Shown: positions 1-64,000 of the stretch, piece after piece
Layout: each line of letters opens with the position of its first letter
How positions within the stretch are numbered: position 1 is the first letter of the stretch
Assembly: GCA_026125795.1 (NCBI GenBank)
Contig: JAHCKM010000005.1
Location: 451,513 to 515,512, forward strand
Direction: 5' to 3'
Length of the DNA: 64,000 nucleotides
DNA from: Burkholderiaceae bacterium
GTDB lineage: Bacteria > Pseudomonadota > Gammaproteobacteria > Burkholderiales > Burkholderiaceae_C
Program-made: the position numbers and the translations under genes
The notes under the pieces: generated by a model
What the model was told of the DNA's origin: nothing
What the model saw: only the letters and a program-made list of their open reading frames with translations
Database searches by the model: none

Positions 1-1226
1 TCTCGCTGTTCGTGCTGATGTCGACATTCGCCGGTCTGTTCTACCGGCCGTTGCCGGTGCACCGCAGCCCGTTCCTGCTGTGGCTTGCCTTCGGTGTGAC
101 GATCATCCTGTCGTTCCTGGTGGGCCTTGGCGAATACGGGCGCTACGCCGGCACCGAGGTGCGTCCGTTCTTCTACCTGTGGGTGGCAGGTCTGTATGCC
201 TGCACGGCCGATTTCGACGACGACGAGCTGCGCCGCATCGGGCGCTGGTGCGTGTGGGCGGCCTATGCCTTCATCGGGATATCGATCATCCTCTTCGGCG
301 GCGTCGAGGCCGGGCTGATCGATCGCAAGGAGTACTTCGGTGATGCCGAGGGGACGGTGTTCCGCCCGATCGGCTCGCACGCCGTGTTCTTTGTGGCGGC
401 AGTCGCGCTGGTGCAGGCGATGGCCTGGCTGCGCGGATCCGGCACGCGCCACAGCGGCCTGCATGCGGCCCTGCTGTTGATCTTCGTGACGGTTCTGCAG
501 CATCGATCCGTGTGGATCGCGGCGATCTTCGGGCTGTTGTGCGTGATGTTGCTCGAGCGCAGACATCTGCCAAGGCGGTTCCCGCTGTTGCTGGGGTTCG
601 TGCTTGTCGTCACGCTGTCGACGGCCGTGGCCGCCTGGCTGGGGGCGCTGGACGACCTGGGCCGCCGGTTGGTGCAGTCCACGGTGTCGATGGGCGACAG
701 CCAGGGCACGTTCGCTGCGCGCGTCGATGGCTGGGAGCGGTTGGTCGAACAATGGGTCGATGCATCCGCCTGGGTGGCGGCCTTCGGCTTTCCGTTCGGC
801 CGCGGCTACACGCGCATGTACAACGGCCAGCTGATCGAGTTTGCGCCGCACAACTTCTACCTGGACCTGGTGCTGCGCGTGGGCGTCGTTGGGGCCATCT
901 TCTTCATCCTGGCCACCTTGATGGCCATCGTGGGGACGCTGCGCGCAAAGTGCGAATCGGAGTTCGAGTACTTGCTGACCCGCGGTCTTTCGGTGGGACT
1001 GATGGCCTCGCTCGTCTACAACATCGCGTATCCGTCGTACTACATCGTGGGTGGGGCGACCGGGGTGGCGCTCGCCTACATCATGCGACAGCGCAAGCGT
1101 CCCGTGGTCGTCCCTCAGGCGATGCCGCTGCCGCCGCGCGCGCATGCAACACCGATGCGCCACACCGGCGTGCCGGTCATCCGCGCGCGCGGACCGGCCC
1201 GAAGAGGAGGGTGGACCGATGCTTGA
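1..1226 (+). CDS. O-antigen ligase/polymerase-like membrane protein (5' end outside window)
   Basis: The frame is open from base 1, so the N-terminus lies outside the window; about 405 residues are visible. Many hydrophobic segments and one larger loop of about 60-70 residues fit the Wzy/WaaL (Wzy_C) family of polytopic inner-membrane proteins that polymerise or ligate lipid-linked sugar units. The motif APHNFYLDLVLRVG, just before a late membrane segment, matches the conserved HN...G region of these proteins. The C-terminus is a basic cytoplasmic tail. It overlaps the next gene by 8 bp, so the two are probably translationally coupled. Polymerase versus ligase cannot be decided from sequence; position at the head of an EPS cluster favours polymerase. 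Confidence 0.72.
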   Translation, partial: SLFVLMSTFAGLFYRPLPVHRSPFLLWLAFGVTIILSFLVGLGEYGRYAGTEVRPFFYLWVAGLYACTADFDDDELRRIGRWCVWAAYAFIGISIILFGGVEAGLIDRKEYFGDAEGTVFRPIGSHAVFFVAAVALVQAMAWLRGSGTRHSGLHAALLLIFVTVLQHRSVWIAAIFGLLCVMLLERRHLPRRFPLLLGFVLVVTLSTAVAAWLGALDDLGRRLVQSTVSMGDSQGTFAARVDGWERLVEQWVDASAWVAAFGFPFGRGYTRMYNGQLIEFAPHNFYLDLVLRVGVVGAIFFILATLMAIVGTLRAKCESEFEYLLTRGLSVGLMASLVYNIAYPSYYIVGGATGVALAYIMRQRKRPVVVPQAMPLPPRAHATPMRHTGVPVIRARGPARRGGWTDA

Positions 1227-2145
1227 GATGCCACTCCCATCGCCGCCGCGTGCGCGGATCATCGCCGTTCTGACCTGCTTCAATCGCCGGCAGCTGACGC
1301 TCGCCTGCCTCGACGCGCTTGCAGAGTCGTCGCGTGTTGCCGCCGTCGATCTGTCGGTGGTGCTGGTCGACGACGCCAGCACCGACGGCACGGCCGCCGC
1401 AGTCCGTGCGCGGTTTCCGTGGGTCGAAGTCATCGATGGTCAGGGCGACCTGTACTGGAACCGCGGCATGCACCAGGGCTTCGCGCGGGCATTGGGGCGC
1501 GATGCCGATCACTACCTGTGGCTGAACGACGACACGCACCTGGTTCCCGCGGCTTTGTCGATGCTGTTGGACCAGTCCGATGCACTGAGGCGGCGCGAGG
1601 GCAATCCTGTCGTGATGGTGGGTGCGACCGTGGGGCGCGACAGCGGCAAGTTGTCGTACGGCGGCCGCGTGGCGCGAGACCGGCTGCGGCGCTTCAACTA
1701 CACGCTGGTGTGGAGCGAGCGTGAACCGGTGCCCTGCCAGGCGATGGAGGGCAACTGTGTGCTGATCCCGCGCGAGATCGCCAGCAAGGTGGGCAACCTG
1801 GATCCCACTTTCGAGCACGCGATGGGGGACACCGACTACGGCCTGCGGGTGCTGGCGACCGGCTACAAGCTCTACGTCGCCCAGGGGATCGTCGGCCATT
1901 GTTCGGTCAATCCCACTGGTGGCACCTATTTCGACAGTTCGTTGCCGCTGGCCAGGCGCTGGAAGCTGATCCGCAGCCGCAAAGGGCTCCCGGTGCGTTC
2001 GTGGCTGCACTTCACGCGACGCCACGGCGGCGTGCTGTGGCCGCTGCATTTCGCCTGGCCCTACGCGCGCGTGCTGCTGTCGGGCATCGGCGGCGTGATC
2101 CGGCGGCGGCACTCGAACGACGCACGGGTATCGAGGTCGGCATGA
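1219..2145 (+). CDS. GT2-family glycosyltransferase
   Basis: A 308-residue protein with a GT-A fold. It opens with a nucleotide-sugar binding strand (IIAVLTCFNR), then VLVDDAST at about residues 48-55 and a metal-binding NDD near residue 104 (LWLNDDTHL). DTDYGLRVL further on is typical of rhamnosyltransferase-like GT2 enzymes. The start at 1219 was chosen because a strong ribosome site (GAAGAGGAGGG, 1201-1211) sits at good distance and because it overlaps the preceding stop by 8 bp. It probably adds one sugar to the lipid-linked EPS repeat at the cytoplasmic face. Donor and acceptor cannot be read from sequence. There is no transmembrane segment. Confidence 0.85.
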   Translation: MLEMPLPSPPRARIIAVLTCFNRRQLTLACLDALAESSRVAAVDLSVVLVDDASTDGTAAAVRARFPWVEVIDGQGDLYWNRGMHQGFARALGRDADHYLWLNDDTHLVPAALSMLLDQSDALRRREGNPVVMVGATVGRDSGKLSYGGRVARDRLRRFNYTLVWSEREPVPCQAMEGNCVLIPREIASKVGNLDPTFEHAMGDTDYGLRVLATGYKLYVAQGIVGHCSVNPTGGTYFDSSLPLARRWKLIRSRKGLPVRSWLHFTRRHGGVLWPLHFAWPYARVLLSGIGGVIRRRHSNDARVSRSA

Positions 2146-2235
2146 GACAGGCAAACGCATGCGCAGTCGATGGTCGACTGCACCATCAGCAACACGGTTC
2201 GCCCGCGCGGCAACCCACGTTCAGCGAGTGACACC

Positions 2236-4128
2236 ATGTGCGGGATCTTCGGCCATGTCGGCAAACTCGAGCGTGCATCCGCCGAGCGGTGCCTCCACAC
2301 CTTGTCGCATCGCGGTCCGGATGGGTGGGGGCTGTGGCAAGGCGACGGTATCACGCTGGGACATCGCAGGCTCTCGATCCTCGACCTGTCGGAGAACGGC
2401 AAGCAGCCGATGAGCTATGCGAACGGCCGCTACTGGATCACCTTCAACGGCGAGATCTACAACTTCCTCGAGATCCGCAGCGAACTCGAGGCTGCCGGCC
2501 ACGCGTTCCGCAGCGAATCCGACACCGAGGTGATTCTGGCGGCCTATGCGCAGTGGGGCGAGGCCTGCCTCAACCGCTTCAACGGGATGTGGGCGTTCGC
2601 GATCTGGGACACGGTGGAGCGCAGTCTGTTCCTGGCCCGAGACCGCTTCGGCAAGAAGCCGCTTTTCTACGCCGAACTGCCCGACGGCGGATTTGCCTTC
2701 GCCTCCGAAATGAAGGCCTTGTTGCCGTTGCTGCCGGATGCTGCACCGGATCGCCAGATGATCCGCAGCATGACGCTGCGCTCGAGCTTTGCCTACGAAG
2801 CCACCGAGCGCTGCCTCATCTCCGGCATCAAGCGATTCCTGGCCGGTCATTGCGGCACGTTCAGCGCGGGGCGCCTGCGCGCCAGTCGTTGGTGGAACAC
2901 GCTCGATCACCTGCCGCAAATCCCCGAGCGCTACGAGGAGCAGGTGGAGCAGCTGCGCAGCCTGCTCACCGATGCCTGCCGGCTGCGCATGCGCAGCGAC
3001 GTGACCATCGGCACCGCGCTGTCGGGCGGGTTGGACTCCAGCGCGATCTTCTCGCTGCTGGCGCAGATCAATCGCGAGCATCGAGGCGAGGCGCGCCTCT
3101 CGGGCGACTGGCAGCACGCCTTCGTGGCGTCGTTTCCCGGTACACCGCTGGACGAAGCCGAGTTCGCCCGACAGGTGGCCCGGCATGCGGGCATCGAAGC
3201 GACGATCCTGCCGATCGATCCGGCGCAGCACATCGGCCAGCTGCAACGCATGCTGTATCTGTACGAAGACCTGACAGTGACCAGCCCGCTGCCTTTTGTG
3301 GCGCTCTACGGCGAAATCAAGCGCGCCGGGGTCACCGTCACGCTCGACGGCCACGCCGCTGACGAACTGTTCGGTGGATACAGCACCGACTGGGCCTACG
3401 CCTTGATCGACGCCGGGTTGGATCGGGCTCGGATCAACGACGTGCTCGATGTCTACGACGGCGGCATTCCGCAGGGATCGAGCCAGTTCCGCAGGCCCAG
3501 CGGACGCCTGGCTTCCTATGCGCGGCGCCTGGGCGGTACGCTGGCCAAGTACGCCTTCGGCATGCACGACAACCTCGGGCCGGAATACACCCGCCACCCG
3601 CGCTGGGCGGAGCTCGACCATTTGAGCCGTGCGCTGTTCTGGCAGACGCATGCCTTCGTGCTGCCCACCATCTTGCGCAGCTACGATCGTTACGGCATGG
3701 CCAACTCGGTCGAGATCCGCATGCCGTTCCTCGATTGGCGCGTGGCGGCGTTTGCTTTCGCGCTGCCGTGGCACTCCAAGATCCGGCGCGGATTCTCCAA
3801 GGCCATCGTGCGCGACGCCGCGGCCCCGTACATGCCGCAGGAGATCGCCTATCGCCGCACCAAGATCGGCTTCAACTCGCCGATCGTCGACTGGATGCGC
3901 GGTCCCCTGCGCGGTTTCTTCATGGACACGCTGAACTCGGCGGCGTTCAAACGCTGCGACCTCGTGAACCCCGTGCAGGCGACCCAGCGGGTCGAACACG
4001 TCCTGCGCGACAGCACGGCCACCTTCAAGGAGGGCGAGCGCGCGTGGTGGAGCGTGTTGCCTTTCCTGTGGCAGGAAGCGATGCGCTACGACTCCACGCC
4101 GACGCCGGCGGCGCTCAAGCCGGCCTGA
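2236..4128 (+). CDS. asnB: Glutamine-hydrolysing asparagine synthetase-like amidotransferase
   Basis: A 630-residue protein starting MCGIFGHVG, so the N-terminal nucleophile Cys2 of the class II glutaminase domain is intact; this fixes the start at 2236. The glutaminase domain covers about residues 1-215 (FNGEIYN, LARDRFGKKPL). The ATP-pyrophosphatase domain carries SGGLDSS near residue 263 and later GHAADELFGGY. Length fits the AsnB family. Members inside polysaccharide clusters often amidate a sugar acid or have an unknown acceptor, so the substrate here may not be aspartate. It is 90 bp downstream of the GT2 gene. Its last 14 bases overlap the end of the convergent gene on the other strand. 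Confidence 0.88.
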   Translation: MCGIFGHVGKLERASAERCLHTLSHRGPDGWGLWQGDGITLGHRRLSILDLSENGKQPMSYANGRYWITFNGEIYNFLEIRSELEAAGHAFRSESDTEVILAAYAQWGEACLNRFNGMWAFAIWDTVERSLFLARDRFGKKPLFYAELPDGGFAFASEMKALLPLLPDAAPDRQMIRSMTLRSSFAYEATERCLISGIKRFLAGHCGTFSAGRLRASRWWNTLDHLPQIPERYEEQVEQLRSLLTDACRLRMRSDVTIGTALSGGLDSSAIFSLLAQINREHRGEARLSGDWQHAFVASFPGTPLDEAEFARQVARHAGIEATILPIDPAQHIGQLQRMLYLYEDLTVTSPLPFVALYGEIKRAGVTVTLDGHAADELFGGYSTDWAYALIDAGLDRARINDVLDVYDGGIPQGSSQFRRPSGRLASYARRLGGTLAKYAFGMHDNLGPEYTRHPRWAELDHLSRALFWQTHAFVLPTILRSYDRYGMANSVEIRMPFLDWRVAAFAFALPWHSKIRRGFSKAIVRDAAAPYMPQEIAYRRTKIGFNSPIVDWMRGPLRGFFMDTLNSAAFKRCDLVNPVQATQRVEHVLRDSTATFKEGERAWWSVLPFLWQEAMRYDSTPTPAALKPA

Positions 4129-5305
4129 CGCCGCGCATGGGCGGCATCTGCAAGCAGCGCTCGATGCCGGTGACGAAATTGTCCACCATCGCGTCGAGCG
4201 TGTAGCGGCCCGCGTCTTGCACCGCGGCCGTGCGCACGCGCTGATGCAGCGCGGCGTCGCGCAGCAGCGCGAGGTAGCTGTCGGCAATGGCCCGAGCGTC
4301 GGCATCAACGACAAAGCCGTTGCGCTCGGGCTCCAGGTACGCGATCTCGGGCCCGTGGCGCGCATCGCGCGTGGTGATCATCGGCAGTCCGGCGCAGAAG
4401 GCGTCCAGCACATGCAGGCCCACTGCGCCCGGGCTCAGGTACGCGTTGGCCACCCGGAACCAGGCCGCCTTGTCGGCACCCCGTTGAACGCCGACGCAAT
4501 GCAGCCATGGGCGGGTGGCAGCGGCCTCGGTCAGTTGGGACCGGCTCGGCCCGTCTCCAATCACGGCGAGCCGGAAGTCCGGGCGCTCGGCATGCACAAG
4601 GTCCGCGGCGGCCACCAGCAGATCGAGCCGCTTGTCCGGATACAGCGAGCCGCAGTACACGCCGATCGGTGCGCCCGGCTCGGCGCCGAGACGCTCGAGG
4701 CAGCTGTTCATGCTCGCGGCGCCCACCGCAGCCAGATCCTGGACGAACCGGTCGTTGTCGATCGCGTTGTTGAGCACCGAGATGCGTTCGTCCGGAAAGC
4801 CGTCCGAGCGCAAGAGTGAGCGCGTGCTGTCGGTGTACGCAAACCACCAATCGACCCGGTTGACGAACCAACGCTTCCAGCGCTCGCGCAGACCCGTGGG
4901 TGCTGTGCTTTGAAGGTTGCGGCCATGTCCCCAGAAGGCCACGCGCTGCCCGGGCGGTGTGCGAAGCCGCAGCAACCAGGGGTAGTTGGACAGCAGCCGG
5001 TTCTCCTGGATCAGCACGACCAGATCGGCATCGCGCAGCGCGGCGGGATACGGTTGCCAAACCAGATCGACGCCGCCCACCCGCAGGAACCGGTTGCGCA
5101 CCGTATCGGCCCACGCAATCTGGCCGGTGTCGCGCTTGAGAGCCTCGTAGGGCGAAGCCTGGCCGTGAACCAGGTGCAGCTCGACCCGATGCTCCGCGCA
5201 GGCCGCACGCAATCGCTCGAACAAGGCCACTCGATAGTGCAGGAGCCGGTGCTGCGCGATCACGACGCGGGCACGCCCGCCAGAGCGGTTCACGGCACGA
5301 CCCAC
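4115..5305 (-). CDS. GT4-family glycosyltransferase
   Basis: About 396 residues from a GTG at 5305 preceded by AGGTGG; a GTG at 5293 is the alternative. The open frame continues to 5530, but that would overlap most of the tail of the acetyltransferase upstream. It has the two-domain GT-B layout. The N-terminal half begins RVVIAQHRLLHYRVALFERL. The C-terminal half has IGVYCGSLYPDKRLDLLV and LDAFCAGLPMITTRDARHGPEI, the EX7E region with Asp in place of the first Glu. No membrane segments. It is 46 bp downstream of the acetyltransferase gene and convergent with asnB. Likely role: transfer of a sugar during EPS repeat assembly. Confidence 0.82.
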   Translation of the reverse strand: MGRAVNRSGGRARVVIAQHRLLHYRVALFERLRAACAEHRVELHLVHGQASPYEALKRDTGQIAWADTVRNRFLRVGGVDLVWQPYPAALRDADLVVLIQENRLLSNYPWLLRLRTPPGQRVAFWGHGRNLQSTAPTGLRERWKRWFVNRVDWWFAYTDSTRSLLRSDGFPDERISVLNNAIDNDRFVQDLAAVGAASMNSCLERLGAEPGAPIGVYCGSLYPDKRLDLLVAAADLVHAERPDFRLAVIGDGPSRSQLTEAAATRPWLHCVGVQRGADKAAWFRVANAYLSPGAVGLHVLDAFCAGLPMITTRDARHGPEIAYLEPERNGFVVDADARAIADSYLALLRDAALHQRVRTAAVQDAGRYTLDAMVDNFVTGIERCLQMPPMRGVRPA

Positions 5306-5351
5306 GCGCCACCTGCGCCGGGATAGGCGCCTCCGAGGTCGCCGTGCCAGC

Positions 5352-6050
5352 TCATGGAACCGTTCGCTTGTGGCCAGGCTGCACGATCCAATGGTCGTAG
5401 CCGCGTTCCGAAGACCTGAAGCGGCCGGCCTGAACGCCAGATTCATGCGCCTGGATCTCTTCGCTTGAAGTGAATCGCCGCCCGATCGGCTTCGCCGGGT
5501 TGCCGCCGACCACGCTGTAGGGTTCCACATCCTCCTTCACCACCGATCCAGCGGCAACGATGGCACCACGGCCGATTCGAACGCCGCTCAGCACGATGGC
5601 GCCATAGCCGAGCCACACGTCGTCGTCGATGAACACCTCTTCGGAGCGATACGGCGACGGCGTGCGCTGGCTGCCGATCCAGTGGCCAAACCGCACAGGC
5701 ACGCCTGGCGTCTTGAAGTCGTGGTCGCGCCTGCCGACCAGAGCGACACGATTGGCGACCAGCACGAAGCGCCCGATCCGACAGTTGGTTTCGATGCACA
5801 CCTCGTGGCCCAGGTAGCTGTGATCACCGATCTCGATGCGCTCGGGTGCCCACAGGCGCGGCCTCGAGCCCACGTGGAGGTCGGTGCCGAAGCGTCGGAT
5901 CGGCGCACTGCAGGTGGCCAGCCGATACCGGGTGGCCAGCCGCCGCAGGCCCGCCAACACGCCGGCCAGGCCGCTACGCAGCATGGGCAGAGGCGCGAGC
6001 CGCCGCGCTGCACACAATGGCACAGCCTGAAACGAGCTTGACGCCATCAA
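5352..6050 (-). CDS. WcaF-like left-handed beta-helix acetyltransferase
   Basis: A 232-residue protein with the hexapeptide repeats of the LbH fold, seen from IEIGDHSYLGHEVCIE through VWLGYGAIVLSGVRIGRGAIVAAGSVV, ending in the family signature SVVGGNPAKPIGRR. The RDHDF segment carries the likely catalytic histidine. These soluble trimers acetylate sugar hydroxyls using acetyl-CoA, so it probably decorates the EPS. The first about 45 residues are basic and not part of the fold, so a start further in is possible; 6050 or 6047 (adjacent ATG codons) are the simplest. It shares a 139-bp divergent spacer with the beta-helix lipoprotein gene. Confidence 0.83.
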   Translation of the reverse strand: MMASSSFQAVPLCAARRLAPLPMLRSGLAGVLAGLRRLATRYRLATCSAPIRRFGTDLHVGSRPRLWAPERIEIGDHSYLGHEVCIETNCRIGRFVLVANRVALVGRRDHDFKTPGVPVRFGHWIGSQRTPSPYRSEEVFIDDDVWLGYGAIVLSGVRIGRGAIVAAGSVVKEDVEPYSVVGGNPAKPIGRRFTSSEEIQAHESGVQAGRFRSSERGYDHWIVQPGHKRTVP

Positions 6051-6140
6051 GGGTTGTCTTCATATCGCGTTACGAAGCCCGGATTGTCCTTACAACTTGG
6101 TGCCCGGCTGGCCGGTGCCGAGCCTCGATGATGAACCCAG

Positions 6141-6156
6141 CCCCCTGTTCAGGGGG
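6141..6156. promoter_or_regulatory. Short perfect inverted repeat in divergent spacer
   Basis: CCCCCTG, a 2-base gap, then CAGGGGG, lying 33 bases upstream of the lipoprotein start at 6190 and about 90 bases upstream of the divergent acetyltransferase. There is no T-run after it, so it does not look like a terminator; an operator-like site is possible. Function is unknown. Confidence 0.3.
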
Positions 6157-6189
6157 TTCCTCACATCAAGAGAGCTTGGAACCTGCTAG

Positions 6190-7353
6190 ATGATCCATCA
6201 GTCCCGAACAACAAAGCCACGCCATTCGAGCATGAGTGCAGCGATCATGCTGCTTCTGTCGGCTTGCGGAGGAAGTGGCGGCGGCACATCCACCGAGGCC
6301 GAAGCATCGGGCGAGTCGCCCACCGTGGCGGAGGTGGCATGGTCGCAATGCGCCACCGAAGGCGGCACCTGCTCCTTCTCCGGCACTCGCGCCGTGCGAT
6401 ACGGCACCTCCGACAAGTTCAACACGCTCACCGCCAGCAATGGCGTCTCCTGCACGAACCAGGTGTTCGGTGACCCGGCCGTGGGCGAGTTGAAGACCTG
6501 CTGGGTTGGGGGCAATGGGGCCAGCACCCCCGCGGCGCCGCCGACGCCGGCGGTATCGCCGAACAGTGGCTCGGCAGGTCCGCGTGTCAGCTCGTTCTCA
6601 TCGTCCGGGCCGATCGTCGCCAGTGCCGGCCAGGTCATCGCCGGTGTGCGGATCCAGAATTCCGGCGGCCCTTGCATCACCATCCCCGCCGGCGCCACCG
6701 GAGTGGTTGTGCGCGACTCCGACATCGGACCGTGCGGCGGCAGCGCCAACATCCTGATCGAGGGTGCGAACGCGACCGTCGAATACTCCTTCGTTCACAA
6801 CGGCAATCGCGGCGTGCTGGCGCACCACACCAGTGGCGCCGTCACCCGCAACAGCAAGTTCGACACCTTCTACGGGCCCAAATTCAACGGCACCGCGATC
6901 GAGTACGACTACATGGACGGCGGCGTGATCGACGGCAACGTGGTCACCGGCAGCAACTACGCGAGCGATGCGGTGAGCTCGTACGAAAGCTCCGGCATCC
7001 GGATGACCAACAACCTCATCGACATCAATGTGGCCGAGCCGTCGGCGGCCGCTTTCACGATGGGCGATTCCACCAGCGGCAAGCCCGGCGCCAACAACTA
7101 CGTCGCCGGCAACATCGTGCGCCAGAGCGGCGGCGTACCGGCCGGCGTGTTCGGCTCCAACGGCAACACCGTCCTCGAGAAGAACTGCCTCACCGCCGGC
7201 ATCCAGGCCTACAACTACTCCGGCGTGTTCGTCGGTGTGACGGTCCGGAACAACGTCATCAACATGGCCGCCTCGTTCGTCCCCGACGCCTCCGCCATCG
7301 CCGGCTGGGGGACCAATATCAATTCGACGAACTGCGCTCTGGTTCCCAACTGA
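6190..7353 (+). CDS. Secreted beta-helix lipoprotein, shorter paralog
   Basis: A 387-residue protein with a lipoprotein signal: basic start, hydrophobic stretch, lipobox LSAC with Cys26. Residues of about 50-105 form a small cysteine-containing module (WSQCATEGGTCSFSGTRAVRYG) that I recall from secreted carbohydrate-active proteins but cannot name. About 250 residues of right-handed parallel beta-helix of the pectate-lyase-like type follow (RDSDIGPCGG, NNLIDINVAEPS, RNNVINMA). It has a convergent paralog at 7498-9012. Inside an EPS cluster it may bind, trim or cleave the polymer at the outer membrane; no catalytic residues can be assigned. An internal ATG at 6232 is an alternative start. Confidence 0.72.
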   Translation: MIHQSRTTKPRHSSMSAAIMLLLSACGGSGGGTSTEAEASGESPTVAEVAWSQCATEGGTCSFSGTRAVRYGTSDKFNTLTASNGVSCTNQVFGDPAVGELKTCWVGGNGASTPAAPPTPAVSPNSGSAGPRVSSFSSSGPIVASAGQVIAGVRIQNSGGPCITIPAGATGVVVRDSDIGPCGGSANILIEGANATVEYSFVHNGNRGVLAHHTSGAVTRNSKFDTFYGPKFNGTAIEYDYMDGGVIDGNVVTGSNYASDAVSSYESSGIRMTNNLIDINVAEPSAAAFTMGDSTSGKPGANNYVAGNIVRQSGGVPAGVFGSNGNTVLEKNCLTAGIQAYNYSGVFVGVTVRNNVINMAASFVPDASAIAGWGTNINSTNCALVPN

Positions 7354-7405
7354 ACCTGCCGGCGTGCCAAGCCGCAGCACTGGCCTGCGGCGGGCACAAA
7401 CAATC

Positions 7406-7436
7406 AGGGGCGGTCATCCATCGGATGACCGCCCCT
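7406..7436. terminator. Strong hairpin terminator between convergent lipoprotein genes
   Basis: A perfect 14-bp stem (AGGGGCGGTCATCC / GGATGACCGCCCCT) with an ATC loop, followed by GTCGTTTT. It starts 52 bases after the stop of the plus-strand lipoprotein gene, the best rho-independent terminator in the window. The stem could also stop minus-strand transcription. Confidence 0.85.
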
Positions 7437-7464
7437 GTCGTTTTGCGCGCCGTTTGCGGCGCTT

Positions 7465-7489
7465 CCGGGACGCGCAAAGTGCGTCCCGG
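7465..7489. terminator. Second hairpin, next to the minus-strand gene end
   Basis: A 9-bp perfect stem (CCGGGACGC / GCGTCCCGG) with a 7-base loop, 8 bases beyond the stop of the minus-strand lipoprotein gene. There is no clear T-run on that strand, so it may be a weak terminator or an mRNA-stabilising stem. Confidence 0.5.
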
Positions 7490-7497
7490 GTCTCAGA

Positions 7498-9012
7498 TCA
7501 CTTTGGCAGCAGCGAGCAGTTGGTCGAGTTGATGTTGGTGCTCCATCCTGCGATAGCCGACGTGTCGGGGACAAACGAGGCGCCCATGTTGATCACGTTG
7601 TTCCGGACCGTCACGCCGACGAACGCACCCGAGTAGTTGTAGGCCTGGATGCCGGCAGTGAGGCAGTTCTTCTCCAACGTGGTGTTGCCGCCGGAGCCGA
7701 ACACGCCGGCCGGTACGCCCCCGGTCTGGCGCACGATGTTGCCGGACACATGGTTGTTCACTCCGGGGTTTCCGGTGGTCGAGTCGCCCATCGTGAAGGC
7801 GGCCCCGCTGGGCTCGGCCATGTCGATGTCGATCGTGTTGTTGATCAGCTTGGCGTTGCTGCTCTCATAGAACGACACCGCGTCACTCGCGTAGGCGCGA
7901 CCGGTGACCAGATTGCCTTCGATCACGCCGTACTGGGTGCGGTCGTATTCGATCGCCGTGCCTTTGAACTTTGGGCCGTGGAACTGGTTGAACTTGGAGA
8001 ACCGCGTCGTCACGTTGCTCGCCCCGTCGACGAGCACCCCGCGCGCTCCATCGTGGACGAAGCTGTATTCGATCGTGGCGTTGTTTCCCCAGACCACGAT
8101 GTTGCCCTCACCCTCGCACGGACCGATGTCGGAATCGCGCACGACCACACCGGTGACGCCGGAGGGGATCGTGATGCAGGGGCCGTTCGGGTTGCTGATC
8201 CTCACCCCGGCGATGATCTGGCCGGAGGTGGCAGTGATCGGCGCCGAGACCGTGAATGTGGAAACTCGCGGTCCAGGGGCATTGGTTGCCGGTGCCGGTG
8301 CCGGTGCCGGTGCCGGTGCCGGTGCCGGTGCCGGTGCCGGTGCCGGCGCGGGGGCAGGTGCCGGCGCGGGCGTTGGAGTCGGTGAGGGCGCCGGGCTTGG
8401 TGCAGGCGCCGGGACCGGCGCGGGAGCCGGACTCGGCGTAGGCGATGCCGTGACCGGTGCGCTGGTCGTCGTGCTGCTGTGCGAACAGAGGTTCTCGTAG
8501 TTGGTGGCAGGCGCCTGGAACGCGCTGTCGACGCACGCCACCGCGCCATCGGCAACACGAGTCAGGACGCGGCTGCCGTCGATGGCGGCGTATCGCACCT
8601 CACGTCGACCCGAGAACGTGCAGCTGCCTCCCTCCCTGGCGCAGTGAACCCAGCTCGACGTGGCAGGAGCGGGTGCCGGAGCTGGCGTCGGCGACGGGGC
8701 CGGCGCGGGTGCTGGCGTCGGCGCAGGAGCCGGCGCCGTTGATGGGCTGGGCGCGGGTGCCGGCGAAGGGTTGAGCGTGCCGCCGCCGAGCCGGCGCCTC
8801 CATTTGCCGAACAGAGCGTCGGCCGATTCGCCGCTGATGCCGGTGGGTTCGACGACCACGCCTGCACCGGTGCTGCCACCAGCTTGTTCGAGCCCTTGAC
8901 CGGTTTCTGAACTGCCGCCGCACGCGGCCATCATCATCGTGACGCAGGTCGTGATCGTTGCGCCGCGCAAGCGAGCATCTGATTTCGGTTGCAGTGCCTT
9001 TGACGTGTTCAC
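7498..9012 (-). CDS. Secreted beta-helix lipoprotein, long paralog with Pro-Ala linker
   Basis: About 504 residues from a GTG at 9012 preceded by AGAGG; longer upstream extensions are open but have no signal character. The signal ends MAAC with Cys31. Next comes a Pro/Ala-rich stretch, the same cysteine module as its neighbour (WVHCAREGGSCTFSGRREVRY), a second long Pro-Ala linker and a C-terminal beta-helix domain clearly more than half identical to the convergent paralog (RDSDIGPC, AFTMGDST, LEKNCLTAGIQAYNYSG shared). The second linker is encoded by a pure hexanucleotide repeat. The flexible linkers suggest a surface lipoprotein that reaches into the EPS layer. Enzymatic activity is unproven. 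Confidence 0.72.
   Translation of the reverse strand: MNTSKALQPKSDARLRGATITTCVTMMMAACGGSSETGQGLEQAGGSTGAGVVVEPTGISGESADALFGKWRRRLGGGTLNPSPAPAPSPSTAPAPAPTPAPAPAPSPTPAPAPAPATSSWVHCAREGGSCTFSGRREVRYAAIDGSRVLTRVADGAVACVDSAFQAPATNYENLCSHSSTTTSAPVTASPTPSPAPAPVPAPAPSPAPSPTPTPAPAPAPAPAPAPAPAPAPAPAPAPAPATNAPGPRVSTFTVSAPITATSGQIIAGVRISNPNGPCITIPSGVTGVVVRDSDIGPCEGEGNIVVWGNNATIEYSFVHDGARGVLVDGASNVTTRFSKFNQFHGPKFKGTAIEYDRTQYGVIEGNLVTGRAYASDAVSFYESSNAKLINNTIDIDMAEPSGAAFTMGDSTTGNPGVNNHVSGNIVRQTGGVPAGVFGSGGNTTLEKNCLTAGIQAYNYSGAFVGVTVRNNVINMGASFVPDTSAIAGWSTNINSTNCSLLPK
8288..8341. repeat. Hexanucleotide microsatellite, nine perfect copies
   Basis: Nine uninterrupted copies of GCCGGT on the plus strand, followed by one GCCGGC and degenerate GC-rich copies. 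Read on the minus strand it encodes alternating Pro-Ala in the lipoprotein linker. Gain or loss of a unit keeps the frame and changes linker length by two residues. Confidence 0.95.
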
Positions 9013-9593
9013 CTGGGAAGTACCTCTGCTCAGGAGTCGCCCCAAACGCCGTGGCGCGAGGGTCAGCTCGTGTCCCTTCGACTCTGAAGTTAGTGATCTG
9101 TGCGATCGCCTATTGGCACGTCGATACAACGTGGCGCGCGCAGTTTCGTGGCGCAACTCGAACGCTCTGTAAGCGCGAGGCCGGGTTCGTAACGACGAGC
9201 ACACGCGGTCGATGCTTCGCGTGCGGATTCGCGTCAGATGTCGTCGTTGCTCGAGCAATGCGACGTCAGCTCTGCGGCGGATGATCGTGAGGCCGCGTTG
9301 GCGATCGCATGTTCGCGATGGCGTCACCAAGGCGGATGCGGCGGCGCGAAGCGCGCACTCCGTCACGCATTCAACGCGGACACGCCGTTTCCAATCGGCT
9401 AATGGCGCCGCCCTTGCGGGGCGTTTGGCCGTGACGCGAAGACCAGCCCGAGCGTTGCGCCAGTGCCGATATCATGGATCCGCGGTGCGATGCGTTTCGG
9501 CACGATCGTTGGGACTTTGTTGCGCAATGGCACAGGCACCAACAGTCGACGTGCGGCATCCGTCGCAAGGACTCAACCCGTTTGGAAACAGCC
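9013..9593. other. 581-bp divergent spacer
   Basis: Spacer between the minus-strand long lipoprotein gene and the plus-strand hydrolase gene, visibly less GC-rich than the flanking genes. It must carry both promoters, but I see no convincing -35/-10 pair. A partial sigma-54-like TGGCACG at 9114-9120 lacks a good -12 element. Frames open across it on both strands have no RBS, signal peptide or family resemblance, so no extra gene is called. Confidence 0.6.
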
Positions 9594-10718
9594 TTGTTGC
9601 GCCAGGTCCACAGCCGTGGTCATCGCTTCCGCTGCGGCGCGACGGTCGCGCTTGTGCTGCTGCTGCTCGGCTGCCGGGAGCGTGTGATCTACGAGGGCGA
9701 GGGCATCTCCGTGCCGCGCGACTTCGGCTGCTGGCACGACGTCGGCTATGTGGTCAACTGGCCCAAGCTGAATGGGCAGGACCTCTATCACGGTCCCGAC
9801 CCCGCGTTTCGCGTGCGTGCCAACCGCGTGCGCCTGTACGGCATGGGCGGCCTCGAGTGGAACCACACGGAAAAGGCCCCCGGCGAATTCGATTGGTCCA
9901 GGTGGGACGAGGCGTTCCAGAAGCTGCGTTCGACCGGTGTGCGTCACGTGACGCTCAATCTCTACAACCCTCCGGCGTTCGCCGTGCGACGGCGTCACGA
10001 CTACGCGGGCTGGCGCATGCAACTGCCGCGCGAGCGCGAGATGTTGTGGCGCTGGCTGTCAGCCGTGACGTCGCGCTATGCCGAGATCGACGCGATCGAA
10101 GTCGCCAACGAGGTCTTCACGCCGGGAATCGGGGATAACAAGAGCTACTTCGCCGGCAGCAGCACGGAGCTTGAGCAACTGGCCGACTGGACGCTCGATT
10201 GGCGGGCGCACACGCGATGGGGCGGGCAGGTGTGGGCGCCCTCGATTCCAGGCGTGGGTCCAAACGTCGAAGCGATGCTCGAGTGGCTGCGCCGTTACCC
10301 GCGAGCCAGGGAGTTCAACGCCTTTCCTCTGCACCTGTACCGCCTGACGGAGCACAACGTCGGCAAGCGCACGGGCCGGTCCACGGCATGGACGGCGCTT
10401 GTCGAGTTTCGCGAGGGCCTGCAGGCGTTGAACCTCGGTCCCGTGATCGATTCGGAGAAGGGCTTCGACCCCGGCGACGTGCAGCCGGGCACGCTCTACA
10501 ACTATGCAGTGGCCGCGCTGGTGCACGGTGTCCAGCAGACCTGCTACTTCAGCCTCGGCAGCTACGGACACGACGAAACCAACCTTGGCCAGCCGTTTCG
10601 CAACGCCTGGGCCAAGGACGATCTCGAGGCCGTCGCGGCTCTGGCCGGGCGGGTGATCACCCGAGTGGAAACCACACCAAAGGGTCGCTGGAGCGTGACC
10701 ACACAGCCGGCCAAGTGA
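9594..10718 (+). CDS. Clan GH-A glycoside hydrolase lipoprotein
   Basis: About 374 residues if it starts at TTG 9594 (GGAA upstream), which puts the lipobox Cys (LLLGC) at residue 27; the ATG at 9474 would leave an implausible 66-residue leader. The mature part looks like a (beta/alpha)8 barrel of clan GH-A. IEVANEVFTPG carries the Asn-Glu pair typical of the acid/base site, and GPVIDSEKGF fits the strand-7 nucleophile Glu. FNAFPLHLY lies between them. GH39 or GH5-like is the nearest guess. As a periplasmic or outer-membrane lipoprotein within the EPS locus it probably cleaves or edits the polymer. Convergent with the next gene. Confidence 0.7.
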   Translation: MLRQVHSRGHRFRCGATVALVLLLLGCRERVIYEGEGISVPRDFGCWHDVGYVVNWPKLNGQDLYHGPDPAFRVRANRVRLYGMGGLEWNHTEKAPGEFDWSRWDEAFQKLRSTGVRHVTLNLYNPPAFAVRRRHDYAGWRMQLPREREMLWRWLSAVTSRYAEIDAIEVANEVFTPGIGDNKSYFAGSSTELEQLADWTLDWRAHTRWGGQVWAPSIPGVGPNVEAMLEWLRRYPRAREFNAFPLHLYRLTEHNVGKRTGRSTAWTALVEFREGLQALNLGPVIDSEKGFDPGDVQPGTLYNYAVAALVHGVQQTCYFSLGSYGHDETNLGQPFRNAWAKDDLEAVAALAGRVITRVETTPKGRWSVTTQPAK

Positions 10719-10773
10719 ATCGGCGCACGAGCCGTCACGGCGGCCGCGTGATGGCGCCCGGGCCGGACAAGGA

Positions 10774-11652
10774 TCAGGCCGGGATCTGACTGGGAGAGGA
10801 CAGTTCGTCGATCAGCGCCTTGGTCTGCCGGATGTTGGCGCGACTCGACGCGCCGAACACGATCGACTCGATGCGCGGCTGATGGCACACATATTCCAGC
10901 GCTTCGCGGGGCGGAATCGCGCCCGAGGCGAAGACCGACATCGCGACCGGCCGGAACCGGCGTGTGGCCAGCGTGCGCTCGTACAGGTCGACACCGCCGC
11001 ACATGCGGAAGCCGATCTTGTTGATGTTGGAGCAGACGATGGGGTTGCGGATGTCGAGTTCATCGAGCACATCGAGCAAGCGCGGCGTGTTCATCGTGAT
11101 GAAGCCCGGTTCGGCCTGGTACCGGTCGCGCACATGGTCGGCGAAGACACGAAACGCCTCCTTCATGCCGAGACCGAGAAGCAGGTCGGTGATCACGTTC
11201 TGGATGAAGATCACCGGCGTGGAAAGGCCGTGGAACGCTTTCATCTCGGCATCGATCAGCAGGGTCATGATGCCGCGCATGTCCTTCTGCGCCAGCGCCA
11301 CGCCGCCTTTGAACATCGCGCCCACCGCGCCGTCGTCGGGCAGGAACATCCGCAGCGCCTCGACCATGCCGTGCTCGGTGACCGCATTGGCGTACTTGTG
11401 CGCGTAAGGCATGCACGGGTAGAAGCGGTAGTCCGGGTACTTGGCTCGGTTGGCGCGAAAGTGGTCGCAGATGTCGACGATGCGGTCGTGCGTGGTGCAC
11501 ATGAACGTGCGGATGCCTTCCTGGTAGGCGGCATCGAGCACGTCGATGATCGCCTGCAGGTCCTGGAACCGCATCGCCTGCGCGCGCGCCTTCTCCTCCG
11601 ACATGTGGTTGACACCGAAGAACTGGTTGTCACCGAACAGGACTCGATCCAT
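10774..11652 (-). CDS. Aldo/keto-reductase-like protein of EPS clusters, function unknown
   Basis: About 292 residues from the ATG at 11652 (AAGAGAGAG just upstream); an ATG at 11673 adds seven residues. It opens with RVLFGDNQFFGVNH. Its C-terminus (IESIVFGASSRANIRQTKALIDEL) resembles the last strand and helices of aldo/keto-reductase barrels. The usual catalytic Asp-Tyr-Lys-His set is not obvious, so a reductase function is doubtful. No signal peptide or membrane segment. It lies 38 bp after the Gfo/Idh gene and probably belongs to the same minus-strand operon, perhaps in nucleotide-sugar modification. Confidence 0.6.
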   Translation of the reverse strand: MDRVLFGDNQFFGVNHMSEEKARAQAMRFQDLQAIIDVLDAAYQEGIRTFMCTTHDRIVDICDHFRANRAKYPDYRFYPCMPYAHKYANAVTEHGMVEALRMFLPDDGAVGAMFKGGVALAQKDMRGIMTLLIDAEMKAFHGLSTPVIFIQNVITDLLLGLGMKEAFRVFADHVRDRYQAEPGFITMNTPRLLDVLDELDIRNPIVCSNINKIGFRMCGGVDLYERTLATRRFRPVAMSVFASGAIPPREALEYVCHQPRIESIVFGASSRANIRQTKALIDELSSPSQIPA

Positions 11653-11690
11653 CGTCTCTCTCTTGGCAGCCATCGGGCGAAGCGTGCGGG

Positions 11691-12782
11691 TCAGCTGAAG
11701 ATTCGGCGCCAGAAGCCTCGCACCGGCGTGCCTTGTGTCTCCACGGGTTGCAGCGGTCGCGCAGCCGCGCTGCTGGCGCCATGCAGGATCATCTCCACCA
11801 CGCGGTCGGCCTCGAGCGCGGATGCGAAGCTGTTGATGCCGTCGGTGCGGCGCAGCTTGATGCTCTGCAGGAAGTAGTCGATCTGTGCCGAGTACTCTTC
11901 TCCGCGCAGGTAGTACCAGACCGGCTCACTGAGATCGGTCGTGTAGCGCACCGACCAGCCTTGCGGCGCTTCGGGCAAAGCGGCGTGCGCTTCGCGCAGG
12001 AAGATCTGGCACTCCTGACGGTCGGCCGTGATGCGACCGTTGGTGCCCCACACGGTCACCTTGGTCGACATCTTGCGATAGCTCTCGTCGCTCCAGTTGA
12101 CGGCCAGCTGCCCGCTCGCGCCGTTGGCGAAGTGCATGGAACAGTACACCTCGTCCTCCACGTCGCGCGAAAAGAGCCGATTCAGTTCGACTCCGCCCAC
12201 GCTCTTGGGCGTGCCGACGATGCAGTTGATCAGGTCAACGGCATGGCAGGCGTAGTCGTACAAGGCGCCGCCGCCCTCGTTCTTGGCCGTGCGCCAGGTG
12301 CTGCCTTTGGGGCGCAGCACGACGGGCCCGTAGGCTTCGGCGCGCACGTGATGAACCGTGCCCAGCGCGCCTGAGCCGACAACGCGAGCGGCCTCGCGGA
12401 ACGCACCGACGAATCGGTAGTGGTAGCCGACCTGGGTGACCAGTCCTCGGTCAGCGGCCGCCTTGATCAAGCGCTCGCCGTCGCGCACGTCAAGCACAAA
12501 GGGCTTTTCGCAGAACACATGCAGGCCGCGTTGCAGGCACTTCTCGACCATGTCGGCATGAAGCTTGGAAGGTGTGGAGACCACGACGGCATCGAGCGTC
12601 TCCTGCTCCAGCATGCGGTCGAGGTTTGAATGACACTTCAGGCCGGTGTATTTGTTCAGCACCTCTGTCAGGTAGGCCGATGTGTCGCAGGCTGCAACGA
12701 CCTTGGCCTCCGGATGCACGTTGACGATGGCATGGTGGGACAGCCCCATCTTGCCCAGACCGATCATTCCGATGCGAACCAC
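11691..12782 (-). CDS. Gfo/Idh/MocA-family NAD(P)-dependent sugar oxidoreductase
   Basis: A 363-residue protein with an N-terminal Rossmann domain (RIGMIGLGKMGLSHH) and the family signature FCEKPFVLD near residue 93. The substrate domain has a VGYHYRF-type segment and YDYACHAVDLIN, which holds the usual His-Asp pair. These enzymes oxidise or reduce a ring hydroxyl of sugars or nucleotide sugars with NAD(P). Next to a WecG-type transferase and a GMC oxidoreductase it probably helps make an unusual sugar of the EPS repeat. Cytoplasmic. The start (MVRIGMIG) is the only sensible one. Confidence 0.85.
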   Translation of the reverse strand: MVRIGMIGLGKMGLSHHAIVNVHPEAKVVAACDTSAYLTEVLNKYTGLKCHSNLDRMLEQETLDAVVVSTPSKLHADMVEKCLQRGLHVFCEKPFVLDVRDGERLIKAAADRGLVTQVGYHYRFVGAFREAARVVGSGALGTVHHVRAEAYGPVVLRPKGSTWRTAKNEGGGALYDYACHAVDLINCIVGTPKSVGGVELNRLFSRDVEDEVYCSMHFANGASGQLAVNWSDESYRKMSTKVTVWGTNGRITADRQECQIFLREAHAALPEAPQGWSVRYTTDLSEPVWYYLRGEEYSAQIDYFLQSIKLRRTDGINSFASALEADRVVEMILHGASSAAARPLQPVETQGTPVRGFWRRIFS

Positions 12783-12818
12783 AAATTTCTCCGATCCGAC
12801 GCTCGCCGCCCGTTGGCG

Positions 12819-13610
12819 TCAGAGCGGTGCCTGCCGACGCAGGAACTGAAGCGAGAACAAGCCCTTGGCCATCGACTGCACGACGAACACCAGCGACCAC
12901 CAGTAGCGCTGCGCGCGCAGCTTGGGCTGGATGATCAACCGGAACAGCCACTCGAGACCGAGGCTGCGCAGCAACGGCGGCGCCCAGGGCACGGCGCCGG
13001 CGTGGTAGTCGAATGCCGCGCCGACACCAACCATCCACGGCGCGTCGATGCGATGCAGATGCTGCTGGATCCAGCGCTCCTGCTTGATCAGACCGAGGCC
13101 GACCCAGACGATGTCAGGCCGGGTCGCATTGATGTGCTCGATCAGCGCAAGATCCTCATCGTCGCTCAGGTCGCGAAACGGCGGACAGTAGGTGCCGCAC
13201 ACGATCAAACCCGGGTAGCGCTGCGTCAGGCGGGCGGCCATTTCCTCGGCCACACCCGGCTTGCCTCCGTAGAAGAAGTGCCGCCATTGGCGTTGGCGAC
13301 CGTGGTCGGAGGCATCGAGCTGCAGCACCGGGCCGTTGTAGCGCGTGATGCGATGTCCCCATGCCCATCCGGCGACGATGACGCCCACACCATCACAGAG
13401 CGAGAAGTCGGCGTTGCGGATGTGGTCGCCATGCGACGGGATGCGCAGGCCGTGGTACATCGACTCGGTGTTGGTGATGGAGATGTAGTGCCCGCGCTCG
13501 CGCCGCGCGATGACATCGCCCATGGCGCTTAGCACCGCGTCGCGTGAGTGCGTGCTGATGGGCAATCCCATGATCGTCACGGCGCCGCGATTTTCCGGAT
13601 CGAAGGACAT
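12819..13610 (-). CDS. WecG/TagA/CpsF-family glycosyltransferase
   Basis: 263 residues from ATG 13610; the frame is open further upstream but the family begins near TIMGLPIS. Recognisable parts are SITNTESMYH, CDGVGVIVAGWAWGHRITRYNG, HFFYGGKPGVAEEMA, DIVWVGLGLIKQERWI and GVGAAFDYHAG, the full GT26 pattern. The family adds ManNAc-type or glucosyl residues to a lipid-linked acceptor at the inner membrane. The C-terminus is hydrophobic and amphipathic, fitting peripheral membrane association. It sits between the FkbM methyltransferase gene and the Gfo/Idh gene on the same strand. Confidence 0.87.
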   Translation of the reverse strand: MSFDPENRGAVTIMGLPISTHSRDAVLSAMGDVIARRERGHYISITNTESMYHGLRIPSHGDHIRNADFSLCDGVGVIVAGWAWGHRITRYNGPVLQLDASDHGRQRQWRHFFYGGKPGVAEEMAARLTQRYPGLIVCGTYCPPFRDLSDDEDLALIEHINATRPDIVWVGLGLIKQERWIQQHLHRIDAPWMVGVGAAFDYHAGAVPWAPPLLRSLGLEWLFRLIIQPKLRAQRYWWSLVFVVQSMAKGLFSLQFLRRQAPL

Positions 13611-13669
13611 GTTCTGTAGAGACTGCTCGTGTGTACCGCTTGGCGCTGCCGCGGCAGCGCGCGTCGGCG

Positions 13670-14410
13670 TCAAGTGCTCACCTGCGCCTTCGAGCGGAAG
13701 AACACTCCGTCGAACTGCAGCATGCGGGCCGATTGTGGATCGATGAAGCCCGGAATCACGTTCCACAGGTCGAAGCCGCGCTGCTGCAGCCACTGCGTCA
13801 TGGCCAGATGCAGCACTTGGCCCTCGTATAGAGGCGTCACCGACAGCTCCAGCTGCACGCCGGCCACGCGCTCGAGCAGTTTGGGCGCGCCTTGCAGCAC
13901 CATCATTTCGTATCCCTGCGTGTCGATCTTCAGAAGCATGCGGTCGGCCGCGCTCAACGCGGGCAACTGCACGTCGTCGAGCCGGCACAGGCGCACCTGC
14001 TGAACGCCGACGTACTTTGACTCGGGAGCTGCCCGCTCGTGAGTCTCGTGCATCGGCAGGATCGAGCTGCTGGCCGAGTTGCCTGCGACATGGATCGTGA
14101 TGTCCTTGTTCTCGTCACCGAGCGCCATGCGGGGCGCGACGATCCAGTTGCCATCGTGCGCGGCCGCGGCGGACAACGCAGCGTGCTCGTGTTCGAGCGG
14201 CTCGAACGACACGATGGTTCCGGTGAAACCGCCACGCCGGAGCAACTTGCCGTAACCGCCGTCGTTCGCACCCACATCGATCACCGTGTCGATGCGATGT
14301 GTGTTCAACAGCGCCAACAGCCTCGCCTCGGTGGATTCCACGGCGTTGTAGCGGTTGACCTCGATCCCCAGCCTTCGGGCGGTGAGTTTCAGAGCATGTT
14401 TGATCGACAT
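13670..14410 (-). CDS. FkbM-family SAM-dependent methyltransferase
   Basis: 246 residues from ATG 14410 (MSIKHALKL); longer starts only add unstructured sequence. TVIDVGANDGGYGKLLRRGGF is SAM motif I, GTIVSFEPLEHEHAAL is the second strand, and LLKIDTQGYEMMVLQGA is the FkbM signature. ELSVTPLYEGQ and FDLWNVIPGFIDPQSARMLQFDGVF complete the fold. The family O-methylates sugars, so the EPS probably carries a methyl ether. It lies between a GT4 gene and the WecG-type gene. Confidence 0.87.
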   Translation of the reverse strand: MSIKHALKLTARRLGIEVNRYNAVESTEARLLALLNTHRIDTVIDVGANDGGYGKLLRRGGFTGTIVSFEPLEHEHAALSAAAAHDGNWIVAPRMALGDENKDITIHVAGNSASSSILPMHETHERAAPESKYVGVQQVRLCRLDDVQLPALSAADRMLLKIDTQGYEMMVLQGAPKLLERVAGVQLELSVTPLYEGQVLHLAMTQWLQQRGFDLWNVIPGFIDPQSARMLQFDGVFFRSKAQVST

Positions 14411-14501
14411 GGCGTTGTGAAGCGAGGCAAGCTCCGTCGGTCGGAGGCCATTCGGTACAAACGAGGATTGTGGTCCCGTGCCGGCACGCTGCCACACGCA
14501 T

Positions 14502-15749
14502 TCACGGGGTCGGGTTGAGGGCGGCTGCGGTCTCGATCCCGGCGCTTTGCACGCCGGCGTACAACTCGATGTATCGGTCCACCACGGCATCGGAGGAGAA
14601 CAACCGACGAGCGCGTGCCCTCGCGGCAACGGACCAGCGTTCCCACTGGACGGCATCGCTGGCCATGCGGACGATGCTTGCGGCGGTGTCTTCGGGGTCG
14701 GTCACATCGACCAAGGCGCCCGCTGCACCGTTGTCGAGCTGCCAAGGCACGCCGTCCGTCTTGCGCCCGGCGATCACCGGAAGGCCAACGCTCATGGCTT
14801 CGGCGATCGACATGCAGCAGGCTTCCCACCGCGACGGATGCAGCAATGCCGTGCTGTTGCACATCTGTTCGATGATTGCGCGATGGGGGACCGGACCACG
14901 AAACGACACGTTCACGTCGAACCCGTGGCGCTGCGCCCAAACGTGCGCGGGGCCAGCGTGCTCGAACCCGGCGCCGAAGCACGTCAATTTCAGCTGCGGG
15001 TCGGCGCGGCGCGCCCGACTGAAGGCGCGCAGCGCGGTCGCGCCATTCTTCAGGCTCGTCCACCCATTGAGCACCATGACGAACGACTTGCTCTGGAATG
15101 CCGTCGCTGTGCAGCCCGCAACGGCAAGCACGTCGTTGGGAATCGGATTGGGCACCACGCTGATAGGGGCATTCGTCCAGTGGCGCAGATCGTCGGCCAG
15201 GTCGGGTGAGACCGCCGTGAGATGCCGAACACGCGCCAGCACGTGGCGCGCCATCAGATAGCGCGAGGCGCGGTACAGGTTGGGTGTGAATCGCAGCACC
15301 TTCGCGGGCGAATCATGCGCCGTGGCCAGCGTTGGAATGCCGCTGTCGAGCGCAGCCCAGACGAACTCGTACGTCCAGTGCGCATGGATGAGATCGGGGG
15401 CAAAGTCCTTGATCGCTGCCAGCAGGCACTCGCGCTCGAACTTGAAGTGATCCAGCGAACGTCCGCGCCTGCCGCCCGAGCTGCGAAAAGAGTGCGGACG
15501 CTGCGGGCAGAAATAGGCTGTCACGCCGGGAGCGTGAAATGCCCTGAACGGCTCCAGCTGATCCACGGGCGTGGTGTAGTCGGTCGAGATGCATCCGACA
15601 CGGTGCCCTCGTTCCACCAGGGCCTTTGCCAGCGCCGTCATCAGCGGTGCGCCTGGGTAGCCCGGGGGCAGCCCGCCGTCGGCGGCGGTGAAGGGGAACT
15701 GGGCCGACAGCGTGGCGCCGGCATACGGCCCGATCAGCGCGATGCGCAT
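14502..15749 (-). CDS. GT4-family glycosyltransferase
   Basis: 415 residues with the GT-B fold. The N-terminal domain begins MRIALIGPYAG and has HAHWTYEF. The C-terminal domain has SFVMVLNGWTSLKNGATALRAF, LLHPSRWEACCMSIAEAMSVGLPVIAGRKTDGVP and GALVDVTDPEDTA, covering the EX7E donor-site region. The motif PPGYPGAPLMTALAKALVERGH is the glycine-rich acceptor loop. Two bases separate it from the GMC oxidoreductase stop-side, so both are clearly one transcript. Donor sugar unknown. Confidence 0.86.
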   Translation of the reverse strand: MRIALIGPYAGATLSAQFPFTAADGGLPPGYPGAPLMTALAKALVERGHRVGCISTDYTTPVDQLEPFRAFHAPGVTAYFCPQRPHSFRSSGGRRGRSLDHFKFERECLLAAIKDFAPDLIHAHWTYEFVWAALDSGIPTLATAHDSPAKVLRFTPNLYRASRYLMARHVLARVRHLTAVSPDLADDLRHWTNAPISVVPNPIPNDVLAVAGCTATAFQSKSFVMVLNGWTSLKNGATALRAFSRARRADPQLKLTCFGAGFEHAGPAHVWAQRHGFDVNVSFRGPVPHRAIIEQMCNSTALLHPSRWEACCMSIAEAMSVGLPVIAGRKTDGVPWQLDNGAAGALVDVTDPEDTAASIVRMASDAVQWERWSVAARARARRLFSSDAVVDRYIELYAGVQSAGIETAAALNPTP

Positions 15750-15751
15750 GC

Positions 15752-17521
15752 CTATCTCACGGCAGGCGTCGGCTGTACGCGTGCGCGCAGGGCCGCGGGC
15801 TCCCCTTCTTCGGCGGCCGAGACCGCCAGTTCCTTGTCATGTCCGGCGGTCACGGCATTTGCCACCGACTGTCGCAGTTCGGCGTCGGGTCGCCGCAGCC
15901 GGGTAACGATGTGATCTGACAGGCGCAAGGCCAAAGCCACCAGCGTGAACGTGGGGAAGTTCGCCCCGGCCGTGGGAAATACCGAGCTGCCCGCGACGAA
16001 CATGTTCGACACGCCATGGATGCGGCAGTTTCGATCCACCACGCCGAGCTTGGGCGAGTCGTGCATGCGGGTCGTGCCCATGTGATGCCACGTGCCCTCC
16101 AACGCGGCAGGCCATTCCCGCCCCAACAACGGTGGATCGAGCTCGATGTCGGCGATCTGCGCGGCCTGGAGCTCCTTGGCGATGATGCTCAGCGTCCGGT
16201 CGAAGGTGTGCTTGACCTGATCACCGAGTTGCCAGTTGACCCGCGCTCGCGGCATGCCGAGAGCATCCCGCGAGGAAGCCAGCGTGACGCGGCTGTTCGG
16301 GTCCGGCGTCGGCTCGCAGATCATCTGGAAACGCGCTTCCTTGATCATCTGGAAGTGCAGCTCTTTGAGGATCCCCACGGGACGCAGTTGGCGGGCGGCG
16401 ATGAAGTTGAGCGTGTTGAACGGCTCACGCGCCATGGTCAGCAGGTCGCCCAGGAACGAGTGCTGCGGATCCACCTTGGCGTGCAGCCGATGCTTCATGC
16501 GAATCAGCGCATCGGCGGCCGCGGTTCCTTCGCCGGGAAACACGGACCAGAACCACACGCGGCCATTGAGCAGACGCTCGCGTCGCCGGACCTCCGGTGC
16601 CACCGTCATCTGCGCCGCCACCATCGTGCCGTGCGCGGCCACCGCGGGGTTGAGGTAGTGGAACATGATGTCGTACAGCTTGTTGCGGCGCCAGGCGTCG
16701 CGGAACCGCACCTTTCCGAGCTGAAGACGGGGATGGTCCATAAAGTAGCGACCGACCAAGTCGTTGCCGTTGCCGAGTCCGGCGCCGTGTCCCTTGTTCG
16801 AGGCGAGCAGGATGCGAGCGTTCTCGATGCCGCCGGTGGCCAGCACGAAGTGCCGTGCTTTGACCGTCATGCGGCTGCCGCTGAACGTCTTGACCTGAAC
16901 CGACGTCACGCTGCCGCCGTTGGCGTCGGTCTCGATGTCGACCACGTTCGCGTGCAGGAACAGCCGCACGTGGCGCGCGTCACGGAGCTGCTTGCGATAA
17001 GCCTTGGCAAAGCGCAGCGGCGGGCTGAACTGCGACACGCTGTCCAACACGTCCCCGCTGGGCAACGGCATGCGCCGCACGTCCGACCGGTTGACCGCGG
17101 AAACCCAGTGTTCGATGTCGTAGTTGAGCGGCCCCAATCGCAGCAACGGGTGCGCACGCTCGTAGTAGGGCAGCAACTCGTTCAGTTCGAACGGCCACCC
17201 GCTGTCGGGAATCCAGTCGTGGCGGTGCATGTCCTCGGCATCGAGAGGACGGCACCAGCCGCCCCAGCAGTTGCTGCCACCACCGAGCAGCCGGCTGCGC
17301 ATGCCGTCACCAAACTCGTAGGGGATGCCGACGTTCTCGCCTCGATAGAGATCCATCGTCTGCGCGTGCGGCTTGAAGCCCCCGCTCTCGAGCAACACGG
17401 TGTCGATGCCGTGTCGCTCGAACTCCAGCGCCATGGTGATGCCCGCGGCACCACCACCCACGATGCAGATCGTTGTCTCCTGCACCAGACCGTCATCGAC
17501 TCGGCGTGCATCGAAAAACAT
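15752..17521 (-). CDS. GMC-family FAD oxidoreductase
   Basis: 589 residues. An FAD-binding Rossmann motif starts at about residue 19 (CIVGGGAAGITMALEFERHG) and ends with the acidic LLESGG. LLGGGSNCWGGWCRPL is the GMC signature and GGIENARILLAS follows. The C-terminal GMC domain has GTWHHMGTTRMHD and VFPTAGANFPTFTLVALALRL, with the active-site His-Asn pair. Such enzymes oxidise alcohols of sugars and polyols. There is no signal peptide, so it acts in the cytoplasm, probably on a sugar precursor or lipid-linked sugar. It sits between fcl and a GT4 gene, 20 and 2 bp away. Confidence 0.85.
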   Translation of the reverse strand: MFFDARRVDDGLVQETTICIVGGGAAGITMALEFERHGIDTVLLESGGFKPHAQTMDLYRGENVGIPYEFGDGMRSRLLGGGSNCWGGWCRPLDAEDMHRHDWIPDSGWPFELNELLPYYERAHPLLRLGPLNYDIEHWVSAVNRSDVRRMPLPSGDVLDSVSQFSPPLRFAKAYRKQLRDARHVRLFLHANVVDIETDANGGSVTSVQVKTFSGSRMTVKARHFVLATGGIENARILLASNKGHGAGLGNGNDLVGRYFMDHPRLQLGKVRFRDAWRRNKLYDIMFHYLNPAVAAHGTMVAAQMTVAPEVRRRERLLNGRVWFWSVFPGEGTAAADALIRMKHRLHAKVDPQHSFLGDLLTMAREPFNTLNFIAARQLRPVGILKELHFQMIKEARFQMICEPTPDPNSRVTLASSRDALGMPRARVNWQLGDQVKHTFDRTLSIIAKELQAAQIADIELDPPLLGREWPAALEGTWHHMGTTRMHDSPKLGVVDRNCRIHGVSNMFVAGSSVFPTAGANFPTFTLVALALRLSDHIVTRLRRPDAELRQSVANAVTAGHDKELAVSAAEEGEPAALRARVQPTPAVR

Positions 17522-17541
17522 TCAAGACCACTCCCAACCCA

Positions 17542-18561
17542 TCAGTTCTTCTCAGTGCAGGATGCAACGAAGTCGCGGTAGGCCAATTGAAGACCTTCCG
17601 TCAACGGCGTACGCGCCCGCCATCCCGTTCGTTCCAGGCGATCCACATTCAGCAGCTTGCGCGGCGTGCCGTCCGGCTTTGTCGGATCGAGAACGATCTC
17701 CCCCGCGTAGCCGGTGACTTTCGCCACCAACTGCGCCAGCTCCGCGATGGTGATGTCGTGGCCCACGCCGATGTTCACCAGCGGCGGCTCGAAGCGGCCG
17801 CTGCGCGACTCGTCGGAGCCGAGCAGCGTCTGGAAGGTGTCGTCCGGCAGCGCCATCAGGTGCACGCACGCGTCCGCCATGTCGTCGCTGTACATGAACT
17901 CGCGTCGAGGCGTGCCGCTTCCCCACACGCTGACAGTCGGATCCTTGCGCTGCTTGGCTTCGTGAAACTTGCGCAGCAGCGCCGGAATCACGTGGCTGTT
18001 CTCGAGGTGGTAGTTGTCCCCGGGGCCGTACAGATTGGTCGGCATCGCCGCCAGAAAGCGCGTACCGTATTGCCGGTTGTAGCTCCAACACATCTCGATG
18101 CCGGCGATCTTGGCCAGCGCGTAGGGCCGGTTGGTCGCCTCCAGCGGACCGGTGAGCAAGCTCGACTCGGCGATGGGCTGCGGCGCCAGACGGGGATAGA
18201 TGCAACTCGAACCGAGGAACAGCAGCCGTCTCACGCCGGCGCGCCAAGCCGAGTGGATCACGTGGGTCTGGATCGCCAGGTTGTCGCGAATGAACTCGGC
18301 GGGATAGGCGTTGTTGGCAGCGATGCCACCGACCTTTGCAGCGGCGAGGAACACATACTCGGGACGCTCGCTGGAAAAGAACGCCTCGACCCGCTCGGCA
18401 TCGGTCAGATCCAGTTCGGCGTGCGAGCGAAGCAGCAGATGGTCGAATCCCTTCGCGCGCAGATTGCGGACGATGGCCGAACCGACCAGCCCTCGGTGGC
18501 CTGCCACATAGACGCGCGCGTCGGTTTGCACGATCCGTCGAACCTCACTCGTTGTAATCAA
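17542..18561 (-). CDS. fcl: GDP-L-fucose synthase
   Basis: 339 residues. Converts GDP-4-keto-6-deoxy-D-mannose to GDP-L-fucose (epimerisation at C3 and C5, then NADPH reduction). An NADP-binding motif [19 protein letters not shown] opens the fold. Ser of [10 protein letters not shown], Tyr and Lys of [14 protein letters not shown] make the SDR triad, and [27 protein letters not shown] is the family signature. The ATG start at 18561 overlaps the end of gmd by 17 bp; a GTG at 18531 is the alternative. Third codon positions in the first 50 codons are roughly 70% G/C by eye, lower than in gmd. Confidence 0.94.
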
Positions 18562-19669
18562 AGGCCTGGAAGCCGGCGAGCTTGACGAGGCTGTCGCGCT
18601 TGGCGGCGCTGTAGTCGGCCTCGACCATCTCGGCCACCAGTTGCTGCAGCGTGGTCGTCGGTGTCCAGCCGAGCTGCTCGCGCGCCTTGCTGGGGTCGCC
18701 CAGCAGCGTCTCGACCTCGGTGGGCCGGAAGTACCGCGGATCCACCCGCACGATCACGTCGCCGCGCTTGAGCCTGGCGCGCGTGCCTTGCACCTGCGCC
18801 ACGCGGCCCACCTCGTGCTCGCCGTGACCTTGGAACTCCAGCGTGACGCCCAGCTGCTGCGCCGCCAGCTCCACGAACTGCCGCACGCTGACCTGCACCC
18901 CGGTGGCGATCACGTAGTCCTCGGGCTTGTCCTGCTGCAGCATCAGCCACTGCATCTGCACGTAGTCGCGCGCGTGCCCCCAGTCGCGCAACGCCGCCAG
19001 GTTGCCCAGGTACAGGCAGTCCTGCAGCCCCAGCGCGATGCGCGCCATGGCGCGCGTGATCTTGCGCGTCACGAAGGTCTCGCCGCGGATCGGGCTCTCG
19101 TGGTTGAACAGGATCCCGTTGCAGGCGTACAGCCCGTAGGCTTCGCGGTAGTTCACCGTGATCCAGTAGCCGTAGAGCTTGGCCACCGCGTAGGGGCTGC
19201 GCGGGTAAAACGGCGTGCTCTCCTTCTGCGGGGTCTCCTGCACCAGCCCGTACAGCTCGGAGGTGCTGGCCTGGTAAAAGCGCGTCTTCTTGTCCAGCCC
19301 CAGGATCCGGATGGCCTCCAGGATGCGCAGCGTGCCCAGCGCGTCGGCGTTGGCGGTGTACTCCGGGGTCTCGAAGCTCACCGCCACGTGGCTCATCGCC
19401 GCGAGGTTGTAGATCTCGTCGGGCTGCACCTGCTGCACGATGCGGATCAGGTTGGTGGAGTCCGTCAGGTCCCCGTAGTGCAGCACCAGGCGCTGGTCCT
19501 GCACGTGCGGGTCCTGGTACAGGTGGTCGATGCGGTCGGTGTTGAACAGCGAACTCCGGCGCTTGACACCGTGCACCACATATCCCTTGCCCAGCAACAA
19601 CTCCGCCAGGTACGCCCCGTCCTGCCCGGTGATCCCGGTGATCAGCGCCGTCTTCTTAACTGCTTGCAT
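18545..19669 (-). CDS. gmd: GDP-mannose 4,6-dehydratase
   Basis: 374 residues from ATG 19669 ([12 protein letters not shown]). Makes GDP-4-keto-6-deoxy-D-mannose for Fcl. The SDR fold shows [33 protein letters not shown], the Ser/Thr of [21 protein letters not shown] (Tyr and Lys) and [19 protein letters not shown]. Complete at family length. Codon use differs from neighbours: third positions are about 90% or more G/C against about 70% in fcl (sampled by eye), closer to the chromosomal backbone genes further right. Overlaps fcl by 17 bp. With ManC in this window it completes most of GDP-fucose synthesis. Confidence 0.95.
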
Positions 19670-19741
19670 GTTGATCCAGGCGCTGGTGGTCACGACGCGG
19701 TGCTCCCTCCGCGTCAAGACAATCGCGACCCATCCAACGAA

Positions 19742-20731
19742 TCAATACTCGTTCATGATCACGCCCGCCATGCGGGCGGTGCTGTCGGACAGCGCACTCA
19801 CGAGCTTCTGCAGGGCACCGACCTTCGATGAGTTCTTGCGCGCCACGACCAGCGCGGCGCCGCAACGTGCGGCAACCACCTGGGCGTCCACGCCATACAT
19901 GGCGGCGGGAGTGTCCACGATGACATGGTCAAACTTGGACGTCAGCTCACGCAGCAGGATTCCAAATGCAGGCCGCTCGATCAGTTCGAGCGGATTCGGG
20001 GGCGTCACCCCGACCGGCATGATGAAAAGATTGGCGGTCTCGGGTACTTGCTGAATGACCTTTGAGTCGACATGGCCGGCCAGCACGCTCGACAGGCCGG
20101 TGGTGTTGTCCACTTTGAACACCTCGTGCTGGCGGGGGCCGCGCAGATCGGCATCGACGATCAACGTTCGCCCGCCCACCTGGGCCAGCGCCACCGCGAG
20201 GTTGGCGCTGAAGAACGTCTTGCCGTCACCCGACGATGGGCTGACGATCGCCAGTGCGGGACGGGGCTTGGACTTGAACACCCGCATCATCACCTGGCTG
20301 CGAATCTCGCGGATCGCCTCGGCCTGCAGGGAGAACGGCTGGTTCAGGCCGACCAGCTCCGGCATCTGCTTGCGGCGCTCCTCGCTGGCGTAGGCATAGC
20401 CAAACTGCTCGGCGAGCGCTTGCAGCACCTGGTCCTGGGAGACCAGCTTCAGGGCCACCGCCGCGTCACCGAACCGCACGCCGTTCTCGCGTGCGTAAGT
20501 GAGGATGCGTTCCACCTGGTCCGGACCCAGCTCGACCTTGGTGCTGAGAATGGCACCGATCAGGCGCTCGGGAGCGACACTGTCGTCGTGCGAGTTGAAC
20601 AGCGATCGGTGCGCCCTCGTGCCCTGCACCTTGGCCACGACTCCGGGAATCAGATCCACCTCGACCGGCGGCGCGAGCGTCGACTCGGTACGCTCTTCTC
20701 CGAGCGTCGGATTTTCGATTCTTCTCATCAT
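19742..20731 (-). CDS. epsG: Chain-length determinant tyrosine kinase EpsG (BY-kinase-like)
   Basis: 329 residues. An N-terminal domain of about 115 residues (LGPDQVERILTYARENGVRFGDAAVAL) resembles MshEN/GSPII_E-type modules. The kinase-like domain has Walker A SPSSGDGKTFF near residue 165, Walker A' LIVDADLRGP and Walker B HVIVDTPA. The usual C-terminal tyrosine cluster is missing; only one terminal Tyr (MNEY) remains. It fits the EpsG subgroup that works with EpsF to control chain length. The ATG overlaps the epsF stop (ATGA). Two ATG codons in tandem start the gene. Confidence 0.88.
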   Translation of the reverse strand: MMRRIENPTLGEERTESTLAPPVEVDLIPGVVAKVQGTRAHRSLFNSHDDSVAPERLIGAILSTKVELGPDQVERILTYARENGVRFGDAAVALKLVSQDQVLQALAEQFGYAYASEERRKQMPELVGLNQPFSLQAEAIREIRSQVMMRVFKSKPRPALAIVSPSSGDGKTFFSANLAVALAQVGGRTLIVDADLRGPRQHEVFKVDNTTGLSSVLAGHVDSKVIQQVPETANLFIMPVGVTPPNPLELIERPAFGILLRELTSKFDHVIVDTPAAMYGVDAQVVAARCGAALVVARKNSSKVGALQKLVSALSDSTARMAGVIMNEY

Positions 20732-22167
20732 GCTTCCCTGCCGGGTGCCGGCAACCTCCGCAAGAAACCGCTGGACGTCACGAGCGGCACGCGCGGTCCG
20801 ATGAACCGTCCCTTGCCGCCGGGCTTCGGCAACACGCCGAGAAGCGGCAGACCGAGCACCTCGGACACCTCGTCATCGGTGCGCACCCTTCGGTCGACGT
20901 ATTCGAGGAGGATCACGGCCGCGATCGCCAGCACGGACCCGATCACGATCGATACCACCACGTTGCGCAGCACGTTGGGCGACGACGGCGCGAACGGGGC
21001 AACGGCCTGCGCCAGCGGATACGAATTGCTCTGTGTGGTCTGGCTTTCAAGCGTGGTCTGGTTCAGGCGTGCCATCACCGCCTCGTAGGAGCGCTGGGCC
21101 GCATCCACGTCGCGCACGAGCACGGCGCCTTCCTCACGCGCCGTGCGCATGCGCAAGACCCTTGCGCGCTGCACCTCGAGGGCCGTGCGGATCTCGGCCT
21201 CGCGCTGCCGATTGATCGAGTTGCTGACGCCAAAGGTGCCGGTCACGCGGCGCGTCTCGGCGTCCAGGCGTCCACGCAGCGACGAGATGCTGGCCTTGGT
21301 CTCGATCACCTGGGGGTGGTTCTCGCCCAGGCGCGAGCCGAGCTCCTGGAGCTTGGCCTCCGCACGCGTGATTTCGGCTCGCAGGGCGGACAGGGTCGGA
21401 TTGTTCACAACCTCCTGCAGTCGATCCGCGGCGCCCGCCTGGGCCTGCATCTGCCGGCTGCCCGATTCGGCGGCCACTGCCTGAAGCGCCACCAACTGGG
21501 ACGACAGCTCGTTCAGGCGCGCCGTCTCGACATCCATCTGTCCGTCAGAGGCGATGACCACGCCTTTCTCGCGTTGGTAGGCCGAAAGCCTTGCCTGGGC
21601 CTTCTCCAGGTTGGCTCTGAGCTCCCGCGCGCGGCTGTCGAAGAACGATGAGTACTGCTTTGCCGGATCGACGCGCAGTTCCAGGTTGACGTCGAGATAT
21701 GCCTGCACGAAGAGATTGGCCACGGAGGCCGCTCTCACGGGATCCGGATCCTTGAAGCTGACGCTGATGACGTTGGAGTCGCGCGACGGCTTGACGTCGA
21801 GCGACAACTGGATGCGATCGACCAGCCAGGCGTCGAAGTTGCCCTCGCCGCCAGATTCTTCTTGCCACGCCTGGCGCACGGCGGGGTCGTTCGCCAGCCC
21901 CAGCTTGCGAATCACGTTTTGCGCGACACGATCACTCTTCAGCACGTCGACCTGAGTCGCCATGAACGCCGGGGTCGGGTTGCCGTTGAACGCATTGCCG
22001 GACACCGGGTCGGGACGGCTCTGGTCGACCACCACCGTGGCCACCGCGGTGTATTTCTTCGGCAGCAGCAGGCTGGCTCCGACGGCCAGGCCGACCGTGA
22101 GCGCGAGGATCAACAGGGCCACGCCCCAGCGCGCCCGGATGATGGTCAGGAATTGGCCGAGGGTCAT
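20728..22167 (-). CDS. epsF: Chain-length determinant protein EpsF (Wzz family)
   Basis: 479 residues. A first membrane helix at about 14-35 (WGVALLILALTVGLAVGASLLL region), a long periplasmic segment rich in coiled coil (ARELRANLEKAQARLSAYQREKG and the LQELGSRLGENHPQV region), and a second helix near 400-420 (VVVSIVIGSVLAIAAVILLEY) are the polysaccharide co-polymerase layout. It pairs with EpsG in the inner membrane to set polymer length and couples to the EpsE export pore. 24 bp downstream of epsE; overlaps epsG by 4 bp. Confidence 0.9.
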   Translation of the reverse strand: MTLGQFLTIIRARWGVALLILALTVGLAVGASLLLPKKYTAVATVVVDQSRPDPVSGNAFNGNPTPAFMATQVDVLKSDRVAQNVIRKLGLANDPAVRQAWQEESGGEGNFDAWLVDRIQLSLDVKPSRDSNVISVSFKDPDPVRAASVANLFVQAYLDVNLELRVDPAKQYSSFFDSRARELRANLEKAQARLSAYQREKGVVIASDGQMDVETARLNELSSQLVALQAVAAESGSRQMQAQAGAADRLQEVVNNPTLSALRAEITRAEAKLQELGSRLGENHPQVIETKASISSLRGRLDAETRRVTGTFGVSNSINRQREAEIRTALEVQRARVLRMRTAREEGAVLVRDVDAAQRSYEAVMARLNQTTLESQTTQSNSYPLAQAVAPFAPSSPNVLRNVVVSIVIGSVLAIAAVILLEYVDRRVRTDDEVSEVLGLPLLGVLPKPGGKGRFIGPRVPLVTSSGFLRRLPAPGREA

Positions 22168-22191
22168 GGTTGTTCCAGTGTTGCGGCTAGG

Positions 22192-23031
22192 CTAGAAGAG
22201 ACTTTCGGGCACCTGCACCACGTCATCCGGCAGCAGGGGTTCCTGCAGCCCGGGCGTCAGCACCTGCGTCACTCCGTCCGCGCCTTTGCGATGCACGCGG
22301 ATCCCGCGCTGCGTGCCGCGTGGCGTCAAGCCTCCGCCGGCGGCCAGCGCCTGCAGGATGTTCATGCCGCGTTCCAGGCGGAGCGTCCCGGGCTTCTGCA
22401 CTTCGCCGTAGATGTAGATCTGCGGCTGCCGATCGACGTAGACGACATCGTTGTTCTGGATCACCATGTCCTGCGATTGGGCGTCGCTGCGGAACAAGGT
22501 GCGAAAGTCGATCTGCGTCCGAAACGGCTTGCCGTCGCGCGTGCCCACCACGGTGAGGATGTCGCTGCCGTCCGGCGCGACACCTCCGGCCAACGCCATC
22601 AGATCGGACAAGCGTGTGTTGGTCACTTCGAGCGTATAACGTCCCGGCCTCACGGCGTGCCCGAGCACCGAAGCCTGTGCACCACGCAACTGGGTGACCA
22701 GGATCGACACTTGAGGTTGCTTCAGGAACTTGCCGGTCAGCAATCCGTTGGCGATGCGTTGTTCGGCCTGGCTGATCGTCAACCCGCCCAGGGTCACGGC
22801 GCCGAGCAGCGGATAGTTGACGACACCGGTTTCAGGAATGCGCGCCTCGAGCGACAACTCCGGACTCTGGAACACCGTCACGCGAACGATGTCGCCGGCA
22901 CCGAGCACGTAGTCGGTCTTGGCGACCGCCGGCGCTTGAGCGCGTGGGGCCGGCGCCTGCGCGCGTGCAGGCCCCGTGACGATCAAGATGAGCAACGCGA
23001 GCGCGAACCACGCGAGGGAATAGCCTTTCAT
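22192..23031 (-). CDS. epsE: Polysaccharide export protein EpsE (Wza-like)
   Basis: About 279 residues from ATG 23031 (MKGYSLAWF); an in-frame ATG at 23058 adds nine. A signal peptide ends ARA-QA; there is no lipobox Cys, unlike classical Wza. The Poly_export domain begins DYVLGAGDIVRVTVFQSPELS, and SLBB-type repeats follow (GHAVRPGRYTLEV, IYIYGEVQKPGTLRLERGMNILQALAAGGG). It forms the periplasmic/outer-membrane export channel. First gene of the minus-strand epsE-epsF-epsG run. Confidence 0.9.
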   Translation of the reverse strand: MKGYSLAWFALALLILIVTGPARAQAPAPRAQAPAVAKTDYVLGAGDIVRVTVFQSPELSLEARIPETGVVNYPLLGAVTLGGLTISQAEQRIANGLLTGKFLKQPQVSILVTQLRGAQASVLGHAVRPGRYTLEVTNTRLSDLMALAGGVAPDGSDILTVVGTRDGKPFRTQIDFRTLFRSDAQSQDMVIQNNDVVYVDRQPQIYIYGEVQKPGTLRLERGMNILQALAAGGGLTPRGTQRGIRVHRKGADGVTQVLTPGLQEPLLPDDVVQVPESLF

Positions 23032-23394
23032 TCCTGCCACAGCCTTTCCAGTCCGCAAAACAGCCGCTCCCCAATCGATGGCGACATCAAGTAGGCAGCA
23101 CGCCTTCCCGCTTTGGCCACGGTCGAAGAAGTCTAATGCTCGGTGCTTTCTCGGCGCCCACCCGACTCAGGGGAGCGTATTCTCCATCGCCGTCACGCCG
23201 CGTGTGCAAGCATGTTTTCCCATGGGCAAGCGGCCCCCGGCAACAACAACTGCGAAGGCAACGCAACCGCCGCTTTGCCGATCGCGGGGGTGTCGCCCCA
23301 CTGCATTTCAGACACAATCGTTCGTCTGGGTGTCGGGGCGCGGGGACGTCGCATTTCGTGGCGTGCCGCCGCCTGACCCTCGAGGGCATGGGAC
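23032..23394. other. 363-bp divergent spacer between epsE and the ATPase fusion
   Basis: It should hold the promoters of the minus-strand EPS operon and of the plus-strand fusion gene. The interior is less GC-rich than the flanking genes. I found no confident -35/-10 pair or sigma-54 site, and only short imperfect inverted repeats. Frames across it look non-coding. Confidence 0.55.
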
Positions 23395-25548
23395 ATGTAC
23401 GAGAGTCACTTCGGCCTGACTGGGTCGCCGTTTCAGCTGAACCCGGATCCGTCGTTCTACTTCGACAGCCGCGGTCACAGCAACGCCCTCTCGTACTTGA
23501 AGTTCGGCGTGCACCAGGCCGAAGGCTTCATCGTCGTTACAGGCGAGATCGGGGCCGGCAAGACCACGCTGGTCAGAACACTTCTTAGCGAACTCGACAG
23601 CAACGAGGTGGTCGCCGGGCAGATCCTGAACACCCAGCTCGAGTCCGGGGAATTGCTGCAATCGATCCTCACTGCGTTCGGCGTCGCCTCGCAGGGCCAG
23701 TCGAAGGCGCAGCTGCTGGCCAGCCTGGAAGCGTTCCTGACCGAAGTCGCCGCCGAGGGCCGGCGTGCGCTGTTGATCGTCGACGAGGCACAGAACCTCG
23801 GGCCCGAGGCCATCGAAGAGATTCGCATGCTCTCGAACTTCCAGCTCGAGAACCACGCCTTGCTGCAAAGCTTTCTGGTGGGGCAGCCCGAACTGCGCAA
23901 GCAGCTCGAGTCCCCCGCTCTGGAGCAACTGCGCCAGCGTGTCATCGCATCGTGTCACCTCGGGCCCTTGACCGCCGATGAAACGCAGGCGTATGTCGAG
24001 CATCGGCTGCGCCATGTCGGATGGGATGGGAGACCTTCCTTCGGCGAAGGTGCCTTTGCCGGCATCTATGCCTGGACCGGCGGCATCCCGCGGCGCATCA
24101 ACCTGTTGTGCAATCGCCTGCTGCTTGCCGCGTTCCTCAACGAGCTGGAAGACATCTCGGCGCAGCTCGTCGAAGACACCGGCGCCGAGCTCGTGCGCGA
24201 GACGGGGGGTGCGCGCGGCCTCGCGACGATGCCCAACCGCAAGGCCGAGGCGGCTGCATCGCCCGGCCAGGGGGCGGATGGACCCGCGGGCGCGCTCGAG
24301 CGTCGAATGCTGGCGCTCGGCGAGGGCGAGGTTGTGCGCGTGCCGCGCGCGCATGAAGACCTGCAGGGGCTGCGGCCGTTGGTCTGTATCGCGGACACAC
24401 CCCTGGGCTACATGAAGTTCGCCGCGCTCGCGGCCTCACTCGGTGCGGATCCGGACATGCCGCCCGTCGTCCTGGTCAATCCTGGGCCGGCCAGCGCGAT
24501 CGAGATCGAGGAAACGCCGGCGGACATCGGCAAGGCGCTCGCCGCGGAGATCCACCTCGGCGTGGTCAGTGCATCGGTGGCCGACAGCATGGCCAGCGTG
24601 ATCATGCGATTGGGCGAACTGCTCGACGAGCTGGCCCCGGTCGCGGTCATCTGCGAGGGCATCAGCGACGCGATCCTCACCAGCGTCTACCTGGTCAGCA
24701 AGCGCGGCATTCCGCTGGGGCGGCTGGGAGCGGGACAGCGCCGCGAGATGCAGACGCTGACCTGCGACCTCAACGCCGTGATGATGGACCGCATGTCCGA
24801 GGTGCTGTACACGCCCACGCTGAAGACGCACTACACCCTCTATCGGGAGGGCATTCCGGCCAATCGCATGGTATGCATCGGCAACCTCCTGAGCGACGCG
24901 CTGCGTGTGGCGCTGGCGCCGCAGCCTCCAGTGTCCGAGTTGCTGAAGTCGATGGGTCTGTCGCGCGACCTGATGCGGCGCGCCATGCGCGGCTTCGTGC
25001 TGGTAAGCGCCCAGGTTGCCGAGGGCGACCTCAAGGCGAGCGACCTTTCAAGCGTCGCGCGCGTGGCGCGCGATCTGGGCAAGGAAACCTTGGTGGTCTG
25101 GGTGGTGACGCAGGCCACGCGCGACGCGATCGCCGGCAGCAAGGCCGACGCACTGCTGCAGCGCTCCGGTGTGGTGCTGGCGCCGTACTCGGGGTATCAG
25201 GTTCAACTGGGCTTGATGCGTGGCGCGATGTGCGTGATCGCGGGGCCGGGCTGGAGCCTGGTCGAAGAAGCCGACACCGTGGACGTGCCGAGCATCGTGC
25301 TGTACCCCGGCGGTGAGGTGCCAGCCGGCGCGCCGGGTGGCGTGATCGCGAAGATTCCGTGCGACTCGGTGGCCTGCATGCGCGCCCTGCATGAGATCCT
25401 CGAGCGCGGCCGTGCCGACGATGAAGTCGTCGACGATTCCGAAGGCGCAGCGGCGACCCGGTTGATGGAGCACTTACGGCGCTGGCTGCCACCCGCGCTG
25501 CCCACCCGCGCCAGCCGCTCCAGGAGCACCGACGTCCCGAGCGCCTGA
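23395..25548 (+). CDS. Fusion: ExeA/XrtA-associated-type AAA ATPase + degenerate UDP-GlcNAc 2-epimerase-like domain
   Basis: 717 residues. Residues 1-280 are the ATPase found beside exosortase-type EPS loci: MYESHFGLTGSPFQLNPDP, Walker A GEIGAGKTT near 50, Walker B LLIVDEAQNLGPEA near 127, then a C-terminal helical part (GGIPRRINLLCNRLLLAAFL). After a linker of about 40 residues, about 325-690 follow the WecB GT-B fold: a VNPG...IEIEETPADIGKA segment, SVADSMASVIMRLGELLDELAPVAVICEG, MDRMSEVLYTPT, YREGIPANRMVCIGNLLSDAL, AGPGWSLVEEADTVDVPSIVL. The catalytic positions of WecB (Asp of GDTT, Glu of HVEAG, His of GHRREN) are replaced, so epimerase activity is unlikely. Probably a regulator or assembly factor of EPS export. 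The starting ATG lies 363 bp from epsE, divergent. Confidence 0.78.
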   Translation: MYESHFGLTGSPFQLNPDPSFYFDSRGHSNALSYLKFGVHQAEGFIVVTGEIGAGKTTLVRTLLSELDSNEVVAGQILNTQLESGELLQSILTAFGVASQGQSKAQLLASLEAFLTEVAAEGRRALLIVDEAQNLGPEAIEEIRMLSNFQLENHALLQSFLVGQPELRKQLESPALEQLRQRVIASCHLGPLTADETQAYVEHRLRHVGWDGRPSFGEGAFAGIYAWTGGIPRRINLLCNRLLLAAFLNELEDISAQLVEDTGAELVRETGGARGLATMPNRKAEAAASPGQGADGPAGALERRMLALGEGEVVRVPRAHEDLQGLRPLVCIADTPLGYMKFAALAASLGADPDMPPVVLVNPGPASAIEIEETPADIGKALAAEIHLGVVSASVADSMASVIMRLGELLDELAPVAVICEGISDAILTSVYLVSKRGIPLGRLGAGQRREMQTLTCDLNAVMMDRMSEVLYTPTLKTHYTLYREGIPANRMVCIGNLLSDALRVALAPQPPVSELLKSMGLSRDLMRRAMRGFVLVSAQVAEGDLKASDLSSVARVARDLGKETLVVWVVTQATRDAIAGSKADALLQRSGVVLAPYSGYQVQLGLMRGAMCVIAGPGWSLVEEADTVDVPSIVLYPGGEVPAGAPGGVIAKIPCDSVACMRALHEILERGRADDEVVDDSEGAAATRLMEHLRRWLPPALPTRASRSRSTDVPSA

Positions 25549-25583
25549 GCGCGCCGGCGCCGCCTGGGCGGCGCGCGGCGCTC
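25547..25583. terminator. Bidirectional GC-rich hairpin between convergent genes
   Basis: An imperfect, very GC-rich stem (GAGCGC...GCGCCGCC / GGCGGCGC...GCGCTC) that covers the stop codons of both the ATPase fusion and manC. It has no T-run on either strand, but its position fits a shared terminator. Confidence 0.5.
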
Positions 25584-27018
25584 AGCCGGTGCGGCCGTAG
25601 TGATCCTCGAAGCGCACGATGTCGTCCTCGCCGAGGTACGACCCCGACTGCACTTCAATGATCTCCAGCGGCACCTTGCCCGGATTGGCCAGGCGGTGCG
25701 TTTCGCCGAGCGGGATGTAGGTGCTCTGGTTCTCGCTCAGCATCAGTTTCTTGTCGCCGCAGGTCACCTCGGCCGTGCCTTGCACGACGATCCAGTGCTC
25801 GGCGCGATGGTGGTGCATCTGCAGGCTCAGCGACGCGCCCGGCTTGACCATGATGCGCTTGACCTGGAAGCGCGGTCCGGCGTCGATGCTGTCGTACCAG
25901 CCCCATGGGCGATGCACCTTGCGGTGCAGGTTCTTCTCGCCGCGTCCGTCGGCTTCGAGCCGCGCGACGATGCGCTTGACGTCCTGGCTGCGCGCCTGGC
26001 TGCTCACCATCACCGCGTCGGCGGTCTCCACGACCACCACGTCGTTCAAGCCCACCGCCGCGACGAGCCTTTCGCTGGCGTGCACCAGCGTGCCGCTGCA
26101 GCCCTCGAGCACCACGTCGCCGAGCGCGGCGTTGCCGGCGCCGTCCTTCGGCAGCACCTGCCACACCGCATCCCATGCACCCAGGTCGTTCCAGCCGGCC
26201 GCCATCGGCACCACCTGCATCGGCAGGCCGGCCTTCGGCACCTGCTCCATCACGGCGTAGTCGATCGACTCCGCTGGCGCCGCGGCGAACGCGAGCTTGT
26301 CGGGGCGCACGAAGCTGGCGTCGCGCTGCCGGCCCTGCCACGCCAAGCGCACCGCGCTGCCGATGTCGGGGCGGAACCGCTCGAGCGCGCTCATCCACAC
26401 CGAGGCCTTGAGGACAAAGATCCCGCCGTTCCAAAGACAACCCTCGCGCACATAACGCTCTGCGGTGGCGGCATCCGGCTTCTCGACGAATCCGAGCACG
26501 GCCGATTCGCGGCCGGGCGTGGCGGCCTGGATGTAGCCGTAGCCGGTTTCGGGACGCGTCGGCACGATGCCCAGCGTGACGATCGCACCCCCGTGAGCCA
26601 GCTCGGCGGCGCGTCGCATGGCGGCAGTGAACGCCGGCACGTCGGTCACGGTCTGGTCGGCCGGCGTCATCGCCAGCACGGGATCGACGCCGTCTTCGAG
26701 CGCGGCCAGCGCCGCCAGCGTCAGCGCGGGGGCGGTGTTGCGGCCCATGGGCTCCAGCAGCAGCGTGGCGCCGGTGATGCCGATCTCGCGCAACTGCTCC
26801 AACAACAGGAAGCGGTGCTCGTCGTTGCCCACCACGAGCGGCGTCAGCGTGGCGATTCCTGGGCCGTTCAGCGCTGCCAGCCGCTCGGCCGCCTGCTGAA
26901 ACAGGCTTGAACGCCCGTCGAGGGCGAGAAACTGCTTCGGAAAACCGCTGCGCGACAGCGGCCACAGCCGCGTGCCGCTGCCGCCGGCCATGATCACGGG
27001 TTGGACTTGTATCGTCAT
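25582..27018 (-). CDS. manC: Mannose-1-phosphate guanylyltransferase / mannose-6-phosphate isomerase
   Basis: 478 residues from ATG 27018; the frame opens earlier but those residues overlap galE. The N-terminal nucleotidyltransferase has MAGGSGTRLWPLSRSGFPKQ and FVEKPDAATAERYV; the C-terminal cupin isomerase part has HHHRAEHWIVVQGTAEVTCG and YIPLGETHRLANPG. This is the bifunctional type II enzyme (AlgA/CpsB-like) giving GDP-mannose for Gmd. It lies 25 bp downstream of galE on the same strand. No phosphomannomutase gene is in the window. Confidence 0.94.
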   Translation of the reverse strand: MTIQVQPVIMAGGSGTRLWPLSRSGFPKQFLALDGRSSLFQQAAERLAALNGPGIATLTPLVVGNDEHRFLLLEQLREIGITGATLLLEPMGRNTAPALTLAALAALEDGVDPVLAMTPADQTVTDVPAFTAAMRRAAELAHGGAIVTLGIVPTRPETGYGYIQAATPGRESAVLGFVEKPDAATAERYVREGCLWNGGIFVLKASVWMSALERFRPDIGSAVRLAWQGRQRDASFVRPDKLAFAAAPAESIDYAVMEQVPKAGLPMQVVPMAAGWNDLGAWDAVWQVLPKDGAGNAALGDVVLEGCSGTLVHASERLVAAVGLNDVVVVETADAVMVSSQARSQDVKRIVARLEADGRGEKNLHRKVHRPWGWYDSIDAGPRFQVKRIMVKPGASLSLQMHHHRAEHWIVVQGTAEVTCGDKKLMLSENQSTYIPLGETHRLANPGKVPLEIIEVQSGSYLGEDDIVRFEDHYGRTG

Positions 27019-27043
27019 GGATGTCTCGCGCGCCGCCGCGCCA

Positions 27044-28060
27044 TCAGTTCGTGAAACCCTCGGGATTGTCCCGCTGCCATGTCCACGCGTCGGCACACAT
27101 CTCGTGCAACGCGTAGCGTGCGTGCCAACCGAGCAGTTGTTGTGCCAGCGACGGATCGGCGTAACAGGCGGCCACGTCGCCGGGGCGCCGCGGCAGCACC
27201 CGATACGGGATCTTGCGACCGCTCGCCGCCTCGAAGGCGCGCACCACCTCCAGCACGCTGCTGCCCTTGCCGGTGCCCAGGTTCACCGTGTGCGACGCGC
27301 CGCCGTCGAGCAGGTGGCGCAGCGCCGCGACGTGGCCTTCAGCCAGGTCCACCACGTGGATGTAGTCGCGTATGCCGGTGCCGTCGGGCGTGTGGTAGTC
27401 GTCGCCGAACACGCGCAGGTATTCGAGCTTGCCCACCGCGACCTGGGTCACATAGGGCATCAGGTTGTTCGGGATGCCGCCCGGGTGTTCGCCGATGCGC
27501 CCGCTCGGATGAGCCCCCACGGGATTGAAGTAGCGCAGGTATGAAAAGCGCCAATGGGGCTGGTTGTGCTCGAGATCGCGCAGCAGTTGCTCGCCCACCA
27601 GCTTGGTCATGCCGTACGGGTTGGTGGCCGACAGCGGCGCATCTTCGGTGATCGGCAGCTTGTCCGGTTGTCCGTACACGGTGGCCGACGAGCTGAACAC
27701 CATCTTGTGCACGCCGTGGGCGTCCATCACGCGGGCCACGTTGATCAGGCCGCCGATGTTGTTGCGGTAGTACTCGAGCGGCTTCTGCACCGATTCGCCA
27801 ACCGCCTTGTGGGCCGCGAAATGCACCACCGCGTCGATGCGACGGCGCGCGAACACCTCCTGCAGCGCGCCCGGGTCGCACACATCGACGCGTTCGAACA
27901 CCGGCGCTCGCCCCGCGAGCTCGTGCAGGCGCTCGAGCACTTTGGGCGAGCTGTTGGCGAAGTTGTCGACGCCCACTACGTCGAAGCTGGCCTGCAGCAG
28001 CGCCAGCCAGGTGTGAGAGCCGATGTACCCGGTGGCGCCGGTCAGGAGGATGCGAGGCAC
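27044..28060 (-). CDS. galE: UDP-glucose 4-epimerase
   Basis: 338 residues of the extended SDR family: NAD motif LLTGATGYIGSHTWLALL, VHFAAHKAVGESVQKPLEYY, Ser of FSSSATVYG, the Tyr/Lys pair of NPYGMTKLVGEQ, YLRYFNPVGAHPSGRIGE and DYIHVVDLAEGH. Complete at standard length. Interconverts UDP-glucose and UDP-galactose. Probably first in a galE-manC pair supplying nucleotide sugars. The start at 28060 leaves a 161-bp divergent spacer before ubiJ. Confidence 0.94.
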   Translation of the reverse strand: MPRILLTGATGYIGSHTWLALLQASFDVVGVDNFANSSPKVLERLHELAGRAPVFERVDVCDPGALQEVFARRRIDAVVHFAAHKAVGESVQKPLEYYRNNIGGLINVARVMDAHGVHKMVFSSSATVYGQPDKLPITEDAPLSATNPYGMTKLVGEQLLRDLEHNQPHWRFSYLRYFNPVGAHPSGRIGEHPGGIPNNLMPYVTQVAVGKLEYLRVFGDDYHTPDGTGIRDYIHVVDLAEGHVAALRHLLDGGASHTVNLGTGKGSSVLEVVRAFEAASGRKIPYRVLPRRPGDVAACYADPSLAQQLLGWHARYALHEMCADAWTWQRDNPEGFTN

Positions 28061-28098
28061 GGCGCGATCTTATCGGCCGTCGCCACGGCACCGCCCCC

Positions 28099-28104
28099 TA
28101 CAAT
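28099..28104 (+). promoter_or_regulatory. Possible -10 element of ubiJ-ubiB
   Basis: TACAAT, a near-consensus -10 hexamer, just before a repeat-derived short ORF and ubiJ. No good -35 at 17 bp (GCCGTC there), so this is tentative. Confidence 0.35.
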
Positions 28105-28112
28105 CGGTGGCC

Positions 28113-28220
28113 GTGAAATTGCCCCCACGCTCGTGTTGCTCGCTGCCCCCCGAGCTCCGAAGGAGCCCCTTCGTGCCTCCTGGGTCGCGTCAGCGCCTTC
28201 GGGCGGCCGGGCGCCGCTGA
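28113..28220 (+). repeat. GC-rich repeat (type A) forming a 35-codon leader ORF before ubiJ
   Basis: Contains the type A modules GCCCCCACGCTC, GCTCGCTGCCCCCCGAG and a GGCGGCCGGGC end, shared in diverged form with copies at 30537-30612, in hutH and in the importer ATPase gene. It is one uninterrupted ORF from GTG 28113 to TGA 28218-28220, ending one base before the ubiJ ATG. Whether it is translated is unknown. Confidence 0.6.
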
Positions 28221-28221
28221 C

Positions 28222-28764
28222 ATGCAAAACCTGCAGGGATTGCTCGTCCCGGCCGTCGTCGAACGGCTGGTCCTGGTGGTGAACCATGTGTTGACCAGCG
28301 AGCCGGTGGCGATGCAGCGGCTCGCGCCGCATCAGGGCCGCCTGATCGCACTCGACTGGGATCAATGGCCCGCCTGGCTGCCGGCCGTGCCGATGCTCCG
28401 GTTCCGCGTCACGCCGCCCGGGCTGCTCGAGTGGTGCGGGCTCGAAAGTGCGCCGCCGGCCTCGCTCACGGTGCAGGTCGACGCGTCCAATCCGCCGCTG
28501 CTGTTCGCGCGTTCGCTCGCCGGCGAACCGCCGCCGCTCACCATTTCCGGCGACGCGGCGCTGGCCACCGACATCCGGTGGCTGGTCGACAACCTGCGCT
28601 GGGATGTGGAGTCCGATCTCGAACGCTTCTTCGGTCCGGTGGTCGCGCGGCAGCTGGGCCGCCTCGGCTCGGCGCTGGCTGCAGGCTTGCGCGGGCTGGC
28701 ACGGCGCACCCCGTGGACGCAGCAGCGCGACGACCCGGGCCGCGGCTCGCATCCGTCGGCATGA
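28222..28764 (+). CDS. ubiJ: Ubiquinone biosynthesis accessory factor UbiJ
   Basis: 180 residues with an SCP2-type lipid-binding domain. ISGDAALATDIRWLVDNLRWDVESDLERFFGPVVARQL is the recognisable C-terminal pattern (an acidic, DVE-containing segment before an amphipathic helix). Together with UbiB directly downstream this matches the ubiJ-ubiB pair of proteobacteria. UbiJ organises the soluble Ubi complex and binds prenylated intermediates. The stop codon lies inside an ATGA that begins a 59-bp repeat unit. Start ATG 28222 is preceded by a repeat-derived ORF rather than a classical RBS. Confidence 0.85.
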   Translation: MQNLQGLLVPAVVERLVLVVNHVLTSEPVAMQRLAPHQGRLIALDWDQWPAWLPAVPMLRFRVTPPGLLEWCGLESAPPASLTVQVDASNPPLLFARSLAGEPPPLTISGDAALATDIRWLVDNLRWDVESDLERFFGPVVARQLGRLGSALAAGLRGLARRTPWTQQRDDPGRGSHPSA

Positions 28765-28819
28765 GCCGCCGGGCCGCTCCCAAGGCGAATTCCGGAGCGC
28801 GCAGCGCGGAGGTTTCCTT
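28761..28819 (+). repeat. 59-bp intercistronic unit, copy after ubiJ (20-codon mini-ORF)
   Basis: Starts at the ATGA that holds the ubiJ stop and ends just before the next ATGA. Read from ATG 28761 it encodes [20 protein letters not shown] and stops at 28821-28823, overlapping the ATG at 28820. GGAGG lies 7 bases before that ATG. A GCGC-GCA-GCGC hairpin sits inside. Near-identical units are found at 52593-52769 and 57066-57124. Confidence 0.85.
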
Positions 28820-28909
28820 ATGAGCGCGCCGGGCCGCACCCAAGCGCGAATCCCGCAGCGCGCAGCGCGCAGGGTTGCTCGACTGAAAGCCGCGCCGGGT
28901 GCGGCCTGA
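28820..28909 (+). repeat. Degenerate second unit, 29-codon ORF
   Basis: Begins ATGAGCGCGCCGGGCCGCAC, clearly a diverged copy of the preceding 59-bp unit, again with a GCGC-GCA-GCGC stem. The ORF continues past the usual length to a TGA at 28907-28909, leaving 27 bp before ubiB, so coupling to ubiB has been lost or never existed here. Confidence 0.65.
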
Positions 28910-28936
28910 GAGCCGGTCGGATCGACTGCGCACCGC

Positions 28937-30487
28937 ATGAGACGCCTGGCGCGCCTGCTGTTCATCGCCTTGACGCTGCTGCGTTTCGGCGTCGACGAAG
29001 TGGCGTTGTCGGGCTTCAAGCAGCGCTGGGTGCGGTTGCTGGTGCGCGTGGTCACGATCGGCCGGCGCTTCGACGAGCCGCGTGGCGTGCGGCTGCGCAA
29101 GGCGTTCGAGCGCCTGGGCCCGATCTACGTCAAGTTCGGCCAGGTGTTGTCGACGCGGCGCGACGTGCTGCCGCTCGACGTGGCCAACGAGCTGGCGCTG
29201 CTGCAGGACCGCGTGCCGCCGTTTTCCGGCGCGCTGGCGGTGGCGATCGTCGAGCGCGCATTCGGCGCGCCGATCGGCACGCTGTTCGCTCACTTCGATC
29301 CGCAGCCGGTGGCCAGCGCGTCGATCGCGCAGGTGCATTTCGCCACATTGAAGACCGGACGCGAAGTTGCCGTGAAGGTGCTGCGCCCCGGCATGCTGGC
29401 GTCGATCGAGAGCGATCTGTCCCTGCTGCATACGCTGGCGCGCGGCGTCGAACGCGTCTGGGTCGACGCCAAGCGCCTGAAGCCGCGCGAGGTGGTGGCC
29501 GAGTTCGACACCTACCTGCATGACGAGCTCGACCTGGTGCGCGAGGCGGCCAACGCGGCGCAACTGCGCCGCAACATGGCCGAGCTCGGCCTGCTGATGA
29601 TTCCTGAGATGGTGTGGCACCTGTGCGCGCACAACGTGATCGTGATGGAGCGCATGAAAGGCGTACCGATCAGCCAGCTCCAGCGCCTGCGCGAGGCCGG
29701 CGTCGACGCGAAGAAGCTGGCGCGCGACGGCGTGACGATCTTCTTCACGCAGGTGTTCCGCGATGGCTTCTTCCACGCCGACATGCACCCGGGCAACATC
29801 CAGGTCAGCATCGAGCCGGCCACGCTCGGGCGCTACATTGCGCTTGACTTCGGCATCATCGGCACGCTGACGGAGTTCGACAAGGAGTACCTGGCGCAGA
29901 ACTTCCTGGCGTTCTTCCGCCGCGACTACAAGCGCGTGGCCGAGTTGCACGTTGAGAGCGGCTGGGTGCCGCCGCACACCCGCGTCGATGCGCTGGAGAG
30001 CGCGATCCGCGCGGTCTGCGAGCCCCATTTCGACCGGCCGCTGAAGGACATCTCACTCGGTCAGGTGCTGATGCGGTTGTTCCAGACCTCGCGCCGCTTC
30101 AATGTCCAGATCCAGCCGCAGCTGGTGCTGCTGCAAAAGACGCTGCTCAACGTCGAAGGGCTCGGGCGCCAGCTCGACCCCGACCTCGATCTCTGGAGCA
30201 CGGCCAAGCCGTTTCTCGAGCGTTGGATGCACGAGCAGGTGGGCTGGCGCGGGCTGCTCGATCGGCTGAAGAACGAGGCGCCGCGCTACGCGCAGCTGTT
30301 GCCGGAGCTGCCGCGCCTGGCGCATCAGGCGCTGCAGCGGCACGGCAGCATCGAGCCCGCGCTGCTCGAGGCGATGCTGCTGGAGCAGCGCCGCACCAAC
30401 CGGCTGCTGCGCAGCTGGATGGTCGTGGCGATCGTTTTCGTCGCCGGCGTGCTGATGGTGCAGTGGTGGTTGTCGTGGCCCACGTGA
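28937..30487 (+). CDS. ubiB: Ubiquinone biosynthesis ATPase/kinase-like protein UbiB
   Basis: 516 residues of the UbiB/ADCK/ABC1 family. The invariant KxGQ motif is in [16 protein letters not shown]; the Ala-rich loop is [11 protein letters not shown]; the ATP Lys is in [20 protein letters not shown] and ALDFGIIG are the catalytic and metal loops. Two hydrophobic helices at the C-terminus ([17 protein letters not shown]) anchor it to the inner membrane. Required for aerobic coenzyme Q synthesis, probably by extracting lipid intermediates using ATP. Downstream of ubiJ across two repeat units. Confidence 0.94.
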
Positions 30488-30536
30488 CCACGTTGCCGCA
30501 GAGGCCGCGCGATTAAACTGCGCGCCCAAAAGCCGG

Positions 30537-30635
30537 ATGTCCGCCCCCATGCTCACTGCGTTCGCTGCCCCCCGAGGGGGCGCTCAGTTGGCTTGGGAGC
30601 GGCCCGGCGCCGACTGCCGAGGGATGCCATGCTGA
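30537..30635 (+). repeat. GC-rich repeat (type A) forming a 32-codon leader ORF before the symporter gene
   Basis: Modules GCCCCCATGCTC, TTCGCTGCCCCCCGAGGGGGC and TTGGGAGCGGCCCGGC match the type A repeats elsewhere in the window. An ORF starts at ATG 30537 and stops at 30633-30635, overlapping the symporter start at 30629 by 7 bases. Translation is unproven. Confidence 0.6.
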
Positions 30636-32131
30636 TCGCCTTTGTCGCGCTGTACCTGCTGGTCACGATCACCATCGGCCTGATCGCGTCGCGCCGGGTG
30701 CACGTGACCAAGGACTACCTGGTCGCCGGCCGCAGCCTGCCGCTGTACATGAACATGGCCACCGTGTTCGCCACCTGGTTCGGTGCCGAGACGGTGCTGT
30801 CGGTGTCGGCCACGTTCGCTAAGGACGGACTCAACGGCGTGCCGGGCGATCCGTTCGGCGCCTCGGTGTGCCTGGTGCTCGCGGCGCTGCTGTTCGCGCG
30901 GCTGTTCTACCGCCTCAACCTGCTGACCATCGGCGACTTCTACAAGGTGCGCTACGGCAAGTCGGTCGAGGTGCTGACCAGTGGCGCGATCGTGCTGTCG
31001 TACCTCGGCTGGACCTCGGCGCAGCTCACCGCGCTGGGCCTGGTGATCCACGTGCTGTCGGGCGGCGTGGTTGAGTTGAACACGGCGATCCTGATCGGCG
31101 CCGGCATCGTCGTGATCTACACCATCTTCGGCGGCATGTGGTCGGTGGCCTTCACCGACCTGTTCCAGACCGTCGTGATCGTGATCGGTCTCACACTGGT
31201 GGCGCTGCTGGTGGGTGACCTCGCCGGCGGCGCGGGCAAGGTGATCTCGCAGGCCGCGGCCGAGGGCAAGCTCTCGATGTTCCCGGCCGAGATGGATGCC
31301 GCCGCCTGGTGGGCCATGGCCGGCGCGTTCTTCGCATTCGCCTTCGGCTCGATCCCGCAGCAGGACGTGTTCCAGCGCATGACCAGCGCCAAGGACGAGC
31401 GCACCGCGGTGCTCGGCACGATCCTCGGCGGCATCATCTATTTCTGCTTCGCGTTCGTGCCGATCTTCATCGGCTATTCGGCGCTGGTGGCCGACCCGTC
31501 GCTGAAGGAGCTGTTCGGCAGCGATGATGCGCGCACCATCCAGCGCATCCTGCCCGACCTGGTGCTCGGCAAGATGCCGTTGTGGGCGCAGATCATGTTC
31601 TTCGGCGCGCTGCTCTCCGCGATCCTCTCCACCGCCAGCGGTGCGCTGCTGGCGCCCACCGCGGCGTTCACGGAGAACGTGCTGCGGCCGTTCGTGCCGC
31701 ACATGACCGACCGACAGAACCTGCTGACGCTGCGCATCATCCTGGTCACGTTTTCGGTGTGCGCGCTGCTGTTCGCGCTCAACAGCAAGAGCACGATGTA
31801 CGAGATGGTGCAGAACGCCTACAACGTGACGCTCACCGGCGCCTTCGTGCCGCTGCTGGCCGGCGCCTACTGGAAGCGCGCCACCACGCAGGGCGCGCTG
31901 TGTTCGATCGTGTTCGGCATCGGCTTCTGGCTCGGTGCCGACACCGTGGCCGCCGAGGCGTTGGTGCCGCCCAATCTGGTGGGCCTGTTTGCCTCGGTGA
32001 TCGGCATGGTGCTCGGCTCGGTGGCACCCTCGGTGCTGGCCAACAAGGGCACGTCGATCGAGGCGGCGCTGCGTCATCAGGGGCATGCGGGCGGGGGCGC
32101 TCACGCCAAGCACGCAGCCACTCCCCACTAA
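30629..32131 (+). CDS. Sodium:solute symporter (SSS family)
   Basis: 500 residues from ATG 30629 (MLIAFVALYLLVTI), preceded by GAGGG; an in-frame upstream ATG at 30593 would add a repeat-derived segment. About 13 membrane helices. KDYLVAGRSLPLYMNMATVFATWFG is the SSS N-terminal signature, and FAFGSIPQQDVFQRMTSAKDE is the conserved region after the middle helices. Likely Na+-coupled uptake of an organic solute; the substrate cannot be inferred. Preceded by ubiB and followed by the fmdB-type operon. Confidence 0.88.
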   Translation: MLIAFVALYLLVTITIGLIASRRVHVTKDYLVAGRSLPLYMNMATVFATWFGAETVLSVSATFAKDGLNGVPGDPFGASVCLVLAALLFARLFYRLNLLTIGDFYKVRYGKSVEVLTSGAIVLSYLGWTSAQLTALGLVIHVLSGGVVELNTAILIGAGIVVIYTIFGGMWSVAFTDLFQTVVIVIGLTLVALLVGDLAGGAGKVISQAAAEGKLSMFPAEMDAAAWWAMAGAFFAFAFGSIPQQDVFQRMTSAKDERTAVLGTILGGIIYFCFAFVPIFIGYSALVADPSLKELFGSDDARTIQRILPDLVLGKMPLWAQIMFFGALLSAILSTASGALLAPTAAFTENVLRPFVPHMTDRQNLLTLRIILVTFSVCALLFALNSKSTMYEMVQNAYNVTLTGAFVPLLAGAYWKRATTQGALCSIVFGIGFWLGADTVAAEALVPPNLVGLFASVIGMVLGSVAPSVLANKGTSIEAALRHQGHAGGGAHAKHAATPH

Positions 32132-32153
32132 TCGCGCCCCGAGGGCGGCAAGA

Positions 32154-32169
32154 GGGCGGCTCGCCGCCC
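32154..32169 (+). terminator. Hairpin after the symporter gene
   Basis: GGGCGGC, two bases, GCCGCCC, 22 bases after the symporter stop and just upstream of the TATAAT that starts the next operon. No T-run; a weak or rho-assisted terminator at best. Confidence 0.35.
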
Positions 32170-32179
32170 CCGCCGCCCG

Positions 32180-32185
32180 TATAAT
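32180..32185 (+). promoter_or_regulatory. -10 element of the fmdB-type/DUF502/aspS operon
   Basis: Perfect TATAAT, 27 bases upstream of the start codon at 32213. The matching -35 region is GC-rich and does not resemble TTGACA, so activity may rely on an extended or activated promoter. Confidence 0.6.
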
Positions 32186-32212
32186 TTCCCGTTTTGCATC
32201 AAGGGCTTAGCC

Positions 32213-32593
32213 ATGCCGATCTATGCCTATCGCTGCAGCTCGTGCGGGCACGGCAAAGACGTGCTGCAGAAGCTGTCGGACCCGGCCTTGACCGAGTGCC
32301 CGGCCTGCGGGGCCGCCACGTTTGCCAAGCAGGTCACTGCAGCGGGCTTCCAGCTCAAGGGTTCAGGCTGGTACGCCACCGACTTCAAGGGCAGCAACTC
32401 CACCAAGAAGACCGATGCCGAGGGCAACAAGACCGACTCGGGCTCGACCGACACTGCCAAAACGGGTCCCACCGACGGCGCCAAGACGGGCGATTCGAGC
32501 ACCACGGCCAAGTCGGGCGACGCAGCCGCGTCGACGCCCGCCTCCAGCGCCCCCAAGGCGGCCGGGTGCGGGCGCTCGTGCGCCTGCCACTGA
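32213..32593 (+). CDS. FmdB-type zinc-ribbon protein
   Basis: 126 residues. Residues 1-45 form the CxxC...CxxC zinc ribbon ([29 protein letters not shown]), followed by [16 protein letters not shown], the usual FmdB continuation. The rest is a low-complexity Thr/Ser/Lys/Ala tail ending in a cysteine cluster (CGRSCACH), which may bind a second metal. Function of the family is unclear (putative regulatory or nucleic-acid binding). First gene of an apparent operon with the DUF502 gene and aspS. Confidence 0.85.
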
Positions 32594-32629
32594 GCACTGC
32601 GCCGCGTCCCGGTGCCGGGCGGTCCTGCC

Positions 32630-33280
32630 GTGAGAAAACACCTCATCACCGGCCTTCTGGTGTGGATGCCGCTGGCCATCACGATCTGGGTGGTGCTGTG
32701 GGTGCTCGGGTTGATGGATGGCCTGTTCTCGTGGCTGCTCGGCCTTTCGCAGGCCGTGCTGCCCGAGGCGATGCGCGAGGGCATCGAGGTGCTGCGCGGC
32801 GTGCCGGGGCTCGGCGTGGTGTCGCTGCTGCTCGTGCTGTGGCTCACCGGGCTGTTCGTGGCCAACATGTTCGGCCAGTGGTTCCTGCACCAGTGGAACC
32901 GCCTGCTGCACAAGATCCCGATCGTCAAATCGATCTACAGCTCGGTCAAGCAGGTGTCCGACACGCTGTTCTCAAGCAGCGGCAACGCCTTTCGCGAAGC
33001 GGTGATGGTGCAGTACCCGCGCGCCGGATCATGGACCATCGCCTTCGTCACCGGCACGCCGAGCGGGGAGGTGGCGGCGCACCTGGCGTCGCCGCATGTC
33101 AGCGTCTACGTCCCGACCACGCCCAACCCGACCTCGGGCTTCTTCCTGATGATGCCGCGCGCCGACGTGGTGCCGCTGCAGATGAGCGTCGACGAGGCGC
33201 TGAAATACATCATCTCGATGGGCGTCGTCGCGCCGCCGCCGCCGGCGCCGCCGCGCGCCGCGACGCCGGCGCGCAATTGA
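32630..33280 (+). CDS. DUF502-family membrane protein
   Basis: 216 residues from GTG 32630 ([16 protein letters not shown]); a GTG at 32612 is also possible. Two N-terminal membrane helices (near 7-30 and 55-80) and a soluble domain with [44 protein letters not shown] and [18 protein letters not shown] are diagnostic. Ends in a Pro/Ala tail. Function unknown; members sit next to aspS in many proteobacteria. 36 bp downstream of the fmdB-type gene. Confidence 0.86.
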
Positions 33281-33414
33281 CGATCGCGCCCGGCGGGCCG
33301 CGCCCGGACGACGCAGGCACAGTCACACGGCCGCACCCACAAGCGCCCACAATTCGACCTCGCGCCCCTGCAGGCGTAAGCCGAACCCGACAAGAAGCAC
33401 AGGAGAGTGCACCC

Positions 33415-35205
33415 ATGCGAACCACCTATTGCGGCCTGGTCAGCGACACGCTGATGGGCCAGAGCGTCACGCTGATGGGCTGGGCCCACCGGCGGCGCGA
33501 CCACGGCGGCGTGATCTTCATCGACCTGCGCGACCGCGAGGGCCTGGTGCAGATCGTCTGCGACCCGGACCGCCCGGAGATGTTCAAGACCGCCGAGGGC
33601 GTGCGTCACGAGTACTGCCTCAAGGTGGTGGGCAAGGTGCGTCCGCGCCCGGCCGGCACCGAGAACACCAACCTCACCAGCGGCAAGGTAGAAGTGCTGG
33701 CGCAGGAGCTCGAGGTGCTCAATCCGAGCGTCACGCCGCCGTTTCAGCTCGACGACGAGAACCTGTCGGAGACCACGCGCCTGACGCACCGTGTGCTGGA
33801 CCTGCGCCGCCCGACGATGCAGAAGAATCTGATGTTGCGCTACCGCGTGGCGATGGAGACGCGCAACTTCCTCGACAGCAACGGCTTCGTCGACATCGAG
33901 ACGCCGATGTTGACCAAGAGCACGCCCGAGGGCGCGCGTGACTACCTGGTGCCCAGCCGCGTGCACGACGGCATGTTCTTCGCGCTGCCGCAGTCACCGC
34001 AGCTGTTCAAGCAGCTGCTGATGGTGGCCGGGTTCGACCGCTACTACCAGATCACCAAGTGCTTCCGCGACGAAGACCTGCGCGCTGACCGCCAGCCCGA
34101 ATTCACCCAGATCGACATCGAGACCTCGTTCCTCAACGAGGAGGAGATCCGTGGGCTGTTCGAAGGGATGATCCGCACGGTGTTCCGCAACGTGATGCAG
34201 ATTGACCTGCCGGGGTTCCCGGTGATGACCTATGCCGATGCAATGCGCCGCTACGGCTCCGACAAGCCCGATCTGCGCGTGAAGATGGAATTCACCGAGC
34301 TGACCGACGTGATGCGCGAGGTCGACTTCAAGGTGTTCTCGTCGGCGGCGCAAGCCAAGGGCGGTCGTGTCGCCGCGCTGCGCGTGCCGCGGGGCGGCGA
34401 GCTCAGCCGCGGCGAGATCGACGGCTACACCGAGTTCGTCAAGATCTACGGTGCCAAGGGACTGGCATGGATCAAGGTCAATGACGTCGCCAAGGGCCGC
34501 GAGGGGCTGCAGAGCCCGATCGTCAAGAACCTCAACGACGGCGCGATCGCCGAGATCATCGCGCGCAGCGGGGCGCGCAACGGCGACCTGCTGTTCTTCG
34601 GCGCCGACAAGGCCAAGGTGGTCAACGACTCCATCGGCGCGCTGCGCAACAAGATCGGCCACAGCGAGTTCGCTCGCACCCATGGCCTGTTCGACGACAA
34701 GTGGGCGCCGCTGTGGGTGGTGGACTTCCCGATGTTCGAGCACGATGAGGAGGCGCAGCGCTGGGTCGCGGTGCACCATCCGTTCACTGCGCCGAAGGAT
34801 GGCCACGAGAACCTGATGGACACCGATCCCAGCCAGTGCGTCGCCAAGGCCTACGACATGGTGCTCAACGGCTGGGAGATCGGCGGGGGTTCGGTACGCA
34901 TCCACCGCGAAGAGGTGCAGAGCAAGGTGTTCCGCGCGCTCAAGATCGGCCCCGAGGAGGCCAAGGCCAAGTTCGGCTTCCTGCTCGATGCACTGCAGTA
35001 CGGCGCTCCGCCGCACGGCGGCATCGCGTTCGGCCTGGACCGCATCGTGACGATGATGGCCAAGGCCGATTCGATCCGCGACGTGATCGCGTTCCCCAAG
35101 ACGCAGCGCGCGCAAGACCTGCTCACCGGTGCGCCCGGCCCGGTCGACGAGGCACAGCTGCGCGAGCTGCACATCCGCCTGCGCAATCCGACGCCGGCGG
35201 CCTGA
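33415..35205 (+). CDS. aspS: Aspartyl-tRNA synthetase (bacterial type)
   Basis: 596 residues from ATG 33415, with AGGAGA at 33401-33406 as RBS. The N-terminal OB-fold anticodon domain has [22 protein letters not shown]. Class II motif 2 is [18 protein letters not shown] and motif 3 is [14 protein letters not shown]; the bacterial insertion (GAD) domain lies between. Complete. Whether it is discriminating or also charges tRNA-Asn cannot be decided here. Probably co-transcribed with the two upstream genes and nudB, which starts 13 bp later. Confidence 0.97.
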
Positions 35206-35218
35206 CCCAAGACCCGAG

Positions 35219-35767
35219 GTGAAAGGCCGCGCGTACAAGATTCCGGAGTCGGTGCTCGTCGTGATCCACACCTCGGAGTTGGAGGTGCTGCTGATCGAAC
35301 GTGCCGACAAGCCGGGTTACTGGCAAAGCGTCACCGGCTCGAAAGATCGCGTCGACGAGCCGCTGGTCGAGACCTGCGTGCGCGAGGTCGCCGAAGAAAC
35401 CGGGATCCGCCTGACGGCGGACCCGGTGCCCGGAGTCACGGGCTCCCCCCCACCCCCCGCCCACCCCCTCGAGGGGGCGGGGCCGCCGACGGTACCGCTG
35501 TCGGCCTTGCGCGACTGGCGCATGTCGAACGTGTACGAGATCTATCCGGTGTGGCGCAGCCGCTATGCGCCCGGGGTGACGCACAACACCGAACACGTGT
35601 TCGGCCTCACGGTGCCGGCCGGCATCGCGGTCACGCTGAACCCGCGCGAGCACCTGCGCCACCAGTGGCTGCCGTTCCTGGCCGCGGCCGATCGTTGTTT
35701 CTCGCCGAGCAATGCCGAGGCGATCCTGCAGTTGCCGCGCTTCGCGCCGCCAGGGGCACGGCGGTGA
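35219..35767 (+). CDS. nudB: Dihydroneopterin triphosphate diphosphatase (Nudix), with in-frame insertion
   Basis: 182 residues from GTG 35219; the family is usually about 150. YKIPESVLVVIHT, GYWQSVTGSKDRVDEP and the Nudix helix REVAEETGI identify NudB, a folate-pathway pyrophosphatase. There is one extra residue between the Nudix Gly and first Glu. After DPVPG a stretch of about 25 residues rich in Pro and Gly (codons of about 35430-35510) is inserted before LRDWRMSNVYEI; its DNA contains CCCCCTCGAGGGGG and resembles the dispersed GC-rich repeats of this window. The stop overlaps a 59-bp repeat unit as GTGA. Confidence 0.87.
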   Translation: MKGRAYKIPESVLVVIHTSELEVLLIERADKPGYWQSVTGSKDRVDEPLVETCVREVAEETGIRLTADPVPGVTGSPPPPAHPLEGAGPPTVPLSALRDWRMSNVYEIYPVWRSRYAPGVTHNTEHVFGLTVPAGIAVTLNPREHLRHQWLPFLAAADRCFSPSNAEAILQLPRFAPPGARR

Positions 35768-35822
35768 GCGCCGCACGGCCGCTCCGAAGGCGCTCGCTCC
35801 CCCGCAGGGCCCAGGGGGCTCG
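35764..35822 (+). repeat. Diverged 59-bp intercistronic unit between nudB and the EEP gene
   Basis: Fills exactly the stretch from the GTGA holding the nudB stop to the ATGA starting the next gene. Read from GTG 35764 it gives 20 codons (MSAARPLRRRSLPRRAQGAR, seven Arg) and stops at 35824-35826, overlapping the ATG at 35823. The module GGCCGCTCCGAAGGCG matches the other units; the second half differs and has a CCCCC...GGGGG stem. Confidence 0.65.
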
Positions 35823-36650
35823 ATGACGACCACGCGGCCCACGCGTCTCGGTCCTGGCGCATCGCGCTTCGCGCCGTCGACGCAGTACGACAGCACGCGC
35901 CTGCGCGTGGCCACCTACAACATCCACAAGGGCGTGCGCGGCCTCGGGCTGCGCAAGCGGCTGGAGATCCACAACCTCGGGCTGGGCGTCGAGGCGCTCG
36001 ACGCCGACCTGGTGTTCCTGCAGGAGGTGCGCCTGTTCCATCGGCGCGAGGCGCGCCGCTTCGAGCGCACCTGGTTCGGCTGGCCCGAACAGGGGCAGGC
36101 CGACTATCTGGCACCCGAAGGCTACGACGTGGCCTATCGCACCAACGCGATCACCCGCCACGGCGAGCACGGCAACGCGCTGCTGTCGCGCTGGCCGATG
36201 GGCGACGTGGATCACCACGACGTCAGCGCACATCGCTTCGAGCAGCGCGGCCTGCTGCACGTGCCGGTGCACTGGCAGGGCCGCACCGTGCATACGGTGG
36301 TGGCGCACTTCGGCCTCACGCACGGGGGACGGCTGCAGCAGGTGCAATACCTGTCGCGCTTCATCGCGCAGTTCGTGCCGCGCAGTGCGCCGCTGCTGGT
36401 GGCCGGCGACTTCAACGACTGGAACGAGCGGCTCGACGCGCCGATGCACGGCATCGGGCTGCACCGCGCCGAGCTGCACCCCGGTGGGGCGCGCCTGCGC
36501 CCCACCTTTCCGTCGCGCGTGCCGGTGTTCGCGCTCGATCGTGTGTACACGCGCGGTTTCCACTGCGTCTCGCTCGAGGTGCCGCGCGGCGCGGCGTGGG
36601 CCCGCATGTCCGACCACCTGCCGCTGGTGGTCGAACTCGAAGCCGACTGA
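35823..36650 (+). CDS. Endonuclease/exonuclease/phosphatase-family protein (YbhP-like)
   Basis: 275 residues from ATG 35823. Motifs: RVATYNIHKGVRG, DLVFLQEVR (metal Glu), GNALLSRWP, AHFGLTHGGRLQQVQYL, VAGDFNDWNE and MSDHLPLVVELE, the full EEP metal-dependent phosphodiesterase set. No signal peptide. It pairs with clsB immediately downstream as ybhP does with clsB in E. coli, so a role in phospholipid metabolism is likely. Confidence 0.86.
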   Translation: MTTTRPTRLGPGASRFAPSTQYDSTRLRVATYNIHKGVRGLGLRKRLEIHNLGLGVEALDADLVFLQEVRLFHRREARRFERTWFGWPEQGQADYLAPEGYDVAYRTNAITRHGEHGNALLSRWPMGDVDHHDVSAHRFEQRGLLHVPVHWQGRTVHTVVAHFGLTHGGRLQQVQYLSRFIAQFVPRSAPLLVAGDFNDWNERLDAPMHGIGLHRAELHPGGARLRPTFPSRVPVFALDRVYTRGFHCVSLEVPRGAAWARMSDHLPLVVELEAD

Positions 36651-36703
36651 CGCGATTGAACAAGGACGAGCGCGCCCAGCCCGCGTCATCGAGCCGCGTG
36701 CCG

Positions 36704-37963
36704 ATGCCGGTGGCCTCGGCATGGGCGCGCCGCAACGCGCCCGAGTTCCTCGGCGGCAACCAGGTGCGTTTGCTGCAAGGCGGCGACGAGCTGTTCCCGG
36801 CGATGCACGCGGCCATCGCACAGGCCCGCCGCGAAGTGATCCTCGCCACCTACATCTTTCACGACGACGATGCCAGCCGCGCGATGGCCGATGCGTTGTG
36901 CGCGGCCGGGCGGCGCGGCGTGCGCGTGTGCGTGGTGGTCGACGGCTTCGGCTCCAAAGCCACGCTGGCACGTCTGCGCCAATGGATGCCGCAGCCCGAA
37001 GTCGAGCTGGTGGTCTTCCGCCCGGTCGGTACCTGGTGGAGCCTGCTGCAGCCGGGGCAGCTGCGCCGGCTGCACCAGAAGCTGTGCACGGTCGACCGCG
37101 AGATCGGCTTCGTCGGCGGCATCAACATGATCGACGACCGCATCGACCTGCGCCACGGCCTGTCCGATGCGCCGCGCCTGGACTTCGCGGTCGAGGTGCG
37201 CGGTCCGATCGCGGCCAGCGCGGCGCAGTCGGCGCGTGCGGTCTGGACGCGGGCGGCGATGGGCGCCGACTGGAAAGAAGAAGTCATGTCGCTGGCCAAG
37301 AGCGCGCAGCCGATGGCGCGCATGCGGCGCGTGATGCAGCGGCTGCGCATGGTGGCGCCGCCGCCCGTGCAGATGCAGCCGCTGCAGCCGGTGGTGGCGG
37401 CGTTCGTGGTGCGCGACAACGTGCGCCAGCGCCGATCGATCGAGCGCGCCTACATCGAGGCGGTGCTGCGCGCGCGCGAGCGGGTCGACCTGGTGACCCC
37501 GTACTTCTATCCGGGCCGCATGTTCCGGCGCGCGTTGTTCCGCGCGGCGCAGCGCGGCGCGCGTGTGCGCCTGCTGCTGCAGGGCAAGATCGACTACCGC
37601 TTCGCCGCACTCGCCGCGCAGGTTCAGTACGACGAGCTGCGCCGCCACGGCATTCAGATCTACGAGTACACGCCCGCCTTCCTGCATGCCAAGGTGGCGC
37701 TGGTCGACAACGAGTGGGCCACGGTGGGCAGCTCCAACATCGATCCGTTGTCCCTGCTGCTCAACCTCGAGGCCAACGTGATCGTGCAGGACGCGCAGTT
37801 CGCACGTGAGCTTTCGCAACGCTTCGACGCCGCCATTGCCGCGTCGCGCGAAGTCATTGAAGCGGCAAGCGGCATCGGCTTGCGTCCGGTGATGCTGCGC
37901 GGGTTTGTCGCCTGGTGCGCCAACTGGTTCCTGCGCATGGCCGGCATTACCGGCCGTTACTGA
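36704..37963 (+). CDS. clsB: Cardiolipin synthase B-like phospholipase D protein
   Basis: 419 residues from ATG 36704; TTG 36656 and GTG 36698 are alternatives. Two HKD motifs are intact: LHQKLCTVDREIGFVGGINM in the first half and LHAKVALVDNEWATVGSSNID in the second. GNQVRLLQGGDELFPAM and ATYIFHDDD match the start of ClsB. The enzyme makes cardiolipin from phosphatidylglycerol, with or without phosphatidylethanolamine. It ends with a short hydrophobic segment. Same strand, 53 bp after the EEP gene. Confidence 0.9.
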   Translation: MPVASAWARRNAPEFLGGNQVRLLQGGDELFPAMHAAIAQARREVILATYIFHDDDASRAMADALCAAGRRGVRVCVVVDGFGSKATLARLRQWMPQPEVELVVFRPVGTWWSLLQPGQLRRLHQKLCTVDREIGFVGGINMIDDRIDLRHGLSDAPRLDFAVEVRGPIAASAAQSARAVWTRAAMGADWKEEVMSLAKSAQPMARMRRVMQRLRMVAPPPVQMQPLQPVVAAFVVRDNVRQRRSIERAYIEAVLRARERVDLVTPYFYPGRMFRRALFRAAQRGARVRLLLQGKIDYRFAALAAQVQYDELRRHGIQIYEYTPAFLHAKVALVDNEWATVGSSNIDPLSLLLNLEANVIVQDAQFARELSQRFDAAIAASREVIEAASGIGLRPVMLRGFVAWCANWFLRMAGITGRY

Positions 37964-38115
37964 AACGGGTGAAGCCCCACTTGGCTTGCGTGTATTGCCG
38001 ACCGGTTCAGCGCGTCGTGATGCGTTCAGGGCATCGTCTGCGTTGGCCACGTTCGGCCGGCAGACGTTGCGGAGCAGCATGCCGTCGCTTCAGTCCCATG
38101 GGTGAGTTCACGCCG

Positions 38116-38835
38116 ATGAGCGTGGTGCGTGCGGTGTTGCCGCCGCGGGCCCGCCGTTGGCTGCGCCGCGTCTATGGAGCACGGCGTTTCGATGGCGCGA
38201 TGCGGCGCTTTGCGGCCGACCCCGTGGCGGCCGTCGCACCCGGCAACGGCTTGCTGGCCGAGTTGATTGCGGCGTGGGGCAATCCGGGCTGGAGCGCGCA
38301 GGAGGAGTACCTGCGGGTCTGCGTCACGCATGCCCTGCGCTCCAACGGTCCCACGCTGGAGTGCGGCTCGGGCCTGTCCACCCTGCTGCTGGGCGTCGTG
38401 GCGCAACGCAACCGGTCCGAACACTGGGCGCTGGAGCACGAGCGCGAATGGAGCGTGCGCGTGGGCCGCACCGTGGCGCGTTATGGCCTCTCGGCCGTGC
38501 GCCTGAGCACGGCGCCGCTCAAGCACTACAACGGCTTCGACTGGTACGACCCGCCGCTGCACGACATGCCGCAGCACTTCGCACTGGTGGTGTGTGACGG
38601 TCCACCCACGGGAACGTTGGGCGGACGCTACGGCATGGTGCCGGTGATGCGCGAGCGCCTGCGCCCGGGTTGTGTGATCCTGCTCGACGACGCCTGGCGC
38701 GAAGACGAGCGTGTCGTGGCGCGGCGCTGGCAGGCCGAGCTCGATTCCACGCACGAACTGGTGGCCTGCAAGAAGCCCTACATCCGCATGGTGGTGACCG
38801 GGGCTGCGGCTCCGGGGCTTTTCAAGCCGGCCTGA
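38116..38835 (+). CDS. Methyltransferase-like hypothetical protein
   Basis: About 239 residues from ATG 38116 (GGGTGAG upstream); ATG 38098 is an alternative. TLECGSGLSTLLLGVV resembles SAM motif I, EHWALEHEREWSVRV the following acidic strand, and ALVVCDGPPTGTLGGRYGMVPVM plus VILLDDAWREDERVVARRW the later strands, so a class I methyltransferase fold is likely. The substrate is unknown. It stands alone between clsB and the convergent FAD monooxygenase gene, 4 bp away from the latter's end. Confidence 0.6.
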   Translation: MSVVRAVLPPRARRWLRRVYGARRFDGAMRRFAADPVAAVAPGNGLLAELIAAWGNPGWSAQEEYLRVCVTHALRSNGPTLECGSGLSTLLLGVVAQRNRSEHWALEHEREWSVRVGRTVARYGLSAVRLSTAPLKHYNGFDWYDPPLHDMPQHFALVVCDGPPTGTLGGRYGMVPVMRERLRPGCVILLDDAWREDERVVARRWQAELDSTHELVACKKPYIRMVVTGAAAPGLFKPA

Positions 38836-38839
38836 GGGC

Positions 38840-40024
38840 TCAGAGCTCCGCGGCCCAGGGGTCGTACGGATACAGCCACTCGTTGCGCGAGCGCGCGATG
38901 TCGCGTTCCACGAAGGCCTGGCGCATCGCCGCGGCATCGGCGATGTGGTAGAGCTCTCCCATCTCGTCGGACTCGCGGATCACGCGCGCCGTGCGCGGAC
39001 CGCGGTGGCGGTGGTAGGCGGCGAGCTGCTCGGCCAGCGGCGCGGCGATGTCGAGCGCACGTGCCAGCACGGCCGCATCCTCGATCGCCATCGCCGCGCC
39101 CTGGGCCATGTACGGCAAGGTGGCGTGCACCGCGTCGCCGAGCAGCGTGACGCGGGCGCTGCTCCAGCGTTCGACCGGCGCGCGCCGGTTCAGCGCCAGC
39201 CGGTGACAGGGCTCGCGGTCGAGCGCATCGATCACCGCACGCACCATCGGATGCCAGCCGGCGTAGTCGTCGCTCAGCTCCTGCCACGGGCGGCGCGCGC
39301 TCCATGACTCCTCGTCGGCCGTGCGCTCGACGCAGCCCACAAAGTTGAGCAGGCGGCCAGCGCGCAGGTAGTACGTCACCGCATGGTTGCGCGGCCCGCA
39401 CCAGATGGTCGAGACGATGTCGGTGCGCAGCGCGGGCGCGATGCGCTCGATTGGCACGGTACAGCGCCAGGCGAGTTGGCCGGTGAACACCGGCGCGTCC
39501 GGACCGACGGTGTGCCGGCGCACCATCGACTTGATGCCGTCGGCGCCGACCACGAGGTCGGCCTGCCAAGCCGGGCCCTGTTCGAAAGACACCGTCACGC
39601 CGTCGTCGCGTTCGTGCAGCGCGGTGGCGCGCGCGCCGAGCACCAGTGCCTGCGCATCGAGCGTATGCACCGCGGCGCGCAGCGCGTCGTGCAGGTCACG
39701 CCGGTGCAGCTGGAAATACGGCGCACCGTGGCGCTGTTCGTGCTGCTCGCCGAGCGGCAGGCGGTGCAGCAGCTCGCCGTCGTCGAAGCGTCGGAACTCG
39801 AACGCTTTGGGACGCACGGCCAACGGCTCGAGCACGGCGCGCAGACCCAGCCGGTCGAGCACCTTCATCGCGTTGGCGCTCATCTGGATGCCGGCTCCAA
39901 CCTCGCCGAGCACCGCGGATTGTTCGGCCACGCGCACCCGATGGCCGCGCTGCAGCAGCGTCGCGGCAGCGGCCAGCCCGCCGAGGCCGGCGCCGACGAT
40001 CGCGATGTTCAGGCGCGGGGTCAA
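38840..40024 (-). CDS. FAD-dependent aromatic monooxygenase (salicylate/3-hydroxybenzoate hydroxylase-like)
   Basis: About 394 residues from a TTG at 40024 (LTPRLNIAIVGAG); no ATG or GTG fits better. An N-terminal FAD Rossmann motif (IAIVGAGLGGLAAAATLLQRGH), the DG motif (VVGADGIKSMVRR) and the GD motif (VTLLGDAVHATLPYMAQGAAMAIEDA) define the single-component hydroxylase class. QLHRRDLHDAL is typical of the salicylate hydroxylase subgroup. The preferred substrate is not clear. It starts 4 bases after the stop of the Bug receptor gene, so the two probably form an operon for uptake and hydroxylation of an aromatic acid. Confidence 0.85.
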   Translation of the reverse strand: MTPRLNIAIVGAGLGGLAAAATLLQRGHRVRVAEQSAVLGEVGAGIQMSANAMKVLDRLGLRAVLEPLAVRPKAFEFRRFDDGELLHRLPLGEQHEQRHGAPYFQLHRRDLHDALRAAVHTLDAQALVLGARATALHERDDGVTVSFEQGPAWQADLVVGADGIKSMVRRHTVGPDAPVFTGQLAWRCTVPIERIAPALRTDIVSTIWCGPRNHAVTYYLRAGRLLNFVGCVERTADEESWSARRPWQELSDDYAGWHPMVRAVIDALDREPCHRLALNRRAPVERWSSARVTLLGDAVHATLPYMAQGAAMAIEDAAVLARALDIAAPLAEQLAAYHRHRGPRTARVIRESDEMGELYHIADAAAMRQAFVERDIARSRNEWLYPYDPWAAEL

Positions 40025-40028
40025 GTGC

Positions 40029-41036
40029 TCAATCGGCGGTGATGCGCTGGGCCTTGATGACCTGGGCCCAGCGCTGCGCATCGCGTTCGATCAGCGCGGC
40101 GAACTCCTGCGGGCTGCTGTGCGCCGGTGTCATGCCCTGCGTCTCGAACGCGGTCTTGACCTCGGGCAGCGCAAGAATGCTTTTCAGCTCGGCGTTCAAG
40201 CGCTCCATCAGCGGCTTGGGCGTTCCTTTGGGCGCGAGTACGCCGTACCACATGTCGACGTCGAGGTTGCCGAGCTGCAGCGCGCGCAGCGGCGGTACGT
40301 TGGGCAGCAGCGCGTGCGGCTTGTCGCTGCTGATGGCCAGCGCGTGCAGCGATCCGGCCCTGACATGCTGCAGCGCCACGTGGATCGGCAGGAACATCAG
40401 GTCGATCTGCCCACCGAGCAAGTCGGCTACCGCGGGGCCGGTGCCGCGGTAGGGGATGTGGGTGATGAACACCTGCGCCTGGTTCTTCACCAGCTCCATC
40501 GCCAAGTGGTGCGGCGTGCCGTTGCCGGGCGAACCGTAGTTGAGCGCGCCGGGCCTCGCCTTGGCGCGTGCGATCAGGTCGGCGGCACTGGTGATGCCGG
40601 TCTTCGGGTGCGCCACCAGCAGCAGCTGGCCCCAGCTGGTGACCGATACCGGCTCGAGGTCGCGCACCGCGTCGAAGGACAGGTTGGGGTATAGCGCGCG
40701 GTTCATCACCAGCGTGTTCACCGTGACCAGCAGCGTCGATCCATCGGGCGCGGCGCGCACCACGGCCTCGGTGCCGAGATTGCCGGAGGCGCCGGTGCGG
40801 TTCTCCACCACCACCGGGCGGCCCAGCCGCTCGGAGAGCTTGGGGCCGATCTGGCGCGCGATCAGATCGATGCCGGTGCCGGGCGTGAACGGCACGATCA
40901 GCTTGAGCGGCGTGGCAGCCGGCGCGGTCTGCGCGTGTGCCGCAGTGCCGGCCAAGCCGAGTGCGACAGCGGCTGCAGCGCGCAGCAGGGCGCGACGGCT
41001 GGCACGCGATGAGATCGGTCCGGCGGCGCGCTTCAT
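40029..41036 (-). CDS. Bug-family tripartite-tricarboxylate-transporter receptor
   Basis: 335 residues from ATG 41036. A twin-arginine-like or Sec signal (SRRALLRAAAAVALGLAGTAAHAQ) is followed by the mature Bug fold: LKLIVPFTPGTGIDLIAR, VVVENRTGASGNLGTEAVVRAAPDG, LNYGSPGNGTPHHLAMEL, HIPYRGTGPAVADLLGGQIDLMF. These periplasmic receptors bind carboxylates and are greatly expanded in Burkholderiales; most, like this one, have no linked TctBA permease. Gene order with the monooxygenase suggests an aromatic acid ligand. Confidence 0.9.
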   Translation of the reverse strand: MKRAAGPISSRASRRALLRAAAAVALGLAGTAAHAQTAPAATPLKLIVPFTPGTGIDLIARQIGPKLSERLGRPVVVENRTGASGNLGTEAVVRAAPDGSTLLVTVNTLVMNRALYPNLSFDAVRDLEPVSVTSWGQLLLVAHPKTGITSAADLIARAKARPGALNYGSPGNGTPHHLAMELVKNQAQVFITHIPYRGTGPAVADLLGGQIDLMFLPIHVALQHVRAGSLHALAISSDKPHALLPNVPPLRALQLGNLDVDMWYGVLAPKGTPKPLMERLNAELKSILALPEVKTAFETQGMTPAHSSPQEFAALIERDAQRWAQVIKAQRITAD

Positions 41037-41127
41037 CGGAAAGGCCCCTTGCAGTGCAGCAGCTGAAGCAGCATTGTGCAACGCACGCGCGGCGTGGCGA
41101 CAATCGGGCATGCCAAGAGGAGGGTGC

Positions 41128-42417
41128 ATGAACCGACCCGACGATTCGAACGAACCGCTGCTCGCCCCGGGGCTCAAGGGCTTCCCGCATCGGCATGCAC
41201 CGGTGGCGCGGCGCAACGTCGGTGCGCTCGGCTGGCACGTGCTGGCCGACGACCTGCCGCTGCCGGTGGCGCTGCTCAAGCGCAGCGCGCTGGAGCACAA
41301 CATCGCCTGGATGCAGCGTTTCGCCCGTGAGCGCGGCATCGACCTGGTGCCGCACGGCAAGACGACGATGTCGCCGCAACTGTTCCGCCGCCAGCTCGAC
41401 GCCGGCGCGTGGGGCATCACGGTGGCCAACGTGACGCAGCTCGCCGTTGCGGTGGCCGCCGGCGCACGCCGCACGCTGATCGCCAACCAGGTGCTCGCCG
41501 ATGGCGACCTGGCCGCGATCCAGGCCCAGCTCGCCGAACACCGCGACCTGCGCGTGGTGTTCCTGGTCGACTCGATGGCGCAGTCGGCCCTGATCGAAGC
41601 CTGGCACGGCGATCACCCCGGCAGCGCGCCGTTCGAGGTGATGGTCGAGATCGGCGTGCCGGGCGGCCGCACCGGCTGCCGCACGTTCGACCAGGCGCTG
41701 GAACTGGCGCGCCGTCTGCATGCCAGCGCCGCGATGCGGCTGGTGGGCATCGAATGTTATGAAGGCCTCGGTGCCAAAGGCCGCACCGAAGACGACGTGC
41801 CGTACGCACGCGCACTGATGGACCGCGTCGAGGCGATCGCGCGGCAGGCCGCGCGCGAAGGCCTGTTCGATGCCGACGAGGTGCTGTTGTCGGCGGGCGG
41901 TTCGGCCATCTTCGACCTGGTGGCGGGCCGACTGAAGCCCGACCTCGGCCGGCCGGTGCGCGGCCTGCTGCGCTCGGGCTGTTATGTCACGCACGACCAC
42001 GGCAACTACGGTCGCATGCTGGCCCAGGTGGCGCAGCGCTGCGGCTGCGAGCGCACGCTGCAGCCGGCGCTGGAGGTGTGGACCCTGGTGCAGTCGTGCC
42101 CGGAGCCGGGGCTGGCGCTGCTCACCGCCGGGCGGCGCGACCTGTCGTTTGACATCGAGATGCCGATCCCGATGGCACGCGCCGCGCGCGGCGTCCGCGG
42201 CGCAGGGCCGGTGCCTGCCAGCTGGAAGGTGGTGGGGCTGAACGACCAGCATGCGCACCTGCGCTGGGACGCCGCCGATGCCGCGTTGGCCCCGGTGGTG
42301 GGCGAGCGCGTCGGCCTCGGCATCTCGCACCCTTGCACCACGTTCGACAAGTGGCATTGGATGCCGGTGGTCGACGACGACTACCGCGTGGTCGATGCGA
42401 TCACGACACGCTTCTAG
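41128..42417 (+). CDS. PLP- and zinc-dependent D-threonine aldolase / D-serine dehydratase-like enzyme
   Basis: 429 residues from ATG 41128, with a strong RBS (AAGAGGAGGG) upstream. Fold-type III (alanine racemase-like) PLP enzyme; the PLP Lys is in [14 protein letters not shown]. The C-terminal Zn-binding His-Cys pair of the DSD/D-TA family is in [18 protein letters not shown]. Substrate is probably a D-beta-hydroxy amino acid. Divergent from the Bug receptor gene (91-bp spacer) and followed by a transaminase gene 47 bp downstream. Confidence 0.85.
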
Positions 42418-42464
42418 GCCACCCGAGGCCGCCGACAATCAAAGCCAACCCACAAGGGCCCGAC

Positions 42465-43838
42465 ATGACCGCAGCCATCACGCCCGCCGCCCAGCGCGAC
42501 ATCGCGCACCACCTGCATCCGTACACCCAGTTGCGCGCGTTCGAGCGCGATGGACCGCTGGTGATCGTGCGCGGCGACGGCGTGCACGTGATCGACGAGC
42601 ACGGCAAGCGCTACATCGAAGGCATGGCAGGCTTGTGGTGCGCGTCGCTCGGCTTCAGCGAGACGCGGCTCGCCGATGCCGCCGCGCGGCAGATGCGCAC
42701 GCTGCCCTACTACCACACCTTCTCGGGCAAGGTGCCCGGCCCGGCCACCGACCTGGTGGAGGCGCTGGTGCGCTGGTCGCCGCTGCCCAACACGCGCGTG
42801 CTGTTCGCCAACTCGGGCTCGGAGAGCAACGACACCGCGTTCAAGTTGGTGCGCTACTACAACAATGCGCGCGGCCGGCCCGACAAGAAGAAGATCATCG
42901 CGCGCGTCAAGGGCTACCACGGCGTCACCGCGGCGGCGGCATCGTTGTCGGGGCTGCCGGTGATGCACCAGCACTTCGACCTGCCGCTGCCCGGCGTGCT
43001 GCGTGTGGGTTGTCCGCACGCCTACCAGTACGCGCACGACGGCGAAAGCGAGAGCGCGTTCGTCGAACGGCTGGCGCGTGAACTGGAGGAGACGATCCAG
43101 AACGAGGGCCCGGACACGATCGCCGCTTTCATCGCCGAGCCGGTGCAGGGCGCCGGCGGTGTGGTGATCCCGCCGCCGGGGTACTTCGATCGGGTGCAGG
43201 CGATCCTGAAGAAGCACGACATCCTGTTCATCGTCGACGAGGTGATCACCGGATTCGGCCGCCTGGGCCAGCCGTTCGGCTCGCAGGTGTTTCACCTGCA
43301 GCCCGATCTCGTGACGGTGGCCAAGCAGCTCACCGCGGCCTATGTGCCGATGTCGGCCCTGTTCGTCAGCGATCCGATCTATCAGGTGGTGGCCGACGCC
43401 AGCGCCGGGGTGGGGAGCTTCGGCCATGGCTACACCTACAGCGGCCATCCGCTGGCCTGTGCCGTGGCGCTCGAGACGCTGCGCATCTACGAGAGCGACG
43501 ACATCATCGGCCACGTACAGCGCGTGGCGCCGCGGCTGCAGCAGGGCTTGCGGCGCTTCGAGGGCCACGAGCTGGTGGGTCACGTGCGCGGCATGGGACT
43601 GATCGGCGCGATCGAGCTGGCCGAGGATCCCAAGCGCCGCAAGCCGTTCGATCCCGCGCGCGGGGTCGGCGCCTACTTTGTGCGCCGTGCGCAGGAGCAT
43701 GGATTGATCACGCGCGTGCTGGGCGGCGACATCATCGCGTTCTCGCCGCCGCTGATCATCAGCGAGGCCGAGATCGACACGATGCTGCAGTGTGCCGAGC
43801 GCGCGCTGGCCGATACGCTGAAGTGGCTCAAATCCTGA
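42465..43838 (+). CDS. Class III aminotransferase (omega-transaminase type)
   Basis: 457 residues. [66 protein letters not shown] (PLP Asp) and [16 protein letters not shown] (PLP Lys) give the full fold-type I set; [20 protein letters not shown] is the typical following motif. Transfers an amino group between an omega-amino acid or amine and pyruvate-like acceptors. Probably co-transcribed with the D-threonine-aldolase-like gene. Convergent, with one base between its stop and the next gene's stop. Confidence 0.9.
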
Positions 43839-43839
43839 G

Positions 43840-45090
43840 TCAGGGCGCGCGGCGCAAACGCTGCAGCATCAGCGGCTTGAACGGCGGCTGCACACCGTCG
43901 CAGTAGCGCACCGGCGTGCCGGTGCCGCGTTCCGTCACCTCGAGGTCGCGACCGAGGTCGAACGGCGCCAGGAAGACCGAGAAGCCGATCCGTGCCCGGG
44001 CGGGCCGGCACGTGAAGAGCCCGGGCCAGGCCGTCTGGCCGACGGCGAGCGCATCAAAAGGACTGAACCCGTCGCTGTCCATCAGCTGGCCCTGCCAGAA
44101 CTCGAGCCAGCCTTCGCTGCGCTCGGCCAACCACGCGGCGAGCGCGTCGCCGCGGCGCAGCTGCTCGAGATCGCGCGCGCCGATGGTGAGCGTGATGGCC
44201 AGGTCAAACGGCACCAGCGTGACCGGCACGCCGGCGTCGAGGATCGCCTGCACCGACGCCACGTCGTGCGAGACGTTGAAGTCGCTGAAGTGAAACCACC
44301 AGTGCCGGCCCGGATGGAACAGGCGCCCCGGCGACTTGCCGCCGACGAAGACGATGCGATCGATGCGGCGCACGACCTCCGGATGGCACAACAGCAGTGT
44401 CGCCACGTTGGTGGCCGGCCCTTGCGCCACGATGGTGAGCCGCGTGCGCATCAGCGCCTCGGCCATGGCCTTGGAGGCCGGCGTCGGTCGCCATCGGCCG
44501 TCGGCCGGCGCGTCGCTGCCGGGCACCACCGGCACGTCCTGACCGGCCGCGCGCAACAGCGTGCGCGCCAGCTCGGCGCGCTCGACGGGCGAAGGTCCGG
44601 GATTGCCGAACACGGTGCTGACGCCCACCAACTGAAGCTCGGGGGCCCGCGCGGCGAGCGCCAGCGCCCAACAATCGTCGACATCGGACGTGTCCTTCCA
44701 ACCGCATGCCGGATCGGCGTCAAGCCACACCGGCTTGGGTGTGCCGGCGGGGCGCTCGATGACCGTCGGCGCACGCACGGCCGATGCGCTGCGCGCCCCA
44801 CGTGCCGTGAGCGCCGTCGCGGTCGCCCCGGCGACGAGCGCCAACAAGACCGTGTTGACCACCAGGGCCGGGGTCGCGAAGCGGCAGCGGCGCAGCAACA
44901 GCAAGCCCAGCACCGGCCACAACCACAACACCGCGAGCCCCACGGTCTCGGCCTGTGACCGGACGTCGGCGTTGGAGAGGCTGAAGCCCACGGCGAGCAG
45001 CCATGTCGCGGCAAAACCGGCGAGCGGCACGATCCATGCGACGCGGCGCGGAGGCATCGAAGAAGGATTCCCACAAGTCGGCTTGGCCAA
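43840..45090 (-). CDS. Membrane-tethered inosine/uridine-preferring nucleoside hydrolase
   Basis: 416 residues (or 405 from ATG 45057). Three hydrophobic segments in the first about 110 residues (WIVPLAGFAATWLLAVGF, VGLAVLWLWPVLGLLLL, ALVVNTVLLALVAGATAT) precede a nucleoside hydrolase domain. WLDADPACGWKDTSDVDDCWAL carries the Ca-binding Asp cluster and IVFVGGKS, HWWFHFSDFNVSHD (Asn/Asp pair) and VPFDLAITLTI follow. Family members are normally soluble enzymes of about 310 residues, so the N-terminal membrane module is unusual. The orientation (catalytic domain in or out) is not certain. Convergent with the transaminase gene. Confidence 0.83.
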   Translation of the reverse strand: MAKPTCGNPSSMPPRRVAWIVPLAGFAATWLLAVGFSLSNADVRSQAETVGLAVLWLWPVLGLLLLRRCRFATPALVVNTVLLALVAGATATALTARGARSASAVRAPTVIERPAGTPKPVWLDADPACGWKDTSDVDDCWALALAARAPELQLVGVSTVFGNPGPSPVERAELARTLLRAAGQDVPVVPGSDAPADGRWRPTPASKAMAEALMRTRLTIVAQGPATNVATLLLCHPEVVRRIDRIVFVGGKSPGRLFHPGRHWWFHFSDFNVSHDVASVQAILDAGVPVTLVPFDLAITLTIGARDLEQLRRGDALAAWLAERSEGWLEFWQGQLMDSDGFSPFDALAVGQTAWPGLFTCRPARARIGFSVFLAPFDLGRDLEVTERGTGTPVRYCDGVQPPFKPLMLQRLRRAP

Positions 45091-45224
45091 CTCGGCAAAG
45101 ACGGCAATGCCCGTGCCTTGGTGCCGGCGCGGCCGGACCTCGCATGCGAATCGAATGTCCGATTGCGGCCGGCAGGCACCGCATCACCGCGTCACACTGT
45201 CGGCGAACCGTGGAGATTCATCGG

Positions 45225-45971
45225 ATGAACGCCCGCGATCCGCACACCTTCGACGCCGTGGCGCACGACATCGCGCGCCGCATCGATGCCATGGTCTGGC
45301 CGCAGCTGGAGGCCGAGCTGGACGCACACGGCGCCGCGTGCCTGCGTGCGTTGATCACGCCCGCTGAATGTCGCGCGCTGGCCGCGCTGTACGACGTCGA
45401 TGGCGCGTTTCGCAGCCGCGTGGTGATGGCGCGTCACGGCTTCGGCCGGGGCGAGTACCGCTACTTTCGCCATCCGCTGCCGCCGCTGGTCGCCGCGTTG
45501 CGCGGCGCGCTGTACCCCCGGCTGGTGCCGCTGGCCAACCGCTGGCACGAGGCGATGGGCCTGCCGGCGCGCTTTCCCGGCAGCCACGAGGCCTTCGTGC
45601 GGCGCTGCCATGCCGCGGGGCAGACGCGGCCCACGCCGCTGCTGCTGCGTTACGGCGCCGGCGACTACAACTGCCTGCACCAGGACGTGTACGGCGAGCA
45701 CGTGTTCCCGTTGCAGCTGGTGTTGCTGCTGTCGCAGCCTGGGCACGACTTCGACGGCGGCGAGTTGGTGATGACCGAGCAACGCCCGCGTTTGCAGACC
45801 CGGCCGATGGTGCTCCCGCTGCAGCAGGGCGACGCCGCGATCATCGCGGTGTGCCACCGGCCGGTGCGCGGTTCACGCGGCTTCTATCGCGTGAACCTGC
45901 GCCACGGCGTCAGCCGCGTGCGCAGCGGCCAGCGATTCACCGCCGGCGTGATCTTTCACGACGCGGCGTGA
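45225..45971 (+). CDS. 2-oxoglutarate/Fe(II)-dependent oxygenase
   Basis: 248 residues from ATG 45225. The metal-binding HxD is in YNCLHQDVYGEHVFPLQLVLLLSQPGHDFDGGELV and the second His, with the 2OG-binding Arg, in RVNLRHGVSRVRSGQRFTAGVIFHD. This is the prolyl-4-hydroxylase-like double-stranded beta-helix. The hydroxylation target (protein or small molecule) is unknown. Its stop and that of the convergent dehydrogenase gene are 4 bp apart. Confidence 0.84.
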   Translation: MNARDPHTFDAVAHDIARRIDAMVWPQLEAELDAHGAACLRALITPAECRALAALYDVDGAFRSRVVMARHGFGRGEYRYFRHPLPPLVAALRGALYPRLVPLANRWHEAMGLPARFPGSHEAFVRRCHAAGQTRPTPLLLRYGAGDYNCLHQDVYGEHVFPLQLVLLLSQPGHDFDGGELVMTEQRPRLQTRPMVLPLQQGDAAIIAVCHRPVRGSRGFYRVNLRHGVSRVRSGQRFTAGVIFHDAA

Positions 45972-45975
45972 ACGA

Positions 45976-46863
45976 TCAGCGCGGCGCCGCCCGGGCCGCC
46001 AGCAGCGACGACAGCTCGATCGCCATGGCATCCGGGCCGCCGTCGACCGCGCCTTGCGCATAGGTGCGCAGCACCGCGTCGGCGATCTCGGCCACGGCGC
46101 CGGTGTCGTGCGCCATCGTGCGGTAGTAGCTCAGGTCCTTCTGCGCGTTGCTCATCGCGAAGCGCAGCGACGACGCGTCGTGTTGCAGCAGGTAGGGCTT
46201 GAGCCGCTCGAGCGCCACACTGGCGCCGCCACCCTTGGCCAGCACATCGACGAACACGTCGCTTGCCACGCCGCAGCGCTGCGCACAGGCCGCGGCTTCG
46301 GAGAGCAACGCGATGAAGCCGAGCGACACGTAGTTGTGTAGCAGCTTCATGCGGTGGCCGGCGCCCACCGACCCCACGTGCGTGATGTTCTCGGCGAAAC
46401 ACGCCAGCAGCGGCCGGCATTGGGCAAACAGCGCCGCGTCGCCACCCACCAGCAGGTTGAGCCGGCCCTCGGCGGCTTCCTTGGGCGTGCGGGTCATCGG
46501 CGCATCGAGAAAGCGGCCGCCGGCGGCCTGCACCGCCTGCGCCATGCGCTCGGTGGAAGCCGGCACTGCAGTGGAGCAGTCGATCACCACCGTGCCGGCG
46601 CGCAGTCCGGCCAGCACGCCGTCGTCGCCGAGCAGCACCGCCTCGACCTGCGGCGAGCCGGTGACGCACAGGATGATCACGTCGGCCGCGCGCGCCAGGT
46701 CGCGCGCACGCGCCTGCGTGGTGGCGCCGGCGGCCTTCAACGCGTCGAGCGGCTGGTTGCCCGGATGCTCGAGCACGGACAGCACGTGGCCGTGCTTGAC
46801 GAGGTTGCTGGCAATCCCGTGGCCCATCAGGCCGACGCCGATCAGGCCGATCTGCTGCTTCAA
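45976..46863 (-). CDS. 3-hydroxyisobutyrate dehydrogenase-like NAD(P) oxidoreductase
   Basis: 295 residues. N-terminal dinucleotide motif [22 protein letters not shown], the substrate-binding loop [22 protein letters not shown] and the catalytic Lys in [18 protein letters not shown] identify the beta-hydroxyacid dehydrogenase family. Cytoplasmic. Substrate could be 3-hydroxyisobutyrate, tartronate semialdehyde or a related acid. It shares a 89-bp divergent spacer with the ABC exporter ATPase gene. Confidence 0.87.
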
Positions 46864-46952
46864 GTTCAGGATCCTTTCGTCGCTTCAGCGGCATTGTCGC
46901 GCCAAGCCCCCAGCACGCGCGGTGCCGCCGCGCGCGGCTATCCTCGCGCCCC

Positions 46953-47881
<929 letters not shown>

Positions 47882-47885
<4 letters not shown>

Positions 47886-48643
47886 ACCTGCACGCCGTGC
47901 GCGCGATCTACCGCTTCGAGATGGCGCGCACCCGGCGCACGCTGATGCAAAGCATCGTCTCGCCGGTGGTCTCGACGTCGCTGTATTTCATCGTGTTCGG
48001 CGCCGCCATCGGCACGCGCATCCCGGAGGTGGGCGGCGTCAGCTACGGCGCCTTCATCGTGCCCGGGCTGGTGATGCTGTCGCTGCTGACGCAGAGCATC
48101 TCCAACGCCTCGTTCGGCATCTACTTCCCCAAGTTCACCGGCACCATCTACGAGCTGCTGTCGGCGCCGGTGTCGACCTTCGAGATCGTGCTGGCGTACG
48201 TCGGTGCCGCGACCACCAAGTCGGTGGTGCTCGGGCTGATCATCCTGGCCACCGCGTGGCTGTTCGTGCCACTGCGCATCGAACACCCGCTGTGGATGCT
48301 GCTGTTCCTGGTGCTGACGGCGATCACGTTCAGCCTGATCGGCTTCATCATCGGCATCTGGGCCGACGGCTTCGAGAAGCTGCAGGTGATCCCGCTGCTG
48401 ATCGTCACGCCGCTCACGTTCCTGGGCGGCAGCTTCTATTCGATCGACATGCTGCCGCCGGTGTGGCAGACGGTGGCGCTGTTCAATCCGGTGGTCTACC
48501 TGGTCAGCGGTTTTCGCTGGAGCTTCTACGGCCTGGCCGATGTGGCGCTGTGGATCAGCCTGGGCATGACGCTGGTGTTCCTGGTGGCGTCGCTGCTGGT
48601 CGTGGGGTGGATCTTTCGCACCGGATACCGGCTCAAGGCCTGA
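47882..48643 (+). CDS. ABC-2 exporter permease (YadH-like)
   Basis: 253 residues from TTG 47882, overlapping the ATPase stop as TTGA. Six predicted membrane segments; the conserved ABC-2 pattern includes [62 protein letters not shown] and [16 protein letters not shown]. With the preceding ATPase it makes a complete half-type exporter, probably of a lipid or polysaccharide-like cargo. Convergent with hutF. Confidence 0.9.
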
Positions 48644-48667
48644 GCCGACGCGCGCCGCAGGGCCCGA

Positions 48668-49972
48668 TCAGGCGACCCAGCGGCCGCCGACCATCACGCG
48701 CAGGAACGGCCGCACCGGGCTGCAGAACACCAGCGTGTCGAGCAGGTGCTCGGGCGGGCGCTCGTCGAGCGCGGGGTCGTCGGTGTCGATCACCTGCAGG
48801 TCGGCGCGCGCCCCGACCTGCAGGCCCCATGCGCCAAAGCCGGCCGCCGCGGCGCCGCCGGCAAGCACGCGCTCGAACAGATGCGCCGCGGTCGACGGCA
48901 CGCCGCTGCCCGGGGCGGCGGCCACGTTGCGACGGCGTTGCACCAGGCGCTGGCCGTATTCGAGCAGCCGCAGCTCCTCGCGCCAGTCGCGCGTGACATG
49001 GCTGTCGGAGCCGATCGCCAGCGTGGCGCGTTGCGCCAGCCAGCGCGGCAGATCGGGCAGTCCGTCGCCGAGGTTGGCCTCGGTGCTGGGGCACAGCACC
49101 ACGCCGGCACCGCTGTGCGCGACCGCGTCGATCTCTGACGGCACGGCATGCGTCGCGTGCACCAGTTGCCATCGCGCGTCGAGCGCCACGTGCCGGACCA
49201 GCCATTCGATCGGCCGCAGGCCGCTCGCGGCGACGCAGTCATCAACTTCCGCCGTTTGCTCGGCGATGTGGATGTGGATCGGGCCCGCATCGCTGCCGCA
49301 GCGCTCGACCAGCTGCAGGATCGACGACGCCTTGGCGGCGCGCAATGAATGGATCGCCACGCCCGCGCCCACGTGCGGCGCCTGCAATGCACGCACGCCA
49401 TCGCGCAGCGCGAGCACGTCATCCACCGTGGTGGCAAAACGCCGCTGGTCGTCGCGCAGGCCGGCGGCGTCGAAGCCCGCGCGTTCGTATAGCACCGGCA
49501 GCAGCGTCAGGCCGATGCCCGCGTCCTGCGCGGCCAGCACGAGCGCGCGGCTCATGGCCAGCGGATCGGCAAAGCGCGAACCGTCAGCGGCATGGTGCAG
49601 GTAGTGGAACTCGCACACCTGGGTGTAGCCGCCGCGCAGCAGCTCGCGGTACAGGCGCGTGGCCATTTGATGCAGCTGCTCGGGGGTGATCGACAGCGCC
49701 ACGCCGTACATGCGGTCGCGCCAGCTCCAGAAGTCGTCGTGCGTGCCGTCGCGCCGCTCGGCCAGGCCGGCGAAGGCGCGCTGGAACGCATGGCTGTGCG
49801 CGTTCACCAGCCCGGGCAGCACCGGGCCGGACAGCGCCGTCATCTCCGGCGTGCGCTCGGCGCCGGGCCACACGCGCGACCAGGTGCCGTCGGCCGCCAC
49901 GTCGAGCCGCACCGCCGGCTGCCAGCGGCCCTGCAGCCAGGCGTGCGGCGCCCAAAACACCTGCTCAGCCAT
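48668..49972 (-). CDS. hutF: Formimidoylglutamate deiminase
   Basis: 434 residues of the amidohydrolase superfamily. Metal ligands in LVNAHSHAFQRAFAGL, then IHIAEQTAEVDDC, LVHATHAVPSEID and GSDSHVTRDWREELRLLEYGQRL. It converts N-formimidoyl-L-glutamate to N-formyl-L-glutamate plus ammonia, the first step of the two-step branch completed by HutG. Overlaps the hutG stop by 8 bp. Last gene of the hutC-D-I-G-F run. Confidence 0.93.
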   Translation of the reverse strand: MAEQVFWAPHAWLQGRWQPAVRLDVAADGTWSRVWPGAERTPEMTALSGPVLPGLVNAHSHAFQRAFAGLAERRDGTHDDFWSWRDRMYGVALSITPEQLHQMATRLYRELLRGGYTQVCEFHYLHHAADGSRFADPLAMSRALVLAAQDAGIGLTLLPVLYERAGFDAAGLRDDQRRFATTVDDVLALRDGVRALQAPHVGAGVAIHSLRAAKASSILQLVERCGSDAGPIHIHIAEQTAEVDDCVAASGLRPIEWLVRHVALDARWQLVHATHAVPSEIDAVAHSGAGVVLCPSTEANLGDGLPDLPRWLAQRATLAIGSDSHVTRDWREELRLLEYGQRLVQRRRNVAAAPGSGVPSTAAHLFERVLAGGAAAAGFGAWGLQVGARADLQVIDTDDPALDERPPEHLLDTLVFCSPVRPFLRVMVGGRWVA

Positions 49973-50771
49973 GCGGCGACCAGCGCAACATTGTCAGGAC
50001 CAGCGCCTGCAGGACCGGCGCGAGGCGCGCCACGCGTGCGGCATCGAGCTCGAACGGCGGCTGTTCGGCCATGTAGCAGCTCCAGCACATCTCGAGCTGC
50101 ACCGCGTGCACGCCGTGGCCGGGCTGGCCATAGTGGCGCGTGATGTGGCCGCCCTTGAAGCGGCCGTCGACCACGTGCGTGAACTGCGCCTGCGCGCCCA
50201 GCACGCGCCCGAGCGCGTCACGCAGGCCCGGCGCGCAACTCTCGCCCGCGGCGGTGCCGAGGTTCAGGTCGGGCAGGCGGCCTTCGAACAGCCACGGCAG
50301 CTCGCTCTTAATGCTGTGCCCGTCGAACAGCACCGCATGGCCGTGTGCGACGCGGATGCGCTCCAGCTCGCCGCGCAGCGCATCGTGATAGGGCTGCCAG
50401 TAGGCTTGCACGCGGCGCCGCACCTCGTGGGCGTCGGGCGCCATGCCGGCGCGGTATAGCGCATCGCCGGTGAAGAAGTGCGTCGGGCAAAGCTCGGTGT
50501 TGTTGACGCCCGGGTACATCGGCGCATCTTCCTGCGGCCGGTTCAGATCGATCAGGTAGCGGCTGTAGCGCGGCACGATGAACGACGCGCCGAGTGACTG
50601 GACGAAGCCGTAGAGCTGGTCGAGGTGCCAGTCGGCGTCTTCGAAGGCGAACGCGCGCTCGACGTAACGTTGCCGCTGGTCGGCCGGCAGCTCGCGTCCG
50701 ACGTGCGGCACGCTCACCAGCAGCGGCTGCGTGCCGCGGTGCAGCGTGTAGACCTCGTGCGTGTCGGTCAT
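49965..50771 (-). CDS. hutG: N-formylglutamate deformylase
   Basis: 268 residues of the FGase family: LLVSVPHVGRELPA, DADWHLDQLYGF, IVPRYSRYLIDLNR, ILFDGHSIKSE-like VLFDGHSIKSELPWLFEGRLPDLNLGT and GGHITRHYGQPGHGVHAVQLEM. It releases formate and glutamate, so this locus uses the HutF-HutG route rather than the formiminoglutamase route. It lies 16 bp downstream of hutI. Confidence 0.93.
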   Translation of the reverse strand: MTDTHEVYTLHRGTQPLLVSVPHVGRELPADQRQRYVERAFAFEDADWHLDQLYGFVQSLGASFIVPRYSRYLIDLNRPQEDAPMYPGVNNTELCPTHFFTGDALYRAGMAPDAHEVRRRVQAYWQPYHDALRGELERIRVAHGHAVLFDGHSIKSELPWLFEGRLPDLNLGTAAGESCAPGLRDALGRVLGAQAQFTHVVDGRFKGGHITRHYGQPGHGVHAVQLEMCWSCYMAEQPPFELDAARVARLAPVLQALVLTMLRWSPHG

Positions 50772-50787
50772 CGCATCCCCTTTCTCG

Positions 50788-52008
50788 CTATCGCTCCATC
50801 CCGGCGCGCACCACGCGGCGGCACGGGTTGCGGCCGAACCAGTAGGCCAGCTCGTTCGGGTGCTCCAGGTCCCACACGACGAAGTCGGCCTGCTTGCCCG
50901 CCTGCAGCGTGCCGTGCGAGGCCTGCAGGCCGAGCGCGCGCGCCGCGTGGGCGGTCACGCCGCGCAGGGCCTCCTCGGGCGTGAGGCGGAACAGCGTGCA
51001 GGCCATGTGCAGCATCAGGATCAGCGACAGACCGGGCGACGAGCCGGGATTGTGGTCCGTGGCCACCGCCATCGGCACGCCGGCCTCGCGCAGCCCGGAA
51101 ATCGGCGGCAGCTTGCTTTCGCGCAGGAAATAGAACGCGCCGGGCAGCAGCACCGCCACCGTGCCGGCCTGCGCCATCGCCTGCACGCCGGCCGCGCTCA
51201 GGTGCTCCAGATGGTCGCACGACAGCGCGCCGTATCGGGCGGCGAGGGCGGCGCCGTCCATGTCGCTCAGCTGCTCGGCGTGCAGCTTCACCGGCAACTG
51301 CAGTCGACGGGCGGCATCGAACACGCGCTGGGTCTGCGCGCGTGTGAAGCCGATGCGCTCGCAGAACACGTCGACCGCGTCGACCAACCCCGCGGCGTGC
51401 CATCCATCCATCCATTGCACGACGGCGTCGATGTAGTCGTCGGCGCGGCCTTCGAACTCCGGCGGCAGCGCGTGCGCGGCGAGGCTGGTGGTGCGCACGG
51501 TCAGCGGCAGTGCCTGCCCCAGCCGGCGCGCCGCGCGCAAGCAACGCGCCTCGTCGTCGCGGCTGAGTCCGTAGCCCGACTTGATTTCGATGGTGGTCAC
51601 GCCTTCCGACATCAGCGCCAGAGCCCGTGCGCGTGCGCTGGCGAACAGCGTGTCGTCATCGGCGGCGCGCGTGGCCGCCACCGTGGAGCGGATGCCGCCG
51701 CCGGCGCGGGCGATGTCTTCGTAGCTCGCGCCTTGCAGCCGCAGCTCAAACTCGCTTGCGCGCTGGCCGCCGTACACCAGGTGCGTGTGGCAGTCGATCA
51801 GGCCCGGCGTGACGAGCGCACCGCCCAGATCGTGCTCGGCAGCGATCGGCGCATCGGCCGGCAGGTTGGCCTCGGGGCCGACCCACACGATGCGATCGCC
51901 GCGCACCCGCAGCGCGCCGCGTTCGATCAGCCCCCAGCCGGGCGCGTCGGCCAGAGTCACAAGGCGCGCGTTGCGCCACAGCGTCGTGGCGGCTGCGGTG
52001 GCGCTCAT
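50788..52008 (-). CDS. hutI: Imidazolonepropionase
   Basis: 406 residues from ATG 52008; the open frame continues upstream over hutD. The metal site is in [66 protein letters not shown] and [11 protein letters not shown]. It opens the imidazolone ring to N-formimidoylglutamate. The ATG overlaps the hutD stop (ATGA), so it is translationally coupled. Confidence 0.95.
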
Positions 52009-52592
52009 CGACCGTCCTTGGCTTGGCGGAACTCCAGCCACCACGCGCGCGAGGCCGAAGGGTCGATCGGCTCGACGCGCCAGCGCTGCCGCGCGCCGTG
52101 CCCGCTCCACAACAGCGTGCCCGGCGCGACGGCGGCGGCATCCGTGTCGTCGATCTGCAGCTTCATCGCGTCGGCCGCAAAGAGCGCGCGCCACGCTGCA
52201 TTGGCCAGGTGCTCGACGCCCGGCTCCGCGCGTGCCATGGCGCCGGCGCCGGCAGCGGCGGGCACCAGCAGGTTCAGCGCGGTGGCGGCGCCGGCGAGCA
52301 GCTCGCACATCGGCGCCTCGGCGCCGTCGAAGCGCAGCGGCGCCGAGGCCGGCTCGACGAGGCGTCGCCCGCCGCGCAGCGCGAGCACGACGCCGGCGCC
52401 CGCCACCACGGTGAACCAGCGTTCGCATCCGCTGTAGTCCGAGAACGGCCCGTCGCGCGTGATCTCGGCCAGGCTGACGCGCAGTCGCCAGGCGCCGGGA
52501 TCCGGCCAGAACAGCAGGTTGCGCTGGCTTCCGCCGCCGTTCTTCCACGGCACGGGCACGATGCGATCGGCGCGAACGGTCTCGAGGCTCAT
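52005..52592 (-). CDS. hutD: HutD-family cupin
   Basis: 195 residues. [44 protein letters not shown] and [13 protein letters not shown] mark the HutD family, a bicupin thought to limit hut flux, possibly by binding N-formylglutamate. Its ATG (52590-52592) is the final ATGA of a chain of three 59-bp mini-ORF repeat units downstream of hutC, and its own stop overlaps hutI. Confidence 0.92.
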
Positions 52593-52769
52593 GGGGCACC
52601 CTCCGGCCTGCGGCCTCCGGAATTCGCCTTGGGAGCGGCCCGGCGGCTCATTGGGAATCCTCCGGCCTGCGGCCTCCGGAATTCGCCTTGGGAGCGGCCC
52701 GGCGGCTCATTGGGCATCCTCCGGCCTGCGGCCTCCGGAATTCGCCTTGGGAGCGGCCCGGCGGCTCAT
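52593..52769 (-). repeat. Three tandem 59-bp units (20-codon mini-ORFs) between hutC and hutD
   Basis: Units at 52711-52769, 52652-52710 and 52593-52651 (transcription order), nearly identical. Each begins ATGAGCCGCCGGG, encodes 20 codons ([16 protein letters not shown] then DAQ, DSQ or GAP), carries a GGCC-GCA-GGCC hairpin and in two copies GGAGG 7 bases before the next ATG. Each stop overlaps the following ATG: hutC stop, unit, unit, unit, hutD start all joined by ATGA. Confidence 0.92.
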
Positions 52770-53509
52770 GGCGTGAACTGTCCCTCAAGTTGGTAGCGCG
52801 AGCCCGGGTGCACCAGGCGCGCCAGCGTGATCGGCGCGTGGCGCGTGAACGTGCGGCGCACCACGATCAGGCACGCCTCGTCCGGCGGGATGGCCAGCAG
52901 CCTGGCCTCCTGTGGCGTGGCATGCGCCGCCTCGATCGAATATTGCGCGCGCCACAACGCGGTGGCCTCGAACAGGTAGCGCGTGGGCGTGGTCTGCGAG
53001 AAGTCGACGTCCAGGTAACCCGGCGCGCAGGCCGGGTTGACGTAGCGGTCCTCGCATTGCAGCGGCACGTGGTTCTCGTGGTGCACGATCAGCGTGTGGA
53101 ACACGCGCGCGCCGGCGTCCACGCCCAGTTGCGCGGCCAGCGCGGCGCTGGCGCGCTCGGCGCGCTGCAGGTGCACGCTGGCATGGTGGTGGTGGCCGCG
53201 CGATTCGATCTCCTCGTGCAGGTCGCGGATCGTCAGCGTCGACGACACGCGGTGCAGCGGCGCGGCGAACGTGCCCACGCCCTGCGAGCGCTCGACCAGG
53301 CCCTCGGCCTGCAGCTCGCGCAGCGCGCGGTTGACCGTCATGCGGCTGACGCCGAACTCGGCCACCAGCTCGGCCTCCGACGGCATCAGCGCACCGGGCG
53401 GCCAGCGGCCGGCGGCCAGGCCCTGCTTCAGGTGCTGCTTGACGCGGGCGTACGGGGCGACCGCCGCCGTCTTCGGCGTGCGGGCCAGCGCGGCTTCGGG
53501 AGAAACCAT
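52766..53509 (-). CDS. hutC: Histidine utilisation repressor HutC (GntR/HutC family)
   Basis: 247 residues. An N-terminal wHTH of the GntR family (LMPSEAELVAEFGVSRMTVNRALRELQAEGLVERSQGVGTF) is followed by the UTRA/HutC effector domain (HHENHVPLQCEDRYVNPACAPGYLDVDF). Urocanate is the expected inducer. It probably represses both itself and hutU through the palindrome at 53532-53547. Its likely promoter puts the RNA start within a base or two of the ATG, so the message may be leaderless. The stop lies in the ATGA opening the repeat chain. Confidence 0.94.
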   Translation of the reverse strand: MVSPEAALARTPKTAAVAPYARVKQHLKQGLAAGRWPPGALMPSEAELVAEFGVSRMTVNRALRELQAEGLVERSQGVGTFAAPLHRVSSTLTIRDLHEEIESRGHHHHASVHLQRAERASAALAAQLGVDAGARVFHTLIVHHENHVPLQCEDRYVNPACAPGYLDVDFSQTTPTRYLFEATALWRAQYSIEAAHATPQEARLLAIPPDEACLIVVRRTFTRHAPITLARLVHPGSRYQLEGQFTP

Positions 53510-53516
53510 GGTGCCG

Positions 53517-53552
53517 ATCGTACTTGCCTAGACTTGTCTAGACAAGTAGAGT
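53517..53552. promoter_or_regulatory. HutC operator with overlapping divergent promoters
   Basis: A perfect 16-bp palindrome ACTTGTCTAGACAAGT at 53532-53547, resembling known HutC sites (CTTGTnnnnACAAG). Plus strand: -35 TTGCCT (53524-53529), 17 bp, -10 TAGAGT (53547-53552) for hutU. Minus strand: -35 TTGTCT, 17 bp, -10 TACGAT (complement of 53517-53522) for hutC. The palindrome overlaps both promoters. Confidence 0.8.
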
Positions 53553-53579
53553 GACGGCCTGCCGACGCCGGGAGCTGCC

Positions 53580-55286
<1,707 letters not shown>

Positions 55287-55362
55287 ACGCTGCGGTGGCT
55301 CACTACGTGAGAGACCGCCGGCGGGGCGCGACCCGCGGGCTGTACACAAGAAGAACCGCCGC

Positions 55363-57069
55363 ATGCAGATGGTCAATCTGAAGCCCGGAGCGTTGACGCT
55401 CGACGATCTGCAGGCCATTCACGCGGGCGGCATGCAACTGCAGCTTCCGGAGCCCGCACGCAGTGCGATCCGCGCCAGCGCCGAAGTGGTGCAACGCGCC
55501 GCGCGTGGCGACGCCGCGGTCTACGGCGTCAACACCGGTTTCGGCAAGCTGGCGTCCACGCGCATCAGCGAGGCCGACCTCGGTGCGCTGCAGCTCAACC
55601 TGATCCGCTCGCACAGCGTCGGCGTCGGCGAACCGCTGCAGCCTGCGGTGGTGCGGCTGATGCTGGCGCTGAAGGCATCGTCGCTCGCGCGCGGTGCATC
55701 GGGCGTGCGCGAGGACGTGGTCGACACGTTGCTGGCGGTGCACAACGCCGGCCTGGTGCCCTGCGTGCCGAGCCAGGGCTCGGTCGGCGCGTCGGGCGAT
55801 CTGGCGCCCTTGGCCCACATGACCTTGGCGCTGATCGGCGAGGGCGAGTTCCTGGTCGACGGCGCGCGCAAGCCAGCCGCAACGTGCCTGCGCGAGGCCG
55901 GCATCGCCCCGCTGAAGCTGGCCGCCAAGGAAGGCCTGGCGCTGATCAACGGCACGCAGGTGTCGACCGCGCTCGCGCTGCACGCCTTCCTGAGCTTCGA
56001 GCCGGTGCTCGAATCGGCGCTGGTGATCGGCGCGCTCACGGTCGATGCGGCACGCGGCAGCGACGGACCGTTCGATCCGCGCATCCATGCATTGCGCGGC
56101 CAGCCGGGGCAGATCGACGTGGCACGCTACTACCGCGCGCTGCTGGACGGGTCGGCGATCCGCCGGTCGCACCTGCAAGGCGACGACCGTGTGCAGGACC
56201 CGTATTCGCTGCGCTGCCAGCCGCAGGTGGTGGGCGCCTGCCTCGATCAGCTGCGCCACGCCGCGCTGGTGCTGCTGCGCGAGGCCAACGCGGTGACCGA
56301 CAACCCCTTGGTGTTCGCCGATGACGGCGAAGGTGCGGACGGCCGGGCGCCGGGCCGCCCCAAGCCCGGCCGCGCCCCCTCGGGGGGCAGCGACAACGGC
56401 CAGATGGCCGTTGCGGCGAGGCTCACTTCGCGCAGCGAAGTGAAGGCGCGAAGCGCCGGCCGGAGCCAAGAAAGTGAGCGTGGGGGCACGATCTTGTCGG
56501 GCGGCAACTTCCACGCCGAGCCGGTGGCGCTGGCCTGCGACGCGATGGCGCTGGCCATCGCCGAGATCGGCGCCATCGCCGAGCGCCGCATCGCGATGCT
56601 GATCGATGCCGGCGTATCGCGCCTGCCGCCGTTTCTCACCCCGGACGCCGGCCTGAACTCCGGCTTCATGATCGCGCACGTGACCGCGGCGTCGCTGGCC
56701 AGCGAGAACAAGAGCCTGGCGCATCCGGCCAGCGTCGACTCGTTGCCGACCTCGGCCAACCAGGAAGACCACGTGTCGATGGCCACGTTCGCGGCGCGCC
56801 GGCTGCAGCCGATGATCGCCAACACGGCGCACATCCTGGGCATCGAGCTGCTTGCCGCGGCGCAGGGCATCGAGTACCTGCGGCCGCTGAAGAGCTCGGC
56901 CGCGCTGGAACAGGCCCACACCTTGCTTCGTGCGGTGTGCCCCGCCATGCACAGCGACCGTTATCTGGCGCCCGACATTGAGCGCGCGACCGAGCTGGTC
57001 ACGCATGGTGCGCTGTCGCGCGTGTTCCGCACCCTTGCGGGCTTGCCCGCGTTGTGGACGCCGGCTTGA
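55363..57069 (+). CDS. hutH: Histidine ammonia-lyase with in-frame repeat insertion
   Basis: 568 residues from ATG 55363 (or 55369); the family is about 510. The MIO-forming Ala-Ser-Gly is residues 143-145 (SVGASGDLAPL). YGVNTGFGKLA, LINGTQVSTALAL, DRVQDPYSLRCQPQVVGA, LSGGNFHAEPVALACD, NQEDHVSMATFAARRL are all present. Between NPLVFADDGE and TILSGGNFHAEP about 53 residues (324-376; bases 56332-56490) have no family counterpart and are encoded by a GC-rich dispersed repeat. The rest is complete, so it is probably functional. Deaminates histidine to urocanate. Confidence 0.93.
   Translation: MQMVNLKPGALTLDDLQAIHAGGMQLQLPEPARSAIRASAEVVQRAARGDAAVYGVNTGFGKLASTRISEADLGALQLNLIRSHSVGVGEPLQPAVVRLMLALKASSLARGASGVREDVVDTLLAVHNAGLVPCVPSQGSVGASGDLAPLAHMTLALIGEGEFLVDGARKPAATCLREAGIAPLKLAAKEGLALINGTQVSTALALHAFLSFEPVLESALVIGALTVDAARGSDGPFDPRIHALRGQPGQIDVARYYRALLDGSAIRRSHLQGDDRVQDPYSLRCQPQVVGACLDQLRHAALVLLREANAVTDNPLVFADDGEGADGRAPGRPKPGRAPSGGSDNGQMAVAARLTSRSEVKARSAGRSQESERGGTILSGGNFHAEPVALACDAMALAIAEIGAIAERRIAMLIDAGVSRLPPFLTPDAGLNSGFMIAHVTAASLASENKSLAHPASVDSLPTSANQEDHVSMATFAARRLQPMIANTAHILGIELLAAAQGIEYLRPLKSSAALEQAHTLLRAVCPAMHSDRYLAPDIERATELVTHGALSRVFRTLAGLPALWTPA
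56332..56490. repeat. Type A GC-rich repeat inserted in frame in hutH
   Basis: Contains GGGCCGCCCCAAGC, GCGCCCCCTCGGGGGGCAGCGA and GTGAGCGTGGGGGC, the type A modules also seen in the importer ATPase gene (inverted relative to 28113-28220). An extra central piece has stems AACGGCCA/TGGCCGTT, TCACTTCGC-GCA-GCGAAGTGA and GGCGC-GAA-GCGCC. 159 bases, divisible by three and without stop codons in the hutH frame. Confidence 0.85.
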
Positions 57070-57124
57070 GCCGCCGGGCCGCTCCCAAGGCGAAACCCGG
57101 AGTGCGCAGCACGAAGGTTTCCGT
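57066..57124 (+). repeat. 59-bp intercistronic unit after hutH
   Basis: Starts at the TTGA that holds the hutH stop; 59 bases with the same left half (TGAGCCGCCGGGCCGCTCCC) as the units at 28761 and 52593. From TTG 57066 it reads 20 codons to TAA (57126-57128). The internal stem is GTGC-GCA-GCAC, with compensating changes against the other copies. The next gene starts at 57171, so it is not coupled here. Confidence 0.8.
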
Positions 57125-57170
57125 ATAACCCGTTCGAGAAATCGATCCATCCATTGAAGCAGGAGCAGCA

Positions 57171-58127
57171 ATGAAGAAGACACACCTCTCGCGGCTGGTC
57201 GCCCTGGCCGCGGCCGTGTTCGTCGCCGGCGCCGTGCAGGCGCAGACCAAGGTCGCGGTTGGCATCTCGGGCTGGACCGGCTTTGCGCCGCTCACGCTCG
57301 CGAAGGAAGCCGGCCTGTTCAAGAAGCACGGGCTCGATGTCGATATCAAGAAGATTCCGCAGAAGGACCGCCACCTCGCGATCGCTTCGGGCGACATCCA
57401 GTGCGCCGCCACCACGGTGGAGACCTGGGTGGTGTGGAACGCCAACGGCGTGGCCACGACGCAGATCTTCCAGCTCGACAAGAGCTACGGCGCCGACGGC
57501 ATGGTGGTCAAACCCGGCATCACCAAGATCAGCGAGCTCAAGGGCAAGACCGTGGCTGCGAGTGCACCGGGCACCGCGCCGTACTTCACGCTGGCCTGGA
57601 TGCTGAAGAAGAACGGCCTCAGCGTGAAGGACGTGAAGGTGGTCAACCTCGAGCCGCAGGCCGCCGCCAACGCGATGATCGCCGGCACCGACGGCATCGA
57701 CGCCGCGATGACCTACGAGCCGTACCTGAGCGCGGTGCGCACCAAACCCGAGGCCGGCAAGATCATCGCGACCACGCTCGACTACCCGATGGTGATGGAC
57801 ACCTTCGGCTGCACGCCGAAGTTCCTGGCCGACAACCCCAAGGCCGCCAAGGCGCTGGCCGACGGCTACTTCGATGCGGTGGCGATGATCAAGGCCGATC
57901 CGAAGAAGAGCTTCGAGATCATGGGCGCCGACGTGAAACAGAGCGGCGAGCAGTTCGAGAAGAGCCAGGCCTATCTGCGCTGGCAGGATCGCGACGCGAA
58001 CCAGAAGTTCTTCGCCGGCGAGCACGCGCAGTTCAGCAAGGAGGCGGCCGACCTGCTGCTCGAGGCGGGCATCATCAAGCAGGTGCCGGATCTGTCCAAG
58101 CTCGCCGACACGCGCTTCCTGAAATGA
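57171..58127 (+). CDS. NitT/TauT-type ABC transporter substrate-binding protein
   Basis: 318 residues with a Sec signal (LSRLVALAAAVFVAGAVQA-QT). The mature protein follows the SsuA/TauA-like fold: KVAVGISGWTGFAPLTLAKEAGLFKKHGLDVDI, HLAIASGDIQCAATTVETWVVWNANG, ELKGKTVAASAPGTAPYFTLAWMLKKNG, NAMIAGTDGIDAAMTYEPYL. Family ligands range over sulfonates, nitrate and thiamine precursors; the position after hutH suggests a histidine-pathway compound or another nitrogenous substrate, but this is a guess. Confidence 0.88.
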   Translation: MKKTHLSRLVALAAAVFVAGAVQAQTKVAVGISGWTGFAPLTLAKEAGLFKKHGLDVDIKKIPQKDRHLAIASGDIQCAATTVETWVVWNANGVATTQIFQLDKSYGADGMVVKPGITKISELKGKTVAASAPGTAPYFTLAWMLKKNGLSVKDVKVVNLEPQAAANAMIAGTDGIDAAMTYEPYLSAVRTKPEAGKIIATTLDYPMVMDTFGCTPKFLADNPKAAKALADGYFDAVAMIKADPKKSFEIMGADVKQSGEQFEKSQAYLRWQDRDANQKFFAGEHAQFSKEAADLLLEAGIIKQVPDLSKLADTRFLK

Positions 58128-58170
58128 CCACCCCCGAAGCGGCCTAGCGGCCGCCTCCCCTCGAGGGGGC

Positions 58171-58207
58171 GACACCGACGGCCCGGCAGAGCCGGGTCCG
58201 TGGTGTC
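58171..58207. repeat. Long hairpin repeat (type B) between receptor and permease genes
   Basis: GACACC (58171-58176) pairs with GGTGTC (58202-58207), and the inner ACGGCCCGGC / GCCGGGTCCGT arms pair with one bulge around an AGA loop. It is preceded by CCCTCGAGGGGG. A structure of this kind could attenuate the permease message relative to the receptor or act as a terminator; it resembles the other GC-rich repeats here. Confidence 0.6.
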
Positions 58208-58244
58208 CGCTTGGGGGTGCCAGGCCAACCCAGGTGCTGACGTC

Positions 58245-59024
58245 TTGAAGCCATTGACCCCTGTCAGTTCGGGCGCGCGCATTGCGCTCGGCGTGAGCTT
58301 CTTCGTGCTGTTCGTGGCGGTGTGGTCGGTTGCGACGCTGGGCGGCTTCGTGAGTAAGACCTTCCTGGCCGACCCGCTCACGATGCTGCAAAGCGGCTGG
58401 ACCCTGCTGGCCAAGATGGGCTTCGCCAAGGACATCGGCATGACGGTGTGGCGCGTACTCGGCGGCTTTGTGATCGCCGCGCTGATCGCGCTGCCGCTCG
58501 GCGTGCTGATGGGCGCGTACAAGCCGGTCGAGGCGTTCTTCGAGCCGTTCGTGTCGTTCGCGCGCTACCTGCCGGCCAGCGCCTTCATCCCGTTGCTGAT
58601 CCTGTGGGCCGGCATCGGCGAGTCGCAGAAGCTCGCGGTCATCTTCATCGGCTCGTTCTTCCAGCTGGTGCTGATGATCGCGGTCACGGTCGGCAACACG
58701 CGGCGCGACCTGGTGGAAGCGGCCTACACGCTCGGCGTCGGCGACCGCAGCTTGATCCGTCGGGTGCTGATCCCGGGTGCCGCGCCGGAGATCGCCGAGA
58801 CCCTGCGCATGGTGCTCGGCTGGGCCTGGACCTACGTGATCGTGGCCGAGTTGATCGGCGCGTCGAGCGGCATCGGCCACATGATCACCGACAGCCAGGC
58901 GCTGCTGGCCACCGACCAGATCATCTTCGGCATCATCGTGATCGGGCTGATCGGCCTGGCCAGCGACCTGGCGTTCAAGGCGCTCAACCGCCGTCTGTTC
59001 CCGTGGGCGCAGCTCGGCCGATGA
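58245..59024 (+). CDS. NitT/TauT-type ABC transporter permease
   Basis: About 259 residues from TTG 58245 (LKPLTPVSSGARIALG); a GTG at 58200 lies in the hairpin repeat. About six membrane helices with the BPD_transp_1 EAA loop (EAAYTLGVGDRSLIRRVLIPGAAPEIAETLRM). LPASAFIPLLILWAGIGESQKLAVIFIGSFF is typical of SsuC/TauC-like proteins. Inner membrane channel of the importer. Confidence 0.87.
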   Translation: MKPLTPVSSGARIALGVSFFVLFVAVWSVATLGGFVSKTFLADPLTMLQSGWTLLAKMGFAKDIGMTVWRVLGGFVIAALIALPLGVLMGAYKPVEAFFEPFVSFARYLPASAFIPLLILWAGIGESQKLAVIFIGSFFQLVLMIAVTVGNTRRDLVEAAYTLGVGDRSLIRRVLIPGAAPEIAETLRMVLGWAWTYVIVAELIGASSGIGHMITDSQALLATDQIIFGIIVIGLIGLASDLAFKALNRRLFPWAQLGR

Positions 59025-59086
59025 CGTGTCGGCGATGAAAGCCGCTCCGTATCATGCCGCCACCGCTGTAGCTGGAGTCGCTCGAG

Positions 59087-60091
59087 ATGGATCCGCCGAG
59101 CTGGTTGCGCCGGATGTTCGGCGCCGAAACCGATGCGCTGACCGTCCATCGCAACCGGCTCATGGCACCGATGGCAACCGTCGGCTCGATCGTGCTGCTG
59201 CCGCTGGCGATCAATCACCTCTGGCAGGGCCGCATCACGCTCGCGCTGGCGGTCGGCGCGGTGGCCGTCGTGCTGGCGATCGATGCCGTGGCCATTCATC
59301 GGCGGCGCCAGCCGCCGCTGGCGTTCTGGCTGTTGCTGCTGCCGATGATCGGCGCGGCCGGATTCGCCACCGCGCGGCAGGGCGTCTACGGCGCGCTGTG
59401 GGCTTTTCCGATCGTGCTGTTCTGCTACTTCCTGCTGCCGCGGCGGGTGGCGCTGGCCTGCAGCCTGGGCGTGCTGGGGGTGTTCACCGCGCTGGTGTAT
59501 CGCTACGTGGGCGTGGAGACGGCGCCGCGCTTCTTTGCGGCGCTGCTGATGAGCATCGTGATGGTCAACGTGGTGCTCAGAATCCTCAACGAGCTGCAGG
59601 ATGCGCTGGTCGAGCAGGCCAACACCGATGCGCTGACCGGCGCCTTCAACCGGCGCTATCTCGACGTGTGTGTGGCCGAGGCCATCGAGCGCCGGCGCCG
59701 CCATGGCACGCCGGCGAGCCTGCTGCTGATCGACGTCGATCATTTCAAGCGCATCAACGACCGCCTGGGACATCAAAGCGGCGACGAGGTGTTGCGCACG
59801 CTGGTGCGAGCCTTCTCGGCGCGCAAGCGCAGCCTCGATCGCCTGTTTCGCTGCGGCGGCGAGGAGTTCGTGCTGCTGCTGCCGGACACCAGGATTGCCG
59901 ACGCCATGATGGTGGCCGAGCGGCTGCGCGCGCTGGCGGAAACCACGCCGGTGATCGACCAGCCCGTCACGGTGAGCATCGGCGTGGCCGCCCTGGGCGA
60001 CGGACAGACGCAGGACGAGTGGATGCGCCATGCCGACGGCGCGTTGTACGAGGCCAAGAATGCCGGCCGCAACCGCGTGGTGGCGGCGTGA
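59087..60091 (+). CDS. Diguanylate cyclase with N-terminal membrane domain
   Basis: 334 residues. Five or six N-terminal hydrophobic segments (about 25-165) form a 7TM-like sensor without a recognised family. The GGDEF domain starts DALTGAFNRRYLD; the active-site motif is GGEEF at residues 257-261 and the inhibitory I-site RxxD (R248-S-L-D251) lies five residues before it, so an active, product-inhibited cyclase is expected. A TATCAT at 59050-59055 may be its own -10. It sits between the permease and ATPase genes of an importer, which is unusual. Confidence 0.88.
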   Translation: MDPPSWLRRMFGAETDALTVHRNRLMAPMATVGSIVLLPLAINHLWQGRITLALAVGAVAVVLAIDAVAIHRRRQPPLAFWLLLLPMIGAAGFATARQGVYGALWAFPIVLFCYFLLPRRVALACSLGVLGVFTALVYRYVGVETAPRFFAALLMSIVMVNVVLRILNELQDALVEQANTDALTGAFNRRYLDVCVAEAIERRRRHGTPASLLLIDVDHFKRINDRLGHQSGDEVLRTLVRAFSARKRSLDRLFRCGGEEFVLLLPDTRIADAMMVAERLRALAETTPVIDQPVTVSIGVAALGDGQTQDEWMRHADGALYEAKNAGRNRVVAA

Positions 60092-60182
60092 AGAGGGTCG
60101 CAGCCGGCGCACCGGGAAGGCCGCAGGCGCGGCGTCCACTTGACCCGGCCGTGCCATGCAATCGTGCCGGCGCTGAATCGAC

Positions 60183-61034
60183 GTGACAGCCATTCTTTCC
60201 ATACGCGGCGTCGAGCGCCGCTTCGACGCCACACTGGCGCTGCAGGCCACCGATCTCGACGTGGCCGAGAACGACTTCATCACCATCCTGGGTCCCAGCG
60301 GCTGCGGCAAGAGCACGCTGCTGCGCATCGTGGCCGGTCTCGACGGGCCCACCGCCGGCGAGGTGCTGCTCGACGGCCGGCGCGTCGCCGGCCCCGGTGC
60401 CGATCGCGGCATGGTATTCCAGAGCTACACGCTGTTCCCGTGGCTCAGCGTGCTCGACAACGTCTGCTTCGGGCTGCGCGAGCGCGGCCTGCCGCGCGCG
60501 CAGCAGCTCGAGATCGCGCACGCGTTCATCGCCAAGGTGGGCCTGGTCGGCTTCGAGCAGCACTATCCCAAGCAGCTGTCCGGCGGCATGCAGCAGCGCA
60601 CGGCGCTGGCGCGTGCCCTGGCCAACCAGCCCCGCATGCTGTTGATGGACGAGCCGTTCGGTGCGCTCGATCACCAGACGCGGGAGCTGATGCAGGAGCT
60701 GTTGCTCGGCATCTGGGAAGGCGCAAGCGCGGCCAGCGCGGGGCCGCTCCCAAGCGGGCCGCAGCCCCCTCGGGGGGCAGCGACCGCAGGGAGCGTGGGG
60801 GCCTGTCCCACGGTGTTGTTCGTCACGCACGACATCGACGAGGCGGTGTTCATGGGCTCGCGCGCCGTGGTGATGAGCGCACGACCGGGCCGCATCAAGC
60901 TCGACCGCGTGGTGCCGCTGCCGCACCCGCGGCACTACTCGGTGAAGACCACGCCGGCATTCACCGAGCTGAAGGCCGAGCTGACCGAGGCCGTGCGGGT
61001 TGAAGTGCGCGCGGCGCAGATGCAGGCCGGCTGA
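60183..61034 (+). CDS. NitT/TauT-type ABC transporter ATPase with in-frame repeat insertion
   Basis: 283 residues from GTG 60183. Walker A LGPSGCGKSTLLRIVAG, Q-loop MVFQSYTLFPW, signature LSGGMQQRTALARAL, Walker B LLMDEPFGALD and switch His in LFVTHDIDEAVFMGSRAVVM are complete. Between LLGIWEG and TVLFVTHD about 28 residues (codons 60720-60809) are encoded by a type A GC-rich repeat; the family normally has a few residues there. The extra loop sits between the Walker B and H-loop regions. It belongs with the receptor and permease upstream. Confidence 0.9.
   Translation: MTAILSIRGVERRFDATLALQATDLDVAENDFITILGPSGCGKSTLLRIVAGLDGPTAGEVLLDGRRVAGPGADRGMVFQSYTLFPWLSVLDNVCFGLRERGLPRAQQLEIAHAFIAKVGLVGFEQHYPKQLSGGMQQRTALARALANQPRMLLMDEPFGALDHQTRELMQELLLGIWEGASAASAGPLPSGPQPPRGAATAGSVGACPTVLFVTHDIDEAVFMGSRAVVMSARPGRIKLDRVVPLPHPRHYSVKTTPAFTELKAELTEAVRVEVRAAQMQAG
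60729..60806. repeat. Type A GC-rich repeat inserted in the ATPase gene
   Basis: GGGGCCGCTCCCAAGC, GCCCCCTCGGGGGGCAGCGA and GGGAGCGTGGGGGCC follow each other exactly as in hutH (56332-56490), without the extra centre. In frame, no stop codon. Confidence 0.85.
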
Positions 61035-61156
61035 ACGGGAAGGGCGTGCCAGCTCCGTGCCCAAAGGCGCGCTGGTCCGACGGCGAACCGGTGGACCTGG
61101 AGCTGCAGGACAACCGCGGCGTGCCTGGGCGCTTGCGCGGCGAGGCAAAGAACCCG

Positions 61157-63586
<2,430 letters not shown>

Positions 63587-63786
63587 TGTCGGTCGGACGG
63601 CTCGGCGTCCGTCCCCCTGGCTCCCCCGTCCCCTCTTCTTGTGCTGGCTGTACGGGCCACCGATGCGGCTCGCCGCATGGTACTGCCGCCGCCGAAGGCC
63701 GGCTGCATCGCTGCGCGAATCGGCCCGCCGAACGTCGGTTCAATCACACATCGACCCGGCGGCGCCGCGCCGGACGCCGGCGCCGG

Positions 63787-64000
63787 CTACTGGCACACCA
63801 CCAGCCGGCCCTGCACGGTGCAGCGCACGCGTGCGTCGAGCGGGTTGCGGCCGATGTGCGGGAGCCGTGCGCCGTCGCTGGTCCAGCAGCCGAGCGGATC
63901 GCACGACATCACCGTCACCGGCGGCTGGTAGCCCGGCACCGGTGCCGGCAACGGCGGTGGCGCGCGCCGCGCGGCGGGGTCGGCGGGCGCGGGCGGCACC
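63787..64000 (-). CDS. Small Pro-rich hypothetical protein (5' end outside window)
   Basis: The reading frame is open to the window edge, so the start is unknown (a GTG at 63999 is only one option). At least 71 residues: an Ala/Pro-rich linker, then a cysteine-containing module SCDPLGCWTSDGARLPHIG...RVRCTVQGRLVVC at the C-terminus. This short module is common, as I recall, in Burkholderiales periplasmic proteins of unknown function. No further call is possible. Confidence 0.5.
   Translation of the reverse strand, partial: VPPAPADPAARRAPPPLPAPVPGYQPPVTVMSCDPLGCWTSDGARLPHIGRNPLDARVRCTVQGRLVVCQ

Follow-up and report, generated by a model that had tools for sequence, protein, structure and literature searches.

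We describe a family of short structured repeats of the Burkholderiales that we read, with a probability of roughly 0.78, as mobile or once-mobile spacers that occupy ATGA or GTGA overlaps and keep the genes of an operon translationally coupled. From sequence, this coupling is best explained as being kept by the unit's own start codon, Shine-Dalgarno sequence and stop-start overlap. The array from which the family is described lies in a 64,000-nucleotide stretch of DNA from a Burkholderiaceae bacterium, which we call the window.

Between hutC and hutD, on the minus strand of the window, the interval 52593-52769 measures 177 nt, by inspection exactly 3 x 59 nt. Each unit has an ATG, 20 codons and a TGA sharing bases with the next ATG; ATGA accordingly recurs at offsets 0, 59, 118 and 177 of the array, and hutD begins at the last of them. 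The stop codon of hutC, encoding a GntR/UTRA regulator (52766-53509, minus strand; Pfam GntR 1.3e-23, UTRA 7.2e-31), lies inside the first ATGA. Unit 1 (52711-52769), unit 2 (52652-52710) and unit 3 (52593-52651), each of 59 nt and on the minus strand, score 78.6, 77.9 and 90.8 bits respectively against the covariance model described below, and unit 3, whose tail is GGAGGGTGCCCC, adjoins hutD (52005-52592, minus strand; Pfam HutD 2.8e-28), whose ATG lies inside the fourth ATGA. GGAGG occurs twice in every unit, at positions 34-38, within the second of the unit's two hairpins (hairpin 2), and at positions 48-52, with the next ATG seven bases downstream of the latter. The first-pass annotation of this DNA had described three coupled 59-bp mini-cistrons joining hutC to hutD through four ATGA junctions, and the sequence confirms it. 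Pfam places a GntR/UTRA protein (HutC), HutD and a HutI-like amidohydrolase around the array; urocanase and a HutH-type lyase are encoded next to them.

The three units differ pairwise by 1, 2 and 3 bases, and the Tandem Repeats Finder score of the array (347) is the highest of 29 rows. Near-identity of this kind is what a local tandem duplication at hutC-hutD without wider meaning would leave, a reading to which we give hardly any credence since the family is found at many unrelated junctions in its own and in other genomes; as a full account, local duplication is refuted by these genome-wide copies. The window also holds repeats of other kinds: the hexamer TGCCGG in thirteen tandem copies at 8287-8364, and a 499-nt inverted repeat (6855-7353 and 7498-7996) whose arms are 79% complementary, lie 144 nt apart and fall within genes on opposite strands.

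Copies had also been claimed at three other junctions of the window, and these are real, co-oriented with their genes and begin on the upstream TGA. On the plus strand, a unit on the stop of the gene at 28222-28764 (28761-28819; 78.7 bits) ends in an ATGA that opens a second, decayed unit (28820-28888, plus strand; 70.2 bits), which precedes an ABC1-kinase gene (28937-30487; Pfam ABC1). The HutH-type lyase gene (55363-57069) ends in a stop codon on which a decayed single unit (57066-57132, plus strand; 81.3 bits) begins. What did not hold up at these junctions is completeness: the units at 28820 and 57066 no longer relay because their far-end start codon has been lost, and the third junction, between a NUDIX gene and an Exo_endo_phos gene starting at 35823, carries a weak and diverged 59-nt member (35764-35822, plus strand; 25.4 bits). 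There the NUDIX stop lies inside a GTGA, the distance from this GTGA to the downstream ATGA (35823) is 59 nt, and hairpin 1 is retained beside a different second hairpin.

Hairpin 1 is also found alone, in intergenic positions, at 30590-30611 (minus strand) and at loci L244-L263 of the same genome, where very different stem sequences surround a common CGGGCCGCTCCCAAG or CGGCCGCTCCGAAG core and a CCCCCTCGGGGGG-type hairpin often follows; stems of at least 5 bp flank these cores at 17 of 50 sites, against 2.6 with shuffled flanks. A second intergenic repeat, of GCCCCC...CCCCGAGGGGGC type, occurs at 30543-30581 and 60764-60802 in opposite orientations, and also at 28121-28154.

The family extends well beyond the window. 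Searched against its own genome, an array unit gave 47 DNA matches at E<=10 (the strongest at 1.1e-29; many weaker ones were partial), and a covariance model built from 25 copies gave 144 matches at E<=1. Because 150 of 13,571 first-look candidates were scored with the model, the resulting copy number is a lower bound: the genome holds at least 70 two-hairpin copies (whole model, >=28 bits), and many of the remaining matches comprise the first hairpin only. We took 96 of the 144 matches into the analysis of genomic context, and 70 of those into the counts given below. An exact 24-mer from the head of the unit is present in at least 116 stretches of other genomes; among the matches listed (80 titles), the hosts are Variovorax, Polaromonas, Ramlibacter, Rhodoferax, Methylibium, Aquabacterium and others, the remainder being other Burkholderiales or betaproteobacterial MAGs. 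The DNA query matched 18 of 60 sampled genomes, its own included (18/36 in the window's family, 0/24 outside it), and the covariance model, under stricter filters, matched 19 of 300 genomes of the order at E<=1e-6, again including its own (8 within the family, 11 outside), some of the weakest matches being the first hairpin only. From other genomes we collected 144 loci (L031-L174), 137 of which were scanned; most of these copies were retrieved with a pattern beginning ATGA, and their heads are therefore not independent evidence.

Searches for known relatives or carriers gave little. No match to Rfam was found within the window at gathering scores, nor at E<=5 over 52500-52850, and a known RNA family was rejected as an identification for the window. 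The 65-nt consensus had no match at E<=1e-3 among 72,556 plasmid records, although one copy (L063) sits on a contig titled plasmid pVarWS11_2, so that plasmids may yet play a part in its spread; viral contigs gave no exact match to the 24-mer. A RAYT transposase was rejected as the mover: Y1_Tnp (PF01797) had no match at E<=0.001 in the window's genome, in a search whose control was positive in 5 of 14 genomes.

Copies are concentrated where one gene meets the next. Genes were called with a codon model of our own, for which these same loci served as training data. By these calls, 33 of the 70 own-genome copies and, in other genomes, 115 of 168 start exactly on the TGA of a co-oriented gene. 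In those 33 the base 5' of the TGA is A in 24, G in 8, T in 1 and never C, compared with A 68, G 54, T 28 and C 93 among 243 called genes ending in TGA, a control that includes the repeat loci; the shortage of C (p 6e-7) makes these joints look like start-stop overlaps. A co-oriented gene start lies within 200 nt of 60 of the 70 copies. The bias towards start-stop joints and co-orientation is thus upheld, but the statement that copies are always at junctions was too strong, since called genes enclose 3 of the 70, and for 10 there is no co-oriented start within 200 nt. Typically, copies lie between co-oriented genes, from the stop codon of the one to the start of the other, and they are often tandem.

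Comparison of equivalent loci supports the history proposed for the array, in which a unit entered an ancestral ATGA overlap of hutC and hutD and then multiplied in tandem. In a relative of the same genus (L265; hutC 85% identical) hutC and hutD meet in a bare ATGA overlap, and in a MAG locus (L046) a single unit separates them, so the loci compared carry 0, 1 and 3 units at this one junction. Among 23 other loci where hutD lies beside or near hutC the gap is exactly -4 in 9, L265 included; four further loci permit a -4 start, and the remainder have other spacings or intervening genes. Copy number varies elsewhere too, one junction carrying one unit in L032 and two in L033. A junction with two units in L036 and L040 is a bare ATGA in L098 and L129; another, with two units in L129 and one in L098, is a bare ATGA in L040 and has a different spacer of 121 nt in L036. 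For the own-genome copy at C2:860758 the ortholog (L132) has a GTGA overlap, and for a two-unit locus of genome G005 (L152) the window's genome (L256) has an ATGA overlap, or a start 20 nt on. Bare -4 overlaps, ATGA or GTGA, were found in this way at 5 junctions, hutC-hutD among them. Other sites differ: a livGF-like junction when empty has a spacing of -8 after TAA, in L046, at the junction corresponding to the window's hutH, 46 nt pass before the next start, and L077 has other DNA where L084 has a unit. The direction of change at these sites would be insertion rather than exact loss. The heptamer ATGAGCC shared by units and hutD had been taken for an insertion duplicate; it is more likely merely the common ATGA, because other downstream genes open ATGACC, ATGAAA, ATGACG and so on.

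The reading frame gives evidence on function. We define phase 2 as the case in which the stop of the mini-frame overlaps the next start, and phase 0 as that in which the mini-frame reads on into the frame that follows. A next start was assigned to 181 of 238 copies; of the 57 dropped copies, 32 had no called gene, 23 no start near the Shine-Dalgarno sequence and 2 a blocking stop. Units with a DTGA head (ATGA, GTGA or TTGA; n=169) were in phase 2 in 142 cases, phase 0 in 26 and phase 1 in one, whereas the 12 units without such a head were divided 5, 3 and 4 among phases 2, 0 and 1 (Fisher 5.5e-5). The 23 dropped copies that have a called gene and no start near the Shine-Dalgarno sequence fall 11, 10 and 2 in the same order, and adding them would raise phase 1 to 3. 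A fixed length of 59 bp, as first supposed, is not a property of the family: DTGA-headed units span 38-71 nt (38, 56, 59, 62, 65 and 71 nt in phase 2; 57, 60 and 63 nt in phase 0; one 61-nt unit in phase 1), and it is phase that is conserved instead.

Since most copies have a common length by descent, we used a permutation of tails, exchanging the part after the rightmost AGG and leaving out 14 of 164 distinct DTG-headed units that have no such anchor. Across 150 distinct sequences, phase 2 was observed 125 times (84.2 expected) and phase 1 once (26.6 expected; p 5e-5 each); across 20 distinct length pairs, phase 2 was observed 13 times (6.6 expected; p 0.0023) and phase 1 once (6.3 expected; p 0.0047); own-genome copies alone gave phase 2 in 25 of 29 (14.6 expected). 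An internal stop interrupts the mini-frame in 1 of 151 distinct units, compared with 12 and 42 for the other two frames, and in 127 of 130 phase-2 units the stop overlaps the next start. The sequence record thus indicates that both the phase and the openness of the mini-frame are under constraint, and by this frame test the units are very probably translated; the phase rule would be the evolutionary sign of ribosomes using these frames of about 20 codons. The relay role first suggested for the units is to this extent supported.

A longer version of the unit, in which hairpin 1 is followed by additional hairpin sequence, occurs at L225, L229 and L231 in the own genome and at L056 and L076 in others; the gene called next to the copies at C4:158571 and C5:277424 of the own genome and at L056 begins at a distance of 116 nt, again in phase 2. 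At L296, L299, L303, L310 and L319 the downstream gene is called from the element's own ATG, as if the element were its N-terminus.

The constraint does not appear to reach the peptide. The units had been suggested as a source of conserved Arg-rich micropeptides with an SRRAAPKA core, and the idea that these are selected as protein draws on the open mini-frame and on its first half, which is nearly constant in the 59-nt class; that half, however, is the search pattern by which most copies were found. Synonymous changes take no larger share in the mini-frame (0.283) than in the other frames (0.309 and 0.321), 68 distinct 59-nt units encode 62 peptides, and the peptides of other length classes differ. 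We consider selection on a micropeptide very improbable: the feature that is kept, judging from these comparisons, is an open frame with the right exit and not the peptide, whose sequence is probably immaterial.

The RNA of the unit is predicted to form two hairpins. In hairpin 1 a stem leads through an internal loop, GCC or GCA opposite AA, to a helix of three pairs and a CCGCT loop. The inner helix exchanges GGG-CCC for CGG-CCG, and the outer stem in the GCGC class gains one base on each side and can then extend into the stop codon. In hairpin 2, GGCC, GCGC and GTGC/GCAC alternate immediately 5' of the Shine-Dalgarno sequence. RNAalifold found changes on both sides in 3 of 12 pairs among 25 copies, and in a covariation test on 19 selected sequences 12 cells were changed on both sides, against 1.8 in 500 shuffles, the named structure outdoing all slid versions on each measure. 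In that test, 13 of 18 sequences leave two pairs of the outer stem unpaired. The two pairs predicted to hide the Shine-Dalgarno sequence are invariant, and because they never vary the alignment is silent on them, for or against. The stems, as aligned, covary, and a single unit from the window folds no better than shuffles (z 0.47); the support for structure is therefore comparative, not energetic.

Covarying stems would also be expected of another class of element. REP sequences and BIMEs are small hairpins that recur outside genes or at gene ends, with RAYT transposases, and our repeat resembles them in being a small repeated hairpin in such positions. It might therefore be a REP- or MITE-like repeat that tolerates gene ends, whose hairpins affect mRNA stability or serve as the ends for transposition and whose mini-frame is a by-product; the occurrence of hairpin 1 alone in intergenic spots, in either orientation and beside other hairpins, fits this as the stems do. 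We nonetheless think this unlikely, because it leaves unaccounted for the missing phase 1 and a mini-frame open in 150 of 151 distinct units, and gives no reason for lengths of 56, 59, 62 and 65 nt beside 57, 60 and 63 nt. The unit differs from REP and BIME, too, in spanning from stop to start and holding a mini-frame, and its own genome has no PF01797 transposase.

We return, then, to the spacer that preserves coupling. The repeat would insert, or would once have inserted, at stop-start overlaps (ATGA or GTGA) within operons. A ribosome finishing at the upstream TGA would re-initiate at the repeat's overlapping ATG or GTG, translate the mini-frame of about 20 codons, opening hairpin 2 and thereby freeing the Shine-Dalgarno sequence, and terminate at the TGA overlapping the next ATG, where it would begin translating either the following unit or the downstream gene; phase-0 units could give the downstream protein an N-terminal extension. 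We infer from the sequences that re-initiation at the units and opening of hairpin 2 by ribosomes do take place, that copies moved by transposition and that copy number may affect output; copies with decayed ends are a counterpoint to the relay. In Haloferax and E. coli, 13 of 14 native pairs of overlapping genes proved strictly coupled when measured (PMC6728339).

The first pass knew of no element that spreads between overlapping genes while keeping their coupling, which was wrong, because the mycobacterial MIRUs share this principle: one review describes them as repeats that seem to be mobile, enter at start codons and carry in an ORF whose coupling has a spacing of -4 (PMC12548453), and in H37Rv three 77-bp MIRU units are described between senX3 and regX3 (PMC4213456). 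Both repeats are short, lie in tandem between genes, and contain an ORF that overlaps the stop and start of its neighbours by 4 nt; both appear to insert at start codons of overlapping genes, the loci here comprising 5 bare -4 junctions, 2 that differ and 1 that is filled. The 1997 MIRU paper of Supply and colleagues reportedly speaks of DTGA sites. The repeat differs in length and in its hosts, here Burkholderiales, on account of which we do not file it as a MIRU, and it is set beside MIRUs by description, not by sequence; the covarying two-hairpin structure and the phase statistics are features of the Burkholderiales repeat. By analogy it may work like a MIRU, and we claim no identity with one.

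Nearer in hosts is BRE, the beta-proteobacterial repeat element (Hot et al., 2011; PMC3110155), which Comamonadaceae and Bordetella carry both interspersed and in tandem. It is mostly intergenic, overlaps the ends of ORFs by a few bases and has some copies within coding sequence; copy number is variable, GC content is about 69% in Bordetella, and full length there is 75-91 bp. The authors proposed no function, and their account, as consulted, does not mention coupling. Our repeat is like BRE in its hosts (Comamonadaceae), in tandem copies whose number varies between genomes and in position; it differs, in a comparison by description only, in length, with DTGA-headed units of 38-71 nt against 75-91 bp, beside which stands the longer version, where the next gene lies about 116 nt away. 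Rickettsia palindromic elements, as far as the source consulted describes them, are likewise small repeats whose insertion preserves the reading frame, and differ in lying in-frame inside ORFs (PMC10969869), whereas 3 of 70 own-genome copies here are inside called genes. Our literature search, for which subscription papers were mostly outside scope, found no earlier description of the Burkholderiales element besides BRE. The principle of coupling is thus known already; the sequence, hosts, structure and frame evidence appear to be new.

We suggest, at about even odds, that the relay elements of the Burkholderiales arose independently of MIRUs, spread into ATGA overlaps and were selected on their phase, with the unit becoming the N-terminus of the downstream protein in some lineages. 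If so, selection would act on phase and not on the peptide or the exact length, and mobile spacers that preserve coupling would be a convergent strategy. The relay reading itself would mean that repeats can settle even where the genes of an operon overlap, because they bring the signal for coupling along, and that they do so in bacteria only distantly related to mycobacteria. Junctions that carry 0, 1, 2 or 3 units lend themselves to testing how successive re-initiations add up on one mRNA.
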